Below, in pieces: positions 1-64,000 of a stretch of DNA of 64,000 bases. Origin of the DNA: Desulfovibrionaceae bacterium (GTDB lineage Bacteria; Desulfobacterota; Desulfovibrionia; Desulfovibrionales; Desulfovibrionaceae); the NCBI GenBank assembly GCA_910575755.1, contig CAJTFO010000002.1:62001-126000 (forward strand), read 5' to 3'. The notes under the pieces were generated by a model. That model made no database searches, was not told the origin of the DNA, and saw nothing but the letters and a program-made list of their open reading frames with translations. Made by a program: the position numbers and the translations under genes. Numbering within the stretch: the stretch's first letter is position 1; each line of letters starts with the position of its first letter.

Positions 1-509
1 GCGTCACGCAGGGAAATCATCTTGTGGTCCATTTCCTTGCCCAGGCCATTGTGTTTGCTCAGGGTGGAAAATTTGCAGATCAGGAAGCGGCTTTCCCCCC
101 GGGCGTCGGTGCTGGGCACCACAAAGGGCGCAAACTCCTTGATGTGCTCGGTCTCAGGCTGTGTGGCGGGCTTGGAAGGCACCACGACGACCTCAGGCGC
201 GGGAGCTTCGGGCGGGGGGGGCGGCGGCGTGCGCAGAAGCCACCAGGCCGCCACGCCCAGAACCAGCAGCAGCGCCGTGCCGGCCATGATGATCAGCTTT
301 TTTTTCTTGTTGCTGTTCCGGGCGGATGGGTCACTGTCGGGCAGGGTGGGAACGTCGCTCTCCTGCACGGCAGGCGTTTCCTCTTTCGGCGCCTGCAGAA
401 AGGGAGCGTCGTCCAGATCCAGCTCTACCTTGGTCTGGACGGGGTCGGCTCCCTGGCGAACCTGCACGTCTTCCTTGGGGGGAGCTTTGAGATCGGTTTC
501 ATCTGCCAC
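1..509 (-). CDS. fliL: Flagellar basal-body protein FliL (C-terminus cut off by window edge)
   Basis: FliL is an inner-membrane protein at the flagellar basal body that associates with the stator ring and supports torque. The reading frame opens at a GTG at 509, preceded by GGGAG seven bases upstream. An acidic, Gln/Pro-rich cytoplasmic segment of about 70 residues comes first, then a KKKK stop-transfer patch and one membrane helix (about residues 72-91). A Pro-rich linker and the start of the periplasmic domain (ending ...KMISLRDA at the edge) follow. About 169 residues are visible. It lies downstream of cheY and fliA on the same strand, the usual Desulfovibrio order, with a 190-bp gap before it. 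The call rests on topology plus context; the conserved C-terminal part lies outside the window. Confidence 0.8.
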   Translation of the reverse strand, partial: MADETDLKAPPKEDVQVRQGADPVQTKVELDLDDAPFLQAPKEETPAVQESDVPTLPDSDPSARNSNKKKKLIIMAGTALLLVLGVAAWWLLRTPPPPPPEAPAPEVVVVPSKPATQPETEHIKEFAPFVVPSTDARGESRFLICKFSTLSKHNGLGKEMDHKMISLRD

Positions 510-698
510 GAGTATACTCCCGGATAGCCCGAAAAGCTGCGGGACTTCCCGCATTGCCGCGCAAAAACACCCTCTGCCGCCGCAACGCCGCTGCTCTGAA
601 CGCTGTCAGGCAACGCGCCGCGGGGCGTGGGCCGTGGAAGTTGCGCGGGCCGGAGAAAGTGCCGGCGGCCCCTTGAGATAAATACGGCCCGTGCCGCG

Positions 699-1079
699 TT
701 ACGGAAAAATCTTGTCGATTTTCTGCTTCATGGTGTCGGCGGTGAACGGCTTGACGATGTAATTGGACACCTTGGCCTGCACCGCTTCGATGATGTTTTC
801 CTGCTGGGCCTCGGCCGTGACCATCAGAAACGGAATCTCGGCAAACTGTTCGCTGTCGCGCACCTTGCGCAGCAGCTCAATGCCGGTCATCTGGGGCATA
901 TTCCAGTCCGAAACGATGAATTCTATTTTTTCACGGTTGAGTATTTCCCAGGCCGTGGTGCCGTCGTCGGCCTCTATCACGTTGGTAAAGCCGAGCTGGC
1001 GCAGAATGTTGCGCACAATGCGGCGCATGGTGGAAAAGTCGTCTACAATGAGAACGCGCATATCGGGATTGTAAGGCAT
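699..1079 (-). CDS. cheY: Chemotaxis response regulator CheY
   Basis: Single-domain receiver of 126 residues, the normal CheY length. When phosphorylated by CheA it binds the flagellar switch (FliM) and changes rotation. All signature residues are present: the acidic pair D13/D14, phosphoacceptor D58 in a SDWNMP context, T88, Y107 and K110 followed by PF. The ATG at 1079 has AAGGAG eight bases upstream. It sits between fliA and fliL in a flagellar block, so it is most likely the motility CheY rather than a regulator of another pathway. There is no output domain. Confidence 0.93.
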   Translation of the reverse strand: MPYNPDMRVLIVDDFSTMRRIVRNILRQLGFTNVIEADDGTTAWEILNREKIEFIVSDWNMPQMTGIELLRKVRDSEQFAEIPFLMVTAEAQQENIIEAVQAKVSNYIVKPFTADTMKQKIDKIFP

Positions 1080-1166
1080 GATGAATACTCCTTCGTGTAG
1101 TCCGGGCGAAGCGGCGGAGCACGGGCGCGCTCATGCCGCTTCGCAAAATTTGTCTGTGCGTTTTCG

Positions 1167-1949
1167 CTACATTTCCGCAGAGTCGCCGTACAGGCTGACG
1201 AACTCTTTGCGCAGACGGCTCAGGGCCTGTGAATGCAACTGTGAAACGCGGCCTTCGGTAATGCCCATAATTTCAGCCGTTTCACGCATGTTCAATTCGT
1301 CTGTGTAGTATAGGGAGAGTACCAGCTTTTCTCTGGGCGTCAAGCGTTCAATCAGCGGCGCCACGCGTTCCACAAGCTCGCGCATGGCCGTATTGCTGTA
1401 TGGTTCGCCGCCGCTTTCCGGTCCCTCGCCGGCCAGGGTGTCCTGAATGGCGTCCAGAGAAAGCCACAGCTGGTTCTGGAGGGCTTCCAGCCCCTGACGC
1501 ACGTCGCGCAGCTCCAGCCCGGTGATATCCTGGAGTTCTTCTTCAGTGGCCTGGCGGCCCTGTTCGTGCTCCACCTTGCGCATGGCCTCGTCCAGCACGC
1601 GCACGCGCTGGCGCAGGGAACGGGGGAACCAGTCCAGCCGCCGCAGTTCGTCCAGCATGGCCCCGCGGATGCGGTTTTCCGCGTAGGTTTCAAAGCGGAT
1701 GCCCAGCTGTGGCCGGAATTTGCCGAGAGCTTCCATCAGTCCGAGCGTGCCGGAGCTGATCATTTCGCTCAGCTCCACGCTGCGGGGCAGTTTGGCCTTG
1801 AGCCGTAATGCCAGAAAACGGATCTTGGGCGCATAATGGCGGACCACATCTTCCTGTTCAGCCGGGGAGAAATCTTCCCAGACTGTGGCGCCGGTTTCAA
1901 GCGCTTCCCAGGGGCTTGCCTCTTGTGCCTGCGCTGTGCCGGTTTTCAT
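1167..1949 (-). CDS. fliA: Flagellar sigma factor FliA (sigma-28)
   Basis: Alternative sigma factor that directs RNA polymerase to late flagellar and chemotaxis promoters (consensus TAAAGTTT-N11-GCCGATAA). The 260 residues cover region 2 (about 35-110, with the ENRIRGAMLDELRRLDWFPRS stretch typical of FliA), region 3 (about 115-170) and a region 4 helix-turn-helix near the C-terminus (MRETAEIMGITEGRVSQLHS). The ATG at 1949 has AAAGGAA upstream. It is downstream of flhF and flhG on the same strand. Two matches to its promoter consensus occur elsewhere in the window (49867-49893 and 57781-57807), so part of its regulon lies near by. Confidence 0.95.
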   Translation of the reverse strand: MKTGTAQAQEASPWEALETGATVWEDFSPAEQEDVVRHYAPKIRFLALRLKAKLPRSVELSEMISSGTLGLMEALGKFRPQLGIRFETYAENRIRGAMLDELRRLDWFPRSLRQRVRVLDEAMRKVEHEQGRQATEEELQDITGLELRDVRQGLEALQNQLWLSLDAIQDTLAGEGPESGGEPYSNTAMRELVERVAPLIERLTPREKLVLSLYYTDELNMRETAEIMGITEGRVSQLHSQALSRLRKEFVSLYGDSAEM

Positions 1950-2079
1950 GTGTCGTTCCTTTCCGATTCATTCCTCTTTTTCAGGCATGCCCGTATGCCT
2001 GAACTGTTGCCGCCGTTCTTCGTCCGCCCGGCCGGACGACAGAGAGATAACCCTGTTTGAAATTAATGCAAGTCACATT

Positions 2080-2895
2080 CTATCCGCGGAACAGCAGTTT
2101 CTTCCAGAAAAATTTGATATTGCCGTCCAGATTTTCCGGAGCGTCCCAGGCGGCGATGTCTCTGGCCAGTTGCAGCGTGGCCTTGGCGGCCGGACTCTGG
2201 GGATCGCTCATGCAGAAGGGCTTTTGCTGCACCACGGCCTTGCGCACGCCCGTGTCGCGCGGAATCACGCCCACCAGATCCAGCGAAACGCCGCTGAGGA
2301 AGGTGTCGCAGGCCTGGTGCAGGCGAATGAACATGTCCCTGGCGGTCTTGTGATCCGGCGCCATATTGACGCAGACCTTGAAATGCTCCACCCCGTGGGT
2401 GAGCTTGAGCACCTTGATCAGGGCGTAGGCGTCGGTCAGCGAGGTGGGTTCGGGGGTGAGCAGCACCAGGCGTTCCTGAACAGCCATGTTGAAATAGAGC
2501 ACATTGTCGTTGATGCCCGCGCCGGTATCCACAATAAGGTAGTCCAGCTCGTCCTCCAGTTCGCCCACGGCTTCCAGCAGTTCCAGCTTTTGGCCGGTGG
2601 AGAGGGTGAGCATTTCGCTCATGCCCGACGAGGCCGGAAGAATGTCAAAACCGTAGGGCGTGGGAAAGAGAATTTCCCGCAGGAGCGCGCCCTCGTGGAA
2701 CAGGTGAAACAGGTTTTTCCGCGGGGTCAGGCCCAGCAGCACGTCCACATTGGCAAGACCCAGGTCGGCGTCGATCAGAGTCACCCGCTTGTTGAGCTGG
2801 GCCAGGCAGAACGCCAGGTTGACCGAAAGATTGGTCTTGCCGACGCCGCCCTTGCCGGAAGTGATGGAAAATACCAGTGGGAATGTGCTGCCCAT
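2080..2895 (-). CDS. flhG: Flagellar number regulator FlhG (MinD-like ATPase)
   Basis: ParA/MinD-family ATPase that antagonises FlhF and limits flagellar number and placement. The deviant Walker A (SGKGGVGKTN) is near the N-terminus, followed by the Walker A' region LIDADLGLANVDVLLG and the DYLIVDTGAG motif. I chose the ATG at 2895 (MGSTFPLVFS) because GGAG lies eight bases upstream; an ATG at 2919 has no ribosome site. That gives 271 residues, a normal length. It starts 45 bases after the flhF stop and precedes fliA, so flhF-flhG-fliA probably form one transcript. The C-terminal end (KFFWKKLLF) looks amphipathic, consistent with a MinD-type membrane-targeting helix. Confidence 0.92.
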   Translation of the reverse strand: MGSTFPLVFSITSGKGGVGKTNLSVNLAFCLAQLNKRVTLIDADLGLANVDVLLGLTPRKNLFHLFHEGALLREILFPTPYGFDILPASSGMSEMLTLSTGQKLELLEAVGELEDELDYLIVDTGAGINDNVLYFNMAVQERLVLLTPEPTSLTDAYALIKVLKLTHGVEHFKVCVNMAPDHKTARDMFIRLHQACDTFLSGVSLDLVGVIPRDTGVRKAVVQQKPFCMSDPQSPAAKATLQLARDIAAWDAPENLDGNIKFFWKKLLFRG

Positions 2896-2940
2896 CTGTC
2901 TGCTCCGTGTCTGTTGCATATTTCGGAACCGGCGTTCCTG

Positions 2941-3990
2941 TCAGGCCGCCTGGCCGGGAATTTGGCGTTTGAAGATAAGCCGCCAGATCAGTGATTCCGT
3001 GGCCGGGGCAAGGCTTTCCTTGAGTTCCGCGCCGAAGGACAGCGCCGAAACCGGCAGGCCGGCCGCGCAGGCCACGTTGACGATGCTGCCGAAACTCACC
3101 GCCTCGTCCAGTTTGGTCCAGACCAGACTGCCCGACCCCTCGCACTGATAGCGCTGTAAAAATTCCTGTGTCTGAAGGGCGCTGCAAAAAGGCGAAAGCA
3201 CCAGATGGGTGGCGGCCTCCTCCATGCCCGGCTGATCCAGCCCCATCTCGGTTCGCCATTGGGCGAGCGTCTGCCCGCGCGCCAGGCCGGGCACATCCAC
3301 AAATACCGCGCGCGCGTCGCTGGCTGCCGCCAGGGCGTATCCCATGCTTTCCTTGTCGGAGGCTTCCAGATACGTGAAATTGGAAAGCTCGGCCCAGTGG
3401 CGCAGGGTCAGACGACCGTTGCCGCGCAGGCAATCGGCGTTGATGAAGACGATGCGCGCTTCCGGCTCGCTCTTGCGCAGGTGCAGGGCGAAGCGAAGCG
3501 CCGTGGTGGTCTTGCCGAAACCGAAAGGCCCCACCAGCAGATGCACGCGCTGGCTCCAGTGCGCCGAACCCCAGGCCTTGACCGGCACCATGCTGCAAAG
3601 ACATTCCAGCACCGAAGCGCCGGGCGCGGCCAGCAGACGCTTGTACAGATCCACGGCCACGGCGTCGGAAACGCCCTCCCGCTGCAAATACTCCAGAGCC
3701 ACGCGCTGCCGGGGAGTAAGGCGTTCCATCTGAATGGCGGGCTTCATCAGAGCGAAAAGCTGATCCTTGATCTGCATCCACTCCTTGTGCCATTCGCCCC
3801 AGCCGCTGGGCACGCCCGATGCGTTTTCCTCCGGAGCCTGCCGCTCAAGTCCGGCCGTGATTTCATGCTGGACCACGCCGTTCTTGCGGTAGGTGCGGTT
3901 GCCCAGAATGACGGCCTCTGGCCCCATTTCAATTTTGACCTGGGCAAGAACCTCTTGCGATGTGGCGCCGGTGAATGTTTTTACCTGCAT
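2941..3990 (-). CDS. flhF: Flagellar biosynthesis GTPase FlhF (SRP-type)
   Basis: Third member of the Ffh/FtsY SRP GTPase family; it marks the pole where the flagellum is built. The 349-residue protein has the typical N-terminal start (MQVKTFTGATSQEVLAQVK), a variable basic region, a helical N domain (about 75-150), then the NG GTPase domain with P-loop VGPFGFGKTTT (about 153-163), an FVDVPGL motif and the specificity loop VWTKLDEAVSFGS. The ATG at 3990 is preceded by AAAGGAAC. In related Desulfovibrio genomes flhF follows flhA directly; here a 6-kb block of opposite-strand genes separates them, so flhF must use its own promoter in the AT-rich spacer beyond 4010. Confidence 0.93.
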   Translation of the reverse strand: MQVKTFTGATSQEVLAQVKIEMGPEAVILGNRTYRKNGVVQHEITAGLERQAPEENASGVPSGWGEWHKEWMQIKDQLFALMKPAIQMERLTPRQRVALEYLQREGVSDAVAVDLYKRLLAAPGASVLECLCSMVPVKAWGSAHWSQRVHLLVGPFGFGKTTTALRFALHLRKSEPEARIVFINADCLRGNGRLTLRHWAELSNFTYLEASDKESMGYALAAASDARAVFVDVPGLARGQTLAQWRTEMGLDQPGMEEAATHLVLSPFCSALQTQEFLQRYQCEGSGSLVWTKLDEAVSFGSIVNVACAAGLPVSALSFGAELKESLAPATESLIWRLIFKRQIPGQAA

Positions 3991-4010
3991 GGTCCGTTCC
4001 TTTGCCTTGC

Positions 4011-4498
4011 GACGCGTGGGCCGCCGGTTGTCGCCTGTGCGCGCCGCCGGGCATGTCGTTTGTCTGACGGCGAATGGGGCTATGCAAAATGGAGGCCAAG
4101 ACAGAAATATTTTTTCCGGGCGGGACTTGCCCCAACGCTGTTTCTGAACAGCACACGAGCGGCGCGATTCTGAAAAGCAGGCTATGGTGCATATTTCTTT
4201 TGTATGATTTATACAAAAAACTATAGTATACTTGTATATAAAATATTTGTCAAACTTTTCTGATATAAAGAAAAAGATTCAAATTTTTGGACATTTCAAA
4301 ATAAATTTTTTTTTCTGAAAATAAATTAGATGCTTACTGAAAAAATTATTTGAATCGTTATAGATTTTTTCTAGACATTGGGCGGGTCGTGCGCATTTTA
4401 CCCCTTGCAAAGTTTAAAAAGTGGGCATAAAACGCACTTAGAAATTCATGACAATCTAGCCAAGGAAGGCGAAAGACAAAGGCTGTCGGGAGAGGAAA
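4011..4498. promoter_or_regulatory. AT-rich divergent spacer between flhF and an orphan gene
   Basis: A 488-bp gap without a recognisable gene. The stretch from about 4190 to 4380 is strongly AT-rich with many short A- and T-tracts, unlike the GC-rich surroundings. It must carry the promoter(s) for flhF (leftward) and the small gene at 4499 (rightward). I could not find a convincing sigma-28 or sigma-54 promoter. A-tract spacing suggests bent DNA, which is an inference only. Confidence 0.4.
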
Positions 4499-4798
4499 AT
4501 GGAGATAGGTAATATTGCTGGTGGGTATGGGCAGCGCTTGGAGGAGATAAGCCTTAAACGCACGTCGGGCGCCGCTTTTGCAGGTTTCAAACAGAACAAT
4601 ATGGCGACCAGCGCGGCGGCGAATCCTGACTTTTCTGTTCAGGACGAGAAGCTGTTCAGTAAAGAATCTCTTTCGTATCTCTCAGATCAGGAGATAAGCT
4701 TTTTTAATAATCAGGCCAGCGCGGCGGCGCAGTATTCAAAATATGGTAAAAGCATAGGACAAATGAATGTCCACTCATCTTTGAATATCCATATATGA
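4499..4798 (+). CDS. Small hypothetical protein, 99 aa
   Basis: Not recognised. The ATG at 4499 follows a purine-rich GGGAGAGGAAA stretch that could serve as the ribosome site. The product is Ala/Ser/Gln-rich and hydrophilic, without a signal peptide or membrane segment. It is followed 19 bases later by a strong terminator hairpin, which supports a genuine single-gene transcript. It sits in the block of plus-strand genes that separates flhF from flhA. Location next to flagellar genes is the only hint of function. Confidence 0.5.
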   Translation: MEIGNIAGGYGQRLEEISLKRTSGAAFAGFKQNNMATSAAANPDFSVQDEKLFSKESLSYLSDQEISFFNNQASAAAQYSKYGKSIGQMNVHSSLNIHI

Positions 4799-4816
4799 TA
4801 TGATTTCTTCGTTATG

Positions 4817-4859
4817 AAAAACGGGCAGGGATCTGTATTCAATTTCTCTGCCCGTTTTT
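4817..4859 (+). terminator. Rho-independent terminator
   Basis: A 12-bp perfect stem (AAAAACGGGCAG at 4817-4828 paired with CTGCCCGTTTTT at 4848-4859) with a 19-base loop and a T5 tract. The A-rich left arm makes it usable in both directions. It ends the 4499 gene. Confidence 0.85.
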
Positions 4860-4890
4860 ATTGGGTTTCCCAGTTCATAAAGGTAGCGGC

Positions 4891-5334
4891 ATGCAGACTG
4901 CTGAACAATTGAGCGCGTTGCTTGCAGCGGCCGGGGAAGCACAAACTACGGCTGCCGAATTTCAGGTGGCCGCACGTCGGGTTCTTGCCGATCTTCCCGC
5001 ACAAATCAATGAAGCCACACAGAGCGTCAGACGCGAAACCAGGCGTATTGTGGTCATCGGCATGGTTTCCGTGTTCACTGCGGCGCTGGTCATTGCCCTT
5101 CTTATCTGGGGCGGGCTGACATGGACGACGGCTGAAATCCGCGCGGAAAAACGGGTTCTGCGCGCGGAGCTTGAGGCCTACAAGGCTGCGCGCAATGAAA
5201 TGTTCGCGCAGACGGGCGGGCTGTATGTGACCACCCTGCCCGGCACAGGACGGGTGCTCGTATTCCCGCCGCACTACCGTTTGCTGAAGTTGACGGATGG
5301 ACGGCGGGCTTTTGTTCTGGAACAGATTCCGTAA
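4891..5334 (+). CDS. Hypothetical single-pass membrane protein, 147 aa
   Basis: Not recognised. I start it at the ATG at 4891 (MQTAEQLSALL), with AAAGGTAG just upstream; an in-frame TTG at 4861 overlaps the upstream terminator and is unlikely. Visible parts are an amphipathic helical N-terminal segment (about residues 1-55, coiled-coil-like with RRETRR at its end), a membrane helix (about 56-78), a second charged helix (about 83-105) and a small C-terminal domain ending FVLEQIP. The charged-helix/TM/charged-helix layout resembles small membrane accessory proteins of mobilisation modules, but no relaxase or plasmid gene is near, so I make no functional call. Confidence 0.55.
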   Translation: MQTAEQLSALLAAAGEAQTTAAEFQVAARRVLADLPAQINEATQSVRRETRRIVVIGMVSVFTAALVIALLIWGGLTWTTAEIRAEKRVLRAELEAYKAARNEMFAQTGGLYVTTLPGTGRVLVFPPHYRLLKLTDGRRAFVLEQIP

Positions 5335-5456
5335 GGTTCGCGTTTTCCTTCAGTGATATGCCGCTTGCGGCATGTCTTGGGGCGTGGCCTGTGCAGGCAA
5401 GGGCTTTTCGTACAGTGCTTCCGCGCGTCATGACCATATTTTGAATTGGAGAAGGT

Positions 5457-6848
5457 ATGTCTTTCGCCAAGTTTCAGGAAAAGCAAAAACAAAACAAGCA
5501 AAAAGGCGTTTTGCACGAGTTCTTTACCAAGAGAAACGGACAGTTCCTCTGCCTTTCGGAAGATCAGACATTCATGTCTCTTCTGCGCGCCATGATCAAG
5601 GAGCTTGCCGTCAAGGGCGCTGACAACATTGTAACTATTCCGTCGCCCACCAAAGCCTTGAAAATGATAAGCGATTCTTTCTCGCAAAAAAGAACGCCGG
5701 CGCTTTTTATTGAGAATGTGCTGAGTGGTACGGGCGAGACCAGCTTTCTTATCAGGCAGTTTCGTGACGCCTTTCCGTCGCTCAAGATTTTTCTGATGAT
5801 TTCCTCGGCGGACAAGGGGCGCATCATGCTGGCCTATGAGGCGGGCGTGGACAATTGCCTGCTCAAGCCCATCAGCGGCGTTGATCTTGTGGAAAAGGCC
5901 TCGGTCACGCTCAAGCCGCCGAGCGCGATCCGTCAGTTGCTGGACACGGCGCGCAGTCTTCTTACCAGAAACAGCGATTCCGAAGCCCTGAAAATAACCC
6001 AGAAGGTCTTGCAGGTTAAACCTGACAGCGCCTCGGGCTATGTGGTCATGGGCGACGCGCTCAGACGATCCGGCGACGACGACAAGGCGCAGATGGCCTA
6101 TGAGCGCGCCTCCAGATACAATGAAAGCTATATGGAGCCCTTGCAGAAAATGGCCGACCTGGCCAAGGAGCAGGGGGATGCCGGGCGGCAGCTGGAATAC
6201 CTCAAGCGTCTGGACGCTCTTTCGCCCCTGAACTGCCAGCGCAAGATGGAAATGGCCGAACTCAAGATGTCCATGGGCGACATGGACGCGGCCAAAGAAC
6301 TGTTTGATACCGCCCTCAGCCGCACATACAAGGATGCCGTGCGGCAGGTGGCGGCCATGTCGGAAAAAATCGCCACCACGCTGCAAGACGTGGATCCCGT
6401 TCAGGCTGAAAAGTATCTGCGCAAGGCCCTGGCCCTTAAAGAGGACGACCTGGGCCCCGACGACCTCAGCACATTCAACCAGCTCGGCATATCGTTGCGC
6501 AAGCAGGGGCGCTGGCTGGATGCGGTCAAGGAATACAAGCGCGCCTTCAGCCTCGCGCCCAATTCCGATGTGCTGCATTACAATATCGCCATGGCCTATG
6601 CCGAAGGGGGCGATTTCAAGACAGCCAATCACATGATGCTCAAGGCATTTTCGCTCAATGCCGCTTTGCCCAATTCTTCAGCGACCATAGCCTATAATAT
6701 GGCCCAGGTGTTCATTAAGGGCTATGCGCAGGCCAAGGCGGTGCGCTGCCTGGAAATCGCCCTGGAGCTCAGGCCCGATTTCGCTGAAGCGCGCGAACTG
6801 TTGGCGCAGGCCAATGAGATGAACAACGCGGAGCCGCAGCAGGCTTGA
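5457..6848 (+). CDS. Pseudo-receiver domain protein with TPR repeats
   Basis: 463 residues. An N-terminal CheY-like fold (about 28-150) keeps an acidic pair (E35/D36) and the conserved Lys (K137 in CLLKPIS), but the phosphoacceptor position is Glu (E86 in LFIENVL). It therefore cannot be phosphorylated in the normal way. The rest (about 155-455) is a string of TPR helices, for example [25 protein letters not shown] in the first and a canonical one near the C-terminus. TPR proteins scaffold protein complexes, and a receiver-TPR fusion would join a regulatory input to a scaffold. The ATG is at 5457 with GGAGAAGGT upstream. It is embedded between the flagellar genes flhF and flhA. Function unknown. 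Confidence 0.75.
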
Positions 6849-6913
6849 ACGGCGCGGCCCTTGGCCGCCCAAGGCGCAGTAGTGCCGTGTACGGCAGAAG
6901 GCGAGGAGGGAGC

Positions 6914-7960
6914 ATGAACGCGCACATCCGTTTTGACCGCGACGCTCTGGAGCTGCACCTGCTGGATCAGCGCCTGCTGCCCGCAGAAGAGGCGGACTTT
7001 GTCTGCCGCACGCCCGCGGAGGTGATAACGGCCCTGCAAGACATGGTGGTGCGCGGCGCGCCAGCCATCGGCGTCACCGCCGCCTGGGGCTGCGTCCTGG
7101 CCGTGGCCGTGGCCGATGAAGACGCGGGCTGGCAAGAGCGTCTGAGCGCCGCGCTGGAGCATATTGCGCGGGCCAGACCCACGGCCGTCAACCTGCGTTG
7201 GGCCGTGGAGCGCATGCGCGCTTGCTGGCGCGCCGCCGGGGAACTGAGCCGCGCGGCCCTGCTGGAACGTTTTCTGCGCGAGGCCCAGGCCATGCAGGAC
7301 GAAGATGTGGCCGCCTGCAAGGCCCTGGGCCGCTTCGGCGCGGCCTGTCTGGAGGACGGGGATACGGTGCTTACCCACTGCAATGCCGGCGCGCTGGCCA
7401 CGGCGGGCTATGGCACAGCCCTGGGCGTGATTCGCGCCGCGGTGGAGCAGGGCAAGCGCATCCGGGTCATTGCCGACGAAACCCGGCCCTTTTTACAGGG
7501 CGCGCGCCTCACGGCCTGGGAACTGCAACGGGACGGCATTCCCGTCAGCGTGGCCTGCGACAATGCCTGCGCCCTGCTGATGCAGAAAGGCCTTGTCCAG
7601 CGCGTGGTAGTGGGCGCGGACCGTATCGCGGCCAACGGCGACGCGGCCAACAAGATCGGCACCTTCGGCGTGGCCCTGCTGGCGCGGCATTTCGGCATTC
7701 CCTTCTATGTGGCCGCGCCGCTTTCGACCATCGACCCCCAGACCGTTGACGGCGCGGCCATTCCCATCGAGGAGCGCCCGGCCGGGGAAGTGACCCACAT
7801 GGGCCAGCGGCGCGTGACGCCTCCAGATGTGCCGGTATACAACTTTGCCTTTGACGTGACCCCGGCGGCGCTGATCAGCGGCATTGTCACCGAGGCGGGC
7901 GTGCTGCGGTCGCCGTACGGCCCGGCCATCAGGGCCGCCCTGGCTGAGTCCCGCCCATGA
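6914..7960 (+). CDS. mtnA: S-methyl-5-thioribose-1-phosphate isomerase
   Basis: Converts methylthioribose-1-phosphate to methylthioribulose-1-phosphate in methionine salvage. The 348-residue protein has the family blocks [32 protein letters not shown] with the catalytic Cys, the DNACALLM segment and [18 protein letters not shown] with the catalytic Asp. It belongs to the eIF2B-related isomerase fold. The ATG at 6914 has a strong GGAGGG site; an upstream in-frame ATG at 6845 overlaps the preceding gene and lacks one. The stop overlaps the next start (ATGA), so the two are translationally coupled. No other methionine-salvage genes are nearby. Confidence 0.93.
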
Positions 7961-9876
7961 GGGAGCTTGTCCTGCTGGTGGAGCCGTTCCGGGAGCCGTC
8001 CGCTCCTTCGCCGGAACAGGTCATCGTCCACTGGAGCGCCTGGGACGTGGCGGAAGGCCGCATTTCCCTGCCCGCGCGTCTGCATGCCGATCTCCTCTCC
8101 ATCCGCGCCGAGCACATGGCCTGGGCCTATGAACTGGGCCGACTGCCCGTGGGCCGCAAGGAAACGCAGGCCAGGCTCAAGGCCGGCGCAAACCTTTCCA
8201 TGTGGTGGTGCTCCCTGCTGTACGAGCGCCACCCCAAGATGACGCCCAGCCTTCACACCATCTACAAATTGCGCGCTCTGGAACGCCTCATGGACGAGCG
8301 GGGCTTCACGGCCCTGCGCCTTTGCGGCGGGGACGGCGTTCTGCGCCATACCCTGGCGGATTTCTGCGCCGCTTCGGGCCGCCTGTTTGTGGAGTTTCAC
8401 GAGCCGGGGCTGCGCATGGCGCGCGCGCAAAGTCCGTTGCGGCGTGTGTACAACGCCTGCCCCGCGCCCCTGCGCGCGGCGCTTCGTTATGCGCACTGGT
8501 GGTGGAGCGTGCGGCGCAGACTGCCCGGCCTGCGCAGGCGTGCGGACAGCCTGCCCGCGCCGGCCACGGGCCGGCAGGCCGCCACCATTGCCACCTATTT
8601 TCCCAATGTGGACATGCAGGCCGCCGCTGAAGGCCGTTTCCGCTCCCGTTACTGGGAAACGCTGCACGACGCCCTGAATGAGCGGGCGCAAGGTGAAGGC
8701 GGGCAGTTCGTGCGCTGGCTGTTCATCCGCTTTCCCGCGCCCCAGTTCAGTTTTGCCCGCTGCCGCGAGCTGCGTGACCGCTTCCGTCAGGAAGGCCGGG
8801 ACGGCCTTTCCTTTCATTATCTGGAAGAATTTCTGCATCACGGCGATCTCTGGGCGGCCCTGTGGCGGCATCTGCGTCTTTGCTGGAGCAGCCTGCGTCT
8901 GGAAAAGCATGTGCGGCCGGCCTTTCACTTCGCCGGTTCCCGGCTCAATTTCTGGGCCTACGCCAAAGCCGACTGGGCCGAATCCTTCCGGGGCTGGCGC
9001 GGTCTGGAGCGCTGCCTCCAGGACCGGGCTTTCCGGCGCTATGCGCGTTGGGCCGGGCCGCAACGCTGGACCTTGTTCCCGCTGGAGAACTGCCCCTGGG
9101 AGCGTATGCTGACCCAGGCCATGCACGAGGCCCACGGCCAGGAAGGCGGGCCGGTGATCGGCGCGCAGCATTCCACCATCCGGCCCACGGATTTCCGTTA
9201 TTTTGACGATCCGCGCACCTTCAGCGCGCCGGATTGCGCGCTTTTCCAGCCTGACGCCGTGCGCGCAAACGGTCGCTCCGCCTGTCGGCAGTGGCGGGCG
9301 GCGGGCATGCCGCCCCAACGCCTGGACGCAGTGGAAGCCCTGCGGTATCTTTATCTGGCCGGCGCTCCGTTGCGGGTCGCAGGCCCGGCCCCCGCGACCG
9401 CCAGACGGCTGCTGGTTCTGACCAGCTTTTTCAGTGACGAAACCGAGGCCCATCTGGCCTTGCTGGCGCGCGCCGTGCATGCCGGGCTGCTGGAGGGGTG
9501 GGAACTGGCGGTCAAGCCGCATCCCTATCTGCCGGTGGCCGACCGGCTGAGCGCGCTTCTGGGCCGTCGCATGAAGGGCGTGCGCCTGGCGGATGGACCC
9601 ATTGCCGATGAACTGCGGCCCGGCGTGCTGGTCTGGGCTTCCAATTCCACCACCGCGGCTCTGGAAGCGGCGCTCAGGGGGCTGCCGGTCATGGTCATGC
9701 GGCCCGGCGACGATTTTGACCTCTGCCCCTTGCAGGATGTGCCGGAGCTGCCGCGCACCGGCAATCTGGAAGATGTGCGCCTGGCCCTGGCCACGGCCGC
9801 GCCGCTCAATCTGCCGCCCGACTATCTGGAGCTGAACCCGGCCCTGCCGCGTTGGCGGCGTCTGCTGGGCCTGTAG
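7957..9876 (+). CDS. Surface carbohydrate biosynthesis protein, glycosyltransferase-like (resembles the TIGR04326 family)
   Basis: 639 residues, no signal peptide or clear membrane segment. The C-terminal half holds features of CDP-dependent or polysialyltransferase-like enzymes: a KPHPYLP motif, then a [24 protein letters not shown] segment, the usual donor-binding end of such folds. The long N-terminal half is Trp/Arg-rich without obvious motifs. My recollection is that this layout fits the family annotated as TIGR04326 surface carbohydrate biosynthesis proteins; the exact substrate is not visible. It overlaps mtnA by 4 bases (ATGA). A link to flagellin glycosylation is possible given the flanking flagellar genes but is only inference. 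Confidence 0.55.
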
Positions 9877-9964
9877 GGCCGGCAGCGGCGCGAAGTCCAA
9901 TATGCCGAAAGGCGCGGGCAGGCGTTTTTTGCGTGCCGGAAACGGCATTGCAAACCTCCCTGAT

Positions 9965-10038
9965 CCCCGCCGCCACAAGCATAAGGCCCGTCCGTCCGCG
10001 CAAGCGGATGAACGGGCCTTATGCTTGTGGCGGCGGGG
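9965..10038. terminator. Very long perfect hairpin between convergent genes, GCAA-capped
   Basis: Two 27-bp perfectly complementary arms (9965-9991 and 10012-10038) enclose a 20-base centre. The centre itself folds as TCCGC-GCAA-GCGGA, a 5-bp stem closed by a GNRA tetraloop. The arm ends four bases from the flhA stop codon. Neither strand has a T-tract after the stem, so it is not a textbook intrinsic terminator. It probably ends or stabilises both converging transcripts. Confidence 0.7.
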
Positions 10039-10042
10039 GATG

Positions 10043-12151
10043 TTATTCCGCGTTTACCGTGCCCACGGACTGAAGGCGGATGTCCGAGGGAATTTCCGCC
10101 TGCGAAATCACGGGCACCGTAGGCAGAAAGCGGGTGATCAACTGCGCCAGATGCGGTCGCACAACGGGGCTGGCCAGAATTACGGGCTGCCCGTCGGTGT
10201 TCACGGCATTTTCCACGGCGGCGTTGATGTTCTGCATCAGGCGCTGGGCCGCCGCCGGATTGAGGGAGAGGAAGCTCGCGCCGTTGTCGGTCTGACGAAT
10301 GCCTTCCTGCACCATGCGTTCGGCGTTGCCGTTGAGGGTCAGCACGGGCAGCACGCCCTGACTGTCCAGATAGGGCCGCACAATGGAGCGGGAGAGTTTT
10401 TCGCGCACATATTCGGCCAGCATGTCCGGATTCTTGACGCTGCCGCCAAAGTCGCCCAGGGTTTCCACAATGGTCAGCATGTCGCGGATGCTGACGTTTT
10501 CCCGCACCAGAAGCTGCAAGACCTTCTGCACGCTGCCCAGGGAGAGCGTGCCGGGCACCAGATCCTCCACGGCCTTGGGCGAATGCCTGGCCAGGGTGTC
10601 CAGCAGGCCCTGGACGGCCTGGCGGTCCAGAAAATCGGCCAGATGGCGCTTGAACACTTCCGTCAGGTGGGTGGCAATGACCGTGGCCGGGTCCACCACC
10701 GTATAACCGGCCAGCATGGCCTCTTCGCGCTGGCTGTCCGGAATCCAGAGGGCAGGCAGGTTGAAGGCGGGCTCGCGGGTTTCGATGCCGTTGATGCGCG
10801 TGGTCACATTGCCGGGGTCCATAGCCAGGAAGTGATCCACCAGAATTTCCGCCGAGGCCACCTGATTGCCCTTGATCAGCAGGGAATACTGGCCGGGCTT
10901 CAGTTGCAGGTTGTCACGCAGGTGCAGGGAGGGGATGACCACGCCCATATCCAGAGCGAACTGCCGCCGGATGGAGCGGATGCGCGCCAGCAGGTTGCCG
11001 CTCTGTTCCTCGTCCACCAGGGGGATCAGGCCATAGCCCACTTCCAGTTCCAGGGTATCCAGGGGCAGCAGGGCCTGCACCTCTTCGGGCGTGTCCGCCG
11101 TGGCCGTGGACTTGCCCGCGCTCTTGCCCTTGGCGTTCTTTTTGCCGCTCTTTTCGTCCTCTTCCTCGTTTTTGGCGCTCAGGCGCGACACCAGGAAGAG
11201 CAGGATGGAAAGCACCAGAAAAGGAATGCCTGGCAGGCCGGGCACCAGGGCAAAGACCAGCAGCACGGCGGAAACCATCTTCAGGGCATGGCTGTTGAAG
11301 GTGAGCTGGGCCAGAAATTCCTCGCCCATTTTGGCTTCGGAGGCGGCGCGCGAAACCAGCAGGCCCGTGCCCGTGGAAACGATGATGGACGGAATGGTGG
11401 ACACCAGACCATCGCCTATGGTCAGCAGGGAATAGGTGGTCAGGGCGGAGTTCCAGTCCATGTCTTTCTGAACCACGCCGATGATGATGCCGCCGATAAG
11501 GTTGACCAAGGTGATCAGCATGCCGGCGTTCACGTCGCCTGACACGAATTTGCACGCGCCGTCCATGGCGCCGTAAAAGTCGGCCTCCTTGCGCAGGGCG
11601 TGGCGGCGGTCATTGGCTTCCTGTTCGTCAATGAGCCCGGCGTTGAGGTCGGCCTCAATGGCCATCTGCTTGCCGGGCATGGCGTCCAGGGTGAAGCGCG
11701 CGGCCACCTCGGCGATGCGCGTGGTGCCCGCGGTGATGACGGTCTTGTTCAGGATGAACATGATCATAAAGATGACGCCGCCCACCACATAGCTGCCGCC
11801 CACCACAAATTCGCCGAACGAGCGGATGACGCTGCCCGCGGCTTCCGCGCCCATGTCGCCGTTGAGAAGAATCAGACGGGTTGACGCCACGTTCAGGGCC
11901 AGACGCAACAGGGTCGTCACCAGCAGCAGGGAAGGAAAGATGGTGAACTCCAGGGGCGAAGTCATGAACATGGTGGTGACCAGCACCAGCAGCGAGATGG
12001 AAATGCTCACGCAGAGCATGATATCCAGAAAGAAGGTGGGCAGCGGCACCAGCATGACGAACAGGATCACTACCACGCCTGCCGCCAGCATGATTTCGCC
12101 GTTTTTGGAGAAACGGCTGTAGTCTATTTGCGGAAGTCCGGTCGTCGCCAT
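10043..12151 (-). CDS. flhA: Flagellar type III export gate protein FlhA
   Basis: Inner-membrane core of the flagellar export apparatus; its cytoplasmic ring docks chaperone-substrate complexes. At 702 residues it has normal length: an N-terminal half with about eight membrane helices (from residue 20), the conserved cytoplasmic FHIPEP-family loop with ARFTLDAMPGKQMAIEADLNAG (about 150-170), a charged linker (RLSAKNEEEDEKS...), then the soluble C-terminal domain. The ATG at 12151 follows GAGGTG. It lies 54 bases after flhB on the same strand and is followed by the long hairpin at 9965-10038. Confidence 0.96.
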   Translation of the reverse strand: MATTGLPQIDYSRFSKNGEIMLAAGVVVILFVMLVPLPTFFLDIMLCVSISISLLVLVTTMFMTSPLEFTIFPSLLLVTTLLRLALNVASTRLILLNGDMGAEAAGSVIRSFGEFVVGGSYVVGGVIFMIMFILNKTVITAGTTRIAEVAARFTLDAMPGKQMAIEADLNAGLIDEQEANDRRHALRKEADFYGAMDGACKFVSGDVNAGMLITLVNLIGGIIIGVVQKDMDWNSALTTYSLLTIGDGLVSTIPSIIVSTGTGLLVSRAASEAKMGEEFLAQLTFNSHALKMVSAVLLVFALVPGLPGIPFLVLSILLFLVSRLSAKNEEEDEKSGKKNAKGKSAGKSTATADTPEEVQALLPLDTLELEVGYGLIPLVDEEQSGNLLARIRSIRRQFALDMGVVIPSLHLRDNLQLKPGQYSLLIKGNQVASAEILVDHFLAMDPGNVTTRINGIETREPAFNLPALWIPDSQREEAMLAGYTVVDPATVIATHLTEVFKRHLADFLDRQAVQGLLDTLARHSPKAVEDLVPGTLSLGSVQKVLQLLVRENVSIRDMLTIVETLGDFGGSVKNPDMLAEYVREKLSRSIVRPYLDSQGVLPVLTLNGNAERMVQEGIRQTDNGASFLSLNPAAAQRLMQNINAAVENAVNTDGQPVILASPVVRPHLAQLITRFLPTVPVISQAEIPSDIRLQSVGTVNAE

Positions 12152-12205
12152 TTTTCTGACACCTCATTGTTCTGTGCTGCGGCCGGGGCCGCCAGGGGGA
12201 AAAAC

Positions 12206-13285
12206 CTAGTACTGCCGCACGCTGGGCTTGAGCTTCCAGATGCTGGCCAGCAATGTGGCCACAGCCTTGTACAGCTCTTCAGGAATCATGTCGCCCACGT
12301 CCACAGCCTTATACAAAGCGCGTGCCAAGGGCACGTTTTCGCGGATGGGCACATTGTGTTCGCGGGCCACGGCCTTGATTTTTTCAGCCAGATGATCCGC
12401 GCCCTTGGCCAGCACCACCGGGGCCGCGGCTTCCTGGGCGTTGTAGCGCAGGGCCACGGCTATATGGGTGGGGTTGGTCACCACCACGTCGGCCTTGGGC
12501 ACGTCCTGTATCATGCGTTTCGTCATCACTTCCATCATCTTGCGGCGCTGCTGCCCCTTGATGACCGGATCGCCTTCAGCCTGCTTGCGCTCGTCCTTGA
12601 CTTCGTCCTTGGTCATCTTCATGCCTTCGTTGTAGGCATAGCGCGATTGCCAGACGTCAAACGCCGTAATGGCCAGGATGGGCAGCAGGGCATAGTAGGC
12701 CAGCTTGAGGCCCATCTGGAGCATGTAGGCGGCCACGCCTTCGGGCGTGGCATAATACATGGGCAGAAAATTCTGATATTCCTGGTAGATGAGATAACCG
12801 GGAATCAGGGAAAGGATAACGGAAAACAGCAGGCTTTTGATGGTGCGCAGAACCGTCTGCGGCGAAAACATCATCTGTTTCAGGCCCTTGAGGACATTGA
12901 AGCGTTGCCACTTGGGCTTGAATATTTTTGTTGTCCAGAGCTTGCCCACCTGGATGCGCTGGGCCAGCAGGGCCAGAAAGCCCAGAAAAAGCAGGATGGG
13001 CAGGATGAGCCTGCACAGCTCCAGGGTCAGGTCGATGCTCAGGCTGTAGACGTCCTGGGGGTTGGGGTCGAATTTCCACGACTGGCTCAGAAAGCGCCGG
13101 AAAATGTCCTTGATGCCCTCGGACATGGGGCCCAGCCAGAGATAGAGGGCGATGAGCCCGCCTGTGAGGCTCACGGCTTTGCCCAGCTCCTGGGATTTGG
13201 GAACATTGCCTTCCTGACGCTGCTTGTTCCTGCGCTTGGGGGTGGCTTCTTCCGTTCTGCTGGGGTCTTGCTGCTTGCCGAACAT
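12206..13285 (-). CDS. flhB: Flagellar type III export switch protein FlhB
   Basis: Controls the switch from rod/hook to filament export. 359 residues: a basic N-terminus, four membrane helices (between about 35 and 210), a basic linker, and the autocleavage site NPTH at residues 271-274. In this family cleavage falls between Asn and Pro and leaves a C-terminal cytoplasmic domain. First gene of the flhB-flhA unit. Its start region lies 163 bp from the divergent cytochrome c3 gene, so both promoters share that spacer. The ribosome site is weak (GGGATCC region). Confidence 0.95.
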   Translation of the reverse strand: MFGKQQDPSRTEEATPKRRNKQRQEGNVPKSQELGKAVSLTGGLIALYLWLGPMSEGIKDIFRRFLSQSWKFDPNPQDVYSLSIDLTLELCRLILPILLFLGFLALLAQRIQVGKLWTTKIFKPKWQRFNVLKGLKQMMFSPQTVLRTIKSLLFSVILSLIPGYLIYQEYQNFLPMYYATPEGVAAYMLQMGLKLAYYALLPILAITAFDVWQSRYAYNEGMKMTKDEVKDERKQAEGDPVIKGQQRRKMMEVMTKRMIQDVPKADVVVTNPTHIAVALRYNAQEAAAPVVLAKGADHLAEKIKAVAREHNVPIRENVPLARALYKAVDVGDMIPEELYKAVATLLASIWKLKPSVRQY

Positions 13286-13448
13286 AAGGGGATCCCGCGG
13301 GGCTTTTCGCTGTTGCGATTTTGGCTGTCAGCGGAGAGATAGCAAGAAGCGTGCCCAGCCTGTTCGGCGCGTTGCATTGACACCCTATGCCCGGCGACGT
13401 AAACTGCGCCCAGTTCTCATGTGTCGCCTTGTGAAGGAGGAGTCCGCC

Positions 13449-13838
13449 ATGAAGAAATTTATGTTTCTCGCCGTCATTCTGTCTCTGGCCCTGGCTCTGC
13501 CCGTTCTGGCGGCCCAGCCGCCCGTGCCCGGCACGCCGCTGGAATTCAAGGGTTCCAGAAAAACCGTCATGTTTCCCCATGCCCCTCACGCAAAAGTGGA
13601 GTGCGTGACCTGTCACCACCTGGTACAGGGCAAGGAGAACTTCCAGAAATGCGCCACCGCGGGCTGCCATGACGACCTGACCGCCAAAAAGGGAGAAAAA
13701 AGCCTTTTCTATGTGGTACACGCCAAGACCGGCCTCAAGCAGCAGACCTGTCTGGAATGTCACACCAAGATCGTGGCTGAAAAGCCCGATCTGAAAAAGG
13801 ATCTCACCGGCTGCGCCAAGTCCAGGTGCCACCCGTAG
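13449..13838 (+). CDS. Periplasmic tetraheme cytochrome c3 (type I)
   Basis: Small electron carrier linking periplasmic hydrogenases and formate dehydrogenases to membrane redox complexes in sulfate reducers. 129 residues with a Sec signal peptide (about 1-22, cut after VLAA) and exactly four heme sites in the class order CXXCH (CVTCH), CX4CH (CATAGCH), CXXCH (CLECH), CX4CH (CAKSRCH). The extra axial histidines of the fold are seen in FPHAPH and the HH following the first heme site. The mature part is Lys-rich, as expected for the interaction patch. The start at 13449 has a GGAGGAG site. Equivalent to the cycA gene of D. vulgaris by architecture. Confidence 0.95.
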   Translation: MKKFMFLAVILSLALALPVLAAQPPVPGTPLEFKGSRKTVMFPHAPHAKVECVTCHHLVQGKENFQKCATAGCHDDLTAKKGEKSLFYVVHAKTGLKQQTCLECHTKIVAEKPDLKKDLTGCAKSRCHP

Positions 13839-13861
13839 ATCGGTGTGGCCGTTTTTTGTCA

Positions 13862-13889
13862 GGCGCTGTCCCCGCGGGCAGCGCTTTTT
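13862..13889 (+). terminator. Terminator of the cytochrome c3 gene
   Basis: GCGCTG and CAGCGC arms with a CCC/GGG extension (one bulged T), followed by a T5 run, 24 bases after the stop codon. Confidence 0.75.
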
Positions 13890-14054
13890 GCGTCTCTTTT
13901 CCCTGTCGCCCTGCGTTGCGTCCCCCGCCGGAAGCTTTTCCACGCAAATTTGCGTCTTTGCCTATAAGCTGATATGTCTCTTGTCGTTTCGAGAGAAGTT
14001 ATTTCGTACTCCGCATGAAGCGCTCACGCGCTCTGTCAATCCCATGAGGTTCGC

Positions 14055-16220
14055 ATGGTTGCCGAGAAGATTGCCGAGACTGATGAAGAGATCATCGATC
14101 TCACCGAGATTGATGAAGAAGTCATCGACCTCACCGAGCTGATAGACCAAAGCGGCGCGGTCGCGGCCGCTCCCGCGCCTGAAGAGGTCAAAGAGGAAGC
14201 GAGTTCCCCCATGCAAAGCCTTGATGAGGATCCGGCCAGGCAGGACGAGAAGGAAATCGACGCCTTGCTGGCCCAGATGGAAGCCCATGACGACGATCCG
14301 GAGGAACTTCTGTCTCCAGAGCAGGCCGCCGCGCCGAGCCACAAGGTTGACCCCAATGAGAAACTCGACATGTCGGGCATGGGGGATGTGGACAAACTGC
14401 TCAGCACGCTGGATATTCCGCCGCAGCCGCGTGAGCGGCATGTGGAGGCCGCGCAAAAGGCCGCTTCCGCGGATCTGGACAGCGCTGTGGACGATCTGCT
14501 CAACGCCAGAAGCGGTTCCGCGCCCAGGCCGCAATCCGAAACCATGCCGGATGCGCATGATCTGCCGACCGCCGCACCGCAGCCTGGGGAACAGACTTTT
14601 ACTGACGATCTGGACGCCCTGCTGGCCTCCGATCTTGATGCGCCCGCGGCGCAGTCCGCTCCGGCCGCCGCGTCCGCCGCTCCGGCTCCGGATCTGGGAG
14701 ATGACGTGGGCGATGATCTGGACGCGCTGCTGGACGATCTTGATCTGAACCCGCCGTCCGCGCCTGCCAGCGCGCCGCAAACGGCAAGCGCCGCCAAGGC
14801 TGCTCCGCAGGCCAGTCCCCGGACGCAGCCCGCTGCGGCTGCCGCGCCCGCCGCCGCTTCGGCTCCGGATCTGGGAGATGGCGTGGGCGATGATCTGGAC
14901 GCGCTGCTGGGCGATCTTGATCTGAACCCGCCGTCCGCGCCTGCCAGCGCGCCGCAAACGGCAAGCGCCGCCAAGGCTGCTCCGCAGGCCAGACCCCGGA
15001 CGCAGCCCGCTGCGGCTGCCGCGCCCGCCGCCGCTTCGGCTCCGGATATGGGAGATGGCGTGGTCGACGATCTGGACGCGCTGCTGGGCGATCTTGATCT
15101 GAACCCGCCGTCCGCGCCTGCCAGCGCGCCGCAAACGGCAAGCGCCGCCAAGGCTGCTCCGCAGGCCAGTCCCCGGACGCAGCCCGCTCCGGCCGCCGCG
15201 CCCGTTGCCGCTCCGGCCCCGGATCTGGGAGATGGCGTGGGCGATGATCTGGACGCGCTGCTGGGCGATCTTGATCTGAACCCGCCGTCCGCGCCTGTCA
15301 GCGCGCCGCAAACGGAACCTGAGACACCGGTCGTCCCGGAGGAGAACGCTGCTGAGATTGAGGCGGATCTGGCCGAGCTGCTGGAAAGCGCCATGCAGGA
15401 AGAGCCCGCCCCGGATGTGCAACCGGATGTGGCGGATACGACGGATCAGAGCGAGGCGGCAGTTATGGACGCAGCCCCCGACCTTGAAGAAAGTGAACCT
15501 GCTCTTTCCGGGGAGAATCCCGAAGCGGCGCCTGCTGGGTCAGAGGAGGCTGTTGCGGCGGAATTGCCCGTACCCCCGGTGGAAGATCCTTTGCTCCTGT
15601 CCGGCGAGGAGGAAAGCGCGCCCGCCGACGCAGAGCGGGACGCAGCCCCCGACCTTGAAGAAAGTGAACCTGCTCTTTCCGGGGAGAATCCCGAAGCGGC
15701 GCCTGCTGGGTCAGAGGAGGCTGTTGCGGCGGAATTACCCGTACCCCCGGCGGCCGCGCCCGCTGGCGAACCCGCCCCCGCAGCGGCGGAATCGGCGCAA
15801 TTGACTGAACTGGCTGAACACAATGCTCGCCTGAGTGAGCATCTTCAGCGTTGCGAAAACGAACTGGCCGAGGCCAAAGCCCGCATTTCGACTCTGGAAA
15901 AGGCCGTGGCAACCCCCGCGGCTTCTCTGGAAGATCTGCTGCGCGAGGGTTCCTCTCTGCATGACCGTTTTGTGGCGCTGATCGCCTCCTCGGTGGGCCA
16001 GGCCCTGAAGGGCCTGGGCGCTCCCGGCCCGGATCAGGCGCTGGAGGAACGTCTGCACAATCTCAGCCTCATGAACAAAAGCGTCTCAGCGCGTCTGGAC
16101 GCTCTGGAAAGCCGGCTGGACACGTTGGAACCCCACTTCAACCAGCAGGTGGACAAAGCCGCCGCTGCCGCGGCGGCGCGGATTCTGCGTGAGGAAATCG
16201 CCAAACTGGTTCAGGGCTAG
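14055..16220 (+). CDS. Acidic Ala/Pro-rich tandem-repeat protein with C-terminal coiled coil
   Basis: 721 residues, no signal peptide or membrane helix, strongly acidic. The N-terminus has two IDLTE-type repeats (residues 13-31). The middle has four copies of a 59-residue unit built around D-DLDALLGDLDLNPPSAP followed by an Ala/Pro/Gln linker, and degenerate versions of the same motif upstream (VDKLLSTLDIPP, DDLDALLASDLDAP). A second pair of near-identical 38-residue segments starts DAAPDLEESEPALSG. The last 150 residues form a coiled coil (LAEHNARLSEHLQRCENELAEA) and a helical domain. Such proteins may act as scaffolds in which each short acidic motif docks a partner. No family recognised. 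The ribosome site is poor. Confidence 0.65.
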   Translation: MVAEKIAETDEEIIDLTEIDEEVIDLTELIDQSGAVAAAPAPEEVKEEASSPMQSLDEDPARQDEKEIDALLAQMEAHDDDPEELLSPEQAAAPSHKVDPNEKLDMSGMGDVDKLLSTLDIPPQPRERHVEAAQKAASADLDSAVDDLLNARSGSAPRPQSETMPDAHDLPTAAPQPGEQTFTDDLDALLASDLDAPAAQSAPAAASAAPAPDLGDDVGDDLDALLDDLDLNPPSAPASAPQTASAAKAAPQASPRTQPAAAAAPAAASAPDLGDGVGDDLDALLGDLDLNPPSAPASAPQTASAAKAAPQARPRTQPAAAAAPAAASAPDMGDGVVDDLDALLGDLDLNPPSAPASAPQTASAAKAAPQASPRTQPAPAAAPVAAPAPDLGDGVGDDLDALLGDLDLNPPSAPVSAPQTEPETPVVPEENAAEIEADLAELLESAMQEEPAPDVQPDVADTTDQSEAAVMDAAPDLEESEPALSGENPEAAPAGSEEAVAAELPVPPVEDPLLLSGEEESAPADAERDAAPDLEESEPALSGENPEAAPAGSEEAVAAELPVPPAAAPAGEPAPAAAESAQLTELAEHNARLSEHLQRCENELAEAKARISTLEKAVATPAASLEDLLREGSSLHDRFVALIASSVGQALKGLGAPGPDQALEERLHNLSLMNKSVSARLDALESRLDTLEPHFNQQVDKAAAAAAARILREEIAKLVQG
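14691..15312 (+). repeat. 177-bp in-frame tandem repeat, about 3.5 copies
   Basis: Repeat units begin at 14691, 14868, 15045 and 15222, each exactly 177 bp (59 codons) apart. The fourth is partial. Copies differ by only a few bases, so the array is recent or is homogenised by recombination. It lies within the acidic repeat protein gene. Confidence 0.92.
15468..15752 (+). repeat. Near-identical duplicated segment with 171-bp period
   Basis: About 114 bp starting at 15468 (gacgcagcccccgacc) recurs at 15639 with hardly any change, an offset of 171 bp (57 codons). It is a second, independent in-frame duplication in the same gene. Confidence 0.88.
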
Positions 16221-16275
16221 CAAAAGACAAGCCTTATCGCCGTGTAAAACTGAGGCATTCAGACCACATGGCGCG

Positions 16276-16325
16276 AAACGGGATTTGACTGGCTGTACGC
16301 TGTTGCAGCCAGTCAAATCCCGTTT
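16276..16325 (+). terminator. Strong intrinsic terminator
   Basis: A 20-bp perfect stem (16276-16295 with 16306-16325), a 10-base loop, and T5 at the 3' end. It separates the acidic repeat gene from the downstream GrpE-like/Hsp70-like pair and shows they are different transcripts. Confidence 0.92.
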
Positions 16326-16483
16326 TTGCGAAGGCGCGGCATCAGAAAGAGCGCTTTCGGGGCTTGCCACAGATCCCGGGTCTTGCCTGAGCATCTGGCC
16401 GGAATTAGTATATATACGGCATCTGGCGGTTCGCCCGCGCAAAAGGGATGTCCTCGTTTCACACTTTCGGCACGGGAGCTTTC

Positions 16484-17560
16484 ATGGAGATACAGGAAAA
16501 AAGACGTGAGCTTGAAGAAAACGCCGCGCGGCTGGCCGACGCCGCTGTGGAGAAAATAGCTTCCTTTCCCGGAGAGTACGCGCAGCACCAGCGGATTTTG
16601 TATGACCTGAAGACAGAGTTGGCGGATCTGGGCGCGTCGACGCGCGGCGCTGCCCTGCCCGACGAGCTCAGATGGCGGCTGGCCGGCGACATGCCGGACT
16701 TCTCCACCGAAACCCTGTACCAGAAGCGCTCTTCCCTCTGGGCTATGGGCGGCATTGTCTTCTTCGGCTATCTGCTGGGCGGCCTTTTGTCCACAGTGCT
16801 GGGCTGGCTGGGCATGGGCGGGGACATCATCCGGGTGGTCGCGGTCTGGGCCATGTTTTATGTTTCGGAATATCTTTCGGCTAATCCCGGAGCGCGTTTG
16901 CGGGTGCTGGCCTTTCTGGGGCTCGGAACCCTGGCGGGATTCGCCGCGGGCCTCATGTCGGGCATGCTGCGTCTGACCTCCTGGGCCGGCTTCAAGCGGG
17001 CGGTGTTCGGCAGCGGACAAGCCGCGCCGGGCCTGCTGAAACGCTGCTATCTGCTGCTGGGGGCCGCCTTTCTTTTTGTTTTTCTGTCCAAAAAGGTCAC
17101 AGCCCTGGATGTAACGGCCTTCAGACATGCGTTGCGCCGGCAGGCGGCGGCGCGCATACGCTGGCTGCTCGTCTTTTTTGAGGAGCTGAACCGCCGCGAC
17201 GCCGAACTGGCCGAGCTGAAAAACAGCTCCGGTTCTGGCGCGGATTCCATGAAATGCCCCAAAAAGGATTGCCTTCTTGCGCGGGATGTCATCGGCATGC
17301 TGGATAGCTTTGACGCGGACGCCAGGGCCTTTCTGGCCGAAAAGCTGGCCGCCGTGGGCTATGAAACGGATTCCGTCCGGGATGATTTTCTGATCTGGAA
17401 CGGCGCGGAGCACGAAAAACTGTACGATATGGTGGGCCTGGTCAGGGAGGGGGACCGCTGCCGCGTTCTCAGGCGGCACTACCAGGCGGGCGGAAGGATC
17501 GTCCGGGGCTATGTGCAGCGGGACGCCGGGGAACAGGAGCCTTCACGGGAGCGCCCATGA
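16484..17560 (+). CDS. Membrane protein with C-terminal GrpE-like domain
   Basis: 358 residues from the ATG at 16484 (GGGAG six bases upstream; an in-frame ATG at 16448 has no such site). An N-terminal coiled coil (1-50) leads into four predicted membrane helices (about 84-107, 115-131, 140-161, 187-202), then a long charged helix (208-246), a CPKKDC pair, and a C-terminal domain (about 268-347). That domain reads like the beta domain of the nucleotide exchange factor GrpE. It has a G-E motif, then H310-E311 where GrpE has HQ/HE, and a GGRIVRGYVQR stretch where GrpE has NGRTIRAAMVTV. The next gene is an Hsp70-like ATPase, overlapping by 4 bases (ATGA). I infer a membrane-anchored exchange factor for that partner. 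The GrpE match is by eye. Confidence 0.55.
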   Translation: MEIQEKRRELEENAARLADAAVEKIASFPGEYAQHQRILYDLKTELADLGASTRGAALPDELRWRLAGDMPDFSTETLYQKRSSLWAMGGIVFFGYLLGGLLSTVLGWLGMGGDIIRVVAVWAMFYVSEYLSANPGARLRVLAFLGLGTLAGFAAGLMSGMLRLTSWAGFKRAVFGSGQAAPGLLKRCYLLLGAAFLFVFLSKKVTALDVTAFRHALRRQAAARIRWLLVFFEELNRRDAELAELKNSSGSGADSMKCPKKDCLLARDVIGMLDSFDADARAFLAEKLAAVGYETDSVRDDFLIWNGAEHEKLYDMVGLVREGDRCRVLRRHYQAGGRIVRGYVQRDAGEQEPSRERP

Positions 17561-19533
17561 AAACTATCGGCATTGATCTCGGCACCGCCAATACCTACCT
17601 TTATGGACGCGACAGCGCTTCGGCTGAACCGCTGCCGCTGATCCTGCCGCGCATCAGCGATGAAAAGGGCTGCATAGCCACAGTGGTGTTGTATGAGGAC
17701 AGCAAGCCCCTGCTCATCGGCAACATCGCGGAAAGCGAATACTATGCCAACCGCGCCGCCATGCCCGCGCGCACGCTGCGCAGCCAGTTCAAGCCCGAAA
17801 TCGCCCATGCCGACTCCGGGGCCATACTGTGGATGACCGATTTTCTGCGCCAGTTGCGCGCGGCGCTGCCCCAGGGCGTGCTGGAACCTGAAAGCCGCAT
17901 TTATGTAGGCATGCCCTCCGGAACCAGGGAGGATTTCAGCCTCAATCTGTCCCGGTGCTTCACGCAGGCCGGCTGGCCCCGCCCCGCCTTTGTCAGAGAG
18001 TCGGACGCGGCCATGATTTCCTGCCTTCAGTCCGGGGTTCTGGACATTGACGATCTGGAAAACAGGGCGCTCATTCTGGATTTCGGCGGCGGAACCTGTG
18101 ATTTCACCAGCCTGGAAAGCATGGATGTGCTTCAGAACGGCGGGGACCCCCTGTTGGGCGGGCGTCTGTTCGATGACCTGCTGTTTCAGGTGTTCTGCCG
18201 CGGCGATGAACTCTTCCGGCGGGACGCGCCCGGTTGCGGCTATGAATATTACCTGCACTGGATTCAGTGCAAGGCCGAAAAGGAGCGCTTTTCGGACGCC
18301 GTGGGCCTGGACGGGGCGGACGGGGTGAGCCTGCACGCCGTATGGCATGACGCCCGCGGCAACAGACGGGACGCCTATGTGCACAACTATACGCGCGAGG
18401 ATTTCATCAGGGATGCGGAAAATTACGTCGCCACGGACAGTCTGCGCGCCATGCTCAGCCAGTATGCGGACAGGGGAGGCCTGAGCCCGCAGGCCAGGGA
18501 TCTGCTGCAGGGCAGGCGCATCGGCCTGCTCTCCTGGTTCAAAAGCATTCTGGCCGGCATTGACGGTCGCCGGGATATGGCGAAAGTCATTCTCACGGGC
18601 GGCAGCAGCCGCTGGTTTTTCGTTCAGGATATGGTCGGCGAGCTTTTTCCCGCCGCCCGGTTGGCCATGAGCCGCCGCACCTATGAAGACATCGCCTACG
18701 GCCTGGCCCTCTATCCTGTCCTTGCCGAGTCGCATGCCGCGGCGCGGGCCCTTCTGGGTGAGAAAATCGAGGCCTTTGCGGCTCAGGCCTGCGAGGTGGC
18801 GCGCAACATCGTGGCCAAGCACGCCGCCTTTGCCGTGCGTCTGTGCACGGAGCGCATTGTGGACCGGGATATCATGCCCGTGCTGGAAGAGGCCCAGAAA
18901 GCGCGGAAAACCGTGGAGGAAGTGGAGCGGGCCTTTGTGGAAAACATCCGCAACGATACCGGGCTGATGGCCGTCATCAGGGAAAAGACCGAAGCCCTGC
19001 GCGAAGAAATCCAGTATGAATTGCAGCAGCGTTTCAGGGCCTGGCTGCGCCAGAACGGCGTTCCCCTGGCGCCGCGCTTTGAATTTCCCGCGCGGGCGCT
19101 CAGCAAGGACTTTTTCGACGCCGTCAGCGTCAAGGTATCACGTCTGGCTTTTCTGAACATCATGGATTTCATGGCTTCGGCGGTGTTGCCGGCCATTGCC
19201 GCCTATGCCGTGGCCGGGGCCATAGCGCACACGGGCGAGCCTGTTTCCGCCGTGCTGGGCGGCGGCGCGGCCTTTGCGGGCGTCTGGGGCCTGGGAAAAG
19301 TGGCCAAGGGCTTTTTGTGGAAGCGCAGGCTGCCCGGTTTTTTCCTCACGGAAAGCAACAGGCGAAAAATTGTGCAGAAAAACAAGGCCTATATTGAAGC
19401 GGCGCTGGGCAAGGCCTTTGCCGAGGTTCAGGCCAGCCTGGCGGATGATGCGGAACGCAGACTGCGCCGTGCCCTTGACGCCATGCTGTCCCGGCTGACA
19501 GTGCTGAATCAGGTGCGCTGCGCGCGACCGTAG
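17557..19533 (+). CDS. Hsp70-like ATPase with C-terminal membrane segments
   Basis: 658 residues. The N-terminal 380 are an Hsp70/actin-fold nucleotide-binding domain: phosphate-1 IGIDLGTANTYLY (4-16), the connect segment FVRESDAAMISC, phosphate-2 LDFGGGTCDF (174-183) and the adenosine motif LTGGSSRW (about 345-352). The usual beta-sandwich peptide-binding domain and EEVD-type tail are not apparent. Instead there is a long helical region (about 390-520) and two hydrophobic segments (about 530-590) ending in a basic KGFLWKRRLPGFF stretch, then a final helical bundle. It should sit on the membrane. It is coupled by ATGA overlap to the GrpE-like membrane protein, which supports an Hsp70-exchange-factor pair. 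It differs from DnaK and HscA; function unknown. Confidence 0.7.
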   Translation: MKTIGIDLGTANTYLYGRDSASAEPLPLILPRISDEKGCIATVVLYEDSKPLLIGNIAESEYYANRAAMPARTLRSQFKPEIAHADSGAILWMTDFLRQLRAALPQGVLEPESRIYVGMPSGTREDFSLNLSRCFTQAGWPRPAFVRESDAAMISCLQSGVLDIDDLENRALILDFGGGTCDFTSLESMDVLQNGGDPLLGGRLFDDLLFQVFCRGDELFRRDAPGCGYEYYLHWIQCKAEKERFSDAVGLDGADGVSLHAVWHDARGNRRDAYVHNYTREDFIRDAENYVATDSLRAMLSQYADRGGLSPQARDLLQGRRIGLLSWFKSILAGIDGRRDMAKVILTGGSSRWFFVQDMVGELFPAARLAMSRRTYEDIAYGLALYPVLAESHAAARALLGEKIEAFAAQACEVARNIVAKHAAFAVRLCTERIVDRDIMPVLEEAQKARKTVEEVERAFVENIRNDTGLMAVIREKTEALREEIQYELQQRFRAWLRQNGVPLAPRFEFPARALSKDFFDAVSVKVSRLAFLNIMDFMASAVLPAIAAYAVAGAIAHTGEPVSAVLGGGAAFAGVWGLGKVAKGFLWKRRLPGFFLTESNRRKIVQKNKAYIEAALGKAFAEVQASLADDAERRLRRALDAMLSRLTVLNQVRCARP

Positions 19534-19670
19534 AGGCCAGGGCTGACCAACTTAAGGCAGCCTTATTTTAAAGTGAATTGCCTTTGAAAAAGGCATTGGC
19601 TTTGGCCGGCGCGAGAGCGGATGGCCGCGACAAATGCGCCTGAAAATCACGTTTTTTCGCCAACGATCCC

Positions 19671-19708
19671 GCAGATATTCCTTGCATAGTTATGCAAGGA
19701 ATATCTGC
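19671..19708. repeat. Near-perfect 38-bp palindrome
   Basis: Arms of 18 bp (19671-19688 and 19691-19708) with only GT between them; the sequence starts GCAGATATTCC. No T-tract follows. It lies in the 273-bp gap after the Hsp70-like gene, which also holds a small GCCTTT-GAA-AAAGGC hairpin near 19580. It could be a transcript end or an operator for the next gene. Confidence 0.6.
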
Positions 19709-19806
19709 AAGTGGACGCTGGGGCCAGAAAGCCCTGGCCCGGCGGAGCCTCATGGCGTATGCTCCACCCCGCAACATTCAACTTTTTCGCTCAAGGCGGA
19801 GCAGGC

Positions 19807-21549
19807 ATGAAAGAAAGCACAGTGCTGGGCATTGACGCCGGCGGCACCCATACCGATGCGGTGCTGATCACGGGCAAGGGGGGCCGTCCGCGTCTGGCGG
19901 CATGGGCCAAGGTCAAAACCCGGCATGACGACCTGCCCGCCTCGGTGCGGGAAGTGCTGGCGGCCCTGGCCGGAGAGCTGGGCCCCACGGACGCGGCGCT
20001 TCTGACCGGCGTGGAACGCGTGACCCTGGGGACTACCCTGGCGGTCAACGCGCTGGTGCAGGGGCGGGCCGACAGGGTGGCCCTGGCGCTTTCCGCCGGG
20101 CCCGGTCTGGACCCCGCGCGCTCCGGCCTGGGGGAACATGTCTGCGTGGTTCCCGGCGGCCTGGACCACCGGGGCGTGGAAGTCAGCCCCCTGCAAACGG
20201 AGGAACTGGCCCGGCGGGCTGCCCGCTGGCGGGATGAAGGCGTGGCCGCCGTGGCCTGCGTGGGCAAATTTTCGCCGCGCAACCCGGCCCACGAGCGGGC
20301 TATGGGCGCGGCGGCCGTCAAGGCGTCGGGCCTGCCCGTCACTCTGGGACACCGGCTGTCGGGCCAGCTCAATTTTCCCCGCCGCGTGGCCACAGCCTAT
20401 TATAATGCTGCTGTGCAGCGCCTGCACAACGAATTTCTGGACGCCGTGGAGGCGGCCCTGACCGGGGCCGGCATCCACGCCGTCACCCGTCTGCTCAAGG
20501 CCGACGGCGGCGCAACGCCCACATCCCTTTCGCGGCGCGAGCCGGTGCAGTCCATTCTGTCCGGTCCGGCGGCCAGCGTCATGGGCGTCATGGCCCTTTG
20601 TCCGGAAACGGAGCGGGGCTGCTCCCTGCTGCTGGACATGGGCGGAACCACCACGGACATGGCCCTCTTCTCTGACGGTTCGCCGGTCATCGACCGTGAA
20701 GGCATGCTGCTGCGGGGCCGGCGTACGCTGGTGCGCGCCCTGGCTTCCACATCCATAGGCGTGGGCGGGGATTCCCTGCTGACAGTGGAGGGCGTGGGGC
20801 GGGAGGCGCGCGTGCGCACCGGCCCCTTGCGTCAGGGCCCGGCCCTGGCCTTTGGCGGCGCGCAGGCCACCCTGCTGGACGCCCTGAACGCGCTGGACGG
20901 CGAGGCCGCCTCTGGCGTTTCCGCTGACAGGGGCAATCTGGCCGCCTCCCGCGAGGGAATGGCGGCGCTGGCCGCCGCCCACGGCCTGGAGGCGCGCCTG
21001 CTGGCCCAAAAGGCCGTGGACGACGCGCTGGCGCGGGTGGTTCAGGCCGCGCGCGAACTTGTGGAGGCCGTGAATGCCCGGCCCATTTATACCCTGGCCG
21101 CGCTCAAGGCCGCGCGTGAGGCCCGGCCCCAGCGCGTCTGGCTGGTGGGCGGCCCGGCGGACTGCATTCGTCAGCGTCTGGGCGCGGCCCTGGGTCTGCC
21201 GGTGGCCAGCCCGCCGCATGCCGCCGTGGCCAATGCCGTGGGCGCGGCCCTGACCCTGCCCACGGCCGGGCTGGAAATCTACGCGGATACGGGGCGCGGC
21301 CTGTTGCGCGCGCCCGCTCTGGATTTGGAAGAGCGCATCGGCAAGGGCTATACCCTGGATGCCGCCGAGCGCCGGGCCAGGGAACTGCTGGCCGCGCACC
21401 TGGCCGCCGAGGGCGTGCCGGACGCGGCTGTGGAAGTGGTGGAGGCGGATCTTTTCGCCACGCTGGACGACGGCGGTTATGGTTCCAGAGACATCCGCGT
21501 GGCCTGCCAGGTGGTTCCGGGCATTGCGGGACGCGTGGCCCCGGCATAA
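19807..21549 (+). CDS. Hydantoinase/oxoprolinase-family protein (HyuA type)
   Basis: 580 residues. ATP-dependent N-methylhydantoinase/5-oxoprolinase fold: N-terminal LGIDAGGTHTDAVLI phosphate motif, a LGTTLAVNALVQ segment, the central LLDMGGTTTDMALFSDG motif and GVGGDSLL. Most of the family work with a HyuB-type partner subunit to open cyclic amides with ATP; no HyuB gene is present here, so the substrate cannot be read from context. The start at 19807 (AAGGCGGAGCAGGC upstream) removes an N-terminal extension with an unrelated composition. It is followed 10 bases later by trmL, probably co-transcribed. Confidence 0.85.
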   Translation: MKESTVLGIDAGGTHTDAVLITGKGGRPRLAAWAKVKTRHDDLPASVREVLAALAGELGPTDAALLTGVERVTLGTTLAVNALVQGRADRVALALSAGPGLDPARSGLGEHVCVVPGGLDHRGVEVSPLQTEELARRAARWRDEGVAAVACVGKFSPRNPAHERAMGAAAVKASGLPVTLGHRLSGQLNFPRRVATAYYNAAVQRLHNEFLDAVEAALTGAGIHAVTRLLKADGGATPTSLSRREPVQSILSGPAASVMGVMALCPETERGCSLLLDMGGTTTDMALFSDGSPVIDREGMLLRGRRTLVRALASTSIGVGGDSLLTVEGVGREARVRTGPLRQGPALAFGGAQATLLDALNALDGEAASGVSADRGNLAASREGMAALAAAHGLEARLLAQKAVDDALARVVQAARELVEAVNARPIYTLAALKAAREARPQRVWLVGGPADCIRQRLGAALGLPVASPPHAAVANAVGAALTLPTAGLEIYADTGRGLLRAPALDLEERIGKGYTLDAAERRARELLAAHLAAEGVPDAAVEVVEADLFATLDDGGYGSRDIRVACQVVPGIAGRVAPA

Positions 21550-21559
21550 AGGAAATTTC

Positions 21560-22039
21560 ATGCGCATGGTTCTTTTTGAGCCCGAAATTCCGCCCAACAC
21601 CGGCAATGTGGCCCGGCTCTGCGCGGCCACAGGCACGGAGTTGCACCTCATCGAACCCCTGGGTTTCAAGCTGGAAAATCGCTACCTCAAGCGCGCGGGC
21701 CTCGATTACTGGCCCAATGTGCGCCTGTTCACCTGGCCGGGCTGGTCCGCTTTTGCCGGGCGGCCTGGCAGGCCCGCCGCCGAGCGCTGGGTCATGACTT
21801 CGGCCAGGGGCCATCGCGGCAGCACGCCTTTGCAGCATTTTTCCTTCCGGCCGGAGGACTGCCTGATTTTCGGGCCGGAAACGCGCGGCCTGCCGCCGGC
21901 CATGCTGGACGCCTCGCCGCATCATGTGCGCATTCCCATGCGCGAAGGCGGGGCGCGCAGCCTGAACCTTTCCACCTCGGCGGGCATTGTGCTGTATATG
22001 GCCCTGTCTTCCTGCGGCCTGCTGGAACAATGGACCTGA
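21560..22039 (+). CDS. trmL: tRNA (cytidine(34)-2'-O)-methyltransferase TrmL
   Basis: SPOUT-class methyltransferase of 159 residues that 2'-O-methylates the wobble base of some leucine tRNAs using S-adenosylmethionine. Starts with the family opening MVLFEPEIPPNTGNVARLCAATG. The knotted cofactor site is formed by IFGPETRGLP and the C-terminal LNLSTSAGIVLYMAL. The ATG at 21560 has AAAGGAAA upstream. It overlaps cbiB by ten bases. Confidence 0.93.
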   Translation: MRMVLFEPEIPPNTGNVARLCAATGTELHLIEPLGFKLENRYLKRAGLDYWPNVRLFTWPGWSAFAGRPGRPAAERWVMTSARGHRGSTPLQHFSFRPEDCLIFGPETRGLPPAMLDASPHHVRIPMREGGARSLNLSTSAGIVLYMALSSCGLLEQWT

Positions 22040-23076
22040 GTTTTGCGGCATCTCTCTTCCCGTATTCGGTATGGGATTGCTGGTGGCTGGCCCCTCTGGC
22101 CCTGCTGCTGGATCTCTGGCTGGGCGACCCCGCGCTGCCCTGGCCGCATCCGGTCTGTTTCGCGGGCCGTCTGCTGTCCCGGCTGGAAGACCCGGCCCGG
22201 CGTTGGATGCGGCATGGCGGCCCGGCCAACGAAAAATGGCGCGGCCGTCTGGCGGGTCTGGCCTGCCTGCTGCTGCTGACCGGCGTGACGGGGCTGACGG
22301 TCTGGCTGCTGTGTTGCCTGCCGGTGCTTGGGCTTTTGGCGGTCGTGTATCTGGCCTGGGCCGGTCTGGCTATGGGCAGCCTGCTGGAAACGGGCGGGGA
22401 GGTGCTGCGCGAGGTGGAAACGCGGCCCGAAGTTCAGGCGCGCAAGGCCCTGTCCCGGCTGGTCAGCCGGGACACCAGCCGTATGGACCGCCCGCTGTTG
22501 CGCAAAACCCTGGCCGACACCCTGTCGGAGAATTTTACCGACGCTCTGCTGGCCCCCCTGTTCTGGCTGCTGCTGGCCGGGCCCGTGGGCCTGTGGATGT
22601 ACAAGGCGGTGAGCACCACGGATTCCATGTGGGGCTATCTGACCCCGCGCTGGCGCTGGCTGGGCTGGGCCGGGGCGCGGGGGGACGACTGTCTGGCCCT
22701 TATTCCGGCGCGCCTGTCCGTGGCGGTCTTGTGGCTGACGGATGCGCTGGTCCGGCGGTTGCGGCCCGCCGCGCGGCTCTGGGACGGTCGCTGGCCGGGC
22801 TTCCATACCGTGGCCCGCCAGGCGGCGGGCATGCCCAGTCCCAATTCCGGCTGGTCCATGACAGCCTGCGCCTGGCTTTGCCGGGCGCGCATGGCCGGGC
22901 CTTCGGTCTATTTCGGCGAGCTGGTGGACAAGCCCCGGCTGGGACCGCCGGAGGATGAGGCCGCGCCCTGGGACAAAGCCCGCCTGCTGGCCTTGTGCGC
23001 GCTTATGCGCCATAGCGCCGCATGCGGCGGGCTGCTTCTCTGGCTGGTCTGTCTTGTGCCTGGCCTGCTGCGCTGA
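22030..23076 (+). CDS. cbiB: Adenosylcobinamide-phosphate synthase CbiB (CobD)
   Basis: Integral membrane enzyme that joins the aminopropanol linker to adenosylcobyric acid in cobalamin assembly. 348 residues with several membrane helices and family motifs: the LLDLWLGDP opening with WPHPV, the SRDTS segment followed by ENFTDALLAPLFW, YKAVSTTDSMWGY, and a GMPSPNSGWSM block. It overlaps trmL. The rest of the visible cobalamin genes lie 28 kb away at 50571-53981. The interrupted permease gene begins 10 bases downstream. Confidence 0.92.
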   Translation: MDLSFAASLFPYSVWDCWWLAPLALLLDLWLGDPALPWPHPVCFAGRLLSRLEDPARRWMRHGGPANEKWRGRLAGLACLLLLTGVTGLTVWLLCCLPVLGLLAVVYLAWAGLAMGSLLETGGEVLREVETRPEVQARKALSRLVSRDTSRMDRPLLRKTLADTLSENFTDALLAPLFWLLLAGPVGLWMYKAVSTTDSMWGYLTPRWRWLGWAGARGDDCLALIPARLSVAVLWLTDALVRRLRPAARLWDGRWPGFHTVARQAAGMPSPNSGWSMTACAWLCRARMAGPSVYFGELVDKPRLGPPEDEAAPWDKARLLALCALMRHSAACGGLLLWLVCLVPGLLR

Positions 23077-23101
23077 GAGGTGTTTCATGGTTCTGGCGGC
23101 C

Positions 23102-23112
23102 TTGTACATCAC
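23102..23112 (+). repeat. Left attachment-site copy of the island
   Basis: TTGTACATCAC, identical to 26746-26756. It encodes LYIT in the interrupted permease gene. Confidence 0.78.
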
Positions 23113-23166
23113 AAGGATTTCTATAGAGATAATATATTGAAATAATTTGATAAATACTTTGAACAC

Positions 23167-23249
23167 TCCACCGGCTAAAGCCGGTGGATTCACCTTGGCG
23201 ACTAAAGTCGCGTTCCGGCTAAAGCCGGTATGGCTCCTGCTGAAGCAGG
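23167..23249. repeat. Array of four small stem-loops with TAAA/TGAA loops
   Basis: Stems: 9 bp at 23167-23175/23180-23188 (TCCACCGGC), 5 bp at 23198-23202/23207-23211 (GCGAC), 5 bp at 23215-23219/23224-23228 (CCGGC), 5 bp at 23236-23240/23245-23249 (CCTGC). Loops are TAAA three times and TGAA once. IS200-family ends need such structures for recognition by the transposase. Confidence 0.8.
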
Positions 23250-23255
23250 CTTAAG

Positions 23256-23690
23256 TTATTCACCTTCAATCCGGAAGGTCTCATCAGCATCTTCCTGTTG
23301 CGCAATGTATTGCTTGATAACCTCATCGGTCACATTGCCACTGCTGCAACCGAAATAGCCACGCGCCCACATGTGACGTCCCCAATACTGGCGGCGCAAC
23401 AATGGAAATTCGTTTATCATGGCATGGGAGATCCGGCCTTTCAGTTGTTGCATCAACTTGCTTACAGCAAGATTTGGCGGAATCGAAACGAAAAGATGGA
23501 TATGGTCAGGCGCTATATGTCCTTTGAGGATTTCCACCTGGTGTTTCTCACAGATACTGCGTATCAGCGACCTGGCTTTCTGGGCGATGTCGCCAGACAA
23601 AATCTTTTTCCGGTACCTGGTTATCCAGACCAGGTGCAGGTGAATTGAAAAAACACTGTGGGAGCCTTTGTGATAATTGCTCATGCCCAC
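23256..23690 (-). CDS. tnpA: IS200/IS605-family transposase TnpA (Y1 HUH)
   Basis: 144 residues, the usual length and apparently intact. Single-strand transposase with the HUH metal site (HIH in APDHIHLFVSIP, about residues 62-64) and the catalytic Tyr near the C-terminus (VIKQYIAQQ). The opening block HLHLVWITRYRKKIL is typical of the family. The start at 23690 could instead be the ATG two codons on. Because the catalytic residues remain it may still act on its hairpin ends. Confidence 0.9.
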   Translation of the reverse strand: MGMSNYHKGSHSVFSIHLHLVWITRYRKKILSGDIAQKARSLIRSICEKHQVEILKGHIAPDHIHLFVSIPPNLAVSKLMQQLKGRISHAMINEFPLLRRQYWGRHMWARGYFGCSSGNVTDEVIKQYIAQQEDADETFRIEGE

Positions 23691-23709
23691 AGACTACAAA
23701 AGAAACGCT

Positions 23710-23737
23710 AAAGCCGCCACCTAAAGGTGGCGGCTTT
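23710..23737. repeat. Left-end IS hairpin, 12-bp stem, TAAA loop
   Basis: AAAGCCGCCACC (23710-23721) pairs perfectly with 23726-23737 around a TAAA loop. The loop matches those of the array at the other end of the element. Confidence 0.8.
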
Positions 23738-24240
23738 TACCCCTCCCTGAGTGAGACAATAAACAAAATTTGCTTACCCCAAGACATACCCCCACAAACA
23801 AAAATATTTTGTTGGATAATACTGGACGGGATTGGTGAGTGGGAAAATCTTTCTTGCACAAAATTTGCTTTTACCCTACGATCAACGGTACAAAGTTAAT
23901 AGAAACCCTAAGGGCGGTGCTGATTTCCGGTCGATTGAAACTTGGCAACCAGTCCCCGCAATGCGCACCCCCATGCGGTTGAAATTTAAAGTCCGGGACC
24001 CTATGAAGAATGCAAAAATTGCTGTGAACATTGGGGGTCTTTAGAGCGATGAGTCGAACATACTCGTCTATCCGGATTTAAAAACTTGCCAAAGAAATAT
24101 ATGTTCATTATGTATAGTTTCTGCAAAAAAGTGTGCCCAATGGCGTGGAAAAGCAGCCTTTTCCCGATTTTGCACAATTTTTGCAATACATAGCACAGCT
24201 TAAGCCCAGCTTTTTCTATTTGGTGAGAATAATTATATGT
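23738..24240. other. Gene-free AT-rich stretch inside the island
   Basis: About 500 bp without a convincing gene. A 70-codon open frame at 23832-24044 has no ribosome site and mixed composition, so I do not call it. The segment around 23930-23990 contains GATTGAAAC and a GC-rich partial palindrome that recall a CRISPR repeat but do not form one. Nothing else is seen. Confidence 0.5.
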
Positions 24241-24268
24241 AGCCGAAAAAATTTATTTTTCGGCTTTT
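24241..24268 (+). terminator. Terminator-like hairpin upstream of the MFS gene
   Basis: AGCCGAAAAA (24241-24250) pairs with TTTTTCGGCT (24256-24265), followed by more T residues. It lies 54 bases before the MFS start. It may end a transcript from the left or attenuate the MFS gene. Confidence 0.6.
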
Positions 24269-24321
24269 GGCGTTTCCGGATTAGCTATGGTAGCCAAGTT
24301 TAATAGTTGGTAGAAAAAATA

Positions 24322-25506
24322 ATGCTTGATAAAAAGAGATATTTTTTGCTCAATTTCTATCATAGTATGAATGATGGCTTTTTTGATTCGATTCCTGTCA
24401 TCCTATCATTTATTGTTTTGCTTTATGGCTATGGGGAGAAAGAAATAGGTATTATTATATCACTAGGCGCTGCATTGGGTACTATAGCCAGCCTAGGTAC
24501 TATGTATGTAGCTAAAATATTAAGCCCTTTTAAAATTATTGGTTTGATTATATTTATCTATAGTATATGTTTCTTGTTAGCTTCATTTTTCTCAAATTTT
24601 ATAATAATTTCCTTGTTTTTTATTATATCCATGATTGGTTATGCTATATTTCATAATATTTGTTTTTCCTATCTTACGCTTAATACTCCACGGCAAAAGT
24701 TAGGTAAAATATTAAGTGATTTTACTGCGATTGGCGATATTGGAAGAATACCTTTTATTGCAATTGCTGGATATATAGCTGCCCTTACATTATTTTCTAT
24801 ATCTGGTTGGAAAATAGTATGTTTTATATTTAGCATATTGGGAATTATATCAATAATATTTATATTTTTCCAACAAGAAACAAAAGCAGCTAAAAATGCT
24901 AAACAAAAATCATCTACACTACCATCATTTTCCATTTTAAAATCGAAACCAGTATTTCTAACTGTTCTATCTAGTGCATTAAATGCATTTAGTAATGAAA
25001 AAATTTTTACTTTTTTACCATTACTTCTAATTTTTAAGGGATTAGATCCCAAAATAATTGGGACCTTTGCCGTTGGGTTTACAGTAGGCTCATTTCTGGG
25101 CAAACTAGCATGTGGACGTTTGTTAGATATGTTTGGGCCTAAATCAGTATTTATAACTGCGGAAATATTACTATCATTTTTTTTAATATTTATTATTATT
25201 ACAAACGATCTTTACTTTATTGTTGCAATATCTTTTTTGATAGGAGTGCTAACGAAAGGCACAGTTCCAGTAATACAGGCAATCATAACTATTCCATTCC
25301 AAAAAATCGGACAATATGATGAGATATTTTCTATAAATTCTTTTATTCGTGGGATAATAAACATGATTACACCTATATTATTTGGATATATAGCATCATT
25401 ATGGAATATAAATACAGTATATATCATTATGGCAATAATTTCCTTATTGTCTGTCGTTCCATTAATATCATTCCATGACAATGATATAATTGAGGAAGCT
25501 GCATGA
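24322..25506 (+). CDS. Major facilitator superfamily transporter (island cargo)
   Basis: 394 residues from the ATG at 24322; a TTG five codons earlier is possible. About 12 membrane helices in two halves with a hydrophilic central loop (KAAKNAKQKSS, about residue 190). The N-terminal NFYHSMNDGFFDSIPVIL segment recalls fosmidomycin-resistance-type MFS proteins, in which a His and Asn/Asp pair sits in helix 1. Substrate cannot be told. Codon use is very AT-rich (Ile mostly ATA/ATT), strikingly unlike every chromosomal neighbour, so it was recently acquired, probably from a low-GC donor. It is the only intact non-transposition gene of the island. Confidence 0.8.
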   Translation: MLDKKRYFLLNFYHSMNDGFFDSIPVILSFIVLLYGYGEKEIGIIISLGAALGTIASLGTMYVAKILSPFKIIGLIIFIYSICFLLASFFSNFIIISLFFIISMIGYAIFHNICFSYLTLNTPRQKLGKILSDFTAIGDIGRIPFIAIAGYIAALTLFSISGWKIVCFIFSILGIISIIFIFFQQETKAAKNAKQKSSTLPSFSILKSKPVFLTVLSSALNAFSNEKIFTFLPLLLIFKGLDPKIIGTFAVGFTVGSFLGKLACGRLLDMFGPKSVFITAEILLSFFLIFIIITNDLYFIVAISFLIGVLTKGTVPVIQAIITIPFQKIGQYDEIFSINSFIRGIINMITPILFGYIASLWNINTVYIIMAIISLLSVVPLISFHDNDIIEEAA

Positions 25507-25591
25507 TTATTATAGCACAATCTAAATATAGGCTAAATATAGCGGGAATAATAATGTCGGCTTCTCATTTTCGCTTGTGATAATTGGCAAA

Positions 25592-26116
25592 TCAGTGGCT
25601 TCTGAATTTATGATGACTGTATTGCTGCGGGCGTGCCGTCTGCTCCTGCTTTTTAATATAATAATCAATAATTTCCGCTTCCTTATTGAACTTCTCAACT
25701 TCCGACTTGCCAAGCCTTTGTTCAATCACGGAAATGTCGCCTTGCGCTCCAAATGCGTAGTCCAGAATGCGTTGCAAATAGCCGATTTTTGGCGAAAGGT
25801 CGTCTTGATGGGCAGGGGACGGGGGGCTGTGTCTCTGCATTTCTTCTTCCACCTCTTTGCGGAGATAGCCAGCGCAACGCAAGTGCAGTGCTGTGCCCGC
25901 GTTAATCCTTGATTGCGGCAGCTTCATATCCGCATAGCGGCGTATGACCATTTCGCGGTAGGGAATGAGCGGATTTTGCAGTTTTCCGATTTTAGGAAAC
26001 TGCCCTTCCTCAAAGTGGCCGTATTTCATGCCTGGCTTCAAAAGTCGCCGCAAGCGCCAAATATCGGCAAGCCAGGGATTGCGGTAACGTCCAGAATTGA
26101 GCGTGGGCGGTTCCAA
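25592..26116 (-). pseudogene. Open frame of unknown origin, possibly a gene remnant
   Basis: An open frame of up to 174 codons beginning at a TTG, or about 145 codons from an internal ATG (MKYGHFEEGQF). The product is hydrophilic and charged with no family I recognise; a short motif (PKIG-LQ) occurs twice. GC content is intermediate between the MFS gene and the chromosome. Its upstream end runs into the broken integrase, so it may be the 3' part of another island gene joined to the integrase by a deletion. Confidence 0.4.
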
Positions 26117-26581
26117 TAACTCCTCTCGCTTCCACCTTGCGCAGCAGGGCCAGGATTTCGGGCGCGGTGATTTCGCCTATTGGCTTTGCGCCGATAAAGG
26201 GGAAAAATTCCTGGTCAGCAGATTCATTACCCTTGCGGAATATTTGTCAGTCCATTTCGCGGACTGCAATTCATGCCATTCCCTCGCCACAAGCTCAAAG
26301 GTGTTTCCTGCCGCCTGCTTTTTGAGCTTGCGCTCCGTTGACGGGTCGGAGCCAGTTTCAAGCGTCTTTCTGGCCTCCATCGCCTTTTCCCTGGTTTCCT
26401 TGAGAGACACAGTCGGATAGCGCCCAAGTGAAATCAGCTTTTCCTTGCCCTGGAAGGGGTATTTCAATCTCCAGATTTTTGTGCCCTTTTCGGTGATGTG
26501 CAGATAAAGGCCGTTGGCATCAAACAGTTTTCTTGCCTTTTCGCTGGCTTTTGCCGCCCTGATTGTGGTATCTGTCAGCAT
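26101..26581 (-). pseudogene. P4-type tyrosine integrase, frameshifted and truncated
   Basis: The first 134 codons from the ATG at 26581 are the arm-binding N-terminal domain of P4-like integrases (MLTDTTIRAAK, FDANGLYLHITEKGTKIWRLKY, SLGRYPTVSLKETREKA). After RNF the frame breaks at a T5 run near 26205; one missing T turns the expected F-PFIGAKPIGEITAPEI into a short wrong tail. The correct frame continues (EITAPEILALLRKVEARG, IGTAH) to about 26101 and then ends in unrelated sequence. The catalytic domain with the RHRY residues is missing. It cannot catalyse integration or excision. Confidence 0.82.
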
Positions 26582-26745
26582 GGGTTATGTCTCCTTGTTG
26601 GTTTCAACTTACCCCGAAACATACCCCATATTTTGGGGTATTTCCATGCGTCCAAATAAATCGTATTGGACAGAATATTTTATAAATATCATTATATATC
26701 AAAGTATTATACATATTACTGGTCTTGGATAGAGCTTATGAAGGA

Positions 26746-26756
26746 TTGTACATCAC
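26746..26756 (+). repeat. Right attachment-site copy of the island
   Basis: TTGTACATCAC, identical to 23102-23112; 165 bp from the integrase start. Confidence 0.78.
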
Positions 26757-26972
26757 CTGCCTGATCGTGGGTTTTCTGGCGGCGTCACGGGCGTGGGCGG
26801 CATTCTGATTCCCCCGGCCCTGATTCTGCTGAGCGGGCTTGACGCCATACGACCATGGGCACGGCGCTGGCCCAGCCGCCCATGCTCTGCCTTATGGAAG
26901 TGGCGGGCTTTTTCGGCGGCCTGGGCGTTTTTTTTGCTTGTGCGTGAGCTCATGTCTTAGCATACTCAGGCC

Positions 26973-29900
26973 ATGAATATCGCCGCCGTCTTCATCCGAC
27001 GCCCGGTCGCCACCGCCCTGATCATGCTGGGCATGCTCTTTTTCGGCGTCACGGGCTATATGTCCCTGCCGGTCAATCAACTGCCCAATGTGGACTTTCC
27101 CACCATTCAGGTCATGGCCGACCTGTCAGGTGCGGACCCGGAGACCATGGCCGCCTCCGTGGCCACGCCGCTGGAAAAGGAATTTTTCACCATCGCCGGC
27201 ATTGACTCCATTTCTTCGGTCAATGCCGCGGGCCGCACCCGCATAACCATTCAGTTCGCGCTGGACAGGGACATAGACGCGGCGGCTCTGGACGTGCAGT
27301 CGGCCATCGGCCTGGCCCAGCGGCGCATGCCCGCCAGCATGACCACGCCGCCCAGCTTCCGCAAGGTCAATCCGGCGGATATGCCCATTCTCTATCTGCG
27401 GGTTTCCTCGCCCACCCTGCCCCTGTACCAGCTCAACGAATACGCGGATACGCTTATCGGCCAGCGCCTGTCCATGGTGGAGGGCGTGGCCCAGGTGGTC
27501 ATCTACGGCCAGAAAAAATACGCCGTGCGCGTGCAACTGGACCCGGACGAGCTGGCCTCGCGCGGCCTGGGCATTGACGAGGTGGCCGACGCCGTGGCCG
27601 CCGCCAATTCCATGCTGCCCACCGGTTCTCTGGAAGGCGCGCAGCGGGCCAGTTCCATCAAATCATCGGGCCAGTTGCTCAACGCGCGGGCCTTCCGGGA
27701 TACGGTGGTGGCCTACCGCAACGGCGCGCCCGTACGCCTGCGCGACCTGGGCACGGTGGTGGACAGCGAACAGCAGGACAAGCAGATTTCCTGGAGCAAC
27801 GGCGGCGCGCCCAGCATCACCCTGGCCGTGGAGCGCCAGCCCGGCACCAATACCGTGCAGGTGGTGGACGCCATCAGGGCGCTGCTGCCAGGCCTGGAAC
27901 GCCAGTTGCCGCCCTCGGTCAAAGTGGACGTTTTTTACGACCGTTCGGAATCCATTCGCGAGTCCGTGGCTGATGTGAAGTTCACCCTGATTCTCACGGT
28001 TTTTCTGGTGGTGCTGGTCATATTCATCTTTCTGCGCAATCTGCCCGCCACGGTCATTCCCAGCCTGGCTCTGCCCATGTCGGTCATCTCCACCTTCGCG
28101 CTCATGGCCGTGCTGGGCTACAGCCTGGACAATCTTTCTCTCATGGCTCTGACCCTGGCCGTGGGCTTTGTGGTGGATGACGCCATTGTCATGCTGGAAA
28201 ACATCGTCCGTCATCAGGAGATGGGCAAGGACCCGCTCACGGCGGCCTATGACGGCTCGGCGGAAATCGGCTTCACCATTGTTTCCATGACCATTTCCCT
28301 GGCCGCCGTGTTCATCCCCGTGCTGTTCATGGGCGGCATTGTGGGCCGTCTGTTCCGCGAGTTCGCGGTGGTCATCATCACGGCCATTCTCTGTTCCGGC
28401 GTGGTTTCGCTGACGCTGACGCCCATGCTCTGCGCCTATTTTCTGAAAGCCGGGCAGAAGCACAAGCCCGGCCATGAAGGCGTGTACGGCGCTCTGGAGC
28501 GCATGTTCGACCGACTGGCGGCGGCCTATGCCCGCTCTCTGGAGTATGTGCTGCGCCACCGCCTGGCCGCGCTGTACTGCTCTCTGGGCCTGCTGGGCCT
28601 GACCCTCTGGCTGGGCGTGGTCATGCCCAAGGGTTTTCTGCCCGCCGAGGACATGGGCTTTCTGGTGGCCAGCACCGAGGCGGAGCAGGGCGTTTCCTTT
28701 CAGGGCATGGTGGCGGCCCAGCACGCCCTGGACCCCCTGCTGGAAAAACAGCCGCATGTGGCCATGTACAATTCCGTGGTGGGCATTGTGGGTTCCAGCC
28801 AGAGCATGAACAACGGCAACCTGCTCATGCGCCTCAAGCCCCACGGCCAGCGGCCGGGCATTGAGAGCGTGGCCCAGCGCCTGCGGCGCGAACTGAACGC
28901 CTCCCCGGCGCTGCGCATATTCGTGCGCGTGCCGCCGGCCATCAATATCGGCGGGCGTTCCTCCAAGGCGCTCTACCAGTATACCCTGTCCGGGCCGGAC
29001 ATGGCGGCGCTTTACGACAGCGCCCAGAAGGTGGAGGAGGCCCTGCGCAGACTGCCCGAAATTCAGGACGTGAACAGCGACCTGCAACTCAAGAACCCCG
29101 AACTGCGCGTGACCATTGACCGCAACCGCGCGGCGGCGCTGGGCGTGAGTCCGCGGCAGATTGAACTGGCCCTGCAATCGGCCTACGGCTCGCGCGAAAT
29201 TTCCACTATCTATGCCCCTACCAATGACTACAAGGTGTTTGTGGAATTGCAGAAGCGCTTCCAGCAGGACAGCTCGGCCCTGTCCCGCCTTTATGTGCGC
29301 TCCAGAAACGGCGATCTGGCGCCGCTGGACACGCTGGCCAGCCTTTCGCCCGGCGTGGGCCCCATCGCGGTGAACCACAACGGCCAGTTCCCGGCCGTGA
29401 CCATTTCCTACAATCTGCGGCCCGGCGTGGCCCTGAGCGAGGGCGTGGCGGCCGTGGAGGCGGCGGCCCGCCCTCTGCTGCCCGACTCGGTGAGCGCCGA
29501 ATCCCAGGGCACGGCCCAGGCCTTTCAGAAATCCCTCAAGGGCATGGGCTGGCTGCTTGTTCTGGCCATTGTGGTCATTTATCTGGTGCTGGGCATTTTG
29601 TACGAGAGCTTTATCCATCCCCTGACCATCCTTTCCGGTCTGCCCTCGGCGGGCTTCGGCGCGCTGGCCACGCTCTGGCTGTTCGGGCTGGAGCTGGACC
29701 TGTACGGTTTTGTGGGCGTCATCATGCTGCTGGGCATTGTCAAGAAAAACGCCATCATGATGCTGGACTTCGCGCTGGAGGCCCAGCGCCGCGACCCTGC
29801 CGTCACGCCCCTGGCCGCCATCACCGAGGGCTGTCATGTGCGTTTCCGGCCCATCATGATGACCACCCTGGCCGCGCTCATGGGCGCGCTGCCCATCGCC

Positions 29901-30080
29901 ATCGGCATAGGGGCCGGGGCCGAGGCCCGGCGGCCTCTGGGGCTGGCCGTGGTGGGCGGCCTGTGCTTTTCGCAGATTGTGACGCTCTACATCACGCCGG
30001 TGTATTACTATTATATGGAGAAGTTTTCCCGGCGGCTGAACAGGCGCTATGGCGGGAGGTTCCATGACAATGCCGAGTGA
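26973..30080 (+). CDS. RND-family multidrug efflux permease (AcrB/MexB type, HAE1)
   Basis: 1035 residues, full length. Proton-driven inner-membrane pump. Starts MNIAAVFIRRPVATALIM as in the family. A first periplasmic domain (about 30-330) is followed by a membrane block with SLDNLSLMALTLAVGFVVDDAIVMLENI, which carries the Asp pair of proton transfer in helix 4. The second half repeats this, with VIMLLGIVKKNAIMMLDF and a GSGAE-like GIGAGAEARRPLG. It normally needs a membrane-fusion protein and an outer-membrane channel; neither is adjacent. Upstream is the TauE/SafE pseudogene, so it may have lost an operon promoter. It overlaps the next gene. Confidence 0.9.
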   Translation: MNIAAVFIRRPVATALIMLGMLFFGVTGYMSLPVNQLPNVDFPTIQVMADLSGADPETMAASVATPLEKEFFTIAGIDSISSVNAAGRTRITIQFALDRDIDAAALDVQSAIGLAQRRMPASMTTPPSFRKVNPADMPILYLRVSSPTLPLYQLNEYADTLIGQRLSMVEGVAQVVIYGQKKYAVRVQLDPDELASRGLGIDEVADAVAAANSMLPTGSLEGAQRASSIKSSGQLLNARAFRDTVVAYRNGAPVRLRDLGTVVDSEQQDKQISWSNGGAPSITLAVERQPGTNTVQVVDAIRALLPGLERQLPPSVKVDVFYDRSESIRESVADVKFTLILTVFLVVLVIFIFLRNLPATVIPSLALPMSVISTFALMAVLGYSLDNLSLMALTLAVGFVVDDAIVMLENIVRHQEMGKDPLTAAYDGSAEIGFTIVSMTISLAAVFIPVLFMGGIVGRLFREFAVVIITAILCSGVVSLTLTPMLCAYFLKAGQKHKPGHEGVYGALERMFDRLAAAYARSLEYVLRHRLAALYCSLGLLGLTLWLGVVMPKGFLPAEDMGFLVASTEAEQGVSFQGMVAAQHALDPLLEKQPHVAMYNSVVGIVGSSQSMNNGNLLMRLKPHGQRPGIESVAQRLRRELNASPALRIFVRVPPAINIGGRSSKALYQYTLSGPDMAALYDSAQKVEEALRRLPEIQDVNSDLQLKNPELRVTIDRNRAAALGVSPRQIELALQSAYGSREISTIYAPTNDYKVFVELQKRFQQDSSALSRLYVRSRNGDLAPLDTLASLSPGVGPIAVNHNGQFPAVTISYNLRPGVALSEGVAAVEAAARPLLPDSVSAESQGTAQAFQKSLKGMGWLLVLAIVVIYLVLGILYESFIHPLTILSGLPSAGFGALATLWLFGLELDLYGFVGVIMLLGIVKKNAIMMLDFALEAQRRDPAVTPLAAITEGCHVRFRPIMMTTLAALMGALPIAIGIGAGAEARRPLGLAVVGGLCFSQIVTLYITPVYYYYMEKFSRRLNRRYGGRFHDNAE

Positions 30081-30813
30081 GCGGCCGCGGGCCGGAGCCC
30101 CTTCCTGCCGCCGCTGCGGGCAATGCTGCCTGCGCGGCGGCCCGACCCTGATGCGCGAGGACGCGCCCCTGCTGGCCGGGGGGACGCTGCCGCCTGAGGC
30201 TCTGGTCTGTCTGCGGGCCGGAGAATGGGCGCGCGACGACGCGCGGGCCGCGCTGCGCCCTCTGGAAGCGGAGCTGCTCAAGATCGCGGGCACGGGCCAG
30301 CCCGCTCACCCCTGGCGTTGCCTGTATTACAGGGACGGCGCGGAGGGCGCGGCCTGCGGCATCTACCACCGTCGCCCCGCGCAATGCCGGACGCTGTTCT
30401 GCGCGGACACCGCGCCCCTGGAGACGATGCTGGCTCACGGCGCAAGTCTGGATCGCCGCGCCGCCGTGGAAGCCCTGGCGGAGCAGTCGCCGCCCTCCGT
30501 GGCCCCGGCTCTCTGTCTGGAGCTGATCAGCGCCCATGACGAAGCCTGCCCGGCGGGCCGTGCGCTGGCGCTGGCCGCGGCGCTGGGCTTTCGCCCTCGC
30601 GGCGTCGGGGCGACAGGGGCGACCGGCCCGCTGCCTGACGGCGGGCATGAGGCCGTGCGGGCCGAACTGGCCGGGATGGCGCGTTATGATGCGGCCTTTC
30701 GCGAGCTGTGCGTTACGCGCGGGGGTGTGCCCGCCTCAGCGCTGCCCTTTCTGCTGGGCAGACCGCTCACTGTCCTGCTGGCGGAGGTGGGCCTGCGCGC
30801 AAGGGCGGGCTGA
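30064..30813 (+). CDS. YkgJ-type cysteine-cluster protein
   Basis: 249 residues. N-terminal CRRCGQCCLRGG and later PWRCLYY, ACGIYHRRPAQCRTLFC, the pattern of the YkgJ/CxxCxxCC family thought to bind metal (Zn or Fe). The C-terminal half is Ala/Leu-rich without motifs. The start at 30064 lies 17 bases inside the RND gene with GGGAGG just upstream; an ATG at 30070 is equally possible. The overlap suggests coupling to the pump gene, but a shared function is unproven. Confidence 0.75.
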   Translation: MTMPSERPRAGAPSCRRCGQCCLRGGPTLMREDAPLLAGGTLPPEALVCLRAGEWARDDARAALRPLEAELLKIAGTGQPAHPWRCLYYRDGAEGAACGIYHRRPAQCRTLFCADTAPLETMLAHGASLDRRAAVEALAEQSPPSVAPALCLELISAHDEACPAGRALALAAALGFRPRGVGATGATGPLPDGGHEAVRAELAGMARYDAAFRELCVTRGGVPASALPFLLGRPLTVLLAEVGLRARAG

Positions 30814-30918
30814 TGCGTCAAGCCCGCCGCCCGCCGCGCCGGTTGACAGAAGGCCGCGCCCGCCCTACCTTTGCCGCAGCCGCATTCCGGCCACACAACA
30901 ACTGTAAAGGATATAGCC

Positions 30919-32133
30919 ATGCCCTTGTGCAGCGTTGAAGAAGCCATTGCCGACATCCGGCAAGGAAAAATGGTCATTCTGGTGGACGACGAGGACCGCG
31001 AAAACGAAGGCGACCTGACCATGGCCGCCGAGCACGTCACGCCGGAAGCCATCAATTTCATGGCCCGGTTCGGGCGCGGCCTGATCTGCCTGCCCCTTGC
31101 GCCGGAACTGACCGATCGCCTGCAACTGCCCTTGATGACCCAGCGCAACGGTTCGCGTTTCGGCACCAACTTCACGGTGTCCATCGAGGCCCGCGAGGGC
31201 ATTTCCACAGGCATTTCGGCGGCGGACCGCGCCGCCACCATCAGGGCCGCCGTGGCGGACAACGCCCGGCCTGACGACCTTGTGTCGCCCGGTCATGTCT
31301 TTCCGCTCCGGGCCAGGGCGGGGGGCGTGCTCGCGCGCACGGGGCAGACCGAAGGCAGCGTGGATCTGGCCCGCCTGGCCGGGCTCAAGCCGGCGGCCGT
31401 CATCTGCGAAATCATGCGCGATGACGGCAGTATGGCCCGTATGCCAGATCTGGAGAAATTCGCCGCCGAGCATCATATCAAGATCGCGGCGGTGCACGAC
31501 ATCATCCGCTACCGGCTGGAGCGCGGCCAGGTGTCGGTGCGCTGCGACGCGCATGCCCATCTGCCCAGCCTTTACGGCGACTTCACGGTATACGCCTACG
31601 AAAGCGAAATGGAGCCGGGCACGCATCTGGCGCTGGTCAAGGGCGACATCAGCGGGCCGGAGCCGGTGCTGGTGCGCGTGCACAGCCAGTGCCTGACCGG
31701 CGACGCGCTGGGCTCCCTGCGCTGCGACTGCCGGGGCCAGCTTGGCGCGGCCTTGCGCCAGATAGAGAAGGAAGGGCGCGGCGCGCTGCTCTACATGCGG
31801 CAGGAAGGGCGCGGCATTGGCCTGGCCAACAAGATACGCGCCTATGCCCTGCAAGATCAGGGCTATGACACGGTGGAGGCCAACCGCATGCTGGGCTTCC
31901 CCGATGATTTGCGCGATTACGGCACTGGCGCGCAGATTCTGGTTGATCTGGGCATTCGCAAAATTCGCCTGCTGACCAACAATCCCAAGAAAATCGTGGG
32001 TCTTTCGGGCTATGGCATCGAGATTGTGGAGCGCGTGCCCATTGAAATCGAAGCCTGTTCGGAAAACGAAGCCTACCTGCGCACCAAGAAAGAAAAGATG
32101 GCGCATCTGCTCAGCGGCATTCGCTGCCACTAG
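30919..32133 (+). CDS. ribBA: Bifunctional riboflavin protein RibBA
   Basis: Fuses 3,4-dihydroxy-2-butanone-4-phosphate synthase (RibB, residues 1-200) and GTP cyclohydrolase II (RibA, 205-404), the two entry steps of riboflavin synthesis. RibB carries the acidic metal loop [12 protein letters not shown] and HV in PGHVFPL. RibA carries the Zn site [17 protein letters not shown] and the [19 protein letters not shown] block. The ATG at 30919 has AAAGG upstream; a 16-residue upstream extension in frame is not used. No FMN riboswitch fits in the 105-bp gap before it. The other rib genes lie elsewhere. Confidence 0.96.
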
Positions 32134-32414
32134 CGCCAGGCGCGCCCGCATGGGCGCGGTCAGCTCTGGCTGCCGGCGGATCATTTTTTACTGTGCAAAT
32201 GGTCCAGAGCTTTTTTCTCCGGCGTTTCATTGCCGCCGGCGTCGCGGCCCGCTGTGCCGGGTTGCGATGCCGGCGGCACTCTGTTTTCCGCTTCAGACAC
32301 CTCGCTCTGCCGGGCTGCCCTTCCGGGGCGGTTTGTCGCGGCCGACATTGACGAAAGGGGACGGCGGCTCCATAGTAGAACAGGAATGATTTTTTTTAAC
32401 AAAAAGGGCATAGT

Positions 32415-32882
32415 ATGCGGTACTGGCTGTTCAAGACGGAACCGGGCTGCTTTTCCTGGCAGGATCTGGAGAATGCGCCCCGGCAGACCACATCCTGGGA
32501 CGGGGTTCGCAATTATCAGGCCCGCAACTTCATGCGCGCCATGCGGGAAGGGGATCTGGGCTTTTTCTATCACAGCGGGCAGCAGCCATCCATTGTGGGC
32601 ATAGTGGAAGTGGTGCGGGCGGCCTACCCGGACTTTACGGCTCAGGACCCGGAAAATCAGCATTTTGACCCCAAAGCCACGCCGGAAAAACCCATCTGGG
32701 AAATGGTGGATGTGCGCCTGAGGCGCGCTCTGCCGCGTCCGCTGAGCCGCAAGGAACTGGCCGGCTGGCCTGAGCTGGCCGGCATGGAGCTGCTGAAGCG
32801 CGGCAGCCGCCTTTCCGTGCAGCCCGTGGAGGCCGGAGCCTTTGCCTTCATTTGCGGTCTGGCCGGCATTGAGCGCCCCTGA
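32415..32882 (+). CDS. EVE-domain protein
   Basis: 155 residues consisting of a single EVE domain, a PUA-like fold that reads modified bases in nucleic acids. Typical opening MRYWLFKTEP, W-DGVRNYQARNFMRAM-GD, FYHSG, IVGIVEVV and the C-terminal F-KRGSRLSVQPV. Stand-alone EVE proteins occur widely in proteobacteria. The 281-bp gap before it holds no gene I can support. No restriction or modification gene is next to it. Confidence 0.9.
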   Translation: MRYWLFKTEPGCFSWQDLENAPRQTTSWDGVRNYQARNFMRAMREGDLGFFYHSGQQPSIVGIVEVVRAAYPDFTAQDPENQHFDPKATPEKPIWEMVDVRLRRALPRPLSRKELAGWPELAGMELLKRGSRLSVQPVEAGAFAFICGLAGIERP

Positions 32883-33034
32883 CTGTTCCGGAAAGGCCGG
32901 TTATGCGGCTCGATTGTTGATATCTGCTGCTATGCTGATTGTGATACCACCATACTTTTTCGGGAAGTCCTCTTTGCAAAAATGACAAAGCAGGCTATAC
33001 AGGCACATTCTGCAAAAAATCCCGGATGTTGGCG

Positions 33035-33052
33035 CGCTGGCGCGCGCCAGCG
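33035..33052. promoter_or_regulatory. Perfect palindrome upstream of the lactate cluster
   Basis: CGCTGGCGCGCGCCAGCG, 77 bases before the D-lactate dehydrogenase-type start. An operator for a dimeric regulator is possible. The 246-bp gap after the EVE gene holds no coding sequence I recognise. Confidence 0.4.
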
Positions 33053-33128
33053 GGGGTATTCCGGGCCGGGTGGCCCAGGCCATAGTTCGGCATAATCCAG
33101 ATGATGCGAGAGCGTGCAAGGAGGTTTC

Positions 33129-34514
33129 ATGGCAAGCCAGGCGTTGATCAAAGATTTTGAAGAGCTGATCGGCAAGGAGAATGTCTTCACGTCCGAAGCC
33201 GATCTTCAGAGTTATTCATTTGACTCTGCGGTGCTTGAACCCGTGGTGCCGGCGCTGGTGCTGCGGCCCACCTCCACCGAGCAGTTGGGGCTTTGCGTCA
33301 AAAAGCTCTACGACAACGGCATACCCATGACAGTGCGCGGATCGGGCACCAACCTTTCCGGCGGCACCATTCCGGATCACAGTGATACCGCGGTGGTGCT
33401 GACCACCGGTCTGAACCGCATTCTTGAGATCAATTCCAACGACCTTTACGCCGTGGTGGAACCGGGCGTGATCACCGCCGACTTCGCCGCCGCCGTGGCC
33501 AGAAAAAATCTGTTCTATCCGCCGGATCCCGGCTCACAGGCCGTGTCCACCATAGGCGGCAACATCGCCGAGAACGCGGGCGGCCTGCGCGGCCTCAAGT
33601 ACGGCGTGACCAAGGATTACCTCATGGGCGTCGAATTTTTCGACGCCACGGGCGAAACCGTCAAAACAGGCTCGCGCACGGTGAAGTGCGTCACCGGCTA
33701 CAACCTGGCGGGCATGCTGATCCAGTCCGAGGGCACTTTGGGCGTCATTTCCCAGGCCATCCTCAAGCTGGTGCCGCCGCCGAGGGCATCCAAGGCCCTG
33801 ATGGCGGTCTTCGACGACATGCAGAACGCCGCCGAGGCCGTGGCCGGCATCATCGCGGCCCATGTGCTGCCCTGCACCCTGGAATTTCTGGATCATAACA
33901 CCATTGTGCGCGTGGACGACTTCACCAAGGCGGGCCTGCCCCGTGACGCGGCGGCCATCCTGCTCATCGAGGTGGACGGCCATCCCGCCCAGGTGGCGGA
34001 CGACGCCGAGGCCGTGGAGCGCGTGCTCAAGGAAAACAAGGCCGTGGCCGTGCATGTGCCCAAGGATGCGGCGGAAAAGTTCAAACTTTGGGAAGCGCGG
34101 CGCATGGCCCTGCCGGTGCTGGCCCGCTGCCGGCCCACCACGGTGCTGGAGGACGCCACCGTGCCCCGCTCGCAGATTCCGGCCATGATGAAGGCCGTCA
34201 ACGATATTGCCGCCAAATACAGGGTGGAGGTGGGCACCTTCGGCCATGCCGGCGACGGCAACCTGCATCCCACCTTCCTCTGCGACAAGCGTGACGTGGA
34301 GGAGTTCAAGCGGGTGGAAGCGGCCATTGATGAAATGTTCGACACGGCCATCAAGCTTCAGGGCACGCTTTCGGGCGAGCACGGCATCGGCACGGCCAAA
34401 GCCAAGTGGATGGAAAAGGAAACCTCGCGCGGCACCATATTGTTCTCGCAGCGGCTGCGCCGCGCCCTGGACCCCAAGGGGCTGCTCAATTCCACTAAAT
34501 TAGTGGGGATTTAG
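33129..34514 (+). CDS. FAD-linked lactate/glycolate dehydrogenase, GlcD type
   Basis: Oxidises a 2-hydroxyacid, here most likely D-lactate, to the keto acid. 461 residues: PCMH-type FAD-binding domain (about 35-215) with VRGSGTNLSGGTIP and PPDPGSQAVSTIGGNIAENAGG; a C-terminal FAD-oxidase domain with the GHAGDGNLHPTF motif and the ending SGEHGIGTAKAKWM...LDPKGLLNSTKLV. ATG at 33129 with AAGGAGG. First gene of a five-gene lactate cluster in which an Fe-S subunit, LutC- and LutB-type proteins and a lactate permease follow, matching the organic-acid oxidation region of D. vulgaris. Confidence 0.92.
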   Translation: MASQALIKDFEELIGKENVFTSEADLQSYSFDSAVLEPVVPALVLRPTSTEQLGLCVKKLYDNGIPMTVRGSGTNLSGGTIPDHSDTAVVLTTGLNRILEINSNDLYAVVEPGVITADFAAAVARKNLFYPPDPGSQAVSTIGGNIAENAGGLRGLKYGVTKDYLMGVEFFDATGETVKTGSRTVKCVTGYNLAGMLIQSEGTLGVISQAILKLVPPPRASKALMAVFDDMQNAAEAVAGIIAAHVLPCTLEFLDHNTIVRVDDFTKAGLPRDAAAILLIEVDGHPAQVADDAEAVERVLKENKAVAVHVPKDAAEKFKLWEARRMALPVLARCRPTTVLEDATVPRSQIPAMMKAVNDIAAKYRVEVGTFGHAGDGNLHPTFLCDKRDVEEFKRVEAAIDEMFDTAIKLQGTLSGEHGIGTAKAKWMEKETSRGTILFSQRLRRALDPKGLLNSTKLVGI

Positions 34515-34517
34515 CGT

Positions 34518-35810
34518 ATGGACACTCTGCATGAACTGGCCCAGCGCCTCATGGCGCTGGACGACAGGATCACCGCCTGCATGAAATGCGGCATGTGCCA
34601 GTCGGTCTGCCCCATGTTCGGGGCTTCCGGCAAGGAAGCCGATGTGGCGCGCGGCAAGCTTTTTCTGATCAACAACATGGCGCATGAGCTGTTGAAAGAC
34701 CCTGAGGCCCTGGCCGACAAGCTCGGTCGTTGCCTGCTCTGCGGCTCGTGCCAGGCCGCCTGCCCTCCGGGCGTGAAAATCATGGAAGTTTTCATGGAGG
34801 CGCGCGAACTGGTCAACGCCTACTTGGGCCTGCACCCGGTAAAGAAGATGGTGTTCCGCACCCTGCTGGCCAGGCCGGGCCTGTTCAATTTCGCCATGCG
34901 CGTGGGCGCGCCCATGCAGGGCCTGGTCTTCCGCAAAACCGGCGATGCGCAGGGCACGGTCTGCGCGCCCATGCTCAATTTCATGCTGGGCGACAGGCAT
35001 ATCCGCCCCCTGGCGCAAAAGCCCCTGCACGCCGTACACGGCGCGCTGGACGAACCGAGGCGGGCCGGCGGGCTGAAGGTGGCCTTCTATCCCGGCTGTC
35101 TGGGCGACAAGATGTATACCGAGATGGCCGAGGCCTGCCTCAAGGTGCTGCGCCATCATAACGTGGCGGTATTCATGCCCGCGGGCCTGGCCTGCTGCGG
35201 CATTCCCGCGCTTTCCTCCGGCGATGCCGAGGGCATGCTCAGACAGATGAAGGTCAACCTTGATGTGCTCGCCAGGGGCGATTTTGATTATCTGCTGAGT
35301 CCCTGCGGCTCCTGCACCTCCACCATCAAGGAGCTGTGGCCGCGCTATGCCGGCCGTCTGGGCGGCCTGGAGAGCAGGCAGGCCGAAAAGCTGGCGGAAA
35401 AGACTATGGACATCAACGCCTTTCTGGTGGATGTGCTCAAGGTGGAAGCGGCGACGCCCGCGGCCGACGCCGTGCCCGTCACTTATCATGATTCCTGCCA
35501 TCTCAAAAAGGCGCTGGGTGTGAGCGCGCAGCCCCGCACGGTCATCGCGGCCAACCCCGGCTACGCGTTGACGGAAATGGCCGAGGCCGACCGCTGTTGC
35601 GGCTGCGGCGGCTCCTTCAATCTTTTCCATTACGACTATTCCCGCCGGATCGGCCAGCGCAAGCGCGACAACGTGGCGGCCACGGGCGCGCGGGTGGTGG
35701 CGGCGGGCTGCCCGGCCTGCATGATGCAGCTTGAGGATGTGCTTTCGCACAATAATGATGCCGTGCGCGTCAAGCATCCGGTGGAAATCTACGCAGAAAG
35801 CCTGAAGTAG
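34518..35810 (+). CDS. Fe-S subunit of lactate dehydrogenase, GlcF type (CCG domains)
   Basis: 430 residues. Two 4Fe-4S motifs at the N-terminus (CMKCGMCQSVCPM, residues about 20-32, and CLLCGSCQAACPPG, about 74-87), then two CCG cysteine-rich domains (FYPGCL...GLACCGIP and DSCH...DRCCGCGG). Takes electrons from the GlcD flavoprotein and passes them on, probably to the membrane quinone pool or to a cytochrome. Starts 3 bases after the dehydrogenase stop, so the two are one operon and almost certainly one complex. Confidence 0.92.
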   Translation: MDTLHELAQRLMALDDRITACMKCGMCQSVCPMFGASGKEADVARGKLFLINNMAHELLKDPEALADKLGRCLLCGSCQAACPPGVKIMEVFMEARELVNAYLGLHPVKKMVFRTLLARPGLFNFAMRVGAPMQGLVFRKTGDAQGTVCAPMLNFMLGDRHIRPLAQKPLHAVHGALDEPRRAGGLKVAFYPGCLGDKMYTEMAEACLKVLRHHNVAVFMPAGLACCGIPALSSGDAEGMLRQMKVNLDVLARGDFDYLLSPCGSCTSTIKELWPRYAGRLGGLESRQAEKLAEKTMDINAFLVDVLKVEAATPAADAVPVTYHDSCHLKKALGVSAQPRTVIAANPGYALTEMAEADRCCGCGGSFNLFHYDYSRRIGQRKRDNVAATGARVVAAGCPACMMQLEDVLSHNNDAVRVKHPVEIYAESLK

Positions 35811-35864
35811 GCGCGCGCGGATCTGTCCGCGCTCTGCACCAAAGCCGTTCAAAGGAGTTAACGT

Positions 35865-36497
35865 ATGCCCCCTGTGAACCTGGAACTGGTAGAGGCCTTC
35901 AGCGCCAAAGCCGCCATCGTCAACGCCGTGGTGCAGGAAGTGCCGTCAATGGCGGCGGCCCTGCAGTATGTGGTGGACGTCTGTGAAAGCAAGGCTCCGG
36001 CCGAACTGCTGGCCGACGAGCCGGGCGTGGAGCAAGGCCCGCTCGGTCCCAACAAGGTGCCTACTCGTGTACAGCGCGTCGTGGCCGCGCCCGACCTCGG
36101 CGAAGAAGATTTCGCCGTGCTGGCCAAAGCCTGTGAGGAAAAAGGCTTTGCCTGCCTGCGCGAAGGTCTGCGCAACCGTCTGGCCGGCATAGATGTGGGG
36201 TTGTCCCGCTCCCTGGCGGGCGTGGCCGGCAGCGGCACCTGCCTGATGAACACTGACAACGAAGACGTGCGGCTGGCCGGGATGATCTCTGAAATTCACA
36301 TCATCCTGCTGCGCAAATCCGATATTTACCCTGACCTGCCTTCCATCGCCCCCCTGCTGCGCGAGCGCATGAATGCCGGGTCCGCCAGCTATACAACGCT
36401 GATTACCGGCCCAAGCCGCACCGCGGATATTGAAAGGGTGGGCGCCGTGGGCGTGCACGGCCCGCTGGAACTGCACATTATTCTTCTGGAGGACTAG
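35865..36497 (+). CDS. LutC-type LUD-domain protein
   Basis: 210 residues, LUD domain only. Family features are the GLSRSLAGVAGSGTCLMNTDNEDVRLAGMI segment, the GPSRTADIERVGAVGVHGP block and the C-terminal LHIILLED. LutC belongs to the L-lactate oxidation complex LutABC. The ATG at 35865 follows AAAGGAG. Six bases separate it from the LutB-type gene. Confidence 0.9.
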   Translation: MPPVNLELVEAFSAKAAIVNAVVQEVPSMAAALQYVVDVCESKAPAELLADEPGVEQGPLGPNKVPTRVQRVVAAPDLGEEDFAVLAKACEEKGFACLREGLRNRLAGIDVGLSRSLAGVAGSGTCLMNTDNEDVRLAGMISEIHIILLRKSDIYPDLPSIAPLLRERMNAGSASYTTLITGPSRTADIERVGAVGVHGPLELHIILLED

Positions 36498-36502
36498 AGA
36501 CC

Positions 36503-38656
36503 ATGCATGAAGCGCCCAAATCTCTTTCCGACTACCGCAAGCAAATGGACGAGGCTTTGCAGGACGACTTCCTGCGGCGCACTCTGGACACCTTTGCCGT
36601 ATCCTACCGGGCCAACCGCGAGGCCGTGTTCAAGGACGTGGACGAGCGCGGCCTCATTGCCAAGATAGCCGAAGCCAAGGACTACGCCTGCCAGCACATG
36701 GAGGAACTCTACCAGCAGTTCAAGGAGCAGGCGGAAAAGCGCGGCGTGCATGTGCACCGCGCGGCCACGGCCAGGGAAGCCAACGAGATCATTGCCCGCA
36801 TCGCCAAAGAAAACAATGTCAAGCGGGTGGTCAAATCCAAGTCCATGACCGCCGAGGAAATCCAGCTCAATCCCGCGCTGGAGGCCGAGGGCATGATTGT
36901 GGATGAAACGGACCTGGGCGAATGGATCATCCAGCTGCGCCATGAAGGCCCGTCGCATATGGTCATGCCCGCCATTCACCTTTCGCGCTATCAGGTGGCC
37001 GACGACTTCACCAAGGCCACGGGCGAAAAGCAGGATTCCGACGTTCAGAAGCTGGTCAAGGTGGCCCGCGTGCAGTTGCGCCGCAAGTTCATCGCCGCGG
37101 ATATGGGCATCAGCGGCTGCAACTTCGCCGTGGCCGAAACCGGGGCCGTGTCCACCGTGACCAACGAGGGCAATGCCCGCATGGTCACCACCCTGCCGCG
37201 CGTGCATGTGGCCATCGCGGGTCTGGACAAGCTGATTCCCACTCTGGACCAGGCCCTCACGGCCCTGCTGGTTCTGCCGCGCAACGCCACGGCCCAGCGC
37301 CTCACCGCGTATGTCACCTGGATGTGCGGGGCCGGACCCTGCGCTTCCGCGCCGGACAATAAAAAGATCATGCATGTGGTCTTTCTGGACAACGGTCGTA
37401 CCGAGATTGCCAAGGACCCGCTCTTCTCGCAGATTTTCCGCTGCGTGCGCTGCGGCGCCTGCGCCAACGTCTGCCCTGTGTTCCGCCTGGTGGGCGGCCA
37501 CAAGATGGGCTATATCTACATTGGCGCCATTGGTCTGATCCTGACCTATTTCTTCCACGGCAAGGACAAGGCCAAGGTGCTTTGCCAGAACTGTGTGGGC
37601 TGTGAATCCTGCGCCAATATCTGTGCCGGCGGCATTGAGCTGCCGCGCCTGATCCGCGAGATCCGCAGCCGCGTCACGGAAGAGCAGGGCGGCGGCGCCC
37701 CGGCGGCCCTGCTGGGTTCGGTGATGAAAAACCGCAAGCTCTTCCACAGCCTGCTCAAATTCGCCAAGTACGCCCAGAAGCCCTTTACCGGCGGCACACA
37801 GTTCCAGCGGCATCTGCCGGCCATGTTCCTGGGCAAGCACGGCTTCAAGGCGCTGCCGGCCATTGCCAGCAAGTCCTTCCGCGACCGCTGGCCGGAAATC
37901 GCGCCCAAGTCTCAGAACCCGACCATGCGGGTGGCCATTTTCAGCGGCTGCGCCCAGGATTTTGTCTATCCCGAGCAGCTTGAAGCCTGCGTGAAGATTC
38001 TGGCGGCCAAGAATGTGGCCGTGGAATTTCCTCTGGAGCAGACCTGCTGCGGCCTGCCCCTGGAAATGATGGGCCAGCGCAAAACCTCCATTGACGTGGC
38101 CAGACAGAACGTCCAGGCTTTCGCCGTGGGCAAGTACGATGCCATCATCACCCTTTGCGCCAGCTGCGCCTCGCACCTGAAGCATGTTTATCCCAAAATT
38201 CTGGCCGAGGAAGCGGACATTCTGCCCCAGGCCAGGCTCTTCGCGGATAAGGTCATTGACTTCAGCTCCTTTGTGCATGACAGGCTGGGGCTCAAGGCTG
38301 AGGATTTCACCAATTCCGGCGAAAGAGTCACCTATCACGCCTCCTGCCACCTCTGCCGCGGCCTGGGCGTCAAGGAAGCCCCGCGCGAACTCATCGCGGA
38401 CGCGGCCAAGTATGTGCCCTGCGAGGAGGAAGAGGTCTGCTGCGGCTTTGGCGGCACCTATTCCATGAAATTCCCGGAAATCTCGGCCCGCCTGCTGGAA
38501 AACAAGCTGAAGAACATCCGTGAGGCGCGCGCCGACCGCCTGGTGGTGGACTGCCCCGGCTGCGTCATGCAGTTGCGCGGCGGCGCGGAAAAGACCGGCC
38601 TGAACGTCAAGGTGCAGCACATCGCCGAATTGCTGGCTGAAAACCTCAAGCATTAG
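36503..38656 (+). CDS. LutB-type L-lactate oxidation Fe-S protein with LUD and CCG domains
   Basis: 717 residues. Residues 1-300 form a LUD domain (AETGAVSTVTNEGNARMVTTLPRVHVA). Two 4Fe-4S sites follow (CVRCGACANVCPVF; CQNCVGCESCANICAGG), and the C-terminal half contains two CCG domains (IFSGCAQDFVYP...CCGLPLEMMG and HASCHLCRGLG...CCGFGGTYS). It therefore combines LutB with a LutA-like part in one chain, as in D. vulgaris. Together with LutC it would oxidise L-lactate, so the cluster covers both isomers. GGAGG lies ten bases before the ATG. Confidence 0.9.
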   Translation: MHEAPKSLSDYRKQMDEALQDDFLRRTLDTFAVSYRANREAVFKDVDERGLIAKIAEAKDYACQHMEELYQQFKEQAEKRGVHVHRAATAREANEIIARIAKENNVKRVVKSKSMTAEEIQLNPALEAEGMIVDETDLGEWIIQLRHEGPSHMVMPAIHLSRYQVADDFTKATGEKQDSDVQKLVKVARVQLRRKFIAADMGISGCNFAVAETGAVSTVTNEGNARMVTTLPRVHVAIAGLDKLIPTLDQALTALLVLPRNATAQRLTAYVTWMCGAGPCASAPDNKKIMHVVFLDNGRTEIAKDPLFSQIFRCVRCGACANVCPVFRLVGGHKMGYIYIGAIGLILTYFFHGKDKAKVLCQNCVGCESCANICAGGIELPRLIREIRSRVTEEQGGGAPAALLGSVMKNRKLFHSLLKFAKYAQKPFTGGTQFQRHLPAMFLGKHGFKALPAIASKSFRDRWPEIAPKSQNPTMRVAIFSGCAQDFVYPEQLEACVKILAAKNVAVEFPLEQTCCGLPLEMMGQRKTSIDVARQNVQAFAVGKYDAIITLCASCASHLKHVYPKILAEEADILPQARLFADKVIDFSSFVHDRLGLKAEDFTNSGERVTYHASCHLCRGLGVKEAPRELIADAAKYVPCEEEEVCCGFGGTYSMKFPEISARLLENKLKNIREARADRLVVDCPGCVMQLRGGAEKTGLNVKVQHIAELLAENLKH

Positions 38657-38689
38657 AACATGTACCTGATGAAATCAGGTACATGTTCT
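38655..38689 (+). terminator. Perfect 16-bp hairpin overlapping the lutB-type stop codon
   Basis: AGAACATGTACCTGAT (38655-38670), GAA loop, exact reverse complement at 38674-38689. The left arm includes the last bases of the stop codon. No T-tract follows, so it may protect the 3' end or partly end the transcript before the permease gene. Confidence 0.65.
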
Positions 38690-39120
38690 GTTGGCCGCGC
38701 AAGCGGACAAGCGGCCCAATGAGCGGAAAAAGCCACGCTTTTTCCGCGAAATGACGGCGGCGAGCAGATTGAAAATGTACATTTTCAATCGAGAAATGCT
38801 ATAGAGCCTGTTTGCCAGGGCTGCGCTGTTCCACGCCTCAAGCTGGAAACAGCAAGCCGCCAGCAGACTCGGGAAGGGCGGCCCGGCCGTCCTTCCCCTC
38901 ACTATAAAAAATATCCGGGGAGGGCAGGCGCTTAGCAAGAAAAAAGGACGCGCTCTTGCGTTGTTATAGCTTTTTACGTTATGCAAATATATCTGGCAGG
39001 AAAGGTATTTGCTCCGCGTGCCGGCGCGGAGAGAGCGGGATCGGCCGGAAAACGCCGGGCGTTTTCAATCTGCTGAACGGTTTGTCCCGCGGATCCGGTT
39101 AACCAAGTAGGGAGGTCTTC
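38690..39120. promoter_or_regulatory. Leader of the lactate permease gene, with a 24-bp palindrome
   Basis: A 431-bp gap without a gene. At 38767-38790 there is a perfect palindrome with half-site GATTGAAAATGT, a good candidate for a regulator-binding site; TTTTCAATC recurs at about 39063. The length suggests lctP has its own promoter. I could not identify -35/-10 or sigma-54 elements with confidence. Confidence 0.45.
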
Positions 39121-40809
39121 ATGTCTGTTGGAATGCTGGCGTTACTGGCGGTCATCCCCATTGTGGTGGCCCTTGTCCTGATGGTAGGCATGCGCTGGCC
39201 CGCCACAAGGGCCATGCCCGTGGCATGGCTGGCCTGCGTGATCTGCGGCCTGGTGGGCTGGAAACTGGATGTCATGTACCTGGCGGCTCTTTCCCTTCAG
39301 GGCGTGGTGGTTGCCGTGGGCGTGCTCATCATTGTTTTCGGCGCTATTCTCGTTCTGTATACCCTTGAGCAAAGCGGCGGCATGGAGACCATCCAGTACG
39401 GCATGCAGAACGTAAGCCGCGACAGACGTATTCAGACCATCATCATCGGTTTCCTTTTCGCCGCTTTCATTGAAGGCGCGGCAGGCTTCGGCACGCCGGC
39501 GGCCCTGGCCGCTCCCCTGCTGCTGGGTCTGGGTTTTCCGGCCATGGCCGCCGCCGTGGTCTGCCTGGTGTTCAACTCCGTGCCTGTAACCTTCGGTGCG
39601 GTTGGCACGCCGGTTATCGTGGGTTTCGGCTTTCTGAAAAAGCCGGTGGCTGAAGCCGTGGCCGCCAATCCCGGTTTGCCCTTCACTTCCTATGACGGTT
39701 TCTGCAAGGTGGTGAGCGAGTGGGCCACGCTTATGCATGCCCCCATGGCCATTATTCTGACCATATTCATGCTTGGTTTTCTGACCCGCTTTTTCGGCAA
39801 GGAACAATCCTGGAGCATCGGCTTCCGGGCCTGGAAGTTCTGCGTGTTCGCCGCTGTCTGCTTCCTGATTCCCTATCTGCTCTGCGCCTGGCTGCTCGGC
39901 CCCGAGTTCCCGGCCATGCTCGGCGGTCTCATCGGCCTGGGCGTGGTGGTCTGGGCCACCAAGAAGGGCATCTGCGTGCCCAGGGACGTCTGGGGCTTTG
40001 CGCCCTCCAATGAATGGGATCCCTCCTGGTCCGGCACCACGCCGGTGAGCACCAAGACCGAATTCCAGGCGCACATGAGCCAGTTTCAGGCCTGGCTGCC
40101 CTATGTGCTCATCTGCGCCCTGCTGGTGATCTCCCGCGTGCCCCAGCTGGGCCTCAAGGGCATTCTGACCGCTCAGAAGCTGAGCTTCAACAATATTCTT
40201 GGTTTTCAGGGAGTCAGCGCCAGCATTGACTATCTGTATCTGCCGGGCACCTTCTTCATCGTGGTGTCCCTGCTGACCATTCTGCTGCACAAGATGCCCG
40301 CCTCCGCCGTCAAGGCCGCCTGGGGCGAAAGCCTGCGCAAAATGAAGGCCCCGACCATCGCCCTGATCTTCGCCGTGGCTCTGGTCTCCATTTTCCGCGG
40401 TTCCGGCGCCAATCCGGCGGGCGTGCCTTCCATGCCCCTGGCCCTGGCCGAGGCCGTGGCCGCCGCCGCCGGCAGCGTCTGGCCCATACTGGCCGCTTTC
40501 GTGGGCGGTCTTGGCGCGTTCATCACCGGTTCCTGCACTGTTTCTGACCTGATGTTCGCCGAATTCCAGTGGGGCATGGCCGCCACTCTGGAACTGCCCC
40601 GCCAGATCATCGTGGCCGCCCAGGGCGTGGGCGGCGCCATGGGCAACATGGTCTGCGTGCATAACATCGTGGCCGCCTGCGCCGTGGTGGGGCTTTCCGG
40701 TCGTGAAGGCGAGGTGCTCAAGCGCACCTTCTGGCCCTTCGTGCTGTACGGCGTTGTGGTGGGCATCCTCTGCTGGGCGCTCATCGCCGCCAATCCCAAT
40801 GCGTTCTAG
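39121..40809 (+). CDS. L-lactate permease, LctP family
   Basis: 562 residues, about 12-14 membrane helices over the full length. Proton-lactate (and glycolate) symporter. Family signatures: [33 protein letters not shown], a large loop around 280-310, and [27 protein letters not shown] and [20 protein letters not shown] segments near the end. The ATG has GGGAGG upstream. Located directly after the lactate dehydrogenase genes, so it supplies their substrate. Confidence 0.95.
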
Positions 40810-40821
40810 GTTCTGATCCGC

Positions 40822-40852
40822 AGGCGTCCGACCCCGGAGGGGTCGGACGCCT
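40822..40852 (+). terminator. GC-rich 14-bp hairpin after lctP
   Basis: AGGCGTCCGACCCC (40822-40835), GGA loop, perfect complement at 40839-40852. No T-run. It lies between lctP and crcB, 12 bases before the crcB start. Confidence 0.65.
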
Positions 40853-40863
40853 CGACATCTGCC

Positions 40864-41262
40864 ATGCTTTCTTCTCTGCTTGCCCTCTGCGCGGGCGCGT
40901 CAGCCGGGGCCGTGCTGCGCTGGCTGCTCGGTCTGGCCCTGAATTCTTTTTTTCCGATCGTGCCCTTGGGCACCCTGGCTGCCAACTGGCTGGGCGGGTA
41001 TATTATTGGCCTGGCTCTCAGCCTGTTCGCCTTTTTTCCCGCCCTGGGCGCGGAATGGCGTCTGCCGGTGGTGACCGGTTTCTTGGGCGCGCTGACCACC
41101 TTTTCCACATTTTCGGCGGAAGTGGCGGCCCTGATTCAGCAGGGCCGGCTGCTCTGGGCCGGCGGCGCCGTGGCGCTGCATGTCTGCGGCTCTTTGCTTA
41201 TGACGTTTCTGGGGATGGGAACATTCTCCCTGATCCGGCAGGGCTGGAGCGCGTGGCGTTAG
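40864..41262 (+). CDS. crcB: Fluoride channel CrcB/Fluc
   Basis: 132 residues, four membrane helices. Exports fluoride as a dual-topology dimer. Shows [12 protein letters not shown] in helix 1, [16 protein letters not shown] with the conserved Asn, and [16 protein letters not shown] with the Phe/Thr track. No fluoride riboswitch was found upstream; the space before it is taken by the lctP hairpin. Confidence 0.92.
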
Positions 41263-41393
41263 AGCCTGCTTTTGCCCGTGGGCCTTGGCCGACGCCGGGG
41301 GCAAAGCCGCCTCCCTGCGTGAAAACGGGCAAAGCGCGTGACGTTTCAGACCGACTGTCTGACCGCGCCCCACGCGGAGGGCTGACAAGGAAA

Positions 41394-41433
41394 AACGCGG
41401 AACGGCATTTCGCAAGCTGGCCTGTTCCGCGTT
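41394..41433. terminator. Terminator between crcB and a minus-strand gene
   Basis: AACGCGGAAC (41394-41403) pairs with GTTCCGCGTT (41424-41433). On the minus strand it is followed by TTTTT, so it ends the gene at 41476-41880. Confidence 0.7.
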
Positions 41434-41475
41434 ACTGTAGATTGCTGTGGTGTTGCGCGGATGCGCTGGCCGCTT

Positions 41476-41880
41476 CTAATGTCCGGCCAGGGAGGGAATG
41501 CGCCACCAGTACCAGAGGCTGACCAGCGTGTTGTCCTGGGGCTGCCATTCGCCGCAATGCTCAAAATGGTGCAGAATCTGTCTTTCGATGTCGCTCGGGG
41601 CGCGTTCTGGCGATTTCTGCTGTCTGAGCCGGAAAAAGATGGCCAGACATTCAAAAAGGCTGAAGCAATCCTCATCGCTGACAATACCCGTTTCCAGAAG
41701 TTTGATAAACTCCTGATAAAAAGGATTTTCCTCAGGCACGCATCTGTCGAAATCCGCGCTGTATTCCATGAGAAATTTCAAGCCCTGGCAGAACAGCAGA
41801 TGGATAGGCTCCGACGAAGCATGCGCCACGCGTGCCGAATACAATTGCGCCATATTGTCCCGGTATGTGGAAAGGGGCAT
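41476..41880 (-). CDS. Hypothetical protein, 134 aa
   Basis: Not recognised. I start it at 41880 (MPLSTYRDN), where AGGAG lies seven bases upstream; an in-frame ATG at 41940 lacks a ribosome site. Soluble, helical, with a cluster of acidic and aromatic residues and a WYWW patch near the C-terminus. Upstream DNA (41900-42000) is AT-rich. A terminator with T5 follows it, so it is a single-gene transcript. Confidence 0.6.
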   Translation of the reverse strand: MPLSTYRDNMAQLYSARVAHASSEPIHLLFCQGLKFLMEYSADFDRCVPEENPFYQEFIKLLETGIVSDEDCFSLFECLAIFFRLRQQKSPERAPSDIERQILHHFEHCGEWQPQDNTLVSLWYWWRIPSLAGH

Positions 41881-42028
41881 ATTTTCGCTCCTGTGCAGCT
41901 CATTTCTCATGAGTATATGGAAACTTTTATAAAAATCCACGTTTTTTTATGCGTAACACGATATAGTTTAAAAATCAAATGGTTATCATTTTGATATGGC
42001 AAAAAACCTGTGGGAGCCAGCTATGCCG

Positions 42029-42580
42029 CTACTGTAGCCCGCGACGAGGTTGCAGATACTGCGGTTGAAAAAACAGACGGTATCGCTTGACCGGGGAAGG
42101 ATGAGTCGGTTTGGCCACTTGCCCTTCAATGGAGAGTGGTTTGTCAGAGAGGCCGAAGGGCTGGAGTTGATCCGGCGAGAGCGCCGCCCGCGCAAAACCT
42201 TCTCCGGTAAGATAGATCACCGGCATGCTGCTTGCCGCGCTGCCCGCCATCAGTACCGTACCCGAGGGCCTGCCGCCCGGGCTGTTCCGCGCCGCAGTGG
42301 CGTTGAGCAGGCTGGGCATGCGTACATCGGTGCGCCGCAGTACTTCCAGAAAATCATTGCCCGTGCGCCCCACGAAGGTCAGCAGGGAGGAACCGTCGTC
42401 GGAGACCAGCAAACTGACAGGCATGGTGCCGCCGTGAATGCCCATATAGGCGGGACGCGCTCCGGCGGGCATGGTCACCCATCCTTCATCGGCTTCCATC
42501 CCGGCAACCGGGCCTGCCGCGCATAAGCTCGGGCACAGGAGAGCCAGCAGACATAGCATGTGAATGTTTAATTTTTTCAT
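42029..42580 (-). CDS. Hypothetical secreted protein, 183 aa
   Basis: Start taken at 42580 because it gives a good signal peptide (MKKLNIHMLCLLALLCPSLCAAG, cut near residue 20). The mature part has a LLVSDDGSSLLTFVGRTGNDFLEVLRR stretch and short Gly/Ser/Pro-rich segments. No family recognised. The ribosome site is weak. Lies between two other minus-strand genes of unclear role. Confidence 0.55.
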   Translation of the reverse strand: MKKLNIHMLCLLALLCPSLCAAGPVAGMEADEGWVTMPAGARPAYMGIHGGTMPVSLLVSDDGSSLLTFVGRTGNDFLEVLRRTDVRMPSLLNATAARNSPGGRPSGTVLMAGSAASSMPVIYLTGEGFARAALSPDQLQPFGLSDKPLSIEGQVAKPTHPSPVKRYRLFFQPQYLQPRRGLQ

Positions 42581-42772
42581 GCGATTCTGTAAAATCACAT
42601 CCGGCTTTGTTGCGCATCTTTTCCATGTCCGGTCCGGTTCAGGCCGGGACAAGGGATATGCTCACAAGCTGATTCCAGCGTGAAACAGATTCGGAAAACT
42701 TCTCTGTGAAATATGAGGCTAGTAATTCGCAGTAGCCTTGTCAAGTTGTCCGTTTTGGGCTGCACAGGGTGT

Positions 42773-43900
42773 TCAGCGGGGGCGGCGTTGCCGTGCGACC
42801 GGCGCGGGCGCGGCGGGCTGCGCCCGCGGTTGCGGCGGCGTGAGATCCGGCGGTGGCGGAATTGTGGGCAGATTTTTGTCATTGCCCAGAAAATGCAGAA
42901 AAAAGTCGCTCAGCGCGTCATCCATCTGCTGATGGATGACGTTGCGTTCCTCCGCACTGACGGAACGGCACAGCTCGGGCAGTTCAGCGGCCAGGGATTC
43001 CGGACAGGGAGCCATCAGCGCGCCGGTGTCTGCCCGCGGCAGGCTGACATAGGGGGCCTTGCCGTTCATCAGTCGGGCTATGGAACCAACGTGCAGTTCA
43101 GAGCGGTTCATGGCGTCGTTCTCGGCGGCGATCAGCAGCAGCGGGGGATGAAAATAGCGGAACGAAGCGGAGCTGAACAGCATGCCGAAGCCCGGGGCCA
43201 CGGCGGCCACCGCCTTGATGCGGGGATCGGCCAGGCTTTTGGTCAGCGGCAGGCTGTGGCAGATGCCGTCCATCCTGTCGCGAGCCCAGCGGTTGCAATA
43301 GATGTCCTGCTGCCCGGCCCTGGCGCAGTAGTCCGGCCAGGAGAGGCAATCGGGCAAGGCCCCGCCCAGCAGCAGCGCGGCGGCGCCGCCTGTGCCGAAA
43401 CCCAGCAGGCCGATGCGGTTTTTGTCAATACTGGCGGCAAGCTCCGCATCATTCAGCAGGAGGTCAATGACGCCTGAAAGTTCTCTGACCCTGCTTTCCA
43501 ACTGCCGCCAGGTGAAGAGCAGGCTCATGTCGTCCATGCAGTCCCGGGCATGTGTGGGCGCGGCGACCACAAATCCGTAAGAAGCCATCCTGGCAGCGGT
43601 GTCATGGTAGGAAAAACGCGTGCCCGGCGAAGCGTGGGACAGCAGCAGGAGCGGAAAGCGTCCTTCCACGGCTTTGCCGTTGCGCGCCGCTGAAACAGTC
43701 CAGGGCGCGTAATTGAGCGTGCGCGGGGGACGGACGCTGGGGTACCAGATATTCACATCCAGACGCAGATTGGCGTCCGCCGACCATTGCCCCAGCGTGC
43801 GGAAACCCACCTGATAGGAGTCGGCCGCCACGGCGGCGCGCGCCGGAACAAAAAGCTGGAACAAAAGCAGCAGAGCGAAAACGATGAAGCGTATGGGCAT
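42773..43900 (-). CDS. Periplasmic alpha/beta-hydrolase-fold protein lacking catalytic Ser and His
   Basis: 375 residues from the ATG at 43900, with a signal peptide (about 1-25). It has the frame of dienelactone/PAF-acetylhydrolase-like proteins: LLLLSHASPGTRFSYHDTAARMASYGFVVAAPTH, a nucleophile-elbow strand IGLLGFGTGG, and LLLIAAENDAMN with the acid. The elbow reads G-F-G-T-G where G-x-S-x-G is expected, so the nucleophile position is Gly169. The place where relatives have Gly-His is Asp291-Thr292. Asp262 is kept. It is therefore unlikely to hydrolyse esters by the usual route. The C-terminus is Pro-rich. It may bind rather than cut its ligand. Confidence 0.75.
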   Translation of the reverse strand: MPIRFIVFALLLLFQLFVPARAAVAADSYQVGFRTLGQWSADANLRLDVNIWYPSVRPPRTLNYAPWTVSAARNGKAVEGRFPLLLLSHASPGTRFSYHDTAARMASYGFVVAAPTHARDCMDDMSLLFTWRQLESRVRELSGVIDLLLNDAELAASIDKNRIGLLGFGTGGAAALLLGGALPDCLSWPDYCARAGQQDIYCNRWARDRMDGICHSLPLTKSLADPRIKAVAAVAPGFGMLFSSASFRYFHPPLLLIAAENDAMNRSELHVGSIARLMNGKAPYVSLPRADTGALMAPCPESLAAELPELCRSVSAEERNVIHQQMDDALSDFFLHFLGNDKNLPTIPPPPDLTPPQPRAQPAAPAPVARQRRPR

Positions 43901-43995
43901 GGCCGTTGTTGTGCCACAAGCCGGCTTGCGGTACAAGAGTCGGGCCGCAACGCGACCGCCCGCTGTGAAATCCGGCGCGCAAGGAGAAAGCCTGG

Positions 43996-44652
43996 ATGGA
44001 AATGATCAGTTATTTTCTGGATTTTGTGCTGCACATCGACGTTCACCTGTTTGAACTGGTGGAGCAGTACGGGCTCTGGATCTATGGCATTCTGTTTATT
44101 ATTGTTTTCTGCGAAACCGGCCTGGTGGTCACTCCTTTTCTGCCGGGGGATTCCCTGCTTTTCGCTTCCGGCGTGGTGGCGGGCGCGGGGCTCATGGGCT
44201 ACGTCGAAATCATGCTGGTGCTGCTGGCCGCCGGCATTCTGGGCGACGCCGTGAACTACTGCATCGGGCGGCATGTGGGACCGGCCATCTTCGCCCGTGA
44301 AAACCGCTTCATCAAAAAGGAGCATCTGCTCAAGGCCCACCATTTTTACGAGCGGCATGGCGGCAAGGCCATTGTGCTGGCGCGCTTCGTGCCCATTGTG
44401 CGCACCTTTGCGCCCTTTGTGGCCGGCATCGCCCTGATGCATCCCGGCACGTTCTTTTTCTTTAATATTACCGGCTGCATGCTCTGGGTGGGCGGGCTTG
44501 TGTCCGCGGGCTTTTTTCTGGGCAATCTTGCCTGGGTGCGCGAAAATTTCAGCAGTATTGTGTATCTTATAATTTTTATTTCCGTGTTGCCGGTGGCCAT
44601 TGAACTGATTCGGGCCAAATGGAGCGGCGGGAAGAAGGACGGACGGGCCTGA
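43996..44652 (+). CDS. DedA/VTT-family membrane protein
   Basis: 218 residues with about five hydrophobic segments. The family motif is present: FCETGLVVTPFLPGDSLLF, then G-LGDAVNYCIGRHVG, and the F-R-PIVRTFAPFVAG motif. DedA proteins recycle polyprenyl-phosphate or other lipids across the membrane and support envelope homeostasis. The ATG has AAGGAGA upstream. It ends 17 bases before the convergent ABC ATPase gene. Confidence 0.9.
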   Translation: MEMISYFLDFVLHIDVHLFELVEQYGLWIYGILFIIVFCETGLVVTPFLPGDSLLFASGVVAGAGLMGYVEIMLVLLAAGILGDAVNYCIGRHVGPAIFARENRFIKKEHLLKAHHFYERHGGKAIVLARFVPIVRTFAPFVAGIALMHPGTFFFFNITGCMLWVGGLVSAGFFLGNLAWVRENFSSIVYLIIFISVLPVAIELIRAKWSGGKKDGRA

Positions 44653-44669
44653 GAGGGCGGGGCTGCGGC

Positions 44670-46187
44670 TCAGCGCAGGATGGTCAGACGCCCGTTTTCC
44701 ATGCGCGCCTCGCGGTTGATGCAGAGGGGGGCGTCTTCTTCGTGGTGTGAAACAAAGACCAGATGTACGCTCAGCCCCGCGCTTTCCGCCGGGGCGGCAA
44801 GGCTGTCCAGCAGGGCCAGGTAGCGGGCGCGGCTTTCCGCGTCCAGGCCGGAGCAGGGCTCGTCCAGCAGCAGAATATCCGGACGCCCCACCAGAGCGCG
44901 GGCCAGAAACAGACGGCGCAACTGGCCGCTGGAGAGCCGGCGGATGGATGTTGCCGCCACGCGGGCCGCGCCCCCTTCCGGGAAAAGCCAGGCCATGACC
45001 CGCCGGGCCTCGTCCCGCTCCGCTTCCGTAAAATCCCGGTACAGGCCCATGCTGTTGTCAAAGCCGGAGCAGACCAGCTCCAGACCACTGAGCGTGAAGC
45101 CGTAAAGGGCCTGGGACAGGTCGGACACCAGGCGCACGCCCTTGCGCACGTCGGCCAGCATTTCCACAGGGCCGCCCTGGCCCGGCAGCCAGCGGTTGAC
45201 GCTTCCCCCGGCGGCCGCGAATTCGTCCCCGGCCAGCAGGCGCAGCAGGGTGGACTTGCCCGATCCGTTGGCCCCGGCGATATGCCAGTGTTCGCCCTCG
45301 TGCAGACTCCAGACCACATCGTGCAGCACTTTGCGGCGGTTGATGAATACCGAGACATTTTCCAGCGCAAGCAGAACGCGGCCCGCGGCGCTGTGCGCCG
45401 GACGCTTCGGGCTGGCGGCCGCGGCGGGAGCGGACGGAATCGACGGAACCGGGGGCGGCGCGTCCAGCAGACGGCCCGACCTGACATGGCGGCGTTCCGC
45501 ACACCAGGGCGGCAGGCTGTCGTTGCGGTGCGCGGTGAGGATCACGGTGCAGCGCTCGGCGTATTCTTCCAGCAGGTTGAAAAAGCGTTTCTGATGGGGC
45601 GCGTCCAGGCCGTCGACGCATTCGTCCAGCAACAGCAGCGCTGGCGCGCGCAGCAGGGCTCTGCCCAGCAGCAGCAGACGCAATTGGCCTTGCGAAAGCG
45701 TGGGCAGGTCGCGTTCCAGCAGGCCCTCCACCCCCAGACGGGCGGCCAGGGCTTCCACGGCGGCTTCGCGCTCGGCGTCTCCCCTTGCGCCGGGCCGGTT
45801 GCAGAGCAGGGACGCGCTCTCCGAACCGGCGAGCAGCAGGTCGCGGCCCGTGATGTCCCAGGCCTGGCGTTGAAGATTTTCCTGCTGCGCCGGAGAAACC
45901 AGCGCGCTCATGGCCCGACCGGCCAGGGGGGATTCTTCCGCTCCTTCCGGCGTATGCCAGTAAATATGCCCCCGCGCGGGCCAGAGTTCGCCGGCCAGCA
46001 GGCGCAGCAGGGTGGATTTGCCCGATCCGTTGGGGCCCAGCAGGGCGCAGTGGCGACCGCGTTCCACCCGCCAGTTGATATGGTGCAGAACCGTTTCCTG
46101 ACGGGGATCGCCGGGCAGAAACAGGCTGACGTCGTCCAGCGTGACCAGAGGCGGGGGCGGGGTCATGGCGGCGTGGAGCGCGGACAT
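44670..46187 (-). CDS. Dual ABC-domain ATPase, ModF-like, no permease
   Basis: 505 residues with two ABC ATPase domains, each with Walker A (LGPNGSGKSTLLRLL and AGANGSGKSTLLRLL), signature (LSQGQLRLLLLGRALL; LSSGQLRRLFLARALV) and Walker B (LLLLDECVDGLD; ILLLDEPCSGLD). No membrane segment. The tandem layout and length match the ModF/PhrA group linked to molybdate transport loci, or related housekeeping ABC proteins. I chose the start at 46187 because AAGGAAGG precedes it; the long in-frame extension upstream overlaps the next gene and is not coding. It is probably co-transcribed with the upstream PHP phosphatase. Confidence 0.8.
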   Translation of the reverse strand: MSALHAAMTPPPPLVTLDDVSLFLPGDPRQETVLHHINWRVERGRHCALLGPNGSGKSTLLRLLAGELWPARGHIYWHTPEGAEESPLAGRAMSALVSPAQQENLQRQAWDITGRDLLLAGSESASLLCNRPGARGDAEREAAVEALAARLGVEGLLERDLPTLSQGQLRLLLLGRALLRAPALLLLDECVDGLDAPHQKRFFNLLEEYAERCTVILTAHRNDSLPPWCAERRHVRSGRLLDAPPPVPSIPSAPAAAASPKRPAHSAAGRVLLALENVSVFINRRKVLHDVVWSLHEGEHWHIAGANGSGKSTLLRLLAGDEFAAAGGSVNRWLPGQGGPVEMLADVRKGVRLVSDLSQALYGFTLSGLELVCSGFDNSMGLYRDFTEAERDEARRVMAWLFPEGGAARVAATSIRRLSSGQLRRLFLARALVGRPDILLLDEPCSGLDAESRARYLALLDSLAAPAESAGLSVHLVFVSHHEEDAPLCINREARMENGRLTILR

Positions 46188-46201
46188 CTGGCGGCCTTCC
46201 T

Positions 46202-47038
46202 TTACAGGGGCAGGCTCGTCCTGCGGCCCTTGTCGAAAAACACATATTCCCTGAAACCAAAGGCCCTGGCGTAGGAGGCCAGCCGCGCGAAACCGTAAGC
46301 CACATCGTCCGTGCCGTGGGCGTCCGAGGCGAAGCTGACGGACAGACCCAGCCCGGCGGCCAGGGCCATGATGGGCGGCGCCGGGTAGATTTCGCGGCAG
46401 GCCTTGCGCAGCCCGGCCGAGGAGATTTCCATGGCCATGCCCGCGTCGCGCAGAGCCGTGAGGCAGCGGCGGATCTGTTCCTGGCTTTCCGGCCTGGCCA
46501 GCCAGATGTGAAACTGCTCCACAGAGAAAATCTTGATCAGATCCGGGTGGGCCGCGATGTGGAACAGGCCGGAGCGGATCATGGCCTCCCAGGCCGTGAA
46601 ATAGGCCGTATAGCGGCTTTCGCATTCCTCCTGGGAGGCGTCTTTCCAGGGTTCCGCGCCATCGTCAAAGCCCCAGCGCCCGAGAAAATGCACGCTGCCC
46701 AGCAGGTAATCAAAGTCATAGGCCCTGCAGGCGGCGCGGGTAAAGTCCTCCTCTCCGTCCAGCCAGTCCATTTCCATGCCGAAAAGCACCCGGCAGGGGC
46801 CGCGCGTCCCTGCGCGCGGGGCGGCCTTGAGGGCCAGCACCTCGCGGGCGTAGTCCGGCAGATGGCGGCTGAGCTGCTCGCGGTACTCGTGCCGGTAGTC
46901 AAAACCCCGCGGGCGCGGCGAATGTTCGGAAAAGCCCAGCAGGGTCAGGCCCTTGGCCAGGGCGGCGGCGTACATGGCCGCCGGCGTGGCGGCCCCGTGG
47001 GAGTATCTGGTATGGATGTGCAGATCGCTTGTTATCAT
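46202..47038 (-). CDS. PHP-family phosphatase (histidinol-phosphatase-like)
   Basis: 278 residues. Polymerase-and-histidinol-phosphatase fold with the metal site DLHIHTRYSHG (H7, H9), LLGFSEHSPRP, HFLGRWGFDDG and the C-terminal SDAHGTDDVAYGF. Most similar in layout to HisJ/HisK histidinol-phosphatase, and the substrate is probably histidinol phosphate, but no his gene is next to it. Start at 47038, the first ATG that leaves the PHP motif near the N-terminus; its ribosome site is poor. Confidence 0.8.
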   Translation of the reverse strand: MITSDLHIHTRYSHGAATPAAMYAAALAKGLTLLGFSEHSPRPRGFDYRHEYREQLSRHLPDYAREVLALKAAPRAGTRGPCRVLFGMEMDWLDGEEDFTRAACRAYDFDYLLGSVHFLGRWGFDDGAEPWKDASQEECESRYTAYFTAWEAMIRSGLFHIAAHPDLIKIFSVEQFHIWLARPESQEQIRRCLTALRDAGMAMEISSAGLRKACREIYPAPPIMALAAGLGLSVSFASDAHGTDDVAYGFARLASYARAFGFREYVFFDKGRRTSLPL

Positions 47039-47170
47039 GGCCGGCTGTCCAGGCTGCGGCTGGTGGAAAAGAGCAAAAATGTATGGGAGAGGAGGCCGGC
47101 TCCTCTCCCGCCATGACATCAGAATCCTTGTGCCCGTCGACGCGTTGCGCCGGGACAAGGCGGCACGGCG

Positions 47171-48589
47171 TCAGGCAAGCAGTCTTTTGACGATTTCCTG
47201 ACCGGCCTTGCGCCCCGCGCCCATGGCCAGAATGACCGTGGCCGCGCCGGTGACGATGTCGCCCCCGGCAAAGACGTTGGGTATGGAGGTCTCGCCGGTT
47301 TCCTCATTGGTCTGGATATAGCCCCATTTATTCTGCTCCAGATCGGGCGTGGCGTCCAGCAGAATGGGGTTGGAGCGGGTGCCCAGGGCCACGATGGCCA
47401 GATCCGTGGGCAGGTCGTATGTTTCGCCTTCCACGGGCACGGGCCGGCGGCGGCCTGAGGCGTCAGGCTCGCCCAGCTCCATTTTTTGCAGGGTTACGGA
47501 TTGCAGGCGCATTTCGGCGTCGCCATTGAAGCGCAGGGGCGCGGCCAGCATGGCGAACTGCACGCCCTCTTCCTCCGCGTGTTCGATTTCCTCGCGGCGG
47601 GCGGGCATTTCAGCCTTGGTGCGGCGGTAGACGATGTACACGTTTTCCGCGCCCATGCGCAGGGCCGTGCGCGCCGCGTCCATGGCCACGTTGCCCGCGC
47701 CGAAGACAGTGACGTTTCTGCCGGGAAAGGCGGGGGTGTCCTGCGTGGGGAAGTCATAGGCCCGGCCCAGATTCACACGGGTCAGGTATTCATTGGCCGA
47801 GAACACGCCCACCATGTTTTCGCCGGGCACGCCCAGAAAAACCGGCAGGCCCGCGCCCACGCCGATGAACACGGCGTCATATTCCTTGCGCAGCTCGGCC
47901 ACATCCAGGGTGCGACCGCCCACATAGTTCATGTGAAAATCCACGCCGGCCTGGCTCAGACCGTTGATTTCAGTGGCCACCACGCTCTTGGGCAGACGGA
48001 AGGCCGGAATGCCGTAAATCAGCACGCCGCCCGGCTCGTGCAGGGCTTCAAAAACATCCACCTTGAGGCCCGCGGCGGCGCAGACGCCCGCGCAGGTCAG
48101 GGAGGAGGGGCCGGAGCCGATGCAGGCCACCTTTTTGTCGCAGCGGCGCACGGCGCAGGCGTTGGAGCCCGTGACCTGCTCACAGGCCGTGGTGGCGATG
48201 TAGGTATCGGCCACAAAGCGTTCCAGGCGGCCGATGGCGATGGGCTGGCCCTTGGCCTTCAGAATACATTTGCCTTCGCACTGATTTTCCTGCGGGCAGA
48301 CGCGGCCGCAAACGGCGGGCAGGCTGTTGGTGGACTTGATGATCCGGTAGGCCGCGTCCATATTGCCCCTGGCCACTTCGCCGATGAAGTCGCGGATGGG
48401 CACTTCCACCGGGCAGCCCGAGACGCAGAGCGGCCTTTTGCACTGGAGGCAGCGCGAGGCTTCCTGCATGGCCATTTCTCTGGTGTAGCCCAGGGCCACT
48501 TCCTCAAAATTGGAGCGCCGCGCTTCGGCGGGCTGACAGGGCATATCCACCCTGGGGGCCAGCGGTTTTCTGGATTTTTTAGTTTCCAT
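47171..48589 (-). CDS. nfnB: NfnB: NADPH-binding subunit of electron-bifurcating transhydrogenase
   Basis: NfnAB reduces two NADP+ using NADH and reduced ferredoxin together by flavin-based electron bifurcation. NfnB belongs to the glutamate-synthase small subunit (GltD) family: N-terminal Fe-S cysteines (RCLQCKRPLCVSGCPVEVPI; CGRVCPQENQCEGKC), an FAD dinucleotide fold (VACIGSGPSSLTCA), an NADP fold (VTVFGAGNVAMDAARTALRMG) and the C-terminal NVFAGGDIVTGAATVILAMGAGRKAG. 472 residues from the ATG at 48589. It overlaps nfnA by 11 bases. Absence of a GltB large subunit next to it and presence of nfnA rule out glutamate synthase. Confidence 0.9.
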   Translation of the reverse strand: METKKSRKPLAPRVDMPCQPAEARRSNFEEVALGYTREMAMQEASRCLQCKRPLCVSGCPVEVPIRDFIGEVARGNMDAAYRIIKSTNSLPAVCGRVCPQENQCEGKCILKAKGQPIAIGRLERFVADTYIATTACEQVTGSNACAVRRCDKKVACIGSGPSSLTCAGVCAAAGLKVDVFEALHEPGGVLIYGIPAFRLPKSVVATEINGLSQAGVDFHMNYVGGRTLDVAELRKEYDAVFIGVGAGLPVFLGVPGENMVGVFSANEYLTRVNLGRAYDFPTQDTPAFPGRNVTVFGAGNVAMDAARTALRMGAENVYIVYRRTKAEMPARREEIEHAEEEGVQFAMLAAPLRFNGDAEMRLQSVTLQKMELGEPDASGRRRPVPVEGETYDLPTDLAIVALGTRSNPILLDATPDLEQNKWGYIQTNEETGETSIPNVFAGGDIVTGAATVILAMGAGRKAGQEIVKRLLA

Positions 48590-49421
48590 GAGCGCACCTG
48601 CTGTAGGAGTCAAAAGAGATTCGTTCCTGATCGCGGTAGGCGGAGAGGCGGCGGCGCAGTTCGGGAAAATCCACTTCATGCCCGTCGAATTCCGGCCCGT
48701 CCACGCAGGCGAACTTGGTTTTGCCGCCCACGCTCACGCGACAGGCGCCGCACATGCCGATGCCGTCCACCATGATGGGGTTGAGGCTCACCGTGGTTCT
48801 GACGCCGAAGGGGCGGGTGGTGTCGGCCACGGCGGCCATCATGGGCACGGGGCCCACGGCCACCACCTCAAAGACGGTCTTGTCCTTTTCCAGCCGGTCG
48901 CGCAGCAGGTCGGTGACCAACCCCTTGTGTCCGTAGCTGCCGTCGTCAGTGGAGATCAGCAGTTCGTCGGCAAAGGAGGAGAGTTCCTTTTCAAAAAGCA
49001 GCAAATCCTTGCTGCGCGCGCCGATAATGCCCACCACGCGATTGCCCGCGCGGGAATGCCCCTTGGCGATGTGGTGCATGGCGGCAATGCCCGTGCCGCC
49101 GCCCACACAGATGACCGTGCCCTTTTTTTCAATGTGGGTGGGGCGCCCCAGCGGGCCGCAGACATCCGGAATGGCGTCGCCTTGCCTGAGTTCTTCCAGC
49201 AGGGCCGTGCTTTTGCCCAGAACCAGATAGACAATGGTGATAGTGCCGTTGGCCGCGTCCGTGTCGGCAATGGTCAGGGGAATGCGCTCGCCCGTGGGGG
49301 TCATGCGCAGCATGACAAAGTGGCCCGGACGCGCCTTCTGGGCAATGTGCGGCGCGTGCAGAACCAGCTTGCTGGTTTTGCCCGGGATCAGGCTTTCCTT
49401 GTGCAGAATGGGTGTTGGCAT
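48579..49421 (-). CDS. nfnA: NfnA: NADH-binding, Fe-S subunit of the transhydrogenase
   Basis: 280 residues. Ferredoxin-reductase-like fold with an FAD-binding front half (HFVMLRM, ERIPLTIAD), an NAD-binding back half (VICVGGGTGIAAMHHIA), and the C-terminal 2Fe-2S-type cysteines GIGMCGACRVSVGGKTKFACVDGP. Related to PyrK and sulfide dehydrogenase subunits. The ATG at 49421 has AGGAGA; a 20-residue upstream extension is not needed. First gene of the nfnAB pair. Confidence 0.9.
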   Translation of the reverse strand: MPTPILHKESLIPGKTSKLVLHAPHIAQKARPGHFVMLRMTPTGERIPLTIADTDAANGTITIVYLVLGKSTALLEELRQGDAIPDVCGPLGRPTHIEKKGTVICVGGGTGIAAMHHIAKGHSRAGNRVVGIIGARSKDLLLFEKELSSFADELLISTDDGSYGHKGLVTDLLRDRLEKDKTVFEVVAVGPVPMMAAVADTTRPFGVRTTVSLNPIMVDGIGMCGACRVSVGGKTKFACVDGPEFDGHEVDFPELRRRLSAYRDQERISFDSYSRCAHGN

Positions 49422-49866
49422 ATGCTCTCCTGTGCTGCAATTGGCCTTTGGCGGCAGACTGGCCTTGCGTCCCCACGGCAAGGGGGCAGCGACGCAATGT
49501 GAAGCATTGCTCCAGGGGGGTTAACACGCTGCCTTTTTGCCCGCCTGCCGCGTTGGATTTGACCTGCTTTTTCGGTCGAGCGCCAGAAGAGCGCACTCCC
49601 TCAAAGCAGGATCATCCGCCTTGCAGGCAAACAAAAATTCTGTTCTGTAGCGGTAACAGCCCCTGGAGGGCAACGCGCCGCCCCAGGCGGAGGAGCGAGC
49701 AGAAAAAACGCGCTCCGGCAAAACTGTTGATACCACCGTAGCCGCGAATGAGCAGTGTGGCAAGCTTGTCTGCCGTCCAGACAACTTGTTTCACATGCCT
49801 CTGATCGACGCCAGAGCCCGGTTTGTTTGAATATTCAGTCAAAAGGAAAAAATTTTTGACTTTTTT
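49422..49866. promoter_or_regulatory. Divergent spacer upstream of nfnA, no gene seen
   Basis: About 445 bp without a supported gene, becoming AT-rich at 49830-49870. It must hold the nfnAB promoter (leftward). Open frames here have no ribosome sites and no sensible composition. Confidence 0.4.
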
Positions 49867-49893
49867 TAAAGAGGCTTGCCGAGAGCCCGATAA
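49867..49893 (+). promoter_or_regulatory. Sigma-28 (FliA) promoter match
   Basis: TAAAGAGG, eleven bases, CCCGATAA. The spacing is exactly that of the FliA consensus TAAAGTTT-N11-GCCGATAA. It points at the small gene 109 bases downstream. Confidence 0.65.
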
Positions 49894-50001
49894 GGACTTA
49901 TGTTGAGCGGGGAAAGGGGAGATATAACAATATGCTGCAAGGAGACGGATCAGATCGCCCCAGTTGCAGGGAAGCAGTGATCCATTCAGGGAGGAATGGA
50001 C

Positions 50002-50283
50002 ATGTCGCTATTATCTACTGACGTATCCCTAACGACAAAAAACGCGCAGGACGATGCCGATCCCGAAGCCAGAGAGGATCTGGCCCGGATCACGCGTTAT
50101 CTTGCCATTCTGGAAGACAATAAGAAGGCCAGCCGTTTTGTCCCTGACGACGCGGCTCTGGCTCTGGATATGGCCGGTTTCGTACGTAACCGGCTGTGCG
50201 GCGGGCGCGCCGCGCCGGGGAGCTCCCTGGCGCGGCTGGCTCTGTCTCTGGTACAGACCTGCCCTGACGCGCCCACGCAATAA
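50002..50283 (+). CDS. Small hypothetical protein, probably FliA-dependent
   Basis: 93 residues from the ATG at 50002, which lies seven bases after GGAGG; an ATG at 49996 is too close to that site. Soluble, with an acidic N-terminal part (DDADPEAREDLARITRYLAILEDNKK) and a helical C-terminal part. No family recognised. A sigma-28-type promoter lies about 110 bases upstream and a terminator about 150 bases downstream, so it is a stand-alone transcript probably made with late flagellar genes. Its size would fit an anti-sigma factor, a chaperone or a motility regulator, but I see no sequence proof. Confidence 0.6.
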   Translation: MSLLSTDVSLTTKNAQDDADPEAREDLARITRYLAILEDNKKASRFVPDDAALALDMAGFVRNRLCGGRAAPGSSLARLALSLVQTCPDAPTQ

Positions 50284-50438
50284 CACGCGGAACCCAGCCA
50301 TGCCCCGCATCACGCGCGGCTGGCATCACGCCGTAGCGAGCGTATCCCGCCGGACGGCATAACCGGAACGTATCACCTTTCCGTGACATGACGGGGTTGG
50401 ACTGCTGATCCGTGTTTCCAGTATATCTCCGCTTGGAA

Positions 50439-50468
50439 GGGGAGGGGCCGTGGGCTCCTCCCCTCTTT
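50439..50468 (+). terminator. Terminator after the small FliA-dependent gene
   Basis: GGGGAGG-g-GCC (from 50439) pairs with GGC-t-CCTCCCC, followed by TCTTTT. One mismatch pair. Works on the plus strand. Confidence 0.75.
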
Positions 50469-50570
50469 TGCGCATGGAGTCTGCTGGCGCTCCGCCTTTT
50501 TGCCCCTTGCCCGCAGAGAGCATTGCAGGGGAACGCGGAGCAAAACAGCGCGCGCAGGGCGGCTCCCGGC

Positions 50571-51371
50571 TCAGCTTTCCTGTCCGCCCTTGCGGCGACC
50601 GTGGCTGAAGTTTGCCGCGTACAGGCGCGAGGCCGCGCCCTTTTTCAATTGGCCGGGCAGAATCAGAAATACGGTCTGGCTGGTGATGCCGTGCTCTTCC
50701 ACGCAGCGGGCCAGATTGCCCAGGCTGGTCCAGTGGAGTTGCTGGTTCGGCCAGCCCGCCCGGTGGGCGCAGAGCACCGGCGTTTCCGGAGGCAGACTGC
50801 GGGCCAGTTCGGCCTGGAGGAGCGGGGCTGACTGGGCGGAAAGATAGACGGCCAGCGAGGTCTTGTGGGCTGCCAGGGCGGCCAGACGCTCCTGCTCCGG
50901 TACCGGGGTGCGGCCTTCCAGCCGGCTGATTATCAGGCTCTGGGTCGCTTCCGGCACGGTAAAGGTCACACCCGCCGCGGCGGCCGCCGCGCAGGCCGCG
51001 GTGACGCCGGGGATCACCCGCCAGGGAATGCCGTCGCGGTCCAGCAGTTGGGCCTGTTCACGCAAGGCCCCGTACAGCGAGGGGTCGCCCGTATGCACGC
51101 GGGCCACGTTTCTGCCCGCCAGAGCCGCGTCGCGCACCAGGGCATGACACTGCTCCAGAGTCAGCGGAGCGGAATCCGCCACCAGGGCGTCCGGCCGCGC
51201 GCAGGCCACCACCCCAGGCGGCACCAGAGAGCCGGCGTACAGCACCAGTCCGGCGTCCTCAATGGCCTTGCGCCCCTTGATGGTCAGCAGTTCAGGATCG
51301 CCCGGCCCGGCCCCCACAAAAGAAACCAGACCCGTGGCCGCATGAGGCGGCGTTGTTTGCGTGTCTTGCAT
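50571..51371 (-). CDS. cbiF: Cobalt-precorrin-4 C11-methyltransferase CbiF
   Basis: 266 residues, tetrapyrrole methylase fold. SAM-binding SFVGAGPGDPELLTIKGRKAIEDAGLVLYAGSLV opening, VHTGDPSLYGALREQ, and PGVTAACAAAAAAGVTFTVPEATQSLIISRLEGRTPVPE, the hallmark of the C11 enzyme. Last gene of a minus-strand cobalamin operon; ten bases separate it from cbiET. AAAGGAA precedes the ATG. The presence of cbiD in the same operon shows the cobalt-early (anaerobic) route. Confidence 0.95.
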   Translation of the reverse strand: MQDTQTTPPHAATGLVSFVGAGPGDPELLTIKGRKAIEDAGLVLYAGSLVPPGVVACARPDALVADSAPLTLEQCHALVRDAALAGRNVARVHTGDPSLYGALREQAQLLDRDGIPWRVIPGVTAACAAAAAAGVTFTVPEATQSLIISRLEGRTPVPEQERLAALAAHKTSLAVYLSAQSAPLLQAELARSLPPETPVLCAHRAGWPNQQLHWTSLGNLARCVEEHGITSQTVFLILPGQLKKGAASRLYAANFSHGRRKGGQES

Positions 51372-51381
51372 GGAAGTTCCT

Positions 51382-52734
51382 TTACATGCCGGCGGATGCG
51401 GGTTTTTGCGCGGCCAGCAGAAAGACCGGGTTCAGGGCCGTGAGATGCCGATCCCCGGCCAGTTCGCGGGCTTCGGAAGCCTGGATCTGCATGATTTCCA
51501 GCGGCCAGCCCAGATCTTCCAGAAAACGGCGGCAGAGGCAGAAGCTTTCCAGCAGCACGCAGCTGGCCGCCAGACGCCCGCCGGGCGGCAGGCGGCGACA
51601 GACGTGCTCCAGAATGTCTTCGGCCTGCCCCCCGGACAGGCCCCCGCCGATGAACACGCGCTGCGGATCGGGCAAGGACGCCAGGCATTGCGGCGCCTGG
51701 CCCAGACAGACATCCAGAATGGCGGCGCCGAAGCGGCGGCGGTTTTCCTGGATGCTCATGGCGCGCCCGGCGCTGCGTTCCACAGCCACCACCCGGCCCT
51801 CATGGGCCAGCACGGTCGCCTCCAGCGCCACGGCCCCGGAACCGGAGCCGATATCCCAGACCACATGGCGCGGCCCCACGCGCAGGAGCGACAAGGCCGC
51901 GGCGCGCACAGGCTTTTTGGTGATCAACGCGCCCTCCACGGCCAGTTCCTGCGCGTCCAGGCCCAGATGCGCCTGGCGGGGCGGCCTGTGGGGAATCAGC
52001 AGCACGGTGCAGGCCGGGCCGAAGGCGCGGTGGGCCGTTTCGTCCAGGCTCAGTTGGTGCAGCGCTTCGTCGGGCGCGCCCATGCGTTCAAAAATACGGA
52101 CAGTGAACCAGTCCACACCCCGGTCCAGCAGATGACGCGCCAGCACATCCGGGGTCATGCGGGCGTCGGTGAGGATGCAGAGCGGCGCGCCTTTGCCTGC
52201 GGCCGCGTTCAGCGGCCCCGGATCGTCGCGCCCGTGCAGGGAAAGGCAGACGACCTGATGCCAAGGCAGGGCCAGCCGCGCGCAGGCCTGCTGCAAAGAA
52301 CTGACCGCCGGGATGAGGCGCACGGCCGCCGCGCCCAGATGGCGCGCCAGTGTGGCCCCTATGCCGAAAAAGAGCGGATCGCCGTCAGCCAGCAGCAGAA
52401 CATGTTCCCCGGCCGCGCGCATCTGGTTCAGACTGTTGAGCAGGGGTTCCAGCGGCAGGGTCAGCGGCAGCGGGCGGGCCTTGAGGCCCTCCGTATTTTC
52501 AAAGGCCGCCAGCAGTTCCCCGCCGCCGCACAGCACGTCGGCCTCCTCAAGCAGGACGCGCTGTTCGGCGGTGAGGGCCGCTGGTCCGCGCGCGCCGCCG
52601 CAATTGAGGCCCAGCACCGTGATGGGCGCGGGGGCCGGCATGGTCGGTTCGGGCACAGATGCCGTAAGTTCCGCGTCCACGGATTCCGGCCTTGCCGTGA
52701 ATGCAATGCCGGCAAGCGCATTCTGTTTGTTCAT
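51382..52734 (-). CDS. cbiET: Cobalt-precorrin-6/7 methyltransferase, CbiE-CbiT fusion (CobL-like)
   Basis: 450 residues. The first half is a CbiE methylase (ITVLGLNCGGARGPAALTAEQRVLLEEADVLCGG...ADGDPLFFGIGATL), methylating C5. The second half, from about 255, is a CbiT-type class I methyltransferase and decarboxylase with ITKKPVRAAALSLLRVGPRHVVWDIGSGSGAVALEA, acting at C15 with loss of the acetate CO2. The gene overlaps cbiD by 4 bases (ATGA). An N-terminal 35 residues before the CbiE opening are variable. Confidence 0.93.
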   Translation of the reverse strand: MNKQNALAGIAFTARPESVDAELTASVPEPTMPAPAPITVLGLNCGGARGPAALTAEQRVLLEEADVLCGGGELLAAFENTEGLKARPLPLTLPLEPLLNSLNQMRAAGEHVLLLADGDPLFFGIGATLARHLGAAAVRLIPAVSSLQQACARLALPWHQVVCLSLHGRDDPGPLNAAAGKGAPLCILTDARMTPDVLARHLLDRGVDWFTVRIFERMGAPDEALHQLSLDETAHRAFGPACTVLLIPHRPPRQAHLGLDAQELAVEGALITKKPVRAAALSLLRVGPRHVVWDIGSGSGAVALEATVLAHEGRVVAVERSAGRAMSIQENRRRFGAAILDVCLGQAPQCLASLPDPQRVFIGGGLSGGQAEDILEHVCRRLPPGGRLAASCVLLESFCLCRRFLEDLGWPLEIMQIQASEARELAGDRHLTALNPVFLLAAQKPASAGM

Positions 52735-53981
52735 AGCGTCAGCAATTCCCTGCCGTCAGTGTGAAAGAGATGCAGAACCACGCGGCGGCCCGCAAATTTT
52801 CGCGCCGTGCGGGCTGCCTGCCGGGCCACGGCGGTCAGCGCGTCCTGGCCGGCGGGATCGGCCAGCAGCAGTTCCAGCGCGTGCGCGGCGGTCACGCAGG
52901 CGGCTACGGCTGGCGCGCGGGCCACGCCCGCATTTTGACAGAGTTGCGCCAGGGCGGCCATATCCAGCTCGGCGTCGCGGGCATGGGTATACGCGTGCCC
53001 CTGGGCCAGCTTGACGAGTTTGCCGAAAAAACATCCCCAGATCAGCCTGTCAAACGGTAATGACCCGGCTTCACGCAACGAGAACCGCGCAAAATCGGCG
53101 ACCTGCACGAAAGCCTGGGGCGCAAGCTCGGGATAGCGGGCCATGAGCAGTCTTTCCGAGCGCCGCCCGGTGGAGAGGCAGACCGCCCGGCAGCCTGTGG
53201 CCAGGGCCACGTTGAGCCCCTGTGCGATGGTGGCCCGCCAGGCCGCGTGACTGTACGGGCGCACCGTGCCCTGGGTGCCCAGAATGGAGATGCCGCCCAC
53301 AATGCCCAGACGCGGATTGAACGTGCGCCTGGCCATGTCCGCGCCGCGCGGCACGCTGATGATGACGGTCAGGGGCGGGCAGGGCGCGCCAAGGGCGGCC
53401 TGCCGCGCCGCCTCGCGCCCCAGGGCGAAACGGATCTGCTCTTGCGGTACGGGATTGATGGCCGCCGCGCCCACGGGCAGAGGCAGGCCGGGCAGGGTGA
53501 CGCGGCCCACGCCGGGGCCGCCCTCAATGCGCGTGAAATCCTCATCTTCCGGCGGCAGGGGATGCGTCGGGCTGTTGCGCAGCACGACGCTGGCCGTGAT
53601 CAGCGCGCCTGAGGTGGCGTCCGGATCGTCGCCGCCGTCCTTGAGTATGGAGGCATGCGCCGCCCTGAACGCGCCGCGTTCATCGGGGCCGGGCGCGCGG
53701 TTCAGCCTCAAGTGCGCCTCAAGTTCCGGGAGCGGCTTTTCCAGCAGTTCCGGGGCAAGGCCCGCAGCGCAATGCGCCACGGACAGTACGCGCCAGTCCC
53801 TGGCGCAACGACCGGAAAAGGCGTCTTCTCCGCCCGCGGGCATGAAAGGCGGCAAAGGCACATGCACGCTTTGGGGCGCGTGGCCTGTGCGCAGCAGGAT
53901 CAGGGCGGCCAGGGCCGCGCCCGCGGCGGCCGTGCCTGTGGTGAAGCCTTCGCGCAGGGGTGGCGTCGCGACCCGGCTCAC
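52731..53981 (-). CDS. cbiD: Cobalt-precorrin-5B C1-methyltransferase CbiD
   Basis: 416 residues. Opens LREGFTTGTAAAGAALAAL, a CbiD hallmark. Later blocks are GPGVGRVTLPGLPLPVGAAAINPVPQEQI, VISVPRGADMARRTFNPRLGIVGGISILGTQGTV and the DLIWGCFFGKLVKLAQGHAYTHARDAELD-like segment. Specific to the anaerobic cobalamin route. It starts with GTG at 53981, overlapping the previous stop by 4 bases (GTGA), and its stop overlaps the next start, so the operon is tightly coupled. Confidence 0.95.
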   Translation of the reverse strand: MSRVATPPLREGFTTGTAAAGAALAALILLRTGHAPQSVHVPLPPFMPAGGEDAFSGRCARDWRVLSVAHCAAGLAPELLEKPLPELEAHLRLNRAPGPDERGAFRAAHASILKDGGDDPDATSGALITASVVLRNSPTHPLPPEDEDFTRIEGGPGVGRVTLPGLPLPVGAAAINPVPQEQIRFALGREAARQAALGAPCPPLTVIISVPRGADMARRTFNPRLGIVGGISILGTQGTVRPYSHAAWRATIAQGLNVALATGCRAVCLSTGRRSERLLMARYPELAPQAFVQVADFARFSLREAGSLPFDRLIWGCFFGKLVKLAQGHAYTHARDAELDMAALAQLCQNAGVARAPAVAACVTAAHALELLLADPAGQDALTAVARQAARTARKFAGRRVVLHLFHTDGRELLTL

Positions 53982-54847
53982 GTCGCGTCGTCAGGCAGCC
54001 AGACCTGCCCCCGCGCCACCAGGGAAACCGGGCCGTCCACAGCGGCCAGAGCTTCCCCGCCCTCGCTGAACAGGCGCACATCCAGCGCCGAACCGCCGGG
54101 TTGCAGAATGGAAAAATCACGCCGCCCGCCCGCGCGGGACAGGCTGAGGGCCAGGGCCAGCGCGCCGGAACCGCAGGCGCTTTCCAGGCAGGTGGTCTGC
54201 GCGTCGCGCACATGCACCAGCGGCAGCATGTCCAACTGCCCCTGACATTCGCGCCACCAGATGACCCCCACGGCCGCTTCCCCGTCAAGGCCCAATTGCT
54301 GGCGCAGCAGGGCCGCCGCCGTTTCGAAGTCTTCGGGGAAGGGGTGCAGCGCGGCGTTGAGCAAGACATGAGTGATTCCCGGCAGGCGCGCCAGAGTCAT
54401 GCCCTCGTCCAGAGACTGCACGGGGCAGGCCGGCAGACGCAGCGCGGCTTCCACCCGCCAGTGGGGAGAATCGCCGCGTACGCTCAGGCGTACCGGACTC
54501 TGCCAGCCGGAGACCCGCACCTCATAGTGGTATTCTTTTGCAGGGCCGGCGCCGCACGCGCTCACGGCCAGGCCCTCCAGGGCAGCCTGGCGCGGGCCGC
54601 GCGCGTTTTCGCTGAAGGCCAACAGCGCGCCGAAAGCACGGCTGGCGTTAACGCAGAATTCGCCCCCGGCCATGCGCAGGCGGCGTTGCTGCGGATCCAC
54701 AAAGCCGGCCTGTTCGCCGCCCAGATGCTGGGGATCCAGAGTCAGACGCGCCAGGCGCGCCTGTTCGGCGGCGCTTCTGCCCTCCAGCGGGAAGAAAAGC
54801 GTGGTGTTGCCGCCGGGGCTCCATTTGGAAAAGGTCAATGCGGGCAT
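53978..54847 (-). CDS. Diaminopimelate-epimerase-like protein, first gene of the cobalamin operon
   Basis: 289 residues. Cofactor-independent epimerase fold of the DapF/PhzF/CntK type. The two halves each supply a Cys: C65 in RMAGGEFCVNASRAFG and C225 in ESACGSGALALAL, matching the two-base mechanism. The first motif differs from the DapF form (CGNG-R) and is closer in feel to amino-acid racemases such as CntK (histidine racemase of staphylopine synthesis), though that is from memory. It overlaps cbiD by 4 bases, so it is co-expressed with corrin-ring genes. AAAGGA lies seven bases before the ATG. A canonical DapF would probably be elsewhere. The substrate is unknown. Confidence 0.7.
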   Translation of the reverse strand: MPALTFSKWSPGGNTTLFFPLEGRSAAEQARLARLTLDPQHLGGEQAGFVDPQQRRLRMAGGEFCVNASRAFGALLAFSENARGPRQAALEGLAVSACGAGPAKEYHYEVRVSGWQSPVRLSVRGDSPHWRVEAALRLPACPVQSLDEGMTLARLPGITHVLLNAALHPFPEDFETAAALLRQQLGLDGEAAVGVIWWRECQGQLDMLPLVHVRDAQTTCLESACGSGALALALSLSRAGGRRDFSILQPGGSALDVRLFSEGGEALAAVDGPVSLVARGQVWLPDDAT

Positions 54848-55145
54848 GGGTGTATCCTTTGGCTGCCTGAAAAAGTATGCCTGAGCCTCGCGTTACTGTC
54901 CAGCATGACGGGTGTTTGTAACGTCCGGCCTGTGGTTGTCGCGTCTTTTGGACTGCCGCGCGCCCGGAAGGGCGCGGAATTGCCCAATTATAGCTTGCGG
55001 TTTTTTCCGAACATGGTTATTGAAAAAACAGTTGCCGTCTCCCCGCCCGTGCGGCGGCTGGCCGGCAATATTGGCGGGCAAACCGTGACTTACTGTGTTG
55101 ACGGTGATCCAGCAACACAAAAACAACGTCTTTATGGGAGGCATC
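54848..55145. promoter_or_regulatory. Divergent spacer of the cobalamin operon and the VWA-OmpA gene
   Basis: 298 bp with a CGCGCCCGGAAGGGCGCG-type small hairpin near 54960. I looked for a cobalamin riboswitch on the minus strand and did not find the B12 box. Confidence 0.4.
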
Positions 55146-56144
55146 ATGAAATCAATTCGTCTTCTTGTTCTCTCAGCCGCTCTGGTGCTGAGTTATGCCG
55201 TGGCGGCCGTGGCCGCCGCGCCGGCCTGCAACAAAAAAATCGAAAGCTTCGATTTTGTTGTGGACTATTCCGGGTCGATGATGATGCAGAACAAGCAGCT
55301 TCAGCAGGATAAAATCATTGTGGCCAAAAATGTGCTGCAGCGCGTGAACGCGGCCATTCCGGCCCTGGATTACAATGGCGGTCTGCACACCATTTCGCCC
55401 AACGGCGTCATTCTCGCCCAGGGTCCGTGGGATCGCGCCGCCATGAGCGCCGGCATCAACAAGCTGCGTTCCGGCTTCCAGATCTTCGGTCGCATGACCA
55501 GCATGGGCAACGGCCTGCAGACCTATGAACCCTTCCTCTCCAGCATGAAGCGCGACGCCGCTGTCATTCTGGTGACCGACGGCGACAACAACCGCGGTTC
55601 CGATGTGGTGGAAGTTGCCCGTCAGCTGTATGCCAGCCAGCGCAATCTGGTCATTCACATCATCTCTTTTGCCGACACCCCTCATGGTGAAGCCGTTGTC
55701 AAGCAGATCGCCGGCATGAACCCCGGTTCCGTTGTGGTGCGCGGCGAAGAGCTGGCTACCAGCGATGCCGCCGTTGAGCGCTTCGTGCTGGCCGTGTTCT
55801 GTCAGGATGAGGACGTGATCGTGCTGCGCGGCGTGCATTTCGCCTTTGATTCCTATGCTCTTGACGGCAAGGCCATGGGCATCCTGAACGAAGCCGCCGG
55901 CCTGATCAAGGCCAATCCCAACAAGCGCGTTATCTTCAACGGCTGGACCGACTATATCGGTTCCGACGCCTACAACAAGGTTCTGTCGCAGAACCGCGCC
56001 AACGCCGTGAAGAACTACCTGACCAAGCAGGGCGTCCCGGCCAGCCGGATGACCGCCATTGGCCGCGGCAAGTCCTACAAGTATGACAACAAGACCGAAG
56101 AAGGCCGTTACATGAACCGTCGCACCGAGATCTCCTTCGACTAA
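55146..56144 (+). CDS. Periplasmic VWA-OmpA fusion protein
   Basis: 332 residues. Sec signal peptide (about 1-26). A von Willebrand A domain (about 34-215) carries a MIDAS motif DYSGSMM and a second metal-site Asp in ILVTDGDNN. A C-terminal OmpA domain (about 230-330) begins VHFAFDSYALDGKAMG, with SQNRANAVKNYLTKQGVPASRMTAIGRGK, the peptidoglycan-binding core. The VWA part should bind a partner through a metal ion while OmpA anchors to the cell wall. ATG at 55146 with GGGAGG. The lipoprotein gene follows after a strong hairpin. Confidence 0.88.
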   Translation: MKSIRLLVLSAALVLSYAVAAVAAAPACNKKIESFDFVVDYSGSMMMQNKQLQQDKIIVAKNVLQRVNAAIPALDYNGGLHTISPNGVILAQGPWDRAAMSAGINKLRSGFQIFGRMTSMGNGLQTYEPFLSSMKRDAAVILVTDGDNNRGSDVVEVARQLYASQRNLVIHIISFADTPHGEAVVKQIAGMNPGSVVVRGEELATSDAAVERFVLAVFCQDEDVIVLRGVHFAFDSYALDGKAMGILNEAAGLIKANPNKRVIFNGWTDYIGSDAYNKVLSQNRANAVKNYLTKQGVPASRMTAIGRGKSYKYDNKTEEGRYMNRRTEISFD

Positions 56145-56173
56145 CGGGAATCCTGTGGCGTAATCGCAGAAAA

Positions 56174-56203
56174 AAAGCCGGGCGGCGTTTGCCGCCCGGC
56201 TTT
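56174..56203 (+). terminator. Terminator between VWA-OmpA and lipoprotein genes
   Basis: A 13-bp perfect stem (56174-56186 and 56191-56203) around GTTT, ending in TTT; only 20 bases before the next start, so some read-through is likely. Confidence 0.75.
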
Positions 56204-56222
56204 GATTGTGAGGTATGTTTCC

Positions 56223-56801
56223 ATGCGAATTTTTCTGGCTCTTATTCTGACCCTGGGGCTTGCGACCGGCGGCTGCGCCTGGTTCAGCGGCGACGACAGT
56301 TCCGACACGCAAATGCCTGCCGCGCAGCCGGAAGATCAGGCCGCTGCCGCCGCTGCAGCGCCTGAGCCGGCCCCGGCCAAGACGACCCCCGCCAAGGGCA
56401 AGTCCACGGCCAAGGCTGAAAAGGCAGCGTCCCAGAAGCGCGGCAAAGCTTCCAAGGGCCCCAAATCTGAAGCTGAAATCAGTGCCGAGCTGAATACTGT
56501 GGGCCACAAGCTGGCGGCTCAGGCCGCGCGCACTGTCATGCCTTCCAAAGCCAGCAAGGAAGTGCGCAAGGACGGCAAGGGCTATGTGGCGACGTATGTG
56601 GAAGTGGACGCCACAAACCTGACCACGGAGCTGCGGCCCGGCGCCAAGGGGCAATATGTGGGCTTTATCCGCTACCAGGAAAAAGTGTATGAATGTCGCG
56701 GCGCCAGCAAAAAGGCAGCCCTTTCCGCTCCCTGCGAACAGGTGCGCGCGCGTCGCCTCAATGAGCTGATCCGCTACGACGGCAAGGCCTGGCAGTTTTA
56801 G
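56223..56801 (+). CDS. Putative lipoprotein, 192 aa
   Basis: Signal sequence with a lipobox-like LATGGC (Cys about 18), then an Ala/Pro/Lys-rich flexible segment (about 20-85) and a small C-terminal domain (about 90-190) with RKDGKGYVATYVEVDATNLTTELRPG. Basic overall. No family recognised; the linker suits reaching through the cell wall from the inner or outer membrane. Follows the VWA-OmpA gene with a terminator between them and could be an interaction partner. Confidence 0.65.
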   Translation: MRIFLALILTLGLATGGCAWFSGDDSSDTQMPAAQPEDQAAAAAAAPEPAPAKTTPAKGKSTAKAEKAASQKRGKASKGPKSEAEISAELNTVGHKLAAQAARTVMPSKASKEVRKDGKGYVATYVEVDATNLTTELRPGAKGQYVGFIRYQEKVYECRGASKKAALSAPCEQVRARRLNELIRYDGKAWQF

Positions 56802-56892
56802 CTGCAAGCCGTCTGCGTTTGCGTCTGCACGTCGGCAAAGCCGCAGCCTGCTCCTGATTCACGGAGCGCGCGGCTTTTGCGGCGGCATTCTG

Positions 56893-56917
56893 AAAAGCGG
56901 GGTTTTGCCCCGCTTTT
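56893..56917. terminator. Bidirectional terminator between convergent genes
   Basis: AAAAGCGGGG (56893-56902), TTTTG, CCCCGCTTTT (56908-56917). A- and T-rich ends suit both directions. Confidence 0.8.
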
Positions 56918-56950
56918 CCCATATCCGGCGTGAACACGGCGAGGAGGAGT

Positions 56951-57508
56951 TCAGGCGTCAGCGGCGCGCAGATCCTGGGGCAGATGCCTGACAATCCATT
57001 GGGCGCATTCACGCGGACTTTTATTCTGGGCATGGCAGCGCAGGCCGGCCCAGGCTGCGTACAGCGCCTCCCGTTCATGGAAGATGTCGGCCAGGGTCTG
57101 CCCCGGCGCAATGGCCAGCCCGCGCTGAGGATTGCGGGCAACGCGTTCTTCGATCACAGCCAGCGGAACGTCCAGATGGACGATTGGACCCAGGGCGGCC
57201 AGATGGCGCATGGCCTCCTCGCGGTAAACCACGCTGCCGCCGGTGCCGATAACGGTGCGGTTGGCCTTGATGGCGCGGATCACGCCGCACTCCGTGTCCA
57301 GAAAGGCTTCCTTGCCCAGCGCGTCGGTCAGATTCTGAAGGCGCGCGCCGTAGAGGGCTTCAATCAGGTGATCACTGTCCAGAAAGGCCCAGCCCAGTTC
57401 ACGCGCCAGCGCGCTTCCCACAGTGGATTTGCCCGCTCCGGCCATGCCAATGAGGATGATGCAGGGGGCCGGCCGCGCCGGGGCCGCGACAAGATCGGGC
57501 GAGGGCAT
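56951..57508 (-). CDS. aroK: Shikimate kinase
   Basis: Phosphorylates shikimate in aromatic amino acid synthesis. 185 residues from the ATG at 57508, preceded by AAGGAGGAG; an ATG at 57532 has no such site. P-loop GMAGAGKSTVGSALA, DSDHLIE with the shikimate-binding Asp, the VIGTGGSVVYREEAM block (GGG-like loop), a lid region around residues 115-125 and the adenine-side R-P-like ending. The lid reads NPQRGLAI rather than the usual RP.L, a modest deviation. Confidence 0.85.
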   Translation of the reverse strand: MPSPDLVAAPARPAPCIILIGMAGAGKSTVGSALARELGWAFLDSDHLIEALYGARLQNLTDALGKEAFLDTECGVIRAIKANRTVIGTGGSVVYREEAMRHLAALGPIVHLDVPLAVIEERVARNPQRGLAIAPGQTLADIFHEREALYAAWAGLRCHAQNKSPRECAQWIVRHLPQDLRAADA

Positions 57509-57780
57509 ATCTCCTCCTTGACTGCGATTCATTTTCAGCCGGGCCGCACTCTGTGGCTCACTGGCCGAAAACGGCTCCCGGCGCGGTTAAAGAGTTTGTC
57601 GAGCCGCGTCAGGCTCACGGCTGAATGAAATCACTTCCATGAGCATGAGCGTCCGAGAGCTTGCCCAAGCCGGGCGTGACTGTCAAGAAGGGGCAGAGGG
57701 CGCAGTCGCTGAAAGCGGCATGGTTTTCCTGGAGAATCAGAGCATTGTTATTGTAAAAACGGCTCGGGAGCAGCCTGCCC

Positions 57781-57807
57781 TAAAGTCGCGCATGCGCCGG
57801 CCGATAA
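57781..57807 (+). promoter_or_regulatory. Sigma-28 (FliA) promoter, near-consensus
   Basis: TAAAGTCG, eleven bases, GCCGATAA. The -10 box is perfect and the -35 differs only in the last two bases; spacing is exact. It lies 20 bases before the start codon of the downstream secreted protein. Confidence 0.8.
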
Positions 57808-57827
57808 GTTCGGTAGAGGTGTACTTC

Positions 57828-58484
57828 ATGCGCATGTTTATCATACCGTTTGTTTTTCTGTGTCTGGCCGCGCCGGTTCACGCCGCGGAATCACGTTCTC
57901 TTCCGCTTGCCGGCGCACAGGGGCATGCCGCCGGAGCGGCGGCGCCGCTGGTGAGCGCGCCCATGATGGGCGCTCCCGCCGCGCCTCTGCCGCCGCATTT
58001 GCCCGTGCTGACTCCTTCGGGCGGGGTCAATCTTGATGAAGCCTGGGTTCGGGACGGCGGAGCGCGTCTGTACTGGAACACACTGGTGATCCCGCGTCAG
58101 ATTCGCATGGGCGGCGCGCGCTTTGCGGATCCGGCGGCTGTGCCGCAGCTGCTTCCGCAGGATGAGAAGAGGGCCCGGCCCGCGCGCAGATACAGCCGGA
58201 GCAGAGTTGTCGCCCCTGCGGAAAAACAGAAAAACCTGCCGCGAACGCCGCCTGCCGGAGCCGCCTCCACCGCGCTCAGGCCGCCTGTGGCCGCTGCCGC
58301 CGCAAATCAGTCCGGGGCGGGGCGTGACAGGGCCGCGCCGGAGACATCCCGCGCGGGCGACAAGGCTGCGGCGCAACAGTCCGCCCCCTATGGCGGAACC
58401 GTTTCCACAGCGCCTCCGCCCATACCCCTGCCGCCCCTGCCGATGGCCCCGACCTCCCCCAAAGCCCCGGTGACGCCCCGGTAA
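57828..58484 (+). CDS. Pro/Ala-rich secreted protein, probably FliA-dependent
   Basis: 218 residues with a clear signal peptide (MRMFIIPFVFLCLAAPVHAA, about 1-20). The mature chain is low complexity, rich in Ala, Pro, Arg; one ordered stretch (about 65-100) reads NLDEAWVRDGGARLYWNTLVIPRQIRMGG. The C-terminus is Pro-rich. No family recognised. A near-perfect FliA promoter drives it, so it belongs with late flagellar or chemotaxis genes and may act in the periplasm near the flagellum or be exported. Ribosome site is weak (AGAGGTG region). Confidence 0.65.
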   Translation: MRMFIIPFVFLCLAAPVHAAESRSLPLAGAQGHAAGAAAPLVSAPMMGAPAAPLPPHLPVLTPSGGVNLDEAWVRDGGARLYWNTLVIPRQIRMGGARFADPAAVPQLLPQDEKRARPARRYSRSRVVAPAEKQKNLPRTPPAGAASTALRPPVAAAAANQSGAGRDRAAPETSRAGDKAAAQQSAPYGGTVSTAPPPIPLPPLPMAPTSPKAPVTPR

Positions 58485-58759
58485 TCCGGCATTTTTGCCT
58501 GGACAGCGCGCAGTCAGCCGCGAAAGCCCGCAGCCGTCCCGCGCGTCGCGCTTGACGGGGCGGCGGCAGCCGTGTATGTAGCTTCTTCCATCTATTTTAC
58601 ATTCAGGGCGAGGCTGTTTTGCCGCTGTGGCGCATGGCCGCGCAACAGAGGCAAAACGGGCAAGCCCACAACGTCCGCCCCTGTTCCGGACCGACGGTCA
58701 GGGGCGTTCGGCGCGCCGCAACGGCGAGTGTGACGCATAAAAAGAAAAGGGAGCAGAAC

Positions 58760-58894
58760 ATGAAAAGAACATATCAGCCCAGCAAAATCAGAAGAGCCCG
58801 CACCCACGGTTTCCGCGCCCGTATGGCCACGCCCAGCGGTCGCGCCATTCTGCGCCGGCGTCGCGCCAAGGGGCGCAAGCGTCTGAGCGCCTGA
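58760..58894 (+). CDS. rpmH: 50S ribosomal protein L34
   Basis: 44 residues, normal length: [19 protein letters not shown] followed by the [24 protein letters not shown] end. Basic, assembles late into the large subunit. AAGGGAG precedes the ATG. First of the conserved rpmH-rnpA-yidD-yidC-jag-mnmE order, which often lies near the chromosome origin. Confidence 0.97.
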
Positions 58895-58934
58895 GTCGGG
58901 GCGTGAGCGTCCTTGCCGCACGCCGGGGGTTTTG

Positions 58935-59318
58935 GTGTCGCGTCTGAGCTTTCCACGGCATGTCCGTGTTCGTCGCAGGGCGGAATTTGCCGCCTGCTAT
59001 GAGCACGGCAGGCGTTACCATACAGAGCATTTCCTCCTTTTTGTGCTTCCGCGAGAGAGCGCCGGCGAGTTGACGCGCACGGGCATGGCTGTTTCCCGCA
59101 AAGTGGGCAATGCGGTGGTTCGTAATCGCATAAAACGTCTGCTGCGTGAATTTTTTCGCCTGCATTCCGATCTCCTGCCAGTCCATGCCGATCTGGTGGC
59201 TGTGGCCAAACGGCATGCCGGCGGAGATGCGCTGGATCTCCACCGGGTGAGCGCCGAGTTTTTGCCGCTGCTGCGGCGTATGGTTCGACCCCGGCGGACG
59301 GCTGCGGCATGCGATTGA
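58935..59318 (+). CDS. rnpA: Ribonuclease P protein component
   Basis: 127 residues from a GTG at 58935, five bases after GGGGG (a TTG one codon earlier is possible). Binds RNase P RNA and helps tRNA 5' maturation. Shows the RNR motif RNRIKRLLREFFR and the opening RLSFPRHVRVRRRAEF. Lies between rpmH and yidD. Confidence 0.93.
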   Translation: MSRLSFPRHVRVRRRAEFAACYEHGRRYHTEHFLLFVLPRESAGELTRTGMAVSRKVGNAVVRNRIKRLLREFFRLHSDLLPVHADLVAVAKRHAGGDALDLHRVSAEFLPLLRRMVRPRRTAAACD

Positions 59319-59430
59319 ACCGAAAACGTCCCATGAGTAGCGTCGGCGCTGAGACGGCGGGTTTATGGGCGGGCGTCCTGCCGGGCGACGCCGGGGCCTT
59401 GCCGCGTGTGACGGTTCAGGGTGGGGTGTG

Positions 59431-59694
59431 ATGAAAATGCTGCTGCGCTGTCTTTGCGTTGTTCCCATACGCGTCTATCAGCGCTGCATTTCGCCCGTGC
59501 TGCCCCCTGCCTGCCGTTTTTATCCCACCTGTTCCGCCTATGCCGTGGAGGCCATTTTGCGCCACGGCATACTGCGCGGCGGCTGGCTGACGTTGCGACG
59601 TCTGGCCCGCTGCCACCCCTGGGGCGGTTCGGGCTATGATCCAGTTCCACCACCACGGCGTCGCCGCGGCGTCCCGCCTCTGTCTCAGGAGTGA
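59431..59694 (+). CDS. yidD: Membrane protein insertion efficiency factor YidD
   Basis: 87 residues from the ATG at 59431. [54 protein letters not shown] are family marks. A small amphipathic inner-membrane factor that assists YidC. Stops 8 bases before the yidC start; AGGAG near 59686 overlaps its end and may serve yidC. Confidence 0.93.
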
Positions 59695-59702
59695 GCGTCC
59701 CC

Positions 59703-61358
59703 ATGCAAGATAGCAAAAATCTGATTCTGGCCATTGTGTTGTGTTTAGGGATTCTTTTCGGCTGGGGCTACCTTGCCCAATACATGGGTTGGGTGCAGCA
59801 GCCTGATCCGGCGGTGGTGGCGCAGCAGCAGGAGGCCGCCCGCCAGGAGGCGGCCAGGGCGGAACAGCGCAGGCAGGAGGCCGCTCAGGCAGCCACGCTG
59901 CCCGCCTTCACTCCGGCTCCGGGACGCGATCTGACTGTGGATTCCCCGCTGTATGAAGCGGTTTTTTATACCGGCGGCGGCCCGTTGCGTTCCTTCAAGC
60001 TCAAGAAATTTCACAGCGGCCTCGCGCCCGATTCGCCCCTGGTCAACATGGTGGACGAGCGCACCGCCGCCGTGGCCCCGCTGGGGCTGGTGATCAACAG
60101 CCAGCCCTCCTGGAGCACAGGCCAGTGGTCGCTTGACGGCGACCAGCGGGGGCTGAGGCTGAGCGCCGGGCAGGAAGCCTCCCTGCGCCTCGTGGGTATG
60201 GTGGACAATCTGCGCGTGGTCCGCGAACTGACCTTCAGAGCGGATTCCTATCTCATCAGGGAAAAGATCCGCCTCATCAATACCGGCGAGCAGCCGCGCA
60301 GCGCGCGTGTGAGCTATACCGTGGCTTCCGACGCGGGCAACGCGTCCGGCGGGCAGTACGATTCCATGCGCGTGGCCTGGGACAATGACGGCAGTCTTTC
60401 CGAGGAATCCTCGGGCAAAACCCTGGAAAGCACGGGCGTGCAGGTGACGGGCAAAATCTACTGGGCGGGCGCCATGAGCACGTATTTTCTGGCCGCTGTG
60501 CTGCCCGGCGATGTCAATAACGTCACGGTCAAGGGCCTGTTGCAGAAAACCGTCTACCGCGCCGCCGTGGAAGAGCCTGAAAGCATGCTCGCGCCGGGGC
60601 AGGAGAAGGTGCTGACGGTTTCCTACTGGCTGGGCCCCAAGGAACGCGAGCAGCTGGCGGCCGTATCCGATCAGCTGGCCAGGAGCATTGATCTGGGCAT
60701 GTTCAGCGTCATTGCCAAGGGGTTGCTCTGGCTGCTGGAATTCTTCCACTCCTATGTGCATAACTGGGGTGTGGCCATCATTCTGCTGACCGTGGTCATC
60801 AAGGCCGTGTTCTGGCCCCTGACGGCCAAGAGCTACGCCTCCATGGAGCAGATGAAGAAGCTTCAGCCCATGATGATGGCCCTGCGGGAAAAGTACAAGG
60901 ACAACAAGGAGCTCATGAACAAGGAAGTCATGGCCCTGTACAGGACTTACGGCGTCAATCCGGCCAGCGGCTGCGTGCCCATTCTCATTCAGCTGCCGGT
61001 CTTTTTCGGTCTGTACCAGGCTTTGCTTACCTCCATTGAGCTCAGGCATGCGCCTTTCATCACCTATCTGCCTTTTACGGATACGCTCTGGCTGGCTGAC
61101 CTTTCGGCCAAGGATCCCTTTTACATCACGCCCATCATCATGGGCCTGACCATGTTTTTGCAGCAGCGCATGAGCCCGCCCGCCACGGACCCCACCCAGC
61201 AGAAGATCATGATGTTTTTGCCGCTGATCTTTACGGTGCTCTTTCTGGGCTTTCCCGCGGGTCTCGTCATCTACTGGCTGGTCAACAACATTCTTTCCAT
61301 TTTCCAGCAGTGGCTGATGATGCGTAAAAACAAGGGCAAAGCGCGCGCCGCGGGCTAG
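59703..61358 (+). CDS. yidC: Membrane protein insertase YidC
   Basis: 551 residues. N-terminal membrane anchor (about 5-25), a large periplasmic domain (about 55-345, beta-sandwich), then the conserved insertase core of five helices from about residue 355 (LLEFFHSYVHNWGVAIILLTVVIKAVFWPL, SGCVPILIQLPVFFGLYQAL) and a basic tail. Inserts and folds inner-membrane proteins. The ATG at 59703 is used; a GTG at 59691 overlaps the ribosome site. Confidence 0.96.
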   Translation: MQDSKNLILAIVLCLGILFGWGYLAQYMGWVQQPDPAVVAQQQEAARQEAARAEQRRQEAAQAATLPAFTPAPGRDLTVDSPLYEAVFYTGGGPLRSFKLKKFHSGLAPDSPLVNMVDERTAAVAPLGLVINSQPSWSTGQWSLDGDQRGLRLSAGQEASLRLVGMVDNLRVVRELTFRADSYLIREKIRLINTGEQPRSARVSYTVASDAGNASGGQYDSMRVAWDNDGSLSEESSGKTLESTGVQVTGKIYWAGAMSTYFLAAVLPGDVNNVTVKGLLQKTVYRAAVEEPESMLAPGQEKVLTVSYWLGPKEREQLAAVSDQLARSIDLGMFSVIAKGLLWLLEFFHSYVHNWGVAIILLTVVIKAVFWPLTAKSYASMEQMKKLQPMMMALREKYKDNKELMNKEVMALYRTYGVNPASGCVPILIQLPVFFGLYQALLTSIELRHAPFITYLPFTDTLWLADLSAKDPFYITPIIMGLTMFLQQRMSPPATDPTQQKIMMFLPLIFTVLFLGFPAGLVIYWLVNNILSIFQQWLMMRKNKGKARAAG

Positions 61359-61423
61359 GCGGATTCGCTGGCCGCGCCGGTTCCGCGCCGGCCCCGTTGT
61401 GTCGTTGCCTGAGTGAGGTTTGT

Positions 61424-62587
61424 ATGGAAGGGTTTAAGGAATTCCAGGGCAAAGACCTGGATGGCGCCATTGAGGAGGCCTGCGGCTACTTCAATACGGC
61501 GCGTGAAAAGCTGGAGATCGAAATCCTGCAGGACGCCAAGTCCGGCATCTTCGGCATTGTGGGCGCGCGCAAGGCCAAGGTGCGCGCCCGTCGGGCTCAT
61601 TTGCGCGAGGCTGTGGAAAGCATTCTGGGCAAAAAGAGCTGCGCGCTGGCCCGTGATGGGGAAGAGAGTCCGACCCGTGCGGCCGCTGCGTCCGCCCCGG
61701 ACGCCACAGACAAGCCTGCCCGCCAGGCCCAGCCCAGTGGTGGAAGCGAACGCCATCACGAACGCGGGCGCAAAAGCGCCGCTGTCACGCCTGTGGAGGC
61801 TGAGGCGGCAGGTTGCGTCCGCGTTGCGGCGCAAGCGTCCGCCAGGGACGCATATGCGCCCCCTGCCGCCGACACTTCCTGCGCAATGTCCGGCGCAGCT
61901 GCCGCGCCGCGCGCGGAAGCCCCCGACCTTTCCGAACCTCCGGCACGGGAGGAAGTCCGTTGCGGCGGACGGCCCGAGCCGTGCCGCGCCTCCGGCAGGG
62001 GCCGGCCCCGGCGCGAGGAGCGCCTTGCCCCTGAGCAGAACAGCGCACCTGATGGTCTGGAGAGCGGCGAGGAGCTGGAGGAGGCCGGGGAGGGGTTGCC
62101 CGTAACGCCTGTGGAACAGTTGGACCCCGCCCGTCTGCAAGCCCTGGCCCAGGAAGCCGTGCGCGAACTGGTGCGGCCCATTGTGGGCGGGGAGGTACGC
62201 CTTGCTGCTGCGGTAGGCGGCGGCCGGGTTCAGGTCTGTGTGGACTGCGACGAGGATTCCGGTCTGCTCATCGGGCGCGAGGGCCAGACCCTGGCCGCCT
62301 TGCAGTATCTTGCGTCGCGCGTGGTTTCGCGCGGCATGAATGCCGCCGTGCGCGTGCAGCTGGACGTCGGGGAGTATCGCCGGCGTCAGGATGAGAAATT
62401 GCGTGAAATGGCGCTTGCCCTGGCCGACAAGGCGCGGCACAGCGGGCGTTCCTATTCCACGCGGCCCCTTTCCTCCTATCATCGGCGTATTGTTCATGTC
62501 TGTCTTCAGGAAATTGCCGACGTGCAGACCCGCAGCACCGGCGAAGGGCCCATGAAGCGGGTGGTGATTATGCGGCGGAAAGCATAG
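61424..62587 (+). CDS. jag: Jag/EloR-like RNA-binding protein
   Basis: 387 residues. Jag N-terminal domain (1-50, EFQGKDLDGAIEEACGYF with KSGIFGIVGARKAKV), then an unusually long Ala/Pro/Arg-rich linker (about 65-230), a KH domain (about 240-310, LLIGREGQTLAALQYL with the GREG loop) and a C-terminal R3H domain (PLSSYHRRIVHVCLQEI, TRSTGEGPMKRVVI). Binds RNA; in Gram-positives it controls cell elongation. Always next to yidC. The linker is longer than usual and is low complexity. Confidence 0.9.
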   Translation: MEGFKEFQGKDLDGAIEEACGYFNTAREKLEIEILQDAKSGIFGIVGARKAKVRARRAHLREAVESILGKKSCALARDGEESPTRAAAASAPDATDKPARQAQPSGGSERHHERGRKSAAVTPVEAEAAGCVRVAAQASARDAYAPPAADTSCAMSGAAAAPRAEAPDLSEPPAREEVRCGGRPEPCRASGRGRPRREERLAPEQNSAPDGLESGEELEEAGEGLPVTPVEQLDPARLQALAQEAVRELVRPIVGGEVRLAAAVGGGRVQVCVDCDEDSGLLIGREGQTLAALQYLASRVVSRGMNAAVRVQLDVGEYRRRQDEKLREMALALADKARHSGRSYSTRPLSSYHRRIVHVCLQEIADVQTRSTGEGPMKRVVIMRRKA

Positions 62588-62753
62588 CATCCAGCAGGCC
62601 CGGGGGCGTTCCGCCGCGGAAAAACAGCGTTTTTTCGCGAAGCCGCAGGCCGTGTGACTGGAAACGCGCAGGTTCCAGACAGGCTTTCTTTCCCGCCGGC
62701 GGCGCATGTACTGCGCGACCGGCTGTCCGCAGCACAAGGAGTTCGTGCCGTCC

Positions 62754-64000
62754 ATGCCCACCATCGCCGCCATAGCGACGCCGCCGGGAGCCGGGGGCAT
62801 CGGCATCGTACGTCTCTCCGGTCCGCAGAGCAAAGCATTGCTGGCGCACATATTCCTGCCTCTGTCGCCGCGCTTTGAAAATTTCCGCCCCTGGTTCATG
62901 CACCGGGGCCGGGTGCTGGATCAGCACGGCGAAGCCCTGGACGATGTTCTGGCGGTGTTCATGCCGGGGCCGCGCACATTCACCGGCGAAGACATGGCTG
63001 AAATTCACTGCCACGGCGGGCCGCTCATCGTGCAGTCCGTGCTGGAAAGCCTCCTGCGTCTGGGCGCGCGCCAGGCGGAGCGGGGCGAATTTTCACGCCG
63101 GGCCTTTGTCAACGGGCGCATGGATCTGAGCCAGGCCGAGGCTGTGGCCGAACTCATCGCCGCGCCTTCGCGCGAGGCCCTGCGCTACAGTCTGAACCGT
63201 CTGGACGGCCTGCTGGGCCGCAGGGTGCTGGCCCTGCGGGAAGAGCTGGAGGCCCTGCGCGTCCAGCTCTGTCTGGCTGTGGACTTTCCCGATGAAGAGG
63301 TGGAGTGCCTCGCGCCGGAGGATTTCGGCCGGGCTGTGGGCCAGGTTGCGCATTCCGTGCGGAGCCTGCTGGCCGGGCAGAAGAGGGCGAAAGTCATGCA
63401 GCAGGGGGCCGTGGTGGTGCTGGCCGGGGCGGTGAATGCGGGCAAGTCCAGCCTGCTCAATGCCCTGCTGGGGCGCAACCGGGCGCTGGTTACGGATATT
63501 CCCGGCACCACCCGCGATTTTCTGGAAGAGGCCTGTAATCTGGACGGTCTGCCCGTGCGGCTTACGGACACGGCGGGTTTGCGCCAGACCGGCGGCGTCA
63601 GGGGCGGGCCGGACGCCGTGGAGGCTCTGGGTATGGCCCTGAGCCGGGAAAAACTGGTTCAGGCGGACTGCATTCTCTTGCTGCTTGACGGCGCGCGCCT
63701 GGGCGAAGCCGGAGCCGCCGCCGAAACCTGCCCGGACGAGGCGGCCCGTCAGGTGCTGGACCTGGCCGGAAACACGCCTGTGCTGCTGGTCTGGAACAAG
63801 AGCGACCTCTGCGCCCCGGTCGTGTTCCCGCCGCGCTGGTCTGGCGGTCGTTTTTGCTGTATGGTCAGCGCGCGTTCGGGCGACAATGTGGATTTTCTGG
63901 CCCAAAGCCTGCGCCGGCATCTGCTGGCTGACGGCTGCGACAATCCGCCGTCTGATGGTCTTGCGCCCAATGCGCGCCAGGCCCTGGCTCTGGAAGAGGC
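62754..64000 (+). CDS. mnmE: tRNA modification GTPase MnmE (C-terminus cut off by window edge)
   Basis: With MnmG it makes the cmnm5 modification at the wobble uridine of tRNAs. Opens TIAAIATPPGAGGIGIVRLSGP; folate-binding domain includes the FTGEDMAEIHCHGG motif and FVNGRMDLSQAEAVAELI. The inserted GTPase domain has P-loop AGAVNAGKSSLLNALLG, switch IPGTTRDFLEE, DTAGLR and NKSD. 415 residues are visible; the final CIGK-type end is outside. The ATG at 62754 has AAGGAG 12 bases upstream; an in-frame GTG at 62745 is an alternative start. Confidence 0.95.
   Translation, partial: MPTIAAIATPPGAGGIGIVRLSGPQSKALLAHIFLPLSPRFENFRPWFMHRGRVLDQHGEALDDVLAVFMPGPRTFTGEDMAEIHCHGGPLIVQSVLESLLRLGARQAERGEFSRRAFVNGRMDLSQAEAVAELIAAPSREALRYSLNRLDGLLGRRVLALREELEALRVQLCLAVDFPDEEVECLAPEDFGRAVGQVAHSVRSLLAGQKRAKVMQQGAVVVLAGAVNAGKSSLLNALLGRNRALVTDIPGTTRDFLEEACNLDGLPVRLTDTAGLRQTGGVRGGPDAVEALGMALSREKLVQADCILLLLDGARLGEAGAAAETCPDEAARQVLDLAGNTPVLLVWNKSDLCAPVVFPPRWSGGRFCCMVSARSGDNVDFLAQSLRRHLLADGCDNPPSDGLAPNARQALALEE

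Follow-up and report, generated by a model that had tools for sequence, protein, structure and literature searches.

A membrane protein with a putative GrpE-like tail is co-inherited with a divergent Hsp70-like ATPase in Desulfovibrionaceae

Hsp70 is usually seen as a soluble chaperone whose defining features are a peptide-binding domain and soluble co-chaperones, and canonical members carry a conserved hydrophobic interdomain linker of the VLLLD type. The closest described systems are DnaK-GrpE and mortalin-GrpEL1, which in the available text of the two reports combine an Hsp70 nucleotide-binding domain with a partner that has a long helix, further helices and a beta domain (PMC10803776, PMC11685456). 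A second point of comparison is a cyanobacterial Hsp70 system, DnaK1-DnaJ3-GrpE, which is devoted to an envelope machine (the type IV pili) and employs the single GrpE of the genome together with a DnaJ; the available text describes no membrane-anchored exchange factor (PMC9239167). Here, we analyzed a 64,000-nt stretch of a Desulfovibrionaceae genome (the window) that contains two adjacent genes, A and B, whose predicted products recall the DnaK-GrpE pair in a membrane setting. In a search of one open-access literature library, no work on the A-B pair was among the papers listed.

The features of the locus are collected in Table 1. The initial annotation had claimed two frames overlapping by ATGA and a terminator upstream of the unit, and both claims were borne out, the terminator as a likely one. 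The T run of the upstream inverted repeat consists of five T, and a terminator scan that allowed loops of 3–8 nt has no entry for this repeat. An alternative in-frame ATG of gene A is located at 16448; the start given in Table 1 is favored by the closest relatives. Upstream of the unit, positions 14055–16217 encode a protein of 721 aa that has a coiled-coil-like end and contains several Ala/Pro/Ser-rich repeats of nearly identical sequence, and for which Pfam returned sub-threshold matches only, several of them to coiled-coil families. Between gene B and a downstream hydantoinase-type gene lies a perfect palindrome (19671–19708; 18-nt arms, 2 nt apart).

Table 1. Features of the A-B locus, in window coordinates
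Feature	Coordinates	Strand	Basis
Inverted repeat separating A from the upstream gene, likely terminator	16276..16325	.	perfect 20-bp arms, 10 nt apart, then T run
Gene A, 358 aa: helical N-terminus, then four hydrophobic segments (83-210) and a GrpE-like tail	16484..17560	+	frame, translation, hydropathy, AlphaFold2 model
GrpE-like tail of A, residues ~205-358	17096..17557	+	AlphaFold2 model, profile comparison with GrpE
Gene B, 658 aa, Hsp70-like ATPase	17557..19533	+	frame, Pfam; first 4 nt (ATGA) shared with A
Nucleotide-binding domain of B, residues ~1-392	17557..18732	+	Pfam and profile comparison
Helical C-terminal half of B, ~393-658	18733..19530	+	AlphaFold2 model
Hydrophobic hairpin of B, residues ~529-582	19141..19302	+	hydropathy and AlphaFold2 model

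Judged by its sequence, B is a divergent Hsp70-type ATPase. It contains the intact nucleotide motifs that the initial annotation had read in it (DLGTANT, DFGGGT and GGSSR), and the catalytic positions of Hsp70 are conserved, as in the DnaK-GrpE and mortalin-GrpEL1 systems (as far as the available text of those reports goes). The Pfam HSP70 match has 23.3 bits (cut-off 20.6), while every NCBIfam match is far below its cut-off. The nucleotide-binding domain that forms the head has the actin fold and the phosphate and adenosine motifs of Hsp70 chaperones, with MreB a close second. In one distant relative, MreB (31.4 bits, cut-off 27) outscores HSP70 (22.8 bits, cut-off 20.6), and the head could therefore also be called actin-like.

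The C-terminal half of B differs from that of DnaK and mortalin. In the AlphaFold2 model there is no strand of at least 3 residues beyond residue 372, and thus no sign of the beta-sandwich peptide-binding domain of Hsp70; the two listed alignments of B with DnaK stop near profile position 392, and a VLLLD-type linker is found in none of 17 B sequences. The earlier claim that B has no recognizable peptide-binding domain is thereby upheld. A companion claim, that B carries two hydrophobic segments, is clear by hydropathy for residues 529–560 and weaker for the second segment, which is a helix in the model (563–582). The hydrophobic hairpin is also visible by eye in the translations of four distant relatives (L115, L116, L154 and L155).

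Helices around a hydrophobic hairpin, together with weak matches of some B tails to the PADLOC LeoBC and LeoA profiles that are confined to the helical tail, recall the Leo dynamin-like GTPases. B could accordingly be dynamin-like, the hairpin serving as a paddle on a helical trunk and the Hsp70 ATPase replacing the GTPase, in order to remodel or tether membrane. We regard this reading as improbable: the head of B is an Hsp70-type nucleotide-binding domain with no sign of the GTPase domain of bacterial dynamin-like proteins, the B tail compared to Leo by HHalign scores no better than a reversed control, and no dynamin was matched when the tail was compared to solved sequences. We therefore do not accept a dynamin or Leo kinship of the tail, although the LeoBC tail matches are left unaccounted for. 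At E 1e-3, the LeoBC profile PDLC03841 has matches in every one of the 247 genomes searched and in all 14 controls, and most of the listed rows cover its GTPase part alone (~75–200). Consequently, the 247-genome search does not settle the kinship of the B tail, and weak PDLC03841 matches are not to be read as defence genes.

Protein A has hydrophobic segments at residues ~83–111, 115–133, 139–162 and 181–210 (hydropathy, overlapping windows grouped), in agreement with the four-helix membrane protein proposed at the outset. Its AlphaFold2 model is a monomer of middling quality (pLDDT 69, pTM 0.40), with local pLDDT values of 88–92 for residues 211–240, 73–84 for 301–350 and 45 for 251–260. In this model, the tail comprises a long helix (210–248), two further helices (264–275 and 278–290) and short strands (302–346), which is the element order of GrpE: long helix, bundle helices and C-terminal beta domain. 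GrpE and GrpEL1 share this architecture in the available text of the reports cited above; A differs from them in its four membrane segments and in falling outside Pfam GrpE.

A could, however, be a mere membrane anchor or scaffold for an actin-like or Hsp70-like ATPase, with a beta domain unrelated to GrpE and a likeness due to a similar layout of helices and short strands. This explanation agrees with the database searches, in which GrpE was absent. A has no match in Pfam, NCBIfam or PADLOC at E up to 1, the Pfam GrpE family (PF01025) is matched by none of 15 A members at E up to 10, and comparison of A with solved sequences (E up to 10) turns up no GrpE. The fold searches likewise returned no GrpE in the best 50 of 285 Foldseek matches or among the 50 VIA matches listed; the helical and membrane regions take up both lists, and the tail was barely probed. 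It also agrees with the motif residues. The initial annotation had argued from HE and GGR motifs with the same spacing as in GrpE, but H is present in 12 of 19 aligned A tails and GGR in the window's A only, and the spacing between H and the R in the later motif is 28 for A, compared to 29 for the genome's own GrpE (L053), the sole comparison. The motif argument was dropped.

For a comparison of profiles, GrpE genes were sought in 26 genomes of relatives and found in all of them (29 matches with loci), and GrpE alignments were built from 14 sequences in a first set (A4) and from 18, two of them divergent, in a later set. Using HHalign, 14 A proteins align collinearly with 14 GrpE sequences, with a probability of 12.4% (7.8% for the tail alone). 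A profile of 15 A tails scores 25.5 against GrpE, higher than all of 200 column shuffles (maximum 23.1), a reversed control (15.2) and windows of B (18.1 or less). With 19 A tails and 18 GrpE sequences, the scores are 27.0 for all rows, 25.6 for the 15 near rows and 27.5 for the 4 distant rows, compared to maxima of 17.8 (all rows) and 19.7 (distant rows) in 150 shuffles, which were run for these two sets.

The register of the A-GrpE alignment is identical in the near and distant sets. That two divergent subgroups of A match GrpE in one register, above all shuffles run, argues against an anchor with an unrelated beta domain, as do the agreement in helix and strand order and the Hsp70-type head of A's partner, the natural target of a GrpE. 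By parts of the tail, the last helix and the beta domain together score 22.6 (maximum of 100 shuffles, 16.2), the helices alone 13.8, and the beta domain alone 16.85, which is within the range of 100 shuffles (maximum 17.8) and is what an anchor would lead one to expect. The same can be said of the most distant A (L154), whose tail alone has no match to GrpE and whose addition to the other tails lowers the score to 23.3 (maximum of 150 shuffles, 18.9). Throughout, the HHalign probability of the whole A tail against GrpE is 6–23%. On these sequence comparisons, a real but remote similarity of the A tail to GrpE is supported but not proven, and we hold the anchor explanation to be rather unlikely.

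We found that A and B are co-inherited. Counting its own genome, A is present in 15 of 101 relatives, in 18 of 297 genomes from the class and in 23 of 288 from the family. B (E 1e-40 or better, own genome again included) is present in 24 of the same 288 genomes, namely the 23 with A and one more (G223), where B runs to the contig end and the place of A lies beyond the sequence. A adjoins B in 22 of the 23 genomes; in the remaining one (G056), each of the two pieces sits at the end of a contig. Homologues of A and B occurring apart, an observation that the initial annotation had named as speaking against its idea, were seen in none of the 288 genomes. The two genes overlap by 4 nt in 15 of 17 loci checked, the others having a 3-nt gap and a 27-nt gap, the latter in the genome with a broken A. 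Two named relatives, Desulfovibrio MAGs from goat caecum, have B proteins 70% and 67% identical to the window's. Broken copies were also observed: A has an in-frame stop in G032 and B lies in two frames in G007 (L029 ~8350; L028 ~10800).

Across samples of the phylum, the A profile has matches in 3 of 297 genomes; the profile of the B tail has 4 in 395 genomes, of which one is doubtful. The weak match that the B tail has in G647 (18.6 bits) was taken as chance. One of the three A matches (G593) belongs to another family, in which it is the sole match among 17 genomes, and its locus encodes a 355-aa A and a 658-aa B with a 4-nt overlap; by eye, this B again has a glycine-rich hydrophobic stretch. 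The core of the initial annotation, in which an Hsp70-like ATPase without a substrate domain is the partner of a membrane protein whose tail resembles GrpE, is supported by predicted element order, controlled profile comparison and co-occurrence, and no longer by motifs.

The neighborhood of the pair is less constant. Of 16 testable loci, 9 have a hydantoinase-type gene 3′ of B, as a rule continuing into trmL-like, cobD and acrB genes; the gene is missing from the other seven, and in L028 the contig ends. A functional link to this gene was rejected on account of those seven loci. In the two distant genomes for which longer stretches are available, a putative tgt gene (read by eye) lies beside the pair. 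Among the loci examined, then, only A and B are always together.

A patchy spread (23 of 288 family genomes) and the weak LeoBC and LeoA matches of B tails would suit an antiphage defence system, one of the roles suggested by the initial annotation beside envelope assembly and protein extraction. The Leo matches, however, are those confined to the helical tail and not upheld by HHalign, and one lineage keeps the pair in an unchanged, ordinary setting, that of the hydantoinase-type gene described above. Moreover, a phage search with one B (L154) had no match, a plasmid search had none for two A proteins from other genomes or for the window's B, and two other B proteins had no plasmid matches beyond the head level. 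A defence role has little support and we consider it very improbable; it and the dynamin reading are less well supported than a role of A as exchange factor.

Plasmids do provide partial parallels. On Pseudanabaena plasmid pPg_01 (L158), a GrpE-type gene overlaps the start of a gene for a divergent 'Hsp70 family protein'. Unlike A, this partner is a Pfam GrpE (43.4 bits) of 186 aa without a membrane part, its Hsp70-like protein has 528 aa, and the A profile matches it no better than shuffles (12.5, with 22 of 100 shuffles equally high). A search of other plasmids with this GrpE returned only itself. On a Polaromonas plasmid (L160 3624–6493), a 123-aa gene directly precedes an 'Hsp70 family protein' gene, followed by an 'ATP-binding protein'; its GrpE match is sub-threshold (13.5 bits, cut-off 25.8), and the unit may be another dedicated Hsp70 unit. 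A Paenarthrobacter plasmid (L159 2865–7109) has an Hsp70-like gene between two hypothetical genes; all three are on one strand and almost abut, and Pfam gives no match for the upstream hypothetical gene. The Pseudanabaena and Polaromonas arrangements make a dedicated exchanger 5′ of a divergent Hsp70 plausible in general, the membrane form being a variant.

We propose, at about even chances, that A and B form a coupled pair in which A is a dedicated membrane exchange factor of B and B is an Hsp70 ATPase working at the membrane without a client domain. According to this proposal, the client-binding half of B would have been replaced by long helices and a hairpin that may insert into the membrane, while A, anchored by its four membrane helices, would act as the dedicated nucleotide exchange factor of B. 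The A tail would dimerize and, in the way GrpE acts on DnaK, open the nucleotide cleft of B so that ADP is released. Cycles of ATP could then move the helical arm of B at the inner membrane, where it may act on a membrane protein or on lipid. More tentatively, and with odds clearly below even, the pair may constitute a membrane-embedded two-protein Hsp70 motor with a head, a helical arm bearing the hairpin, no client domain and a membrane-fixed exchanger, so that exchange would be confined to the membrane and the stroke applied to lipid or a membrane protein rather than to unfolded chains.

If the proposed role of A and B is correct, the Hsp70 engine has here been separated from chaperoning: the ATPase and a GrpE-like exchanger would have been kept, the client domain lost and both proteins placed at the membrane. 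The A-B pair would then be a simple system for asking what the Hsp70 engine can drive.
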